DNA of 33,281 nt from positions 1 through 33,281 of the forward strand of contig JASHNV010000140.1 of assembly GCA_030041455.1 (NCBI GenBank). The letters run 5' to 3'. Made by a program: the position numbers and the translations under genes. Below the pieces are notes generated by a model. The model saw only the letters and a list, made by a program, of their open reading frames with translations, did not search any database and was not told the DNA's origin. Shown here piece after piece: positions 1 through 33,281 of the stretch. Numbering within the stretch: position 1 is the stretch's first letter; each line of letters starts with the position of its first letter. Source of the stretch: Spirochaetia bacterium (GTDB lineage Bacteria > Spirochaetota > Spirochaetia > DAHUYW01).

Positions 1-614
1 CGGGCGAGGAAGTCCTTCACCGCCTCCGCCGGATCGGCCGCCGCCCAAATCCCCGAGACGACCGCGACCCCCGCGCAGCCGAGGGCGCGAAGCTCGGCCA
101 TGTTGCCAGCCCGGATGCCGCCGATCGCGATGACCGGAAGGCCCGAGGAGACGGCGAGCTCCCTGAGAGCCGCCTTCTCGATCGGCGCGGCGTCGGCTTT
201 CGTCGCGGTCGGGTAGACCGCGCCGACGCCGAGGTAGTCGGCGCCCGCCTCGCGCGCTTCGCGCGCCGCCTCCCGGGTGGCGGCCGAGACGCCCCAGATC
301 TTCCCGGGCTCCCAGAGGCGCTTCGCGGCGCGAAGCGGCAGGTCCCCCTGGCCGAGATGGACGCCGTCAGCGTCGAGCGCCATCGCGAGATCGAGACGGT
401 CGTTGACCACGAGCGGCACGCGCTTCCGCCTCGCGAGGGCGCGCAGGGCAATGCCGAGCTCGTAGACCCTTCGATCCGAGAGGCCCGCCTTCTCGCGGTA
501 CTGGACCCACGTCACTCCGGCGTCCACGGCGCGCTCGATCGTCGGGAGGAACTCCGCTTCGCCCCGAAAGGAGCGATCGGTCACGAGGCAGAGGACGGGA
601 TCGAAGCTCACCAT
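1..614 (-). CDS. thiE: Thiamine-phosphate synthase (partial, 3' end outside window)
   Basis: Condenses HMP-PP with the thiazole phosphate to give thiamine monophosphate in the cytoplasm. The 204 visible residues cover nearly the whole TIM barrel (family about 210), and the stop lies beyond base 1. Family motifs appear in order: QYREK at 38-42, VNDR at 70-73 (pyrimidine/Mg site), GVHLGQGD at 84-91, GVSA at 108-111, GVGAVYPT at 129-136, AIGGI at 163-167 and VSGI at 186-189 (phosphate loop). The ATG at 612-614 has a good Shine-Dalgarno (GGAGGAG, 7-nt spacer). No other thi gene is visible. I found no convincing TPP riboswitch in the 570 bp upstream. Confidence 0.95.
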   Translation of the reverse strand, partial: MVSFDPVLCLVTDRSFRGEAEFLPTIERAVDAGVTWVQYREKAGLSDRRVYELGIALRALARRKRVPLVVNDRLDLAMALDADGVHLGQGDLPLRAAKRLWEPGKIWGVSAATREAAREAREAGADYLGVGAVYPTATKADAAPIEKAALRELAVSSGLPVIAIGGIRAGNMAELRALGCAGVAVVSGIWAAADPAEAVKDFLA

Positions 615-1136
615 GGCGGGACTCCTCCCCTCGCGGAAAGCTCTCGGGAGTCAGGGGGGCTCGCGGCGTCGAGGAGGCGCGGCTGAGACCGGCCGGTCCC
701 CCGTCCGGCGGGGCGTTTCGCCTGAGCCCCCGAGACCTGCGCCGCGGCGCCGGGCAGGCCTCCGACGGCGGAGGCGCCGATCGAACGATTGCCCGCCGTG
801 AGCCGGCCGCGACGCGGCCGATCGGAGGCTCGGGTGCCCTGAGGGCGCGGCGCGGGCGAAGCAGGATTCCCGTGAAAATTCGTGGCGTGCTCCCTGGTCC
901 CCGGGGGAGACCGGCCGGCGAGGAGGCTCGCTCGGGCTCTCGCGGATGATCCTGGGTCAAAGCGCCGTCCGGGTCAAGGAGCCGGCTCTCGAGGCGCCCG
1001 ACCTTGGGCCGAGTCTCGGATACCCGCATCGATTGCCGCGGGGAATGTCGGAACGTCCATCGGTCCGAGGCGGAAGACATCCGGCGCTTCCGCCTCGAGG
1101 GCCTCCGTCCGGTATTTCGGGCGGACGATTCTTTTG
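615..1136. other. Intergenic region without recognisable gene
   Basis: This is the divergent spacer between thiE and the small secreted protein gene. Open frames exist on both strands but have arginine/proline-rich shadow composition and no family motif. A near-perfect palindrome sits at 804-820 (CGGCCGCG, one base, CGCGGCCG). A GGCTGAGA string at 681-688 recalls a TPP riboswitch but is on the wrong strand for thiE and lacks the other conserved blocks. I see no tRNA. Confidence 0.5.
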
Positions 1137-1165
1137 TTGACGGATCGGTCCGCTCGGCGTACACT
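1137..1165 (+). promoter_or_regulatory. Sigma-70-type promoter of small secreted protein operon
   Basis: TTGACG at 1137-1142 and TACACT at 1160-1165 are separated by 17 bp. Transcription would start near 1172, giving a leader of about 19 nt that contains the AGGGAGG ribosome site just before the ATG at 1191. Confidence 0.75.
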
Positions 1166-1190
1166 CCCCTCACTTAAAAGGGAGGTATTC

Positions 1191-1463
1191 ATGAAAACCC
1201 GTATGATACGAAGGCTCATCGTCGGCGGCATGGCGATCGCGCTCCTCTTCTCGACGGTCGCCGTGTTCGGTCAGCAGGTGAACGCCTCGCGCCATCCGAA
1301 TCTCGCGGCCGCGCAGGACTTCATCAGCCGCGCGATCGACAAGGTGAGCGCGGCGCAGCACGCGAACGGCTTCGACATGGGCGGCCACGCCGCGAAGGCG
1401 AAGGATCTTCTCCAACAGGCCTACCATGAGATCGGACTCGCCGCTCAAGCGGCGAACCACTGA
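1191..1463 (+). CDS. Small secreted helical protein, paralogue 1 (SmbP-like)
   Basis: 90 residues. A Sec signal peptide (basic start, then a hydrophobic stretch to about residue 27, ending AVFGQ) leaves a mature protein of about 62 residues predicted to be an amphipathic helical pair. The mature part has the pattern HPNL-AAQ, KVSAAQ, FDMGGHA, AKAKDLLQQA and ends in alanine-rich helix with a final His. I recall similar short periplasmic proteins, loosely like the small metal-binding protein SmbP, but the metal-binding idea is inference. The ATG at 1191 is fixed by AGGGAGG at 1179-1185. The gene lies 5 bp before its paralogue (1469-1732), so the pair is one transcript. About half the mature residues are shared with that paralogue, pointing to a tandem duplication. 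Confidence 0.8.
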   Translation: MKTRMIRRLIVGGMAIALLFSTVAVFGQQVNASRHPNLAAAQDFISRAIDKVSAAQHANGFDMGGHAAKAKDLLQQAYHEIGLAAQAANH

Positions 1464-1468
1464 CGGCG

Positions 1469-1732
1469 ATGAGGAAGCCATCGCTGAAAATCGCGCTTGC
1501 GGCCCTTGCGCTCGTCGGGCTTCTCGCAGGCTGCGTGACGGCGCCTGAGGGCCCCCGCCATCCGAACCTCGTCGCGGCGCAGGAATTGATCGAGAACGCG
1601 ATCGCGAAGGTGCAGGCGGCGCAGCGGGCAAACGAGTTCGACATGGGGGGCCACGCCGCGAGAGCCAAGGCGCTCCTCGAACAGGCCTCCGAGCAGATCA
1701 GGCTCGCGGCGGAAGCGGCGGATCGAAGATAG
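1469..1732 (+). CDS. Small lipoprotein, paralogue 2 of the preceding gene
   Basis: 87 residues. A lipobox LLAGC places the lipidated cysteine at residue 22, so this copy should be membrane-anchored whereas the upstream copy is released. The mature part repeats the same family pattern: RHPNL-AAQELI, KVQAAQRAN, FDMGGHAARAK, LLEQA, and a helix rich in Ala. The gene starts 5 bp after the upstream stop and has no strong ribosome site of its own, so it is probably translated by coupling. Function is unknown. The paired soluble and lipidated forms suggest an envelope-associated helical or metal/stress-related role, which is inference only. Confidence 0.8.
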   Translation: MRKPSLKIALAALALVGLLAGCVTAPEGPRHPNLVAAQELIENAIAKVQAAQRANEFDMGGHAARAKALLEQASEQIRLAAEAADRR

Positions 1733-1743
1733 CGTTGCCGTGT

Positions 1744-1773
1744 GCGGCCCGGCCGGGCGTCCCCTCGGGCCGC
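1744..1773. repeat. Inverted repeat between convergent genes
   Basis: A 7-bp perfect stem (GCGGCCC at 1744-1750, GGGCCGC at 1767-1773) with a 16-nt loop lies between the convergent lipoprotein gene and the GAF gene. There is no T-tract on either side, so it is at best an unconventional 3'-end structure. Confidence 0.3.
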
Positions 1774-1774
1774 G

Positions 1775-2245
1775 CTACGCCTCGAAAACGATGAGCGGCT
1801 CGGCTCGCTCGGCGAGCCGCTCGAGGAAGGCGCGATCGGCCGGGGTGAAGGCGGCGAGGAGGTGGGAGTCCACGTCGATCTCCGCGACCACCCTGCCCTC
1901 CCTGAGCACCGGAACGACGATCTCCGACCTCACGTGCATGCTGCAGGAGATGTAGTTCGCCTCCTTCGAGACGTCCTGCACGACGAAGGTCTGCTCGCGG
2001 TTGGCCACCTGTCCGCAGATCCCGAGCCCGTAGGCGATGCGGATGTGGTCGGTCGGCGTGCCCGCGTAGGGACCGAGCACGAGCTCCCGCCGCGCGGGCT
2101 CGGCGATGTAGAACCCGACCCAGTGGTAGTAGGAGACGCTTTCCTTCAGGAGCTTGCAGACTTTCTTCAGGCGAACATCGGGCCGCGCGTCCTCGGCAAG
2201 GATCGATTGCGACTGGAGCAGCAGCTGGTCGAATTCGAGACTCAT
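1775..2245 (-). CDS. GAF-domain protein, free methionine-(R)-sulfoxide reductase-like
   Basis: 156 residues, a single GAF domain over almost the full length. It matches the YebR/fRMsr type, which reduces free methionine-(R)-sulfoxide: GLGICGQ (Cys77), then YISC (Cys101) six residues before SEIVVPV, then EIDVDS. The E. coli enzyme uses three cysteines (84, 94, 118). The positions equivalent to 94 and the catalytic 118 are present, but the first is not, since the segment before GLGICG has no Cys. The protein may therefore use a two-cysteine mechanism or be a GAF sensor. The start is the ATG at 2243-2245; a GTG three codons upstream is possible. It is transcribed in the same direction as the sugar regulon upstream, across an 86-bp gap. 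Confidence 0.75.
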   Translation of the reverse strand: MSLEFDQLLLQSQSILAEDARPDVRLKKVCKLLKESVSYYHWVGFYIAEPARRELVLGPYAGTPTDHIRIAYGLGICGQVANREQTFVVQDVSKEANYISCSMHVRSEIVVPVLREGRVVAEIDVDSHLLAAFTPADRAFLERLAERAEPLIVFEA

Positions 2246-2331
2246 GGCTCCCACAATGGTACACAAGATTATCGGCGGAAACAAGGATTTTGTTTGCCGG
2301 CCGGGAGGCGCGCCCTTCCGATCGCCCGGGC

Positions 2332-3381
2332 TCACTCGGCGAGCCAGCGGTTGATGTTCTCGGCGACGAAATCGTCGTCGCTGAGCTCCGGATGGGCGGC
2401 GTACACCCGGTCGATCTCCGCCGACTGGCCCTCCGAGAGGCTCGCCTTGGGATCGAGGCACCAGGATCCCGCGAAAAGCTTCTGCCGCCTGAGGATCTCG
2501 TTGATCCCCGCGGCGGCGCCCGCGAAACCGTGGGCCGCGTCGGTCACGGCGGCGCACGCGTCGATCGCCTCGGTCTCGGCGCTCAGGAGCTCGATCGGAA
2601 GCGGGCGATTGTCCCTGATCAGGGAATGGACGTGCTTCAGGAGCTCCGCCGCCCGCGAGGTCCACACGCCCCAATGGGCGAGGAGGCCTCCGACGATCCT
2701 CGCCTGCTTGATGCCGGCCGACGTGGGGATCTTGTAGGAGGCGAGGAGGTCGACGAGGACCCGGTCGGCGCTTGACGTGTAGAGCGCGATCTCCTTTTCC
2801 TTACCGGCTTCGCAAACCGCCCGCGCGGCCTCGAGCGTTTGAAAGCGGCTGGGATGGGCGAGCGCGATTCCGACGACGTTGTCGATCTCGCAGAGGCGCC
2901 GCCAGAGCTCCCGGGAGAGCGGCCGGCCGCCGTGGCGCGCGACGATCGGCATCGCCTCGGCGACCGACGCGCAATGGGCGAGAGGCGCGGGCTCGCTCCC
3001 TCCCTCCGCGCTCGGGAGGTTCACGAGGCAGGCGTGATATCCGAGGCGATAGGCGGAGTCGGCTTCCTCGAGCGCCTGCGCCGCCGAGCTCGATATCCCG
3101 CACATCTTCAGGATCTGGCGGCCCTTGCGCTCGCACCAGCGATCGATCGTCTCCGAGGCGAGGGCGAGCAGCCTGCCGCGAACCGCGCTCTCGGGCCTCT
3201 TCGTCTCCGCCGCCTCGACCAAGATCCCTCCGACGCCCGCGTCGATGTAGTAGCGGATGACCGCGCGCTCGTGGACCTCGTCGAGCGCGCGGTCATCCGT
3301 GAGCGCGATCGGCAGGACGGGAATGACGCACCCGTCGCGGAACCCCTGCAAGACCTTGGGCGGAATCTCCTTTTTGTTCAC
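2332..3381 (-). CDS. Dihydrodipicolinate synthase-family protein lacking the catalytic lysine
   Basis: 349 residues, a TIM barrel of the DapA/NanA superfamily. The barrel start (VIPVLPIALTDD), the RYYIDAGVGGILV strand and the IDNVVGIALAHPSRF segment align with the family. In active members the last segment reads roughly GIK and that lysine forms the Schiff base; here residue 173 is Ala (codon 2863-2865, minus strand). The strand that normally carries the catalytic Tyr is shortened (MPIVARHGGRPLS) with no Tyr. As written it cannot do classical class I aldolase chemistry, so it may be a pseudoenzyme or have another role. The start is GTG at 3379-3381 with a GGAGG about 11 nt upstream. It is the last gene of the sugar operon, separated by 73 bp that may hold its own weak promoter. 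Confidence 0.75.
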   Translation of the reverse strand: MNKKEIPPKVLQGFRDGCVIPVLPIALTDDRALDEVHERAVIRYYIDAGVGGILVEAAETKRPESAVRGRLLALASETIDRWCERKGRQILKMCGISSSAAQALEEADSAYRLGYHACLVNLPSAEGGSEPAPLAHCASVAEAMPIVARHGGRPLSRELWRRLCEIDNVVGIALAHPSRFQTLEAARAVCEAGKEKEIALYTSSADRVLVDLLASYKIPTSAGIKQARIVGGLLAHWGVWTSRAAELLKHVHSLIRDNRPLPIELLSAETEAIDACAAVTDAAHGFAGAAAGINEILRRQKLFAGSWCLDPKASLSEGQSAEIDRVYAAHPELSDDDFVAENINRWLAE

Positions 3382-3412
3382 CGGACGCAGCCTCCGTTGC
3401 GCAGCCGCACCA

Positions 3413-3442
3413 AGTATGCCGCGCGCGCGAACGGCGCTTCAA
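3413..3442 (-). promoter_or_regulatory. Possible internal promoter for the DapA-like gene
   Basis: On the minus strand TTGAAG (3437-3442) and CATACT (3413-3418) are 18 bp apart, in the 73-bp gap before the DapA-like gene. Both hexamers are imperfect. Confidence 0.3.
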
Positions 3443-3454
3443 GGGGCCTCGAGG

Positions 3455-4477
3455 CTACAGCCTGAAGGCGAGCTCCTTGCGGCGGCGCGCCGAGTCGATC
3501 TCGAGCAGGCAGAGCCCGAGCGACTCGCGGGCCGACTCGCCGGTCACCACCCCCGAGGTCGCTCCCCGTTCGACGCCCGCGACGAAGTCGGCGAGCTCGT
3601 GGTAGTAGCCGTCCCCCTCGGGAAGGACGAGCGGGCTCTTCTTCCCTCCGGCGGGGTAGAGCGCGACCTTCGGCTCCTTCGAGAAGTCGAGCTCGATCGT
3701 CGCGCGCTCGAGGATGAAGAGGGCGCGCATGGTGAAGCCGAAGGAGTCCGAGGCTATCCAGCCGCCGGTCGACGAGACCGTCATCCCCGGATAGCCGTAG
3801 AGCGTCGCGATGTGCGAGATCCCCCCGTCGGGCTCGAAGACGCCGCTTGCCCTCACGGACTTCGGCCGCCCGAAGAGGTAGAGCACCATGTCGACGTCGT
3901 GGATGTGGAGGTCAAGCGCGGCGTTGCCCGACCGCTTCGAGTCGAGCGTCCAGCCGTCCCAGGCCCAACCGGGAGCGGCGGAAAAGCGCGCAAGCTCGGC
4001 GTACCGCGGAGCGCCGTACGCTCCGGAGTCGATGATGCGCTTGATCTCGGCGTAGGCGGGCCAGAAGCGAAGGCACTGCCCGACGCTGAAGAGCCTGCCG
4101 CTTTTCTTCACGGCGGCGAGAACGCGGTCGGCCTCGGCGATGGAGAGCGCGAGCGGCTTCTCGCAGAAGACGTGATAGCCCGCAGCGAGCGCTTGGATGG
4201 AGCAGGGAGCATGCTGGAAGGTGGGCAGACAGATGTCGACCACGTCGAAGCCGCCTGCGGCGAGCATCTGCGAATAGTCGCCGAACTTCCGCGCGCCTGA
4301 GAGGTCGACGAGGCCCGCCGACGTCGCGATGTTGCCGGCCGCCTCGAGGCTCGTGATCTCGGTGTTTTCCTTTCGGAGGTCGCACAGCGACACGACCTCC
4401 ACCCCCTTCAGCCTCTGGTAGACGCCGAGGTGGGTCTTCCCCATGAACCCGACGCCGGCGATCGCCACTCTCACCAT
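3455..4477 (-). CDS. Gfo/Idh/MocA-family NAD(P)-dependent oxidoreductase
   Basis: 340 residues, a cytoplasmic sugar or inositol dehydrogenase-type enzyme. The N-terminal Rossmann fold has GVGFMG at 8-13 and an acidic residue after strand 2 (LCDL), suggesting NAD preference. CEKPL at 105-109 carries the conserved lysine K107 of the family's EKP motif. DLHIHDVD at 189-196 provides the conserved Asp/His substrate-site residues. The rest is the alpha/beta C-terminal domain. Starts at the ATG 4475-4477, 15 bp after the isomerase gene, so they are co-transcribed. Next to a sugar isomerase and a CUT1 transporter it most likely oxidises a ring or keto carbon of the imported sugar; the substrate cannot be read from sequence. 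Confidence 0.9.
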   Translation of the reverse strand: MVRVAIAGVGFMGKTHLGVYQRLKGVEVVSLCDLRKENTEITSLEAAGNIATSAGLVDLSGARKFGDYSQMLAAGGFDVVDICLPTFQHAPCSIQALAAGYHVFCEKPLALSIAEADRVLAAVKKSGRLFSVGQCLRFWPAYAEIKRIIDSGAYGAPRYAELARFSAAPGWAWDGWTLDSKRSGNAALDLHIHDVDMVLYLFGRPKSVRASGVFEPDGGISHIATLYGYPGMTVSSTGGWIASDSFGFTMRALFILERATIELDFSKEPKVALYPAGGKKSPLVLPEGDGYYHELADFVAGVERGATSGVVTGESARESLGLCLLEIDSARRRKELAFRL

Positions 4478-4492
4478 GATCCCTCTCCGCTC

Positions 4493-5344
4493 CTACGGGC
4501 GCGTCGAGCGCTCGATGATCCGCATCGCGGCGATCGCCTTCTCCGCCGCGCCGAGCCTCCCGGGGACGATCTCCGCGGTGAAGGGGCCCCGGTAGCCGAG
4601 GCGGTCGAGCTCCGCCATGACCCCGGGAAAGCCGACGTCGCCCGACAGGAGATCGACGAAGCCGTCGAGCGTGCCGACCGAGACCCTGAAGTCCTTCAGG
4701 TGGACCGCCTTGATCCGCTCGCCGAGGACCCGGATCCAATCCTCCGGATGGCCGAAGAGGAGGCAGTTTCCGGTGTCGAAGTACGATCCGACGCGCTCCG
4801 AGCCGAAGGAATCGATGAAGCCCCGCATCTCGAGCGCGCTCAGGAGATAGCGATTCCAGACGTTCTCGACGGCGATGTCGACGCGAAGCCGCTCGGCGGT
4901 CGGAAGCACCCGCGCGAGCGCCTCCCTTGCCCGGCGGTCGACCTCCGGGTAGGGTTGCGGCCCGAAGCCGGGAACGAAGACCGCCGACACCATGCCGGGC
5001 AGATAGAGCAGCGTCTTCGCGCCGAGCCACGAGCAGATCTCGATGAGCCTCCGGTTCGTCTCCACGGCGCGCTCGCGCACGCCGGGATCCGGATCGGTCG
5101 GAGACTCGCCCCAGGCGAGGCCCGAGGCGACGGTGAGGAGCCTGAGGCCGTTCGCGTCGGCGGCCTTCCGCACGAGCCCGGCCTCGCGCTCGCTCGTCTC
5201 AAGCGAGAGCTCCCCCTTCGCCTCCACGGTGACCTCGAAGCAGTCGTAGCCGAGCTCCTTGGCCGCCTTGAAGGCTTCCGAGAGCCCCACGGCCGAGCCG
5301 TCCTCGCGGGCCGGAAAGGCCCAATAGTTGATCCCCTTCGTCAT
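4493..5344 (-). CDS. Sugar phosphate isomerase/epimerase (xylose-isomerase-like TIM barrel)
   Basis: 283 residues, close to the usual 270-290. It resembles the ketose 3-epimerase and L-ribulose-5-phosphate 3-epimerase (UlaE) type. The four expected divalent-metal ligands are visible: E160 in AVEN, D190 in FDTGN, H215 in HLKD and E258 in AEIVPG. HLKDFR at 215-220 is the usual family signature. The gene lies 15 bp after the second permease and 15 bp before the Gfo/Idh gene, in the middle of the operon. It probably epimerises or isomerises the substrate before or after the dehydrogenase step; which sugar is unknown. Confidence 0.9.
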   Translation of the reverse strand: MTKGINYWAFPAREDGSAVGLSEAFKAAKELGYDCFEVTVEAKGELSLETSEREAGLVRKAADANGLRLLTVASGLAWGESPTDPDPGVRERAVETNRRLIEICSWLGAKTLLYLPGMVSAVFVPGFGPQPYPEVDRRAREALARVLPTAERLRVDIAVENVWNRYLLSALEMRGFIDSFGSERVGSYFDTGNCLLFGHPEDWIRVLGERIKAVHLKDFRVSVGTLDGFVDLLSGDVGFPGVMAELDRLGYRGPFTAEIVPGRLGAAEKAIAAMRIIERSTRP

Positions 5345-5359
5345 GGTCGCGCCTCCGCG

Positions 5360-6205
5360 CTAGCCCTTCACGGCCCCGCCCGCGAGGCCCGCGACAAGCC
5401 GCTGCTGGATCACGTAGAAGAGCACGAGCACCGGGATGATGGCGAGAAAGTCCGCGGTGGCGAGGAGCTCCCATTGGCTCGACCACCGGCCGACGAAGCG
5501 GTACAAGCCGAGGGTGAGGGGCATCTTCGATTGGGTCTGGATGAACGAGAGCGCGAAGAGGAACTCGTTCCAGGCGCTGATGAACGTGTAGATCGCGGTC
5601 GTGACGAGTCCGGGAGCGGAGATCGGCAGGATGATCCGGATGACCGTCTGCGAGCGGGTCGCCCCGTCGATAAAGGCCGCCTCCTCGATCTCGACGGGAA
5701 TGCTCCGGAAGTAGCCGCTCAGCAGCCACACGCTGAAAGCCATGGTGAAGACCGCGTTGATGATGACGAGGCCGGAGTAGGTGTCGAGAAGCCCGAGCTT
5801 CGAGAAGGTCTTGAAAAGCGAGATGACGACGACGACCGGCGAGAACATCTGGACGACGAGGAAAAGGTAGAGAAAGAGCTGGCGGCCCGCGAAGCGAAGG
5901 CGCGCGATGGCGTAGGCGGCCGGGATGCTCAGGAGCAGGTTGAGGATCGTCGAGCCGACCCCGATGACGAGGCTGCTCTTGAAGTAGCCGAGGAGCTGGT
6001 ACTGCGACCAGACGATCGCGAAGTTCCTGAAGGTGACGATGTGGGGAATCCAGCGCGGAGGCGAGACGTAGACCTCCTGGCTCGTCCTGAGCATCGTCGT
6101 GATCATGACGAAAAACGGGAAGAGCATCACGAGGAGAAGGACGACGGTGAGGGCGACGGCGACGGGCTTGCCCCGGCTCCGCCACGCCGCGACGGACCCG
6201 CTCAT
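5360..6205 (-). CDS. Carbohydrate ABC transporter permease (CUT1, MalG/MsmG type)
   Basis: 281 residues, an inner-membrane BPD_transp_1 protein with about six membrane segments, the first at about 14-36. The EAA loop that contacts the ATPase is at about 174-195 (EEAAFIDGATR then LPISAPGL). The long reading frame runs upstream, but the ATG at 6203-6205 overlaps the TGA of the other permease as ATGA, which fixes the start and implies translational coupling. The operon has no ATPase gene. CUT1 systems often share an MsmK/MalK-type ATPase encoded elsewhere, so that is expected here. Confidence 0.93.
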   Translation of the reverse strand: MSGSVAAWRSRGKPVAVALTVVLLLVMLFPFFVMITTMLRTSQEVYVSPPRWIPHIVTFRNFAIVWSQYQLLGYFKSSLVIGVGSTILNLLLSIPAAYAIARLRFAGRQLFLYLFLVVQMFSPVVVVISLFKTFSKLGLLDTYSGLVIINAVFTMAFSVWLLSGYFRSIPVEIEEAAFIDGATRSQTVIRIILPISAPGLVTTAIYTFISAWNEFLFALSFIQTQSKMPLTLGLYRFVGRWSSQWELLATADFLAIIPVLVLFYVIQQRLVAGLAGGAVKG

Positions 6206-7122
6206 GACCTCCGCTCCCCGGCGAAATAGAACTTCGCGTACACGGCGCTGATCCCCGTGAGGATGAGGAACGTGACGACCGCCATCACCGACGCCTGATC
6301 GAACTTGAGATAGACGAAGGCGTACTTGTAAATGGAGGTGATGAGGATATCGGTCGTGTCGACGGGGCCGCCCGCGGTGAGGATCCAGATGACGTTGAAG
6401 TCGTTGAAGGTCCACAGCGCCGAGAGCAGCGTCGCGACGAGGACGAGGTGCCTGATGCCCGGCAGGGTGATGAACGCGAACTTTTGCACCGCGTTCACGC
6501 CGTCGATGTGGGCGGACTCGTACTGATCCTCGGGGATGCTCTTCATTCCCGCGAGGAACACGAGCGCCATGAAGGGCACCCCGATCCAGATGTCGACCCA
6601 GATCGCCGCGATGAACGCCGAGATCGGATATCCGAGCCAGACCGGCGGATTGCCCGTAAGGCCGAGCATCCGCAGCGTATGGTTGAGGAGCCCGAACTCG
6701 GGGGTGTAAACCCAGCTCCAGAGGAGAACGCTGATCGGGACCGACGAGGCCCACGGGGCGATGAACAGCATGTGGGCGACCTTCCGGCCGGGAAACTCGA
6801 CGTTGAGGAGGAGCGCGATGACCATGCCGAGCGACATCTTCACGAAGACGGCGAGCGCGGTCCAGATGAGGGACCTCCCGGTCACGCGCCAGAAGTTGCC
6901 GTCGCCGAGGACGGCGAGGAAGTTCTTAAGCCCGGCGAAATGGGTGAGCCAGCCGAGGCGGTTCGTCGTCGACAGGCTCATGAGAACGACATAGACGAGC
7001 GGGTAGATCATGAAGCCGACGAGCACGACGACCGCCGGCAGCAGGAGGAGGTACGCGAGGCGGGCCTCCGGCGCGAGAAAGCGCTGCTTGGGTGCGGTCA
7101 GGCTGTCGGCCACTTTTCTCAC
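6202..7122 (-). CDS. Carbohydrate ABC transporter permease (CUT1, MalF/UgpA type)
   Basis: 306 residues with a first membrane segment at about 23-45 and about five more. The EAA loop is at 201-221 (YESAHIDGVNAVQKF then LPG). With the other permease it forms the channel of a binding-protein-dependent sugar importer. It is separated from the binding-protein gene by 96 bp holding two perfect hairpins, then a GGGAGGGAG-type ribosome site just before the ATG. It overlaps the next permease by 4 bp. Confidence 0.93.
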   Translation of the reverse strand: MRKVADSLTAPKQRFLAPEARLAYLLLLPAVVVLVGFMIYPLVYVVLMSLSTTNRLGWLTHFAGLKNFLAVLGDGNFWRVTGRSLIWTALAVFVKMSLGMVIALLLNVEFPGRKVAHMLFIAPWASSVPISVLLWSWVYTPEFGLLNHTLRMLGLTGNPPVWLGYPISAFIAAIWVDIWIGVPFMALVFLAGMKSIPEDQYESAHIDGVNAVQKFAFITLPGIRHLVLVATLLSALWTFNDFNVIWILTAGGPVDTTDILITSIYKYAFVYLKFDQASVMAVVTFLILTGISAVYAKFYFAGERRS

Positions 7123-7138
7123 TCCCTCCCATGGCCTC

Positions 7139-7167
7139 GCCTGCCGGGGCGGACAGCCCCGGCAGGC
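7139..7167 (-). repeat. Intergenic hairpin 2 between binding protein and permease genes
   Basis: A 12-bp perfect stem (7139-7150 with 7156-7167, GCCTGCCGGGGC and its complement) closes a 5-nt loop. It lies close upstream of the first permease's ribosome site in the transcript. With the neighbouring hairpin it resembles REP-type structures between malE and malF that protect the upstream message. Confidence 0.8.
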
Positions 7168-7175
7168 GGGATCGA

Positions 7176-7202
7176 AGGCAGGCAGGGCGACCCTGCCTGC
7201 CT
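7176..7202 (-). repeat. Intergenic hairpin 1 downstream of binding protein gene
   Basis: A 12-bp perfect stem (AGGCAGGCAGGG at 7176-7187, complement at 7191-7202) with a 3-nt loop, 16 bp after the binding-protein stop codon. It has no U-tract on the transcribed strand, so it is more likely a 3'-protecting or processing structure than a full terminator. Confidence 0.8.
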
Positions 7203-7218
7203 GAAGGATTCCAAAAGG

Positions 7219-8484
7219 CTACTGAATGTTGTTGATCTTGTCGATCTGCGCCGCCGCGGCGTCGAGCGCCGCCTTGGGGGTCGCCTGGCCGAGGTACACC
7301 TTGGAGATGGCGTCCCAGATCGCGTCTTGGCACTGGTCCCAGGTCGCAATCAAGGGCCAGCCCTTCGCGTGCTGAGCCGCGACGCCCATCGCCTTGTACA
7401 TCGGAGTGTTGAAGGCCGGCAGGCTCGAGGCCGACTCGGTCACGGGCGGGAAGCCCGCAAGCTGGTCGAACTTGCCTTTCCACTCCGGCTTGTACCAGAA
7501 ATCGATGAACTTGCCCGCCGTCGGGAGCGCCTTGCCGCCCGAGAAGAACGCGATCGAGTCGGTGATGATGAGCGGGGTCGACGGATGACCGGCGAAGCCC
7601 GGGATCTGCGCGTACGTCACGGGGAAGGTGGAGCCCGCCTGCTTCATGGCGGAATCGACCCAGGCGCCGATCATGACGTAGGCGGCCTTGCCGGCGTAGA
7701 ACACCGGGTGCGCCTCCATGCGGGTCTGGGCGAGGTAGCCGGGCTGCACGACCTTGTCGACGTTCGCGAGCTTGTTCATGAAGGTGAGCGCCTGGACGCC
7801 GGCGTCGGAGTTGACGGTCGACTTGCCGAAGGAACCGTCGGGGTTCTTCGCGAAGAAATCGCCGCCCGCGGCGTAGAAGTAGTAGGCGAAGTCGGTGAGC
7901 TCGGTGTTCTTCTTGCCGGGCATGATCAAGCCGTAGTGGTCCGGCGGCTTGTTCGCCGCGATCGCGTCCTTCTCGAGGTCTTCCATGGTCTGGGGAACGT
8001 CGGTCGCGAGGCTGTTGTTGATCGCGAGGAAGCGCGCCCCCGCGGCGACCGGAATGCCCATGAGCTTGCCGTTGACGACTCCCTCCTTCGTGCCCGGAAT
8101 GATGTCGGCGAGGGTATCCTTGCCGACGTACAGCGTCGGGTCGGCGAGCTGCTTCTCGCCGTAGAACTCGAGGAGCCATCGGGTGCCGATGATCGAGATG
8201 TCCGGCGGAGCGCCGCCCGCGAGGGCCGTGGTCAGCTTGTCGTGAAGCTGGTCCCAGGGAACCGAGACGATGTCGATCTGGTTGTTCGGATCGACCTTGT
8301 TGAACGCGGCCTCAAGGCTCGCGCGGTAGTCCTCGGTGACGCCGTCGTACTGCGCCCAAAAGAAGGTCGCCGTGGCTTTCGCGACCGGCTTGCCGCATGA
8401 CGCGAGCGCCATGGTCAGGACCGCGAGCAGACCCGCGAGCGGCAGCGCCCACGAAAACCGTTTCGCGCCTCGTGTAATTCTCAT
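7219..8484 (-). CDS. Extracellular sugar-binding lipoprotein of CUT1 ABC transporter
   Basis: 421 residues, SBP_bac_1 family. The signal peptide ends in lipobox LASC with the lipidated Cys at residue 30, so the protein is membrane-anchored. Family features include the segment with PPDISIIGTRW and the C-terminal repeat of aromatic helices (FIDFWYKPEW). The ATG at 8482-8484 is preceded by an AAGGAGTGAGG-like ribosome site. It sits directly upstream of the two permeases and delivers the substrate to them. Strong hairpins on both sides of the gene suggest its mRNA is specially stabilised, as usual for binding proteins made in excess over permeases. Confidence 0.93.
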   Translation of the reverse strand: MRITRGAKRFSWALPLAGLLAVLTMALASCGKPVAKATATFFWAQYDGVTEDYRASLEAAFNKVDPNNQIDIVSVPWDQLHDKLTTALAGGAPPDISIIGTRWLLEFYGEKQLADPTLYVGKDTLADIIPGTKEGVVNGKLMGIPVAAGARFLAINNSLATDVPQTMEDLEKDAIAANKPPDHYGLIMPGKKNTELTDFAYYFYAAGGDFFAKNPDGSFGKSTVNSDAGVQALTFMNKLANVDKVVQPGYLAQTRMEAHPVFYAGKAAYVMIGAWVDSAMKQAGSTFPVTYAQIPGFAGHPSTPLIITDSIAFFSGGKALPTAGKFIDFWYKPEWKGKFDQLAGFPPVTESASSLPAFNTPMYKAMGVAAQHAKGWPLIATWDQCQDAIWDAISKVYLGQATPKAALDAAAAQIDKINNIQ

Positions 8485-8510
8485 ACCTCACTCCTTGACG
8501 AAATTCTCAA

Positions 8511-8532
8511 ACAGGCGCCAAAAGGAGCCTGT
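8511..8532 (-). repeat. Leader stem-loop upstream of binding protein gene
   Basis: ACAGGC at 8511-8516 pairs with GCCTGT at 8527-8532, with two more G-C pairs inside after one mismatch and an A/T-only loop. It lies 27 nt upstream of the binding-protein start codon. Confidence 0.4.
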
Positions 8533-8550
8533 CCTCTCTTCTTTCAACGA

Positions 8551-8590
8551 AGCTGCGGCGCGGAGCTTAATGCATCTCCGCGCCGCAGCT
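8551..8590 (-). repeat. 15-bp perfect hairpin spanning the stop codon of the NagB-like gene
   Basis: Arms 8551-8565 and 8576-8590 are perfectly complementary (AGCTGCGGCGCGGAG on the plus strand). The 10-nt loop 8566-8575 contains the TAA of the NagB-like gene. No T-tract follows on the minus strand, so simple intrinsic termination is unlikely. A stability, processing or attenuation role is inferred. Confidence 0.85.
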
Positions 8591-9496
8591 TCCGATGCCC
8601 GGCCGATAGAAGTTGAAGCGGACATCGGGATGGTCGGCGAGCAGCGACATCGGCACCGAGGAGTCCACCACCCGCTTCGCGAGCATGAGCGTGGTGAGAC
8701 GCATGCCGAACGGGTTGTCGTGGTTGCCCGCCTGCCAGATGGAGACCGTCTTCGCCTTCCAGGTCTCCCGGGGACCGACCGTGAGCGCCTGCGAGGGGAT
8801 CTCGCCGAGCGCGCCTCCGGCGGAGGTCCGCGCGTTCTGCATGACGGTCATCGGATGGAGCCGGACGACCCGCGCGCCGAGCGCGCGGTACTCCTCGGCC
8901 GTGGGCGGAGCGTCCCGGTAGGCGCCTTCCCGGGGAAGGGGATCGTTGAACGCCCAGTGCTTCACGTCGCCCTGGCCGCCCTGCATGATGAGGCAGCGCG
9001 CCTCGTCGTAGGACCTCGAGTACTCGGCGACGTTGTCGGCGCGCAGGAAATGGAGGTGGGAGTCGCTCATGCGCCGGCGCTTGTCGATGCGCTTGAAGCA
9101 GAGGTCGAGATCGGCCTTCGCGAAGCTCAGCGGATGCGCGAGGGGAAGCTCCTTGCCGTCGCGGTACCACTCGTCCATCGCCCAGAAGTGGCCCTCGCGG
9201 ACGTCGATCTCGAGGTCGTTCACGATCCGCGCGACGAGCGGAAGCTGCTCGGTCGGCCCGATCGGGCCGCAGATGCCCGCGGGCTCGCTCTCGGTGGCAT
9301 GGCGCCAGGTCCACACGTACTCGAGCGCCTCGGCGGTGTAGAACTCCTCGAGGGTGTCGAAGAAGCGAACCTCGAACCCCGGTCGGGCGAGCGCGAGGAG
9401 GTCCTCCGCGGTGAGCTTCGCGGCGTCACGGAGGAGCTCGTCGTCGAGCGTCGTGTAGTCCCACCACCCTTCAGCGACCGTGCTCTGCCGTCTCAC
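8567..9496 (-). CDS. Glucosamine-6-phosphate deaminase/isomerase-like protein (NagB/RpiA/Pgl family)
   Basis: 309 residues, about 40 longer than typical NagB. NagB-like motifs are recognisable but altered: MDEW at 107-110 (for MDEY, which carries the catalytic Asp), [14 protein letters not shown] at 173-186 (for GxGxDGHIAFNEP; H180 in place of the catalytic His) and ALTVG at 237-241 (the TxG phosphate-loop segment). It is probably a ring-opening aldose-ketose isomerase or deaminase acting on a sugar phosphate other than GlcN6P. The start is GTG at 9494-9496, supported by AAGGAGGG 3-4 nt before it. It is the first gene of the structural operon, right behind the promoter and operator at 9506-9562. 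Its 3' end forms a strong hairpin. Confidence 0.8.
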
Positions 9497-9505
9497 GCTC
9501 CCTCC

Positions 9506-9526
9506 TTAATAACGTACCGTTAGTAA
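9506..9526 (-). promoter_or_regulatory. Probable ROK repressor operator at the structural operon
   Basis: An inverted repeat of 9-bp arms (TTAATAACG at 9506-9514, CGTTAGTAA at 9518-9526; 8 of 9 positions symmetric) around a TAC centre. It lies at the expected transcription start downstream of the -10 at about 9532-9539. A related sequence with the same ACGTAC core sits at the +1 region of the ROK gene (10829-10849). Confidence 0.6.
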
Positions 9527-9531
9527 TCCGC

Positions 9532-9562
9532 ATAGTATTCGCCGGTCCGGTCAAAATGTCAA
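9532..9562 (-). promoter_or_regulatory. Promoter of the sugar catabolic operon
   Basis: On the minus strand a perfect TTGACA (9557-9562) is followed 17 bp later by AATACT (9534-9539) or 19 bp later by TACTAT (9532-9537). The operator lies immediately downstream. A perfect 12-bp palindrome CGCTCCGGAGCG (9570-9581) lies just upstream of the -35. Confidence 0.65.
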
Positions 9563-9583
9563 GTGCGTCCGCTCCGGAGCGCA

Positions 9584-10822
9584 TCACGCCTCCGCCTCGA
9601 TCTTGTACGGGTACATCCCCACGAGGAGGGACTCGACCGCCATGTGGGAGGCGCCGATCACCACGGCGTTGTCGTGGAGCGTGGAGAGCGCGATCTGCGC
9701 CACGTCGAAGGGCACCGAGCGCTTGACGATCTCGGCGATCGGCTGGACGAACAGCGTCTCGACGCCGGGCAGGTGGCTGATTTCGCCGCCGAGCACGATG
9801 CGCTCGGGGTCGAGCAGGACGACGATGCTCAGGATCGCGAGGGCGAGCGACTCGGCGATTCCCCGCACCACCCCGGCCGCCGCGGGATCTCCCGCGAGGG
9901 CGGCCCGGCAGACCGCCTCGGGGGTGACGTCCTCGAGGCGTCCGCCTGCGAGGTCGAGGATGAGGGAGCCCCGATCGTCGCGCGCCGCGGCGACGCCCTG
10001 GTCCCTGATCGCGTCGATCGAGGCGCTGTACTCGAGGAAGCCCTTCCGCCTCGAGCGAAAATCGAGGCTCTCCCTGCCGAGCACGGTGAAACCGACCTCC
10101 CCCGCCGACCCATGGCTTCCGCGGTAGAGGTTGCGGTCGATGATGATTCCCGCGCCGATGCCGTTGCTCACCTCCACGAAGACGAAGCTGTCCCGGTTGC
10201 GCCCCGCGCCGTACTTCGCCTCGGCGAGCGCCGAGAGGTTCGCGACGTTCTCGGCGTAGACCGGCACCTTGAAGACTTCGCCGAGCGCGTTCTTGAGATT
10301 CTTCCCTTCGAGGTTGTCGTAGAGGATCGCGCTCGTCACCGCGCCGGCGGGGGAGACCACCGCGGGGATACCGATACTGATCGCCTTGAGGTCCTTCGGA
10401 TTGTGGGTGAGGCGCACGATCCGCCGGATCTCGTCGATGAGCGCCTGCTCGATATTGACCTCCTCGGCCATGCGAAAGCAGTCGTATTCGGCGAGGAGCG
10501 TGCAGTTGAAGTTGGAGACCGCGATGCGAATCGGCGCCTTCATGAGGTCGACGCCGATGACGTAGCCGCGATCGGAATTGACCAAGACCCGTGCGGCCCG
10601 TTTCCCGCTCTCGGTCTTCGCCTTCTCGGTCTCGACGACGTAGCCCTCCTCGATGAGCGCCTCGATGGCGCGCGAGACCGCCGGCGCGCTCAGGCGGAGA
10701 TCCTTCGCGATCTGCGCCCGGTACAGGGCGCCGCGCTCCCTGATGTAATTGAACACGATGGAGATGTTGATCCGGTTCTGGAGGTTCGCGTTCGCGGTTC
10801 CGGTGACGTTGAGGGTCTTCAT
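9584..10822 (-). CDS. ROK-family transcriptional repressor
   Basis: 412 residues. An N-terminal winged helix-turn-helix lies at about 20-70 (YRAQIAKDLRLSAPAVSRAI), followed by a ROK fold as in NagC/XylR-type repressors. The kinase ATP motif DxGGTK is replaced by DLMKAP, so sugar kinase activity is unlikely. The usual Zn motif (CxCGxxGCxE after GEIGH) is also gone: the region reads GEVGF and then a Cys-free GRESLDFRSRRKGFLEY. The reading frame is open far upstream, but the ATG at 10820-10822 fits the promoter at 10850-10878 with a leader of about 20 nt. There is no Shine-Dalgarno, so initiation is unusual. It probably represses itself and the operon starting at 9496. Confidence 0.9.
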   Translation of the reverse strand: MKTLNVTGTANANLQNRINISIVFNYIRERGALYRAQIAKDLRLSAPAVSRAIEALIEEGYVVETEKAKTESGKRAARVLVNSDRGYVIGVDLMKAPIRIAVSNFNCTLLAEYDCFRMAEEVNIEQALIDEIRRIVRLTHNPKDLKAISIGIPAVVSPAGAVTSAILYDNLEGKNLKNALGEVFKVPVYAENVANLSALAEAKYGAGRNRDSFVFVEVSNGIGAGIIIDRNLYRGSHGSAGEVGFTVLGRESLDFRSRRKGFLEYSASIDAIRDQGVAAARDDRGSLILDLAGGRLEDVTPEAVCRAALAGDPAAAGVVRGIAESLALAILSIVVLLDPERIVLGGEISHLPGVETLFVQPIAEIVKRSVPFDVAQIALSTLHDNAVVIGASHMAVESLLVGMYPYKIEAEA

Positions 10823-10828
10823 GGCGAC

Positions 10829-10849
10829 AACATTACGTACTGTTCGTTC
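10829..10849 (-). promoter_or_regulatory. Candidate autoregulatory operator of the ROK gene
   Basis: It shares 13 of 21 aligned positions with the operator at 9506-9526, including the contiguous ACGTAC core (10835-10840) and the GTT and GT that follow. It lies directly after the -10 box, overlapping the likely transcription start. Its own dyad symmetry is weaker. Confidence 0.5.
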
Positions 10850-10878
10850 ATCATAACGGCGAAAGAGGCGCCTGTCAA
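10850..10878 (-). promoter_or_regulatory. Near-consensus promoter of the ROK repressor gene
   Basis: On the minus strand a perfect TTGACA (10873-10878), exactly 17 bp, then TATGAT (10850-10855). It is the strongest promoter match I see in the window, and sits in the 68-bp gap after the DUF4015 gene. Confidence 0.85.
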
Positions 10879-10890
10879 GGCCGCTTCGAG

Positions 10891-12975
10891 CTACCGCGCG
10901 GGGACGAAGGGGGTCAGGGGAAAGGTGACCATGTAGTAGTCGTTCCCGAAGTTCCAGAGCGTGAATCCCGAGGAGCGGGAGGCCTGCGCGCCTTCGAGCT
11001 CGACGCGCAGGTACCTCGAGTACTCCGCCGTGTCCATGTTGCGCTCGCCGCCGAGCAGGAAAGCCTGGACGAAGGGCCGCACGAGGGTCCGGTTGCCGAC
11101 GATCTCCTGCGCGCGAGCCGTCCCCTGCCGGTAGATTTGACCGGCTCGATCGAGGTAGGGAACGTCCTTCATGAAGTCGATCGGAAAGTGCGAGGGATAG
11201 TCCATCGGGCAGACGACGTCGATGTAGCTCGCGAGGACTCCGAGATCCTGCCCTACCCAGTTGCTGATGCGGTACCAACAGCTGAAACCGTAGAGGTCGG
11301 CGCTGATCGGAATCGTGAGGGAGCTGCGCGCGAGCGACAGGAACGACTCGAGGGCGTCGACCTTCGTCATGCCCGGGCGCCGGTAGCGGTAGACGGCGTT
11401 CGCGACAGGGCCGTCGGAGGGAAACCTGACGTAGTCGAACTGGATCTCGTCGATCCCGAGCCGCTCGAGCTCCTCGGCGATCGCGATGTTGTACCGCCAC
11501 ACCTCCTCGGAGCAGGGGTCGACCCAGAACTCGCGCTGCACGTAGGAGACCTGGCCTGAGTCCGCGTTTTCCTGCCGAACGAAGTTGGCCCAGGGAGCCC
11601 TCCGCTTCCCGTCCCAGACGGCGTACTTCCGATCGGCGTAGTTGTAGAGCTTTTCGTCCTTGAACACGACCATCCTGCCGACGACGTAGATTCCGTTCGC
11701 GTGCGCGGTCTTGATGAGGGCCTTGATGTCGAACAGGGGATGGACCGCGCCGATCGCGTTGGGAAGCGGCAGCGTCGAGCGGTAGGTGAGCCGGCCGAAG
11801 TCGTCCTTCACGTCGACGGTCACGGAGTCGAGGCCGTTTTTCTTCAGGAACGCGATCTTCTCCGCGAGCGCCGCTCCGGAGGCGTCGGCGGCGGAGAGGT
11901 AGATGCCCGAACGGTCCCGGGCGATCGCCTGGCGGGCCGCTCTCGCGGCGGAGACGGGCGGCGGCGGGGGGACCGCGGCGAGACGCTCCCAGCTCTGCGT
12001 GCTCTCGGAGAAGCTCCAGGACGCCCGGTCGGTCGACACGTCGAGAGCCCAGGGCACGACGCCGCTCTTCACGGAGCGATAGCCGACTTGCCGGATGACC
12101 TCCCCTGCCCCCCGCTCCGGAAAGGCGAAGGGCGTCCACGCCCGCCGGTCCGGCGTCGAGGCATAGAGCCCGCCGCCGAACCCGACGCCGATCACCCACT
12201 CGCCCCTCACGAGCGGCGAGTAGGCGAGGCCCGCGATGTCCTCGTAGAATCCCGCGCCCCGGTAGAGGAACTTCAGGGAGTCCTCGTAGGAGACCCAGCT
12301 CGCGCCGCGGTCCGAGGTCTCGAAAATGCCGCTGAACGACGTTCCGATCGCGACGGCGTCCTTGTCGAACGGCGAGAGCGCCACCGCCGTGATGAAGGCC
12401 GCGGGCTTTACGGGGTCGTGAACCGGTATCTGCGTCCAGGTCGCCCCGGCGTCCTCGGAGAGGAAGACCCTCGACGGCGTCGCGGCGGCGATCCTGCTTC
12501 CGTCGTCCGGATCCACGCCGATCGCGGTGATCACCTCGATCTTGTCGCCGGTGAAGGGATAGACGACCCGGATGGGCAGGCCCGCGTTCCGCCGGTGCCA
12601 CGTCGATCCGCCGTCGAGCGACACGAAGATCCCCTCGTCGTCGCTCACCCCGTAGATGATCCCGGAGCTCGTCGTGAGCGTGCGCTTGAAGAAGGGGTGC
12701 TCGGTGTAGACCGCGGGGTCCGCCTGGGCGAGCGGGATGGCGCTCTCGACGGGGAGGGCGGGATCGAGCGCCCCGGGCGTCTCGACGGTCGAGACCGCCG
12801 AGGCCGGCTTCGGCCGGATCGGGGGCGCTGCGAGCGGCGCGATCGGCGCGAGGGAGGCCTCCGAGGCGAGCTTCGGCCGCGCCTGGGCGCGGGCGCTCGA
12901 GACGATCAAGGCCCCGACCGCGGCCCCGACGACCACGATCAGCACGGCGATTGCGACATAGACCACGCGAACCAC
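10891..12975 (-). CDS. Asp-box (BNR) domain fused to DUF4015 glycoside-hydrolase-like domain, membrane-anchored
   Basis: 694 residues. A membrane anchor or uncleaved signal at 5-26 and an Ala/Pro-rich linker (about 30-85) are followed by three Asp-box repeats (SLDGGSTW 119-126, SEDAGATW 173-180, TSDRGASW 220-227) typical of beta-propellers. A proline run (PPPPPP near 335-340) then joins a DUF4015-type TIM barrel from about 355 to 690. The barrel has GIYLSA, VTVDVKDDFG and the acidic DEIQFDYVRFP (509-519) that is typical of this putative glycosidase family. The protein should lie outside the inner membrane. The start is GTG at 12973-12975, 4 bp after the kinase stop, with a GGTGAGGTGAGA-type ribosome site inside the kinase end, so the two are translationally coupled. 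The substrate is unknown. Confidence 0.8.
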   Translation of the reverse strand: MVRVVYVAIAVLIVVVGAAVGALIVSSARAQARPKLASEASLAPIAPLAAPPIRPKPASAVSTVETPGALDPALPVESAIPLAQADPAVYTEHPFFKRTLTTSSGIIYGVSDDEGIFVSLDGGSTWHRRNAGLPIRVVYPFTGDKIEVITAIGVDPDDGSRIAAATPSRVFLSEDAGATWTQIPVHDPVKPAAFITAVALSPFDKDAVAIGTSFSGIFETSDRGASWVSYEDSLKFLYRGAGFYEDIAGLAYSPLVRGEWVIGVGFGGGLYASTPDRRAWTPFAFPERGAGEVIRQVGYRSVKSGVVPWALDVSTDRASWSFSESTQSWERLAAVPPPPPVSAARAARQAIARDRSGIYLSAADASGAALAEKIAFLKKNGLDSVTVDVKDDFGRLTYRSTLPLPNAIGAVHPLFDIKALIKTAHANGIYVVGRMVVFKDEKLYNYADRKYAVWDGKRRAPWANFVRQENADSGQVSYVQREFWVDPCSEEVWRYNIAIAEELERLGIDEIQFDYVRFPSDGPVANAVYRYRRPGMTKVDALESFLSLARSSLTIPISADLYGFSCWYRISNWVGQDLGVLASYIDVVCPMDYPSHFPIDFMKDVPYLDRAGQIYRQGTARAQEIVGNRTLVRPFVQAFLLGGERNMDTAEYSRYLRVELEGAQASRSSGFTLWNFGNDYYMVTFPLTPFVPAR

Positions 12976-12979
12976 GCTC

Positions 12980-13891
12980 TCACCTCACCACGTTGCCGGT
13001 GCGGATCTTCTCGAGCTGCCGGACGATGTCGGCCGAGTAGTCGGGGAGCGCGCCGCGCTGGGAAGCGACCCACGCGCCGACGCGGCAGGCGAAGTTCGTG
13101 GCCTCGACCGGGGTCTTGTCGTGGAGCAGCGCGAACATGAAACCCGCCGCGAACGCGTCGCCCGAGCCGACGGTGTCGGCTACGGTGACCGGAACCGCGG
13201 GCACCCAGGCGTTGCTGCCGTTCTCGTGAATGGCGGCGCCCTCGGCGCCGAGCGTGACGCAGACGACCGGAATCTCGAAGCGCTTGGAGACGAGCTCGCA
13301 GAAGGGCTCCACGTCGAGCGGCTCGCCGAACAGCATCTTCGAGAGCACGTCGACCTCCTCGCCGTTCAGCTTCAAGATGTCGCAGGCTCCGAGGGAGTCC
13401 TCGACCCAATCGGATCGGTAGTAGCTCTGCCTGAGGTTGACGTCGAAAAGGACGCGCGCGGGCCGGGCGACGCGGAGCGCTTCCCGCAGGAGCTCGCGAT
13501 TGGTCGCGGAACGCTGCGCGAGGGTCCCGAAGCAAAAGACGTCCCACCGCTCCGCGCCGAGCTTCTCGATCTGTCCCGCGTCGAGCGCGATCGCGTCCCA
13601 CGCCACGTTCTCGTGGATGACGTAGCTCGGCTGGCCCTCCTCCCGCACGACGACCTCCACGGTCCCGGTGGGCAGATCCTCAAGCTGGCTCACGAAGCCG
13701 ACGTCCACCCCGAATCCCCGCGCGGCGGAGAGCGCATCCGCGCCGAGGGCGTCGGAGCCGACCGCCGATATGATCGCCGAGCGGACGCCCATTTTCGCGA
13801 GATGGGCGGCGACGTTGAACGGCGCTCCGCCGATGTACGCTTTTCCGTCTATAAGGTCCCAAAGGATCTCCCCGAAGGAGACAACTTTCAT
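12980..13891 (-). CDS. PfkB-family carbohydrate kinase (fructokinase-like)
   Basis: 303 residues, normal for a ribokinase-family sugar kinase. GGAPFNVAAHLAKMG at 21-35 is the N-terminal PfkB signature (substrate and lid contacts). DTVGSGDAFAAGF at 239-251 is the C-terminal signature, with the catalytic base D245 and the GSGD anion hole. The GGAPFN form and overall sequence resemble ScrK-type fructokinases, but the substrate is not certain. The start is ATG 13889-13891. The gene is coupled to the downstream DUF4015 protein and precedes the ROK regulon, so it could supply the phosphorylation step for that pathway. This is inference, since it has its own promoter. Confidence 0.88.
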   Translation of the reverse strand: MKVVSFGEILWDLIDGKAYIGGAPFNVAAHLAKMGVRSAIISAVGSDALGADALSAARGFGVDVGFVSQLEDLPTGTVEVVVREEGQPSYVIHENVAWDAIALDAGQIEKLGAERWDVFCFGTLAQRSATNRELLREALRVARPARVLFDVNLRQSYYRSDWVEDSLGACDILKLNGEEVDVLSKMLFGEPLDVEPFCELVSKRFEIPVVCVTLGAEGAAIHENGSNAWVPAVPVTVADTVGSGDAFAAGFMFALLHDKTPVEATNFACRVGAWVASQRGALPDYSADIVRQLEKIRTGNVVR

Positions 13892-13916
13892 AATATCCGG
13901 TGCGCCTCTGCCGTCT

Positions 13917-13945
13917 TGAATACCATGTCCTGGCCCCGATGACAA
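13917..13945 (-). promoter_or_regulatory. Possible promoter of the kinase gene
   Basis: On the minus strand TTGTCA (13940-13945), a 17-bp spacer, then TATTCA (13917-13922), 25 bp before the start codon. The -10 match is weak. Confidence 0.4.
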
Positions 13946-13996
13946 GCGTGCCGCTCTCAAGCCGCTCGGACCGGGTCCGAGGGGGCTCCGACCCGC

Positions 13997-14026
13997 TTGG
14001 CGCGGCCGGCCTCGCGCGGCTATAGT
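13997..14026 (+). promoter_or_regulatory. Promoter of the RNA methyltransferase gene
   Basis: TTGGCG (13997-14002), 18 bp, TATAGT (14021-14026). The start codon at 14039 is only 13 bp past the -10, so the leader would be about 6 nt with no room for a Shine-Dalgarno. Confidence 0.55.
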
Positions 14027-14038
14027 CAGCCCGAGACC

Positions 14039-15172
14039 ATGGTCACGCCCGGGGCCCTCCTCACGATCCGCATCGACTCCCTCGCCTACGGAGGCTCGGG
14101 GGTCGGACGCGTCGAAGGCCGCGTCTTCTTCGTCCCCTACGCCGCCCCCGGCGACCTGCTCGAGGTGCGCGTCGTCGAGGACCGCGGCAGCTTCGCGCGC
14201 GCCGGGATCGTGCGCATCGTCGAGCCCGGCCCGTCGCGGCGGGACCCCGCCTGCCGCCACTTCGGCGAGTGCGGCGGCTGCGCGTGGCAGCACGTCGCCT
14301 ACGAGACGCAGGTCGCCGAAAAGGAGCGCGCGCTCCTCGAGAGCGTGCGGAGGATCGCCGGGATCGAGCCGCCGCTCCGCCCCGTCGTCCGGTCTCCGCG
14401 GGAGTACGGGTATCGAAGCCGGACCCGCCTGCGGGTCGGCCCGCGCGGAGAGATCGGATACTACGCCGCGGGGTCCCACCGGCTCGTCGACGTCGAGGAA
14501 TGCCCCATTCTCGACGAGGCGCTCGAGGCGCGGCTCGGCGCGCTCCGCTCGTCGCTCCGCGGGAAGCCCGCGCCCGACGGAAAGGAAATCGTGCTTCAAC
14601 GGGAGGAGCGGGGCGAGGTCGTCGACTCCTGGGCGGCGGAGAGCCGGGATCCCGGCTTCAGACAGGCGAACGAGGCGGTGAATCGGCTCCTGCGGGCGAG
14701 AATCAGGGAGATCGTCGCCGAGCGCGCTCCGCGCGGGATCCTCGACCTCTACTGCGGGGACGGGAACGTCTCCCTGCCGCTCGCCCGAGAGGCGGGGAGC
14801 GTCCTCGGTCTCGACGCGGACTCAGTCGCGATCGGCAAGGCGCGCTCAAGCGCGCGGGCGCTCGGCCTCTCGAACGCCGTCTACCGTTGCTCGACCGTCG
14901 AGGCGGCGCGCTCGGAGCTCTCGGCCGCTTCGGAGGCTTTCGACTGCCTCATCGCCGACCCGCCCCGCAGGGGCCTGCGGGAGCTCACGGCCTTCGTCGC
15001 ATCGCTGCGGGTTCCCCTCCTCGTCTACGTCTCCTGCTCGCCGCCCGCGCTCGCGCGGGACCTGCGCGAGCTCGTGGCCCGGGGCTACCGGGTGGAGAGC
15101 ATCGAGCCGTTCGACATGTTCCCGCAAAGCTATCATCTCGAGGCGCTCGCCGTCCTCACCTCGGGCTCATAG
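14039..15172 (+). CDS. 23S rRNA/tRNA (uracil-5-)-methyltransferase, RlmD/TrmA family
   Basis: 377 residues. A TRAM RNA-binding domain at 3-60 is followed by a [4Fe-4S] cluster set (C72, C78, C81 in CRHFGECGGC, and C155 in EECPIL). The SAM site has DLYCGDGNVSLPLA near 237-250. The catalytic nucleophile is C333 in YVSCSPPALARDL and the general base is E368 in YHLEAL. It methylates C5 of a uridine in rRNA or tRNA; the Fe-S cluster favours the RumA/RlmCD side. An upstream TTG (13997) keeps the frame open but overlaps the -35 box, so the ATG at 14039 is preferred. The gene runs convergently into the SorC gene, with the 3' ends overlapping by 6 bp. Confidence 0.92.
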   Translation: MVTPGALLTIRIDSLAYGGSGVGRVEGRVFFVPYAAPGDLLEVRVVEDRGSFARAGIVRIVEPGPSRRDPACRHFGECGGCAWQHVAYETQVAEKERALLESVRRIAGIEPPLRPVVRSPREYGYRSRTRLRVGPRGEIGYYAAGSHRLVDVEECPILDEALEARLGALRSSLRGKPAPDGKEIVLQREERGEVVDSWAAESRDPGFRQANEAVNRLLRARIREIVAERAPRGILDLYCGDGNVSLPLAREAGSVLGLDADSVAIGKARSSARALGLSNAVYRCSTVEAARSELSAASEAFDCLIADPPRRGLRELTAFVASLRVPLLVYVSCSPPALARDLRELVARGYRVESIEPFDMFPQSYHLEALAVLTSGS

Positions 15173-16162
15173 GGAGACGCCCGGATCGCTCCCCGCGATC
15201 TCCTCGACGGTGCGGAGATCGGTCACGAGGGTCTTGATGAGGCCCGCGCGGGCGGCGGCCGCGATCCCGGGAACCTTCTCGACGCCGGTCGCGACGGCGC
15301 ACACCTTCGGGACGCGCGCGATCTGCTCGAGCCGGATGGCGAGGATCCTCCCCGCGAGCGCGCCGGAGCATTCCCCGCCGCTCCCGTCGAAGAAGCGGCA
15401 GCAGATGTCGCCGACGCACCCGTTCGCGGCGAGCGAGGCGAGCTCCTCCTCGCCGAGGGCGCCCGCCTGGGAGAGCGGATTGTCGGAGAGGGCGCTTCCG
15501 ACGCCGACCACGGCGACGTCGAGACGGTCGAAGCCGGCGATGGCCTGCGCCACGATGCGGTTCTCGCTGAAGCTCTCAAGCGCCGCGGCGTCCGGGAAAA
15601 TCGCCGGGCCGTGGATCGCTTCGCATCGCTCCCCCATCTGGAGGGCCGCCGCGCGCGCCACCGCGTCCGCCTGGACCTCCTCCTCGGCCGCCTGCGCCCC
15701 TCCGACGAGCTGAACGATCCGCAGCCTCGCCTCGGTTCGCCTGAGGAAGGGGACGACCGCCGCGACGGTGCGGCCGCCTGAGAAGCCTATCCGCATGCCG
15801 AAGACGACGTTCCTGAGCAGCCACTGCGCGGCGGCGAAGCCCACCTCCTTCCGGACGGTCTCCGGCCGAGTCGAGGACGGCGTCACGATGAGCTCGCGAA
15901 GGCCGAGCTTCTCGCGGGCGAGCGCGCTCACGATCTCGACGTCCTTCGCGTAGCCGTCGGGAGGCTGAACGGTGATCTTGATGATGCCGAGGTCCTTCGC
16001 CCGCTTCAGCAGACGGGTGAGGGTCGCGGGCGACAAGCCGAGCGTTTCTGCGACCTCGCGCTGACTGAGGTCGAAATCGTAGCAGAGTCTCGCGGCTTCG
16101 AAGATGAGAAGCTGCTTCCGGTCGTTCGTCTCGATGGTCGCAGGCCGTTTTTTCAATCTCAC
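15167..16162 (-). CDS. SorC/DeoR-type sugar-binding transcriptional regulator
   Basis: 331 residues. The N-terminal helix-turn-helix at about 28-60 (LSQREVAETLGLSPATLTRLL) precedes a SorC/CggR-like effector domain that uses a sugar isomerase fold (GFSGGRTVAAVV, VGVGSAL, and a C-terminal ICCRFFDGSG segment). It should bind a phosphorylated sugar. The start is GTG at 16160-16162 with a Lys/Arg-rich start and no Shine-Dalgarno. The putative promoter 16165-16193 places the transcript start almost on this GTG. No sugar gene adjoins it, so its target is probably elsewhere or across the kinase cluster. Confidence 0.9.
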   Translation of the reverse strand: MRLKKRPATIETNDRKQLLIFEAARLCYDFDLSQREVAETLGLSPATLTRLLKRAKDLGIIKITVQPPDGYAKDVEIVSALAREKLGLRELIVTPSSTRPETVRKEVGFAAAQWLLRNVVFGMRIGFSGGRTVAAVVPFLRRTEARLRIVQLVGGAQAAEEEVQADAVARAAALQMGERCEAIHGPAIFPDAAALESFSENRIVAQAIAGFDRLDVAVVGVGSALSDNPLSQAGALGEEELASLAANGCVGDICCRFFDGSGGECSGALAGRILAIRLEQIARVPKVCAVATGVEKVPGIAAAARAGLIKTLVTDLRTVEEIAGSDPGVSL

Positions 16163-16164
16163 CC

Positions 16165-16193
16165 GTTCTAACGGCCGCCGGGGCGTTTGTCAA
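16165..16193 (-). promoter_or_regulatory. Promoter of the SorC regulator gene (leaderless candidate)
   Basis: On the minus strand a perfect TTGACA (16188-16193) and, 17 bp later, TAGAAC (16165-16170), or TTAGAA at 16 bp. Transcription would begin within a few bases of the GTG start at 16162. Confidence 0.5.
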
Positions 16194-16220
16194 TCACCGT
16201 CCCTTGAGGGCGCGCCGGGA

Positions 16221-16249
16221 TGGACAACCGGCGAAGCGCGCGCTATCCT
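16221..16249 (+). promoter_or_regulatory. Promoter of the small membrane protein gene
   Basis: TGGACA (16221-16226), 17 bp, TATCCT (16244-16249). It supports the ATG at 16283 rather than the upstream in-frame ATG at 16220, which precedes the promoter. Confidence 0.5.
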
Positions 16250-16282
16250 CCACCGATCCGCTCGACGGCGAGGCGGACCACC

Positions 16283-16765
16283 ATGGGCGATTGGAAGAGC
16301 TTCTTCGGCGCGGAGGCGGCGGGGGCGGCTGCTCTCAGCGGTCTCCTGTTTGTCGGTCTCTCGCTGAATCTCGCGAAGATCCTCTCGATGCCGAAGCTCG
16401 TGGATCGGGCGCGGCTCGCCATACTGCTCCTGCTCGCGGTGCTCGTGATCTCCTCCCTCCAGCTCGTTCCCGATCTCACGGCGCTCGCCTCGGGAATCGA
16501 GATTCTCGTCGCGGGGCTCGTCGTGTGGACGCTCGCTTCGCTCCTCGACGCGAGGGTGTATCGCGGCACGGACCCCGCGTACCGCGCGCGCCACCGGCTC
16601 AACCAGGCCCTGACCCAGGCCGCCTCCCTCCCCTACGTGGTCGGCGGCGTGGTCATGCTCGCCGTCGGTCCGGCCGGGCTCTACTGGGTGACCGCCTCCG
16701 TGGTCGTGTCCTTCTGCAAGGCGATCCTCGACGCATGGGTGCTCCTCGTCGAGATAAACCGGTAG
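16283..16765 (+). CDS. Hypothetical integral membrane protein
   Basis: 160 residues with four predicted membrane segments: about 11-30 (AAGAAALSGLLFVGLSLNLA), about 43-64, about 72-92 and about 120-145. The first helix has a Gly/Ala-rich face and is followed by a short charged loop (KILSMPKLVDRAR). I recall similar short four-helix proteins in scattered bacteria but know no function. The start is placed at the ATG 16283 because the promoter 16221-16249 and a GAGGCGG ribosome site fit it. An N-terminal extension to 16220 would be Arg/Pro-rich and is unlikely. It is monocistronic, divergent from SorC and convergent with the cyclic-di-GMP gene. Confidence 0.7.
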   Translation: MGDWKSFFGAEAAGAAALSGLLFVGLSLNLAKILSMPKLVDRARLAILLLLAVLVISSLQLVPDLTALASGIEILVAGLVVWTLASLLDARVYRGTDPAYRARHRLNQALTQAASLPYVVGGVVMLAVGPAGLYWVTASVVVSFCKAILDAWVLLVEINR

Positions 16766-16945
16766 CCTCACGCGCCCCGGGGGCGTCTCCGCATACTCGA
16801 AGACGCGACGGCACCCTACGACAGCGAAGAGAGGGAAGCGGACATCAGGGGCCATGGGGTTTCTCGACGGTGCTCGGGATGCTCGCGCTCGCCACGGCTT
16901 GCGCGTCCTCGTGAGGCATACGGCTTCGACCGGGAAGCCGGGCCG

Positions 16946-16972
16946 AAAAAAGGCTCCCGCGGATTCGGAGTC
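16946..16972 (-). terminator. Possible intrinsic terminator of the EAL-CBS-GGDEF gene
   Basis: On the minus strand GACTCC (16967-16972) pairs with GGAGCC (16952-16957) with one mismatch around a 9-nt loop, directly followed by six T. It lies 50 bp after the stop codon. The rest of the 256-bp convergent gap shows nothing else clear. Confidence 0.45.
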
Positions 16973-17021
16973 TTTCGGCGGGTCGAACGCCATGGTCTCG
17001 GTCTTCGGACCGCGCGCCGGG

Positions 17022-18857
17022 TCAGACCCCGGGATAGGTCCGCCGCTCGAAGAGGTAGTGGCTGACGGAGCGGCTGTCGCCGCGCTGCTTGCTCCGTCGC
17101 TTGAGCGCCGAGGCGATCTCCGCGACGCGGCCCGGGTGCGGAGAGGCGTCGAAGTTCTCGGAGCTCACGACGGCGAGGGTCAACGTGGCGAGCGGAACCC
17201 GCACGCGCCTTCCCCCGCGGTCGGTCGAGGCGTAGAAGCCCGCGGCGAAGTCGGCGGCGTCGAAAAAGGCCGCCCTCCTCCGGTCGAACTCGGCGCACAT
17301 CTGCGCGAGAACGGCCTCGGAGGGCACCTCGTCGGCGACGATGACGAAGTCGTCGCCTCCGATATGGCCGAGGCGCGCCCACGGCGAGATCCCGGGCAGC
17401 CCGTCGGCGAGCGCCTGCGCGGCGCAGCGGATCAGGTCGTCGCCGGAGGAAAAGCCGTAGCGGTCGTTGTACTCCTTGAAGCGCGAGAGGTCGGCGTAGA
17501 CCACCGCGTAGCGCTCCCGCTTGAACGCCTCCTCCAGCCAGTAGCCGATGATGAGGTTCCCGGGCAGGCGGGTGAGCGGATTGAGCGACGTCGCGATCTT
17601 GATCTCGAGGTCGAAGGCGGTCGCGAGGAGCTGCTTCATCGTGACCGTCCCGAGGAACGCGCCAGCGTCGTCGACCACCACGATCGGATCGTAGACGTCG
17701 CCCATGACCCTGCTCATCGCGTATCGTCCGAGAGCGCGGATGTCCACCTTCTCCTTGATGACGAGGAAATCCCGCTTCGCGATCTCCTCGATGCGGCGCT
17801 TCTGGAAAATCGAGTAGCCGTAGCGTCCCGCGACGGTGAGGTAGAAGTGCTGGCGGGTCACGAGCCCGATCGGAGTGTCTCCGTCGAGGACCACCACGTG
17901 GTCGAGGTTGTGGCTTCGCCGGAACTGGTCCTCCATCTCCTCGCAGGTGACGCTCCCGACTCGATGGGTGGCCGGATAGGTGAGCAGATGGGCCACGGAG
18001 CCGTCGCCGAGCGCGAAGCGGTGGTACTTGTAGTCTTCGATCATGACGCGCAGGCGCGACAGGACGGGCTCCTCGAGCGCGGCGGGCCGCGCCGCGGGCC
18101 TGCCGAGGAGGTAGCCCTGGCCGTAGCGGACGCCGAGCCTGAAGAGCGCCTCAAGCTGGGGATAGGTCTCGATCCCCTCGGCGATGACGTTGCTCTCGAC
18201 GTTGGCGGCGAACGTGACGATCGATCGGACGACGTTCTGCTTGTAGGAGCTTCGGTCGATCCCGGCGACGATGGAGCGGTCGAGCTTGAGAAAATGGGGC
18301 GAGACGGTGACGAGCGTGGAGAGGCCGCTGTGGCCGATGCCGAAATCGTCGAGCGCTATCCGAAAGCCCTGGTCGACGTAGTGGCGGACGAGCCGCTCGA
18401 AACCCTCGTAATCGTCGATCGTGGCCGTCTCCGTGATCTCGATGATGATGCGCCGGTTGTCGATACCGAGCTCGCGCATGGCGCCGAGCGTGAAGCCGCC
18501 GTGGAACCGCGGGTCGGAGAAGATGTCGGGGCTCACGTTGAGGAGATAGCGCGAGCTCCCGTCGCCGAGCTCCGCGATGCTCCGCAGCGACGCCGTGCGG
18601 CAGGCGTACTCGATGTCCCAGGTCATGCCCCATTCCTTCGCGAGATGAAACATGACCTCCGGATCCTCGAAGGGCGGCGAGCCGCGCGAGAGGAGCTCGT
18701 AGCCGAAGAGATCGCCGGTGAAGAGGTCGACGACGGGCTGAAAGTGGGGCGTGATGCGCCTCGACTCGATGAGCTCCAGGAGGAGCTCGCGGCGTGGCAC
18801 GCCGGTTGCGGGGCTGTTCTTGTCGACGGCGTCGGTCATTGCGTTCGCGTCTCGCAT
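17022..18857 (-). CDS. EAL - CBS pair - GGDEF cyclic-di-GMP signalling protein
   Basis: 611 residues, apparently cytoplasmic with no membrane segment. The EAL domain (about 30-265) keeps the phosphodiesterase residues: YELLSRG at 53-59 (the EAL Glu), LLNVSP (Asn), IEITET (Glu), DDFGIGHSGL (Asp-Asp), KLDRS (Lys), AEGIET (Glu) and GQGYLLG (Gln). A CBS pair spans about 275-420. The GGDEF domain (about 435-605) has LTRLPG and ADLSRFKEYND, but its signature is GGDDF (500-504), and there is no RxxD inhibitory site five residues before it. It is most likely a c-di-GMP phosphodiesterase with a ligand-sensing CBS module and a weak, GTP-binding or altered GGDEF domain. The start is ATG 18855-18857; an in-frame ATG at 18839 is possible, and neither has a clear Shine-Dalgarno. 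Confidence 0.9.
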   Translation of the reverse strand: MRDANAMTDAVDKNSPATGVPRRELLLELIESRRITPHFQPVVDLFTGDLFGYELLSRGSPPFEDPEVMFHLAKEWGMTWDIEYACRTASLRSIAELGDGSSRYLLNVSPDIFSDPRFHGGFTLGAMRELGIDNRRIIIEITETATIDDYEGFERLVRHYVDQGFRIALDDFGIGHSGLSTLVTVSPHFLKLDRSIVAGIDRSSYKQNVVRSIVTFAANVESNVIAEGIETYPQLEALFRLGVRYGQGYLLGRPAARPAALEEPVLSRLRVMIEDYKYHRFALGDGSVAHLLTYPATHRVGSVTCEEMEDQFRRSHNLDHVVVLDGDTPIGLVTRQHFYLTVAGRYGYSIFQKRRIEEIAKRDFLVIKEKVDIRALGRYAMSRVMGDVYDPIVVVDDAGAFLGTVTMKQLLATAFDLEIKIATSLNPLTRLPGNLIIGYWLEEAFKRERYAVVYADLSRFKEYNDRYGFSSGDDLIRCAAQALADGLPGISPWARLGHIGGDDFVIVADEVPSEAVLAQMCAEFDRRRAAFFDAADFAAGFYASTDRGGRRVRVPLATLTLAVVSSENFDASPHPGRVAEIASALKRRSKQRGDSRSVSHYLFERRTYPGV

Positions 18858-18909
18858 GCTGCTACGGCGAGAGGCTACTTCCCTGGCGTAAGAGTCGCGT
18901 GAAAACTCG

Positions 18910-18927
18910 ATTACGATTCGATGTAAT
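18910..18927. repeat. Short inverted repeat upstream of the c-di-GMP gene
   Basis: ATTAC (18910-18914) and GTAAT (18923-18927) flank 8 bp in the AT-richer patch between the divergent EAL-CBS-GGDEF and ABC genes. It could be a regulator site; there is no independent support. Confidence 0.25.
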
Positions 18928-18987
18928 GAGGCCTCTCCTCCGGGGCTCAGGCGGCCGCGAAGCCTTCCGCACGCGCCCTCTTTCCGC

Positions 18988-18993
18988 TATGAT
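18988..18993 (+). promoter_or_regulatory. -10 box of the ABC-MurJ region
   Basis: TATGAT lies 26 bp before the ATG at 19020, with a GGAGAAAGG-type ribosome site between. The -35 at the 17-bp distance (TTCCGC, 18965-18970) is poor. Confidence 0.4.
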
Positions 18994-19019
18994 TCGCGCG
19001 GTACGGAGAAAGGCGCCCC

Positions 19020-19730
19020 ATGCTCTCGATCGTCGAACTATGCTGCAGCCTCGGCAAGCGCCGCGTCCTCGAGAGCGTGAGCGCGGAGCTCCCCGACGGG
19101 AGCGCGACCCTTCTCGTCGGCGCGAACGGCGCCGGAAAAACCACCCTCCTCCGCTGCCTGTCGGGTCTCGTTCCGACCTCGGGAGGCGCGGTGCGCTGGA
19201 ACGGGACCGAGACGAGACTCGGCGGGGACGATTGGAAACGCACGGTCGGCTTCGCGCCCGACGGCGACGCGGTTCTCGAGGACCTCACCGCCTTCGAGCA
19301 GCTCGTGCTCGCGGGCGAGCTCTTCGGACTGCCGAGCTCGTCGGCCCGCGAGCGCGCCGACTCTCTCCTCGCCGTCCTCGATCTGACGGACCGGCGCGAT
19401 GCCCAGGCCGGATCCCTCTCGAGCGGGACGCGAAAGCGTCTCGCCCTCGCCCTCGCGCTCGTGCACGGACCCTCGGTCGTTCTGCTGGACGAGCCGCTGA
19501 ACGGGCTCGACGTCGCGGGGGCCTTTCGCTTCGTCGAGCTCGTGCGCTTCCTCAAGTCTCGGGGCAGGACCCTCGTGGTCGCGACGCACGAGGTCGATTT
19601 CCTCGCTGGGGTCGCGGATTCGCTCCTCGAGCTTGAGCGCGGGGCGGTCGCCCGACGCCGGGAAGCCGGTCCGCAGGCGGCGGGAAGCGAGCGGCGGGCG
19701 ATCCGCGCCGAGGAGCTCCCGTGGCTATGA
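19020..19730 (+). CDS. ABC transporter ATP-binding protein
   Basis: 236 residues, a single nucleotide-binding domain at about 1-205. Walker A GANGAGKTT is at 34-42, the signature LSSGTRKRLALA starts at 133, Walker B VVLLDEPLNGLD starts at 153, and the H-loop is H190 in ATHEVD. The Q-loop position reads GFAPDGD, so the usual Gln is absent, as in some exporter-type ATPases. The overall form is like CcmA or NatA-type export ATPases. The C-terminal 30 residues are Arg/Ala-rich. Its end overlaps the next gene, a hydrophobic protein that is its obvious membrane partner. The substrate is unknown; murJ downstream gives no clear clue. Confidence 0.9.
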   Translation: MLSIVELCCSLGKRRVLESVSAELPDGSATLLVGANGAGKTTLLRCLSGLVPTSGGAVRWNGTETRLGGDDWKRTVGFAPDGDAVLEDLTAFEQLVLAGELFGLPSSSARERADSLLAVLDLTDRRDAQAGSLSSGTRKRLALALALVHGPSVVLLDEPLNGLDVAGAFRFVELVRFLKSRGRTLVVATHEVDFLAGVADSLLELERGAVARRREAGPQAAGSERRAIRAEELPWL

Positions 19731-20785
19731 CGCTCGTCCGCGCGCTCAGGATCGTTCAGGCGCGCCGCTTCCGCCCGAGCGCCTATCCCGGCTTCTACGG
19801 GAACCTCGTCGCCCTCGCGGCGGGCGTCATCGCGCTTCGCCTCCTCGCGAACGTCTATCTCGCGGGCGTCATGGCGGCCGGGCGTCCGGGAGGCGAGGCG
19901 CTCGCGTTTCTCAGGGCGAACCTGTGCTGGGTCCTAGTCGTGTCGGCCACCCTCCTCCCGGCGATCGCCCTGCGCTCGCAGTCGGGGCTCCTCGACTGCG
20001 AGCGAGCGCGCCTGCTCCCGCTCCGCGGCGCCTACCGCTCGGCGGTCTTCGCCGCGCTCCTCGGCCCCCAGGGCGCCGTCGCGCTCCTCCTCGCGCTTGC
20101 GAGCGCCCTGGGCCTCCTCGCCGCGCCTCGCGGGGTGTGGCTCGGCGGCTCGCTCTTCGCCCTCGCCGCGCTAGCGGGCTGCGCCTGCCTGTTCGCCCTC
20201 GCGCTCCTCGCCTTCAGGCTCCTCGGCGCCGGAAGCCGCGAGGGCACCGTGGTGGAGGGGGCGAGCTTCGCGCTCCTCGTGGCCGCCAACCCCGAGCTTC
20301 TTTCCGGCCCCGGAGGCCCGACGCTCCGCCTCTTCGGTCACGCCCTAGTGCGCCTGTCCGACGCGGGAGGCCCGCTCGATCTCGCGCTCGGAGCCCTCGC
20401 GATCGCCGTGTGTCTCGCCGCGGCCGCGCGTCTCGCCCAGGCGGCGCGCGCGATCCAGGGAAGCTCGTTCCGCAGGCCGATCGTGAAGCTGTACATCCGC
20501 GGCGTCTCCGCCCCGCTCCTTGCCCTGTCGCTCGTCGCGGAGATCGGGGCGGTCGCGCTCGTTCGCCGCGATCCTGAGTTGGTCGGGGCGGTCCTCGGCG
20601 CCGCGATCGGGCTGCAGGCGCTCCTTTTCCTCGTCTTTCTCGCCCGCTCGGAGCAGCTCTTCAACGGCTCACTCGGCGCGCCTGCGGGCTTTCGCGACCG
20701 CGCGCGGGTCTACGCTCCGGCGCTCTTCGCTCACGTCGCGATCTGCCTCCTCCCGCTCGCGCTCCTCGCCGGGCTCGCCCTGTAG
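19721..20785 (+). CDS. ABC transporter membrane subunit (unclassified)
   Basis: 354 residues, highly hydrophobic, with about eight to ten predicted membrane helices in two halves. A charged central segment (near 210) splits them, and a short basic run (SFRRPIVKLYIRG, near 250) follows. No domain name is certain. Its overlap with the ATPase gene identifies it as the permease of the same ABC system. The start is GTG 19721, with AGGAG 5 nt upstream (19711-19715). The ATG at 19727 overlaps the upstream TGA as ATGA but would have an 11-nt spacer; either is possible. The sequence is Leu/Ala-rich, and the local GC is very high. Confidence 0.8.
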   Translation: MAMTLVRALRIVQARRFRPSAYPGFYGNLVALAAGVIALRLLANVYLAGVMAAGRPGGEALAFLRANLCWVLVVSATLLPAIALRSQSGLLDCERARLLPLRGAYRSAVFAALLGPQGAVALLLALASALGLLAAPRGVWLGGSLFALAALAGCACLFALALLAFRLLGAGSREGTVVEGASFALLVAANPELLSGPGGPTLRLFGHALVRLSDAGGPLDLALGALAIAVCLAAAARLAQAARAIQGSSFRRPIVKLYIRGVSAPLLALSLVAEIGAVALVRRDPELVGAVLGAAIGLQALLFLVFLARSEQLFNGSLGAPAGFRDRARVYAPALFAHVAICLLPLALLAGLAL

Positions 20786-20821
20786 GCGCGGCCGGCGATT
20801 CTCTCGCCCTCCGGTTTCCGC

Positions 20822-20827
20822 TATAAT
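20822..20827 (+). promoter_or_regulatory. Consensus -10 box upstream of murJ
   Basis: A perfect TATAAT at 20822-20827. The -35 at 17 bp is weak (TTCTCT, 20799-20804). The transcript would start near 20834. Confidence 0.5.
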
Positions 20828-20897
20828 GCGCCGGTGATTGAGGTTCCCTGCGGCTTCGGATCGCCCCGCTGGCTCCGGCGGGCCGCGCGAGGTGAGC

Positions 20898-22493
20898 GTG
20901 CCGGCAAGCAAACGGAAAAACATCGTCGTCTCCTCGGTGAAAATGTCGGTCACGACGATGCTCTCGCGCCTCTTCGGGCTCCTGCGCGACCAGTCCCAGG
21001 CGATCCTCCTCGGAACCACCTGGGCTTCCGACGCGTTCACGGTCGCCTTTCAGATCCCGAACCTCCTGCGGAGGCTCTTCGCCGAAGGGGCGATGACCGC
21101 GAGCTTCGTGCCGGTCTTCTTGGACATCGAGCGCGAGCGCGGGAAGGAGGGCGCGCGGGAGTTCTTCGCCGCGTTTTTCACGCTGCTTTTCCTCACCCTC
21201 TGCGCGGTGACGCTTGCCGGAATCCTCGTGGCTCCCTACCTCGTGAAGCTCCTGTACATCGGGGGCAACGTCTCCGAGGCGAAGTTCCTCCTCACCGTCC
21301 GCCTCACGCGGATCATGTTCCCCTACATCATGCTCATCTCCCTCGCCGCGCTCTTCCAGGGCGTGCTCAATATCCGGAACAACTTCACCGTGCCCGCCTT
21401 TACGCCCGTGCTCCTCAACCTCGCGATCATCGCGAGCGCGGCCTTGGCGGCCTTCGCGCTTCCTAGGACCTTCCGGAACCTCACGCTCGCCTTCGCCGTC
21501 GGCACCCTCGTCGGAGGGTTCCTCCAGCTCTCGTTTCAGCTGCCCTTCTTCCTGCGGACCGGCTACCGGCTCTACCCGCGCTTCAGCTTCCGGGACCCCG
21601 ACATCCGGCGGATCTTGAGGCTCTTCGCGCCGGGGATCTTCGGAGCGGGCATCTACCAGGTCAACGTGCTCGTGAGCTTCGGCTTCGCGGCGGCGCTCGG
21701 CATCGGTCGCCAGAGCGCGATCATGTTCGCCTCGCGGATCAACGAGCTCACCCTCGGAGTCTTCGCGGTGTCCCTCGCGACGGTCATGCTTCCGTCCCTG
21801 TCGCGGGACAGCGCCGTCGAGAATCGCAAAGAGTTCGTCGATTCGCTTGCCTACAGCCTGCGGCTGCTCGCGCTCGTGACCGTTCCGGCCGCCGTCGGGC
21901 TCTTCGCTCTCAGTCCCGAGATCGTGAGCCTGCTCCTGCGCTTCGGGAGATTCGACGGCAGGTCGGTGCTCCTCGTATCGGCGACCCTCCGGTACTACTC
22001 CCTCGCGCTTTTCTTCATCGCGAGCTACCGGATCATCACGCAGTCGTTCTACTCCCTGAAGGACACCCGCACGCCGGTCGTCGTCTCGCTTTTCACCATG
22101 ATGGCGAACGCGGGCCTGTGTTTTCTCCTGCCGCCGCTCTTTCCGCGGGAGACCAACATCATCGGGATCGCGCTCGCGAACACGATCTCGAACACGCTCC
22201 TGTTTTTCGCTCTCTTCCTCCTGCTCAAGCGGAAGCTCGGCGGCGCGCCGCTCCTGCGGCGCAAGATCTCCTTCCTCCAGACCGCCGCGGCGGGAGCGGT
22301 CATGGGCGTCGTCGCCTACGCCGGCAAGGCGCTGATCCCGCCCGATCCCGGGAAAGTTCAGCTGCTGTGGCGGCTGCTCGCACTGATCCTGGTCTGTGCG
22401 GTGGTATACTTCGGGGTGGCGCTGCTCACCGGCAACGAGGAAGTGCGGTCGCTCGCGCGACAGCTTCGAGCTCGAGCCGCGCGCGGCCGCTAG
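20898..22493 (+). CDS. murJ: Lipid II flippase MurJ (MviN family)
   Basis: 531 residues with about 14 predicted membrane segments, as expected for MurJ, which flips lipid II across the inner membrane for peptidoglycan synthesis. The N-terminal family block is clear: MLSRLFGLLRDQ, then FQIPNLLRRLFAEGAMTASFVPVF. Charged residues inside the membrane region (the Arg of GLLRDQ and of NLLRRL) match the cavity arginines of MurJ. The start is uncertain. GTG 20898 gives the usual short basic N-terminus (MPASKRKN) with GAGGTG 3 nt upstream. A TTG at 20838 would add 20 unlikely residues but lies near the TATAAT transcript start. It follows the ABC pair after 112 bp and is followed 41 bp later by the Mg-ATPase. 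Confidence 0.93.
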   Translation: MPASKRKNIVVSSVKMSVTTMLSRLFGLLRDQSQAILLGTTWASDAFTVAFQIPNLLRRLFAEGAMTASFVPVFLDIERERGKEGAREFFAAFFTLLFLTLCAVTLAGILVAPYLVKLLYIGGNVSEAKFLLTVRLTRIMFPYIMLISLAALFQGVLNIRNNFTVPAFTPVLLNLAIIASAALAAFALPRTFRNLTLAFAVGTLVGGFLQLSFQLPFFLRTGYRLYPRFSFRDPDIRRILRLFAPGIFGAGIYQVNVLVSFGFAAALGIGRQSAIMFASRINELTLGVFAVSLATVMLPSLSRDSAVENRKEFVDSLAYSLRLLALVTVPAAVGLFALSPEIVSLLLRFGRFDGRSVLLVSATLRYYSLALFFIASYRIITQSFYSLKDTRTPVVVSLFTMMANAGLCFLLPPLFPRETNIIGIALANTISNTLLFFALFLLLKRKLGGAPLLRRKISFLQTAAAGAVMGVVAYAGKALIPPDPGKVQLLWRLLALILVCAVVYFGVALLTGNEEVRSLARQLRARAARGR

Positions 22494-22534
22494 AACGAGC
22501 GAGCGGAAGATAGAACGCAAGAGAGGAGCCTCCC

Positions 22535-25216
22535 ATGGCCGATACCAAGGAAACCGCCGCCGCTCGGACGACCGTCGCTCGAAACGGCCGCCTCCGCCGC
22601 GCGTCGCCGCACGGAGCCGCCGCGGCGCGGAACGAGCTCGTGGAGCAGCGCTTTCTCAGGCTCTGCGGGGTCGCTGAGGAGGAGCTCTTCGCGGAGCTCG
22701 AGACCTCGGCGAAAGGGCTCTCCGAGGCGCTCGCCGAGGAACGGCTCGACGCGTACGGACCGAACAGCCTCGCGGGCGGACCGCGTTACGGCTTCCTCAA
22801 GGACATTTGGCTGCGCGTTCGAAACCCCCTCGTCGTCCAGCTCGTGATCATCTGCGCCCTCTCCTTCGCGCTCGGCGACCCCCGGTCGGGCTCCGTCGTC
22901 GGCGGAATGCTCTTCCTGAGCGTCGTTTTCTCCTACATCCAGGAGAGCCGCTCGGGCCGCGCGGTGGAGAAGCTCCGCAAGCTCGTGCGGACCTCGGTGC
23001 TCGTCGCGCGGGAGGGCCGCGAGACCGAAATCGACATAGGACTCGTCGTCCCCGGCGACGTGGTCGTGCTCGCCGCGGGCGACATCATCCCGGCGGACGT
23101 CCGCATCCTCCAGGCGAAGGACTTCTTCGTGAGCCAGTCGGTCCTGACCGGCGAGTCCCTGCCGGTTGAGAAGACCGCGAGGATCCTCGCCGACGCGAAG
23201 GAGGCCCTTGAGCTCTCGAACGCCTGCTTCCAGGGAAGCAACGTCGTGAGCGGCTCGGCGAGAGCGCTCGTCGTGGGCACGGGGATGCAGACCTATCTCG
23301 GCATGCTCTCGAAGACGCTCGGAGGGGCGCCGCGGCCGACGAGCTTCGATCGGGGCGTGAAGAGCTTCGTTTGGCTCATGGTCCGGTTCATGGTCGTCAT
23401 GGTCTCCGCGGTCTTCCTCATCGTCGGGGTGACCAAGCACGATTGGTTCGACGCCCTGCTGTTCGGCCTCTCGATCGCGGTCGGCCTCACCCCGGAGATG
23501 CTCCCGATGATTCTCACCGTGTGCCTCTCGAAGGGCGCGCTCGTGATGTCGCGGAAGAAGGTCATCGTGAAGCAGCTGAACGCCATCCAGAACTTCGGCG
23601 CCATGAACATCATCTGCAGCGACAAGACCGGCACCCTGACGCAGGACCGCGTCGTGCTCGAGCGCCACGTCGACGTGGTCAACCGCGAGAGCGAGGACGT
23701 GCTTCGCTACGCCTACATGAACAGCTACTACCAGACCGGGCTGCGCAACCTTCTCGATAAGGCGGTCCTCGCGAACGAGGACCTCGACGTGGAACGGACC
23801 TGCCGCAAGGTCGACGAGCTGCCCTTCGACTTTCAGCGCAAGCGCATGTCGGTCGTCATCGAGTACGAGGGGACGCACGTCCTCATCTGCAAGGGCGCGG
23901 TCGAGGACGTCTACGGGGTATGCGACCGCTACCAGATCGACGAGGAGATCTATCCGCTCACCGAGGTCATCAAGACCGACCTCTCCGACGACTACCGCGA
24001 GCTTTCCGAGGACGGCTACCGGGTGCTCGCGATAGCCTACCGCGAGTTCGGCCTAGAGAAGGAGACCTTCGCCGCGGGAGACGAGACCAACCTGATCCTC
24101 CTCGGCTATATAGCGTTTTTCGATCCCCCGAAGGACTCGGCGCTCCAGGCGATCGAGTCGCTCAACCGCTGCGGCGTTGCGGTGAAGATCCTCACGGGCG
24201 ACAACGAGCTCGTCACCCTCAAGGTCTGCAAGGACGTGGGCCTCGCGGCGGGAAAGGTGCTCCTCGGCAAGCAGATCGCCGGGATGAGCGACGAGGAGTT
24301 CTTGGGCCAGGTCGAGGAGACCGACGTCTTCGCCCGCCTCACGCCCTCCCAGAAGGAGCGCATCGTCACGCTCCTGAAGAAGAAGGGCAACGTGGTCGGG
24401 TTCATGGGCGACGGGATCAACGACGCGCCGGCGATGCGGGCGGCGGACGTCGGCATCTCGGTCGACACCGCGACGGACATCGCGAAGGAATCGGCGGGGA
24501 TCATCCTGCTCGAGAAAAGCCTCCTCGTCCTCCAGGACGGCATCATCGAGGGGAGGCGGATCTTCGCGAACATCACGAAATACATCAAGATGGGCGCAAG
24601 CTCGAACTTCGGCAACATGTTCAGCATGCTCGGCGCGAGCCTTTTCCTGCCGTTTCTGCCCATGGCGCCGATCCAGGTTCTCCTGAATAATTTCCTCTAC
24701 GACATCTCGCAGCTCGGCATTCCCACCGACCGGGTCGACGACGAGTTCCTCGCCAAGCCCAAGAAATGGAACATCGACCTCATCAAGAAGTTCATGATCT
24801 TCATCGGTCCCTTGAGCTCGATCTTCGACTACGCGACCTTCTTCCTCATGCTCTTCTTCTTCCGGGTGAATCAGTACGTGCTCGCGGCGACCCCCGCCGC
24901 GACGAAGACCTACCTCGCGTCGCTCTTTCACACCGGATGGTTCGTCGAATCGATCCTGACCCAGACCCTCATCGTCCATATCATCCGCACGAATCGAATC
25001 CCGTTCATCCAGAGCGGCCCCGGCAGGGCGCTCGCGTTCTCGACGCTTTCGGTGGTCGCCGTCGGGATCCTGCTCCCCTACTCCCTCGCCGGCCCCGCCC
25101 TCGGTCTCGTTCCGCTGCCGGCGGTCTTCTGGCTCTGGCTTGCGATCTTCCTGCTCGCCTACAGCGCGCTCACGCACTCGGTCAAGCTGTGGTTCTTCAG
25201 GAGATACGGGAATTGA
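22535..25216 (+). CDS. mgtA: Magnesium-translocating P-type ATPase (P3B, MgtA/MgtB type)
   Basis: 893 residues, standard length. TGES at 205-208 (actuator), CSDKTGTLTQD with the phosphorylated D363, KGAVEDV (nucleotide site) and GDGINDAPAMRAADVGIS starting at 625 (hinge) are all intact. The TM4 segment TPEMLPMILTVCLSKGA and the following KKVIVKQLNAIQNFGAMN are characteristic of MgtA/MgtB Mg importers rather than Ca or Na pumps. The basic N-terminal tail (about 1-35) is like that of MgtA. ATG 22535 has GAGAGGAG upstream. The 41-bp gap from murJ is too short for a Mg riboswitch, so Mg control, if any, is different. It is followed by an EIIA-like gene 32 bp later. Confidence 0.93.
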   Translation: MADTKETAAARTTVARNGRLRRASPHGAAAARNELVEQRFLRLCGVAEEELFAELETSAKGLSEALAEERLDAYGPNSLAGGPRYGFLKDIWLRVRNPLVVQLVIICALSFALGDPRSGSVVGGMLFLSVVFSYIQESRSGRAVEKLRKLVRTSVLVAREGRETEIDIGLVVPGDVVVLAAGDIIPADVRILQAKDFFVSQSVLTGESLPVEKTARILADAKEALELSNACFQGSNVVSGSARALVVGTGMQTYLGMLSKTLGGAPRPTSFDRGVKSFVWLMVRFMVVMVSAVFLIVGVTKHDWFDALLFGLSIAVGLTPEMLPMILTVCLSKGALVMSRKKVIVKQLNAIQNFGAMNIICSDKTGTLTQDRVVLERHVDVVNRESEDVLRYAYMNSYYQTGLRNLLDKAVLANEDLDVERTCRKVDELPFDFQRKRMSVVIEYEGTHVLICKGAVEDVYGVCDRYQIDEEIYPLTEVIKTDLSDDYRELSEDGYRVLAIAYREFGLEKETFAAGDETNLILLGYIAFFDPPKDSALQAIESLNRCGVAVKILTGDNELVTLKVCKDVGLAAGKVLLGKQIAGMSDEEFLGQVEETDVFARLTPSQKERIVTLLKKKGNVVGFMGDGINDAPAMRAADVGISVDTATDIAKESAGIILLEKSLLVLQDGIIEGRRIFANITKYIKMGASSNFGNMFSMLGASLFLPFLPMAPIQVLLNNFLYDISQLGIPTDRVDDEFLAKPKKWNIDLIKKFMIFIGPLSSIFDYATFFLMLFFFRVNQYVLAATPAATKTYLASLFHTGWFVESILTQTLIVHIIRTNRIPFIQSGPGRALAFSTLSVVAVGILLPYSLAGPALGLVPLPAVFWLWLAIFLLAYSALTHSVKLWFFRRYGN

Positions 25217-25248
25217 TCGAGCGCGCGTCTGAAGAGGAGAACACCTGA

Positions 25249-26037
25249 ATGAAAAGCCTGCTGAACGCGCTCCAGGACGGTCGCCTCGTGGAGCTGCCCG
25301 ACAACACGAAGGACATGTGCCTGGAATACCTCGCGAACCTCATCGAGGCGATCCCGGACGTCGAGACCGGGGACGATCTCTTCGAGATGATGAAGCAGCG
25401 CGAGGCCCAGTCGAGCACCGGCATCGGAATGGGCGTCGCCTGTCCGCACTTCGTCGGATCGACCGGCACCGAGCTCGTCTGCGCCGTCGGATGGTCCCCG
25501 GAGGGCATCGACTACGGCTCGCCCGACGGCCAGCCGGTCCATCTCGTGGTCATGTACTACATACCGAAGACCCACCGGAACATCTACCTCAAGGAGCTTT
25601 CGGGGCTTTCGCAGGCGATCCACAAGACTGCAGGCATTCAGTCGATCATCCGGGCCGACGACATCAAGATCGTGCGCCATCAGCTGCTCGAGTGGGTGGG
25701 CATCGCGATCGACGAGACGCTCCCCGACGAAAAGGCGCGCATGATCAAGCTCGAGGCGCGGCAGGCGGCGGCCGCCTCGGTGGGAACCGCCTCGTTCGCC
25801 GGGGTCCCGGCGGCCTTCCAGCTGATCCCCTTCTCGCTCGTCATAGGCGGCGGGAGCCCGATCGTCCTCACGCAGAACCGCGAGCTCGCCGAGGAGATCG
25901 AGCGCCATCCGGAAGTCAAGCACCTTCCGAAGGACCAGACGGAGTTCAAGCTCGGCGACTTCCGGGTGGTGGTCCGGGCCTCGTCCATCTATGCGCTCGA
26001 CCGGGTCGTCTACGACTGCCTTGCGATCACGTCGTAG
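25249..26037 (+). CDS. PTS EIIA-2 (PtsN/fructose-type) domain protein with C-terminal extension
   Basis: 262 residues. The first 150 or so form a PTS EIIA-2 domain: GIGMGVACPHF has the phosphoacceptor-position H67 (compare IAIPH). The C-terminal 110 residues (VGTASFAGVPAAFQLIPFS, PIVLTQNRELAEEIERH, FRVVVRASSIYALD) are not part of a normal EIIA, and I do not recognise them as a named domain. No EIIB or EIIC gene is nearby, so this is probably a regulatory EIIA rather than a sugar carrier. The gene starts 32 bp after the Mg-ATPase, with GAAGAGGAGA as ribosome site. PtsN-type EIIAs are known regulators of K+ transport, so control of the Mg pump is a reasonable inference. A T7 run follows at 26047-26053. 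Confidence 0.82.
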   Translation: MKSLLNALQDGRLVELPDNTKDMCLEYLANLIEAIPDVETGDDLFEMMKQREAQSSTGIGMGVACPHFVGSTGTELVCAVGWSPEGIDYGSPDGQPVHLVVMYYIPKTHRNIYLKELSGLSQAIHKTAGIQSIIRADDIKIVRHQLLEWVGIAIDETLPDEKARMIKLEARQAAAASVGTASFAGVPAAFQLIPFSLVIGGGSPIVLTQNRELAEEIERHPEVKHLPKDQTEFKLGDFRVVVRASSIYALDRVVYDCLAITS

Positions 26038-26053
26038 GCGCGGGCGTTTTTTT
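26010..26053 (+). terminator. Weak candidate terminator after the EIIA gene
   Basis: A 7-bp perfect stem (CTACGAC 26010-26016, GTCGTAG 26031-26037) ends with the stop codon. Seven T (26047-26053) follow after a 9-nt gap, which is too long for a textbook intrinsic terminator. Confidence 0.25.
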
Positions 26054-26075
26054 CCGATTCGGGAGCGGGAGGGCT

Positions 26076-26264
26076 CTATGCCTTGACGACGTTTCCGCGC
26101 TTGAGGCAGCGCGTGCAGATACGGATGGTCTTCTTGCTTCCGTCCATGATCGTTTGAATCTTGAGGATGTTCGGCTTCCACTCCCGCCGGGTCTTATTGT
26201 GCGCGTGGCTGTACTTGTTGCCGGTGACCGTGCCTTTCCCGCAGATGTCGCACCTTCGTGCCAT
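26076..26264 (-). CDS. rpmB: 50S ribosomal protein L28
   Basis: 62 residues, normal length. It is the zinc-binding (C+) form: C5 and C8 in RRCDICGK, C50 and C53 in RICTRCLKRG. SHAHNKTRREWKPNI in the middle is the conserved rRNA-binding core. The start is the ATG at 26262-26264 with AAGGCGGAG a few bases upstream; the frame stays open upstream but without family sequence. It is monocistronic, convergent with the EIIA gene, with its own promoter at 26307-26335. Zinc-type L28 often has a zinc-free paralogue elsewhere for metal starvation; none is visible here. Confidence 0.96.
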   Translation of the reverse strand: MARRCDICGKGTVTGNKYSHAHNKTRREWKPNILKIQTIMDGSKKTIRICTRCLKRGNVVKA

Positions 26265-26306
26265 AATCTCCGCCTTTGCATGGATTCGCGTCGAGAGACA
26301 TCCGGG

Positions 26307-26335
26307 ACTATAGCAGAATCCGCCGGGCATGGCAA
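26307..26335 (-). promoter_or_regulatory. Promoter of rpmB
   Basis: On the minus strand TTGCCA (26330-26335), 17 bp, TATAGT (26307-26312). It gives a leader of about 35 nt. Confidence 0.75.
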
Positions 26336-26576
26336 TACGGACGGAAGGCATCTCGATCGAAGCGTCGGGCATCCTCTCCCGAGGTAACGATCTCCGGCCA
26401 GGAGCGCAGGGGTCCTGGATTTCGGACCTCTCGCCACGGAGAGACCGTCCGTTCCGACCCGCGCGGGCTTCGAAGGCGGCGCAAAAGGAAGATCCTCGCA
26501 CACTCGCCGCCCGCGCACGCGGCCGAAGGCGCACGACGGCGAAACCGATCCGGAACACCCTGTTTGTTTTTCACGC

Positions 26577-26613
26577 GGGACCGCCCCGCGCACCCTTCCC
26601 GCGGGGCGGTCCC
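26577..26613. repeat. 14-bp perfect inverted repeat
   Basis: GGGACCGCCCCGCG (26577-26590) and its exact complement (26600-26613) enclose a 9-nt loop. There is no T-tract downstream on either strand. Confidence 0.8.
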
Positions 26614-26714
26614 CCGCGGGAGCGACCAGGTCGAGGGAGGTTGCCCCGGGTCGCCGGTCGTCTTCCCTCCCCCTTAAGCTCGGTCCCGCGGAAGGAGCCG
26701 GATTTCGAAGGCGC

Positions 26715-26750
26715 ACCCGATACCTTGGCGCGCTCGCGCCGATATCGGGT
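26715..26750. repeat. Two-tier hairpin
   Basis: Outer arms ACCCGATA (26715-26722) and TATCGGGT (26743-26750), and inner arms GGCGCG (26727-26732) and CGCGCC (26735-26740), make a near-continuous hairpin with a small internal loop and a 2-nt tip. It lies about 75 bp beyond the acyltransferase stop on its transcribed strand. Confidence 0.7.
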
Positions 26751-26824
26751 CGCTGCTCACCCTCTCCCTCGACGTCCTTCCTCTCGGGCTCCCGCGCATG
26801 AGGCATGCGATCACGGTTTCGCCT

Positions 26825-27955
26825 TTACCGTATGATCTCGCGGACGACCGGCGTCCTCCGGAGGAGGAGCGCCACGGCAAGCGCCACAAGCCAGGCGAGC
26901 GGGGCGACGACGAGGTGCTTGGCGAGAAGCGGCGCCGACCACGAGGCGAGCGCGAGCGAGATGCCGATCAACACCGGCGGGTGGAACATGTAGATGCCGA
27001 AGGAGCTCGTCGCGAGAGCCGGCGCCTCGCGGGAGAAGTAGGTTCGGAAGAACGCCACCATCCCGATCGACAGGGACAGCGCTACGAAGGCCTCCCAGAC
27101 GGCGAAGGCGGCGCTCTGCCAGTGCCATCCGCCGTTGAAGCTCGCTATGCCGGCGGAAGCGCCGCCCGCGCCCATGAGAAGGAGCCAAGCCGGTATGCCG
27201 ACCGCGAGACCGACGGTGAACCAGCGCAGGCCCGTTCTCCGCGGAATCTCGGTGAGCCATCCGCGCTCCCCCGCGTGGACGCCCAGGATGAAGAGCACGA
27301 TGTAGCTCGCGAAGTAGCAGAACTGGAGGTTGGCGACCGCGGTGCCTATCGGAAAGACCAGGCGGATGAAAAAGGCGGCGAGCCCCGTCGCGGCCACGAG
27401 GCCGAGTATCCTGGGCGTGCCCGGCATCGGCGAGCGGGTCTCCTTTCGCGCGACGGCGAAGCGGACGAGAGCGTAGAGAAGGCAGAAGACGAGGAGGACC
27501 TCGACGAACCAGAGCGGACCGGTCCCGCCGAGGAACAGCCCGCGGGTCAGGTAGACACCGTACCAGCGGGCCAGGCTCATCTCGCGCATGAGGGCACCGA
27601 AGTGGTAGAGAAAGTACATGATGAGGGGCTGCAGCACGAAGACGTAGACGAGGAGCGGCACCCCCAGGCGAAAGAGCCGCTCCCGGACGAAGGCGGCTCC
27701 GCCTTTCCGCTCGAGCGCCCTCGCGGCGAAATACCCCGCCACGAAGAAGAGGCACCCCATGAACCAGGCCTGGGTGAACGAGCCATAGAGGCCGAACACC
27801 AGCTCGGAGGCGAGGGAGAGCCGCTGGGGGGAACCTTCCGTGTAGTACCACATCCCGAATCCGCTGTAGGTGACGTTCGAGTGCATGACGACGACGAGGA
27901 AGATGACAAATGCGCGCAAATTATCGAGGTAGGCCAATCGCGAGCTCCGCTCCAT
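26825..27955 (-). CDS. Acyltransferase family 3 membrane protein
   Basis: 376 residues with about ten predicted membrane segments. The N-terminal RLAYLDNLRAFVIFLVVVMH has the Arg and the conserved His of the acyltransferase 3 family (PF01757), whose members O-acetylate or O-succinylate surface glycans or glucans. GPLWFVEVLLVFCLLY in the middle and SSFGIYMFHPPVL near the end also fit the family. The frame extends upstream to 28045, but the ATG at 27953-27955 has AAGGAGAG 5-6 nt before it and starts the family sequence. It is divergent from the LuxR gene, with about 138 bp between. The substrate is unknown; no glycan biosynthesis gene is adjacent. Confidence 0.9.
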   Translation of the reverse strand: MERSSRLAYLDNLRAFVIFLVVVMHSNVTYSGFGMWYYTEGSPQRLSLASELVFGLYGSFTQAWFMGCLFFVAGYFAARALERKGGAAFVRERLFRLGVPLLVYVFVLQPLIMYFLYHFGALMREMSLARWYGVYLTRGLFLGGTGPLWFVEVLLVFCLLYALVRFAVARKETRSPMPGTPRILGLVAATGLAAFFIRLVFPIGTAVANLQFCYFASYIVLFILGVHAGERGWLTEIPRRTGLRWFTVGLAVGIPAWLLLMGAGGASAGIASFNGGWHWQSAAFAVWEAFVALSLSIGMVAFFRTYFSREAPALATSSFGIYMFHPPVLIGISLALASWSAPLLAKHLVVAPLAWLVALAVALLLRRTPVVREIIR

Positions 27956-28082
27956 GGTTTCTCTCCTTGCGGTCCGACGTAGGGGCAAGGTAGCGAAAGC
28001 GATCCGCGCCCGCCATCCCCGCCGTTTCCCGTTTTCCAGGACCACGGGCTACGAGCGAGTTCCCGGGAATCCCTTCCTAGCC

Positions 28083-28088
28083 TATAAT
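28083..28088 (+). promoter_or_regulatory. Consensus -10 box of the LuxR gene, leaderless
   Basis: A perfect TATAAT (28083-28088), with a poor -35 TTCCCG (28060-28065) at 17 bp. The ATG at 28094 falls at the expected transcription start, so the mRNA should have no leader. Confidence 0.6.
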
Positions 28089-28093
28089 GGCTC

Positions 28094-29017
28094 ATGTCGC
28101 CCGCAGGGATCCTCGCGATCTCGATCGTTGCCTTTCTCTCCGCCCCCGCGGCCTTTCTCCTGCTCTGGCTGCTGTACCTGCGGACCGGCGACGCTGGGGT
28201 CCGCGACCTCTCGATGGTGACCGTGAGCATGGCGCTGCTCCTCCTCGGGAACTTCCTCGCCGCTCTCGCGGGCGGCTACTTCGGTGCCCCATCCGACGGA
28301 CGGATCTATCTCCTCCTCCTCGACGAGGTGACGGTTGCGTCGGTCATGCTTGCCGGGTTCCTCTGCCATTTTGCGCATGTCGCCACGCGGACACCGGTCA
28401 CCCCGGGTGCCCGTCTCGCTTTCTGGGCGACCGCTTTTATCTGGCACGCCGCCGCGCTGTCGGCGGCGGTCCTTGCTCGGGCGCCTGAGGGAGGCTTCGA
28501 CGTGAGGGCGGGCTTCACCGTCACGACCTGCGGCCCCGCCGCGATGCTCACCTACGCGACGCTCCTGCTCCTCGCGCGGCGGCGGAGCGTCGAACGCGCG
28601 TTTCTCCTTCCCCATCCGGAGCGCTTCTTCCTGCTCTTCCTTCCATTCACGTATGTTTCGGTGGCCAACGACCTCTTTCAGTTCGGCGAGCGCCTCGGCG
28701 GGAGCGCGATCCCCCTGTCGCCGTTCTTCACGCTCGTCGTGAACGGCTTGCTCATCGTCTTGTGCGTGCGGAGGCTCGCCCCCGGCGACCAGGGCGAACG
28801 CGCGAGCGCGGGCAGGGGGAGCCCGTACCGGCTCACGGTCCGCGAGACCGAGATCCTCCCTCTCCTTCTCGACGGCGCTTCGAACGACGAGATCGGGGAG
28901 CGGCTGTGCATTTCGCCCCATACCGTCAAGAACCACGTCACCGCGATCTTCCGGAAGACGGGCGCGGAGAATCGGTTCGACCTTCTGAAGACGCTCGGGC
29001 CCGACTGGAGAGCATAG
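28094..29017 (+). CDS. LuxR-family regulator with seven-helix membrane domain
   Basis: 307 residues. About seven hydrophobic segments cover residues 5-225 (first at about 5-28), giving a membrane sensor domain. A C-terminal LuxR/GerE helix-turn-helix follows at about 243-300: LTVRETEILPLLLDG, then ASNDEIGERLCISPHTVKNHV, the typical four-helix DNA-binding unit. It is a one-component regulator that presumably senses a membrane or periplasmic signal. I recall that such membrane LuxR proteins are common in spirochaetes. The ATG at 28094 is directly after the -10 box. No adjacent target is obvious; the divergent acyltransferase is a candidate. Confidence 0.88.
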   Translation: MSPAGILAISIVAFLSAPAAFLLLWLLYLRTGDAGVRDLSMVTVSMALLLLGNFLAALAGGYFGAPSDGRIYLLLLDEVTVASVMLAGFLCHFAHVATRTPVTPGARLAFWATAFIWHAAALSAAVLARAPEGGFDVRAGFTVTTCGPAAMLTYATLLLLARRRSVERAFLLPHPERFFLLFLPFTYVSVANDLFQFGERLGGSAIPLSPFFTLVVNGLLIVLCVRRLAPGDQGERASAGRGSPYRLTVRETEILPLLLDGASNDEIGERLCISPHTVKNHVTAIFRKTGAENRFDLLKTLGPDWRA

Positions 29018-29490
29018 CGGCGCCGCGCGCGAACCTCGGACGCGGCTCGACTCATGCGGAGAGCGGAGGCACGAAGGACACGACGAGGCTTTCGGAGCGC
29101 GACCGCGTCGGTCGAGGCCGGCGTGTCGTGTCTCAGGGAGCGGAAAGCCCGATGCGTTCCGCTCGTTCGCCGGCACCCTACGCATCGCGCTGGACGGACG
29201 GCGCATCTCCTCCGAAGCGATTCCCGGCGACTCCTTGAGAGCCTGGCGCGGCGGCCGCACGCCGCGGCGCGTGAGCCGTCGATCGTCAGCCGGACCGCTC
29301 GCGCGTCATCGCCCTGGAGCCCGGATATCTCGTGCCCAAGACGGTCACGAGAAACAGGACTGCGAGACCAGGGCGGGTGCGCGAGATCGCCCCGCGTGGG
29401 TCGCGCGCGCACCCGCGTTTGGGGACCACGATTGGAGACCGCCGGCCCCGTCGTCGGAGCATGCCATGCTCCGGCTCGGGAGGGGAGCCG
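29018..29490. other. Intergenic region, possibly decayed coding sequence
   Basis: There is no intact gene. In the plus direction, short protein-like stretches (around TLRIALDGRRISSEAIPG at 29174-29230, and ALEPGYLVPKTVTRN at about 29310-29350) occur in different frames, which could be the relic of a frameshifted gene or chance. An 8-bp hairpin with a 3-nt loop (CGGAGCAT / ATGCTCCG) lies at about 29455-29473. Confidence 0.3.
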
Positions 29491-30336
29491 TTAGGAGAGC
29501 GCCGCCAGGGTGGTCGCGTACGCCTTTCGCGCGATATCCGGGAGCCTCATGCGCAGGAGCTCCTCGGAGATGATCTCGACTCCCCACGGGCCCCGGTAGC
29601 CGGCTGCGGTCACGCAGTCGACGAAGCCCCGGATGTCGAACTGCCCCTCGCCGCAGAAGGCGCGCGGCGTGCCCGCGTTGTCGCGGTGCACGCCCGGGCG
29701 CACGATCGGCGCGTCGTCGAGCTCGACTGAGGCGAGATAGCGAAGCGGAATCCGCGCGATCTCCTCGTAGGAAACGCCGAGGCTCACCATGTGCCAGAGG
29801 TCGATGAGGAGGCCGCCGTTTCCGGCTCCGGCGCCCTCCACCATCTCGACCGCCCCCGAGAGGGTATCGATCATCGCCGCGGACATCGGCTCGAAGACGA
29901 CGCTCGCGCCGCAATCGAGCGCGTCGGCGCACAGGGCGGCGAACGATTCCACGAGGCGCGGCATCGGACAGCGCTCGCGATGGAAGTCGCCCACCTTGAG
30001 GCACTTCGCGCCGAGCGCCTCCGCGGCGGCGAGCAGCTTCCGCTTCTGCCGGTCGGACTCCCGCTTTCGCTCTCCGTCGAGAAACCAGTCGGTGAGGAAC
30101 TCGACCTCGACGCGCGTGATGCCCGCGCCGTCGAGGACGCGGCGCATCTCGGCGAGGCTTGTCCGCTCGACGATGTGATCGAGGTCCGCGTGCCAGATGC
30201 CGAGCCCCGTAAATCCCGCCCGCGAGGCAGCCTCCACGCGTTCGCGGAAGCCGTAGGGGCTGTACTCGCGCGGCGAACCGGGGAGCGTTCCCGAGAGTGT
30301 CCAGTACGATGCGACGAGCTCGAAACGATCTTCCAT
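29491..30336 (-). CDS. Sugar phosphate isomerase/epimerase-like TIM barrel protein
   Basis: 281 residues, of the xylose-isomerase-like TIM barrel family, related in fold to the operon member at 4493-5344 but clearly divergent. Candidate metal ligands are E149 (VVFEP), D179 (LLIDLWH), E205 (ASVELDD) and E254 (WGVEIIS). The usual HLKD is replaced by VELDD, so the third ligand differs from the classic His. The start is ATG 30334-30336, with an AAGGA some 12 nt upstream. It stands alone: LuxR is convergent, and the TMEM97-like gene is divergent. Substrate and role are unknown. The myo-inositol or 2-keto pathway enzymes (IolE/IolI type) are close relatives in fold. Confidence 0.85.
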   Translation of the reverse strand: MEDRFELVASYWTLSGTLPGSPREYSPYGFRERVEAASRAGFTGLGIWHADLDHIVERTSLAEMRRVLDGAGITRVEVEFLTDWFLDGERKRESDRQKRKLLAAAEALGAKCLKVGDFHRERCPMPRLVESFAALCADALDCGASVVFEPMSAAMIDTLSGAVEMVEGAGAGNGGLLIDLWHMVSLGVSYEEIARIPLRYLASVELDDAPIVRPGVHRDNAGTPRAFCGEGQFDIRGFVDCVTAAGYRGPWGVEIISEELLRMRLPDIARKAYATTLAALS

Positions 30337-30427
30337 AGACGACGCGTGGTCCTTCGGACGCGGAGTGCCGCGAGAGGCAAGTGTAAAGCCCGCCGCTTCG
30401 TTCGACAACCCCGGTCGGGAGGAGGTG

Positions 30428-30433
30428 TATACT
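30428..30433 (+). promoter_or_regulatory. -10 box of the TMEM97-like operon
   Basis: TATACT lies 29 bp before the ATG at 30463, with a strong GGAGGAG ribosome site between. No good -35 is seen. Confidence 0.45.
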
Positions 30434-30462
30434 ACCGGCAGGCTTATCGGAGGAGCAGCTTC

Positions 30463-30954
30463 ATGAACCGGCGTGTACCGCTTCGACGGCGTCCGCTCGA
30501 CGCGGCGATTGCGGTCTTTTTCCTCGTGAACCTCGTCTTCATCAGCTACTTCGTCGACCTCGAACAGGTCGTCATCCCCGATACGTCTCACTTCACCTAC
30601 CCCGTGTGGCCGCCCCGGTTTCTCGTGGACGCGGCGCATCGGTACGGCGCGACCGTCGACCCGCTCGTCGACGCCCGGCCGGTTTGGTGGCGCGTCACGA
30701 TCTGGATGGACGTCCTCCTGTTCGGCCCCTACTATGCCGTCGCGGCGTACGCCCTGCTCCGGAGCAGGAGTTGGATCAGGATCCCGAGCATCATGTGGGC
30801 GACCGCCATGCTGACGAACGTCGCCATCATCCTGAGCGAGGAGGCGTGGGGAGCGCACGCGACGAGGCATCTCGGCGCCGTCGTGGCCTCCAACGCGGCG
30901 TGGATCGTCTTTCCGCTCGCCGTGCTCGGGCGCATGTGGAAGGAGCCCTTCTGA
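30463..30954 (+). CDS. TMEM97/EBP-superfamily (EXPERA-like) membrane protein
   Basis: 163 residues, four predicted membrane helices (about 12-30, 78-100, 105-125, 135-155). The layout and local sequence resemble the EXPERA family of eukaryotic TMEM97 (sigma-2 receptor) and emopamil-binding protein: an early FVDLEQVV (compare FMDLQ in TMEM97), then DPLVDARPVWWRV, then LLFGPYYAVAAYALL, then SWIRIPSIMWA (compare WIRTPAIIY). These eukaryotic proteins bind or isomerise sterols; the bacterial substrate is unknown. The ATG at 30463 has GGAGGAG 7-8 nt upstream. The gene overlaps or abuts a DUF1295 gene, so they are one operon. The family assignment rests on my motif recognition, not on a search. Confidence 0.65.
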   Translation: MNRRVPLRRRPLDAAIAVFFLVNLVFISYFVDLEQVVIPDTSHFTYPVWPPRFLVDAAHRYGATVDPLVDARPVWWRVTIWMDVLLFGPYYAVAAYALLRSRSWIRIPSIMWATAMLTNVAIILSEEAWGAHATRHLGAVVASNAAWIVFPLAVLGRMWKEPF

Positions 30955-31832
30955 CCACCGCCGAGGACGCCGGGCGACGCCCGCTCCTTTTCGTCGCCGT
31001 CATCTACGCGCTCGCCCTCGCGGCGGGCTTTCTCCTCGCGCTCGCCTCCGGTTCGCGAAGCCCGCTCGCCTGCGCGGCGATCGCCGACGCCGGCGCCACC
31101 TTGGTCGTGTTCGCCGGAAGCGCGGCGCTCGACAACTCGAGCGTCTACGACCCGTACTGGAGCGTCGCTCCGCTCTTCATCGCCGCCTCCTGGCTCCTCG
31201 CCGGCATCGAGACGGGCGTTGCTAGGCCCCTTCGCGCCTGCCTCGCCTCGGGCCTCGTGGCCGTCTGGGCCGGACGTCTCACGTGGAACTGGCTCCGCCG
31301 CTGGGTCGGCGAGGAGGACTGGCGCTACGCCGACTTCAGGCGCCTCGGACCCCTCCGCTACTGGGCGACGAGCTTCGTCGGGTTTCACGCCCTTCCGACC
31401 TGCCTCGTGTTCCTCGGCTGCCTTCCGCTGTACGCGGCCTTCCTGCGGCCGACCCGATCGTTCGGCCCCCTCGACATCCTCGCGGCCGGAGTCGCGGCCG
31501 CCGCGATTTGGGTGGAGGCCCGCTCGGACCGCGAGCTTCGCAGCCACCTGAAGTCGGCGCCGCCGGGCGGCGCGGTGCTTTCCACCGGGCTCTGGGCGCT
31601 CTCCCGGCACCCGAATTACCTCGGCGAGGTGCTCTTCTGGTGGGGCCTCTACGGTTTCGCCCTCGCGGCCAACCCCGCGTACTGGTGGACCGGGATCGGG
31701 CCCGCGGCGATCTCGCTCCTGTTCGTCTTCGTGAGCGTGCCCATGATGGACCGCCACCTCGCGAGCCGGCACCCCGAGTACCTGGGCGAGTTGCGCATGC
31801 GGCCGGCGCTCCTGCCCCGGCTCAGGCGGTAG
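30936..31832 (+). CDS. DUF1295 / steroid 5-alpha-reductase-like membrane protein
   Basis: 298 residues with about six or seven membrane segments. Family blocks of DUF1295 (PF06966) are clear: DPYWSVAPL, WAGRLTWNWLRRW, EEDWRYADFRR, and the C-terminal LSRHPNYLGEVLFWWG and SVPMMDRHLASRHPEY that are shared with steroid reductases and isoprenylcysteine methyltransferases. It probably acts on a lipid with a nucleotide cofactor. The start is uncertain. GTG 30936 overlaps the upstream gene by 19 bp but has no good ribosome site; CTG 30951, in frame, has AGGAG exactly 5 nt before it and overlaps the upstream TGA. No ATG is available near the start. Confidence 0.88.
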   Translation: MEGALLTTAEDAGRRPLLFVAVIYALALAAGFLLALASGSRSPLACAAIADAGATLVVFAGSAALDNSSVYDPYWSVAPLFIAASWLLAGIETGVARPLRACLASGLVAVWAGRLTWNWLRRWVGEEDWRYADFRRLGPLRYWATSFVGFHALPTCLVFLGCLPLYAAFLRPTRSFGPLDILAAGVAAAAIWVEARSDRELRSHLKSAPPGGAVLSTGLWALSRHPNYLGEVLFWWGLYGFALAANPAYWWTGIGPAAISLLFVFVSVPMMDRHLASRHPEYLGELRMRPALLPRLRR

Positions 31833-31846
31833 GAGCTTCAGGCTCC

Positions 31847-33214
31847 TCAGCTCCGCTTCATGAAGTAGGCCTTCGGCCTCACGAAGGCCCGGATGCCTGC
31901 GGGGGAGAGCGTGACGCCGAGCCCCGAGCTCCGCCTCCCGGACCACGGCAGGTAGGGGCTCACGCGGTTGCACGAGTTCCAGTAGGCCGTTCCGACATCG
32001 AGCCGGTCGAGCAAACGCTTGGCGCGCGCCTCGTCGCGCGAGAAGACGAAGGCGGCGACGCCGTAGTCGGTGTCCTGCATGAGCTCGGCGGCCTCCTCGT
32101 CGTCGGAGACCCGCTCGATGCCGATCACCGGCCCGTAGATCTCCTCCCGCATGATGTCCATGGCGTGGCTCGCGTCGGCGATCACCGTGGGCTCGAAAAA
32201 GAAGCCCTCCCGCTCGATCGCCTTGCCCCCCGCGAGGAGACGCGCCCCCTTCGAGAGGGCGTCCTCGACGAGCCCGGCGAGGTGCTCCCTCTGGCGCTCC
32301 TTGGCGACCGGTCCGATATCCGTCGCCGTATCGGCGGGATCGCCGACCGCGAGGCTCCTCACGCCCTCGACGAAGGCGGCGAGGAAGTCGTCGTAGATCG
32401 AAGATTGAACGTAGATGCGCTCGATCGAGCTGTAGCTCTGGCCGTTGTTCGTGAAGGCGCCGCCCACGGCGAGACGAGCCGCCCGGGAGACCTCCTCGAC
32501 GTCCTCCATCACGTAGAGCGGGTTTTTCCCGGAAAGATCGAGGTGAATCGGAGCGATCCTCGATCGCACGCGCTCGAGCACCGCGCGTCCGGTCGTCGCC
32601 GATCCCGCGAAAAAGTAGCCGTGAAGCTCGGCTTCCGCCACGAGCCGCCCGGTCGAGCCTCCGCCCAAGACGGCCTGGAGGGCGCTCGACGGCACACCCG
32701 CCTCGTAGAGCAGGCGCTTGATCTCGACGCCGCTTAAGGTGGCGTACTCCGACGGCTTGTAGAGCACGGCGTTGCCGGCGATGAGGCCGGGGACGATCAC
32801 CCCCGTCGCCGCGAGGTAGGGGAACTCCCACGAGGAGATGACGCCCACGACGCCGAGCGGCTCGTACCGGACGCTCTCGGTCGTCTCTCCGTCGGCGATG
32901 ATGAGCTCCGAGGAGAGCGACTTTTGGGAATGTTCGAGAAAGTACAGCGTCCGTCCGCGCGCGGCGTAGATCTCCTCGGTCGACTGCCTGAGGGGCTTGC
33001 CGGTTTCCTGGGTCAGCTGCCGCGCGAGGGGCTCGATACGGGAGCCGAGCAGCTGGTGAAAATTGCGGACGGCTTCGATTCGGGCTTCGAACGGGACCGC
33101 TCGCCAGCGCCGCTGCCCGGCAAGCAGCGTCCGGCGCTTGCTCTCGACGCTCTCTAGGTCGTCCTCGACCGCTTCCGCGATGGCTCGGCCGGTCGTTGGG
33201 TTGACGATTTTCAT
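31847..33214 (-). CDS. Aldehyde dehydrogenase-family protein with substituted catalytic residues
   Basis: 455 residues, full ALDH fold. Cofactor-site features remain (YKPSEYA with the NAD-binding Lys, GSATTGRAV, EEIYGPV). Three catalytic positions are changed. The oxyanion Asn of PWNFP is Glu130 (SSWEFP). The general base Glu is Asp226 (HLDLSGKNP). The catalytic Cys of GQxC is Tyr261 (NNGQSYSSIER, codon 32432-32434, minus strand). The spacing between the three (96 and 35 residues) matches the normal enzyme, so the alignment is firm. The frame is intact, arguing for a kept pseudoenzyme or a different chemistry, not a dead pseudogene. The start is ATG 33214; GTG 33235 would be leaderless from the -10 at 33244-33249. 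It is convergent with the DUF1295 gene, with 14 bp between them. Confidence 0.85.
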   Translation of the reverse strand: MKIVNPTTGRAIAEAVEDDLESVESKRRTLLAGQRRWRAVPFEARIEAVRNFHQLLGSRIEPLARQLTQETGKPLRQSTEEIYAARGRTLYFLEHSQKSLSSELIIADGETTESVRYEPLGVVGVISSWEFPYLAATGVIVPGLIAGNAVLYKPSEYATLSGVEIKRLLYEAGVPSSALQAVLGGGSTGRLVAEAELHGYFFAGSATTGRAVLERVRSRIAPIHLDLSGKNPLYVMEDVEEVSRAARLAVGGAFTNNGQSYSSIERIYVQSSIYDDFLAAFVEGVRSLAVGDPADTATDIGPVAKERQREHLAGLVEDALSKGARLLAGGKAIEREGFFFEPTVIADASHAMDIMREEIYGPVIGIERVSDDEEAAELMQDTDYGVAAFVFSRDEARAKRLLDRLDVGTAYWNSCNRVSPYLPWSGRRSSGLGVTLSPAGIRAFVRPKAYFMKRS

Positions 33215-33243
33215 AATTGCGGGGGATTCCGCCACGGCGCTTC

Positions 33244-33249
33244 ATTGTA
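33244..33249 (-). promoter_or_regulatory. Possible -10 box of the ALDH-like gene
   Basis: TACAAT on the minus strand, 30-35 bp before the ATG at 33214 and 8 bp before an in-frame GTG at 33235. The -35 region is weak and lies near the window edge. Confidence 0.4.
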
Positions 33250-33281
33250 GCGCATTACGGTCGAAAACGGTAGCGAAGGCC

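Follow-up and report, generated by a model that had tools for sequence, protein, structure and literature searches.

The window, i.e. the complete stretch of 33,281 nucleotides that was analysed, is one whole contig of the 3.39 Mb draft genome G000 of a Spirochaetia bacterium (199 contigs, 95% complete). At its end it carries, on the minus strand, a gene for a predicted aldehyde dehydrogenase (ALDH) fold protein in which catalytic residues of ALDHs are replaced. The preliminary description had the coordinates of this gene right and gave no strand; the plus-strand translation of 31847-33214 is no protein. The features are as follows (Asn169, Glu268 and Cys302 in the numbering of human ALDH2; Glu130, Asp226 and Tyr261 counted from the ATG at 33214):

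31847 to 33214, minus strand: gene of the ALDH-fold protein (PF00171), 455 amino acids from the ATG at 33214, or 462 from a GTG at 33235
33085 to 33281, no strand: end of the contig; by sequence comparison, these 197 bases recur unchanged where contig C193 starts (L054 1-197)
32825 to 32827, minus strand: Glu130 codon GAG (residue 137 in the 462-amino-acid numbering) at the position of catalytic Asn169; SSWEFP, versus SAWNYP in active relatives
32747 to 32758, minus strand: KPSE cofactor motif, kept (equivalents of Lys192 and Glu195, residues 160-163 of 462), by alignment
32606 to 32608, minus strand: Ala at the otherwise conserved Thr244 (residue 210 of 462), directly before the GS..TG cofactor motif
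32537 to 32539, minus strand: Asp226 codon (233 in the 462-amino-acid numbering) at the position of catalytic Glu268; HLDLSGK versus QLELGGK
32531 to 32533, minus strand: Ser at the otherwise conserved Gly270 (residue 235 of 462), two residues after Asp226
32432 to 32434, minus strand: Tyr261 codon TAC (268 in the 462-amino-acid numbering) at the position of catalytic Cys302; NNGQSYSS versus NxGQSCCS/A
32141 to 32143, minus strand: equivalent of the cofactor-ribose Glu399, kept (residue 365 of 462, EEIYGPV), by alignment
32135 to 32137, minus strand: Tyr at the otherwise conserved Phe401 (residue 367 of 462), from the conserved-column alignment

The upstream in-frame GTG would extend the open reading frame (31847-33235, minus strand) by seven residues; the starts of homologues align with the ATG at 33214 and not with the GTG at 33235. 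The frame contains neither stops nor frameshifts, and a profile search matched PF00171 over the full length (392 bits, profile positions 8-459 of 461), so that the full-length, unbroken ALDH frame of 455 residues described earlier holds. GC contents at the three codon positions (0.66/0.47/0.89) are similar to those of neighbouring genes. There is a single PF00171 match within the 455 amino acids, and an extra C-terminal ALDH-like domain of the ALDH16 type is absent. The protein is about 30% like aminoaldehyde, betaine-aldehyde and succinic-semialdehyde dehydrogenases and reached the cut-off of none among the 25 NCBIfam models listed. Its AlphaFold (AF2) model, computed from a 12-row alignment of remote ALDHs, has a mean pLDDT of 86.5 and a pTM of 0.87 and superimposes on ALDH crystal structures, NAD-bound ones included, with a TM of ~0.93; an ALDH fold is thus predicted with confidence. 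By this modelled fold and by the descent read from its sequence, the protein is a member of the PF00171 superfamily.

A DUF1295 gene converges on the ALDH gene at a distance of 15 bases. On the other side, the identity of 197 bases with contig C193 allows the upstream neighbour, a chemoreceptor gene, to be read on that contig: beyond the overlap, C193 carries genes for a dCache chemoreceptor and for a DnaJ-like protein and, by reading, one that resembles phosphoenolpyruvate carboxylase. A partial match of 98% on C193, considered as a second copy, was dismissed; it is the contig-end overlap itself, and the 2% is the start codon, Val versus Met. The neighbours (DUF1295, chemoreceptor) offer no functional lead and there is no operon partner. 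No RNA family and no tRNA were found in the window. Elsewhere in it (2332-9496, minus strand) lies a cluster that by reading resembles sugar catabolism and uptake: a dihydrodipicolinate-synthase-like gene, an NAD oxidoreductase, a sugar isomerase, an ABC transporter and a binding protein.

In active ALDHs, Cys302 is the nucleophile, Glu268 the general base and Asn169 stabilises the oxyanion. Alignment of the motifs to ALDHs bears out the earlier reading that these three are replaced by Tyr261, Asp226 and Glu130, respectively. The corresponding motifs (WN.P, E-LG and GQ.C) are kept in ~50 other full ALDHs sampled, excepting one protein (L069, see below) and a single D for E (L027). In the ALDH route, a Cys thiol is required to form the thiohemiacetal and the thioester (established mechanism; PMC8160307); as this thiol is absent, the window protein should have no ALDH activity, and on its sequence the loss of thiol-based catalysis is well supported. 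Four further replacements had escaped the preliminary description: those of Thr244, Gly270 and Phe401 and a Leu to Val exchange in the conserved YGL motif (taken as Leu427). The NAD(P)-fold residues Lys192, Glu195, Gly245-Ser246 (equivalents kept in AGSATTG) and Glu399 are present, while the pocket residues Thr244, Gly270, Phe401 and Leu427 have become Ala, Ser, Tyr and Val. Binding of NAD(H) is plausible given the kept ribose and phosphate contacts and uncertain given the altered nicotinamide pocket, where the changes at Thr244, Gly270 and Phe401 may have altered or abolished it.

To quantify the pattern, columns with at least 95% conservation in an alignment with active ALDHs were defined as conserved (n=37). 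The window protein keeps 30/37; the seven changed columns are Asn169, Thr244, Glu268, Gly270, Cys302, Phe401 and the Leu of YGL. Changes hit 7/13 catalytic or nicotinamide-pocket columns versus 0/24 others (p 1.7e-4, to be taken as indicative as the pocket list was named after the changes had been seen; p = 0.002 if Leu427 is placed outside the pocket); we take the listed columns to be those that form the catalytic site and the nicotinamide pocket in ALDH structures. Structural Gly and Pro residues are kept. Judged by its sequence, the protein is a pseudoenzyme in the sense of an otherwise intact homologue from which the catalytic residues are absent. An assembly or consensus error that mimics such a loss might be suspected in a draft genome and next to a contig end, and is extremely improbable here: there are seven separate changes at conserved positions, Asn to Glu needs at least two bases, the frame is intact and the 197-base overlap of the contig ends is identical, though outside the catalytic codons. 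A miscalled version of a known gene is likewise dismissed, the best match having just 47% identity.

The same pattern could reflect a rebuilt active site. The replacements are specific to the pocket and mostly polar (Glu, Asp, Tyr, Ser), many pocket positions that are invariant in the clade have changed together and the ribose-phosphate cofactor residues are preserved; NAD(H) might still bind and Glu130, Asp226 and Tyr261 catalyse another reaction, for example a carbonyl reduction in which the Tyr donates the proton. We know of no precedent for such chemistry in PF00171, no adjoining gene hints at a substrate and no relatives preserving the Glu/Asp/Tyr triad were found, so that we rate this version as a long shot. 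Slightly better odds, still poor ones, go to the wider proposal that the site (Glu/Asp/Tyr, with Ser, Ala and Tyr as neighbours) was rebuilt either for an NAD(H)-dependent reaction of a new kind or for dedicated dinucleotide sensing.

A search of 393 genomes of the phylum returned 14 genes that are 40-47% identical to the window protein, all from two families of that phylum (f60 and f73), and no relative above 47%. Glu and Cys are kept in all 14 of these nearest relatives, and Asn in all that cover its region. They form what we call the active clade (L056-L068, L072) and resemble the window protein in length, in full-length homology and in the motifs KPSE, GS..TG and EE.xGPV; they differ in having Asn/Glu/Cys and pathway genes, whereas the window protein has Glu/Asp/Tyr and stands alone. 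The genus, family and order of the window genome consist of two genomes. The second of these, the sister genome, has no orthologue of the window ALDH: another plus-strand open frame directly follows the shared DUF1295 gene (L147, G001:C233), with the contig ending ~245 bases on, and the ALDH gene is absent at this spot. Once the genus is set aside, the best matches among 395 genomes of the class reach 33-35% only; genome contigs scanned by exact 8-residue patterns gave only ALDHs of 24-32%, plasmids a best match of at most 37%, viral contigs no match and phage records ordinary ALDHs only.

In a phylogenetic tree, the window protein, its 14 relatives and a protein of genome G534 form one group with support of 99/97. 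The end branch of the window protein measures 1.0-1.6 substitutions per site, compared with 0.07-0.4 for the majority of the active relatives. Another tree, which included a remote outgroup, was discarded, as long branches attracted each other, and was rebuilt without outgroup. The preliminary description had held that close homologues all having Cys would point to a recent inactivation and refute its reading. Only half of this applies: the homologues do all have Cys, but they are not close; at only 40-47% identity, the loss can be dated neither as recent nor as old.

The genes of most active relatives lie alongside all or some of the genes for an iron-containing alcohol dehydrogenase (Fe-ADH, PF00465), a glutamine-synthetase-like (GS-like) ligase (PF00120) and a gamma-glutamyl hydrolase of the C26 type (PF07722); in some genomes of active carriers these partners sit elsewhere. 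Published gamma-glutamylation gene sets consist of PF00120, PF00465 and PF00171 members plus an amidohydrolase (PMC9397018 Table 2; PMC6529630), and gamma-glutamylation of ethanolamine is reported in Chromohalobacter and Streptomyces (PMC9397018, PMC6529630). Gene content and these analogues suggest that the gene set of the relatives serves a pathway of gamma-glutamylated amines. As polyamine pathways resemble ethanolamine gamma-glutamylation, ethanolamine is just one candidate for the substrate of the relatives. The C26 hydrolase match of one active carrier (L113, G522:C9:11856-12605) was reported with one in-frame TGA. Sets of GS-like ligase, Fe-ADH and ALDH were also seen in L086 (G174, of the window's class) and L085 (G466, of the phylum), with a different active ALDH subtype that has the motif GQSCCG and is 33-35% identical to the window protein.

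The draft genome of the window has no orthologue of the Fe-ADH, the GS-like ligase or the C26 hydrolase and only generic members of these families: the best scores are 111 bits for Fe-ADH (versus 287-865 in active carriers), 85 bits for the GS-like ligase (versus 272-1073) and 20 bits for C26 (versus 88-616). Orthologues of all three are likewise missing from G534. An Fe-ADH orthologue is present in 13/13 active carriers with genomes of reasonable size and in 0/2 inactive ones (Fisher p 0.0095, uncorrected for kinship and with two inactive genomes); the fragment genome G567 (0.9 Mb) is without Fe-ADH and counting it in gives a p of 0.025, again uncorrected for kinship. The absence of the partner genes is a likely cause of the loss of catalysis, and the same association is seen in G534; as the draft is 95% complete, a gap in it might conceal a partner gene that seems to be absent.

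Apart from the window genome, a Cys-less member of the clade was found in G534 only. Its protein L069 (L084:8001-9371, minus strand) is intact and has Cys replaced by Arg and Asn by Asp, with the general Glu kept. It has lost cofactor residues (KPGV, QDLRGP), and 12/37 conserved columns are changed, cofactor and some structural residues among them. The active clade has 133 invariant positions, of which the window protein keeps 106 and the G534 protein 80. A TAG reported inside L069 was found to lie outside the gene. L069 is nearest to a protein of G519 (44%), with which it shares a STAS-domain neighbour, and groups with L059/L060 (98/93), with the window protein outside that group. A tree that joins the two Cys-less proteins is not rejected (AU p 0.16 and 0.20), both branches being long; tree and synteny favour separate losses, which these probably are.

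A relic in slow decay, its pathway lost, its constraint relaxed and its frame not yet broken, would account for part of these data, namely the long end branch, the missing pathway partners, the lack of the ALDH gene at the corresponding position of the sister genome and the state of L069, with cofactor and structural columns changed. Decay alone would be expected to strike Gly, Pro and cofactor residues as well, but in the window protein the conserved-column changes are confined to the active site, with 24/24 non-pocket columns intact, and the frame is unbroken with normal codon composition. We therefore consider a decaying relic rather unlikely, if the strongest of the competing explanations. 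In simulations without selection (substitutions only), frames remained stop-free in 6% of runs at 20% protein divergence and in <1% at 30%. The intact frame, the codon GC and the rarity of stop-free simulations thus argue for selection along most of the branch, some of which may have followed the loss of catalysis.

The explanation that we favour, with some reserve, is that of an ALDH-derived pseudoenzyme that was cut off from its pathway and retained as a binding or regulatory protein. The ancestor would have been an active ALDH in a pathway that gamma-glutamylates an amine or an amino-alcohol: the GS-like ligase attaches glutamate, the Fe-ADH produces an aldehyde, which the ALDH then oxidises, and the C26 hydrolase sets the product free. 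The lineage of the window would have come to hold the ALDH gene alone, by loss of the partners or by transfer without them. With the substrate supply gone, catalysis would no longer have been selected, and Asn, Glu and Cys together with their pocket neighbours would have been replaced, the fold and the cofactor ribose and phosphate residues being preserved. Most likely, the protein folds, assembles into oligomers of the ALDH type and takes up NAD(H), or some other ligand in its pocket, with no turnover. We infer its ligand binding, oligomerisation, role and current selection. The idea of a retained pseudoenzyme had already been put forward in the preliminary description; intact frame, normal codon composition and the confinement of conserved-column changes to the active site agree with it, while retention after the loss is something that we infer. 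The sensor or scaffold role and the altered chemistry that the preliminary description suggested are conjectural.

A regulatory subunit in mixed tetramers with an active ALDH would be a variant of such a role: ALDHs are oligomers and inactive ALDH2 subunits affect active ones (PMC10211241). However, the only further members of PF00171 detected in the genome, an AdhE-like protein and an ALDH of the CoA-acylating type, are both remote, and the draft contains no active paralogue of this clade. A stand-alone binding role therefore fits better, and mixed tetramers seem very unlikely.

Pseudo-ALDHs as such are already known. Human ALDH16A1 is a member of the ALDH superfamily that lacks the entire catalytic triad (PMC10650815, PMC8160307); it differs by its large extra C-terminal domain from the window protein, which is bacterial, single-domain and of normal ALDH length. 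Cephalopod omega-crystallin has an ALDH fold, is reported to be enzymatically inactive and has a non-enzymatic role (PMC6397165), but it is an animal lens and skin protein with no tie to bacterial gamma-glutamylation. The gamma-glutamyl aldehyde dehydrogenase of ethanolamine utilisation (SCO1612; the PF00171 member of Chromohalobacter salexigens) belongs to a gene set that matches that of the active relatives (PMC9397018, PMC6529630); an active role is proposed for it and its set has an amidohydrolase, while the hydrolase of the relatives studied here is of the C26 type and the catalytic residues are gone from the window protein. ALDH16A1 and animal crystallins were the only catalytically dead ALDHs found in the open-licence literature. 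Bacterial pseudoenzymes of the ALDH superfamily thus seem to be little described, and the bacterial form reported here is new. Two genomes of one phylum have Cys-less members of the same ALDH clade, with the partners missing in both, and provide a concrete case of the fates open to an enzyme whose pathway is gone: it may decay, be kept as a binding protein or turn to new chemistry.
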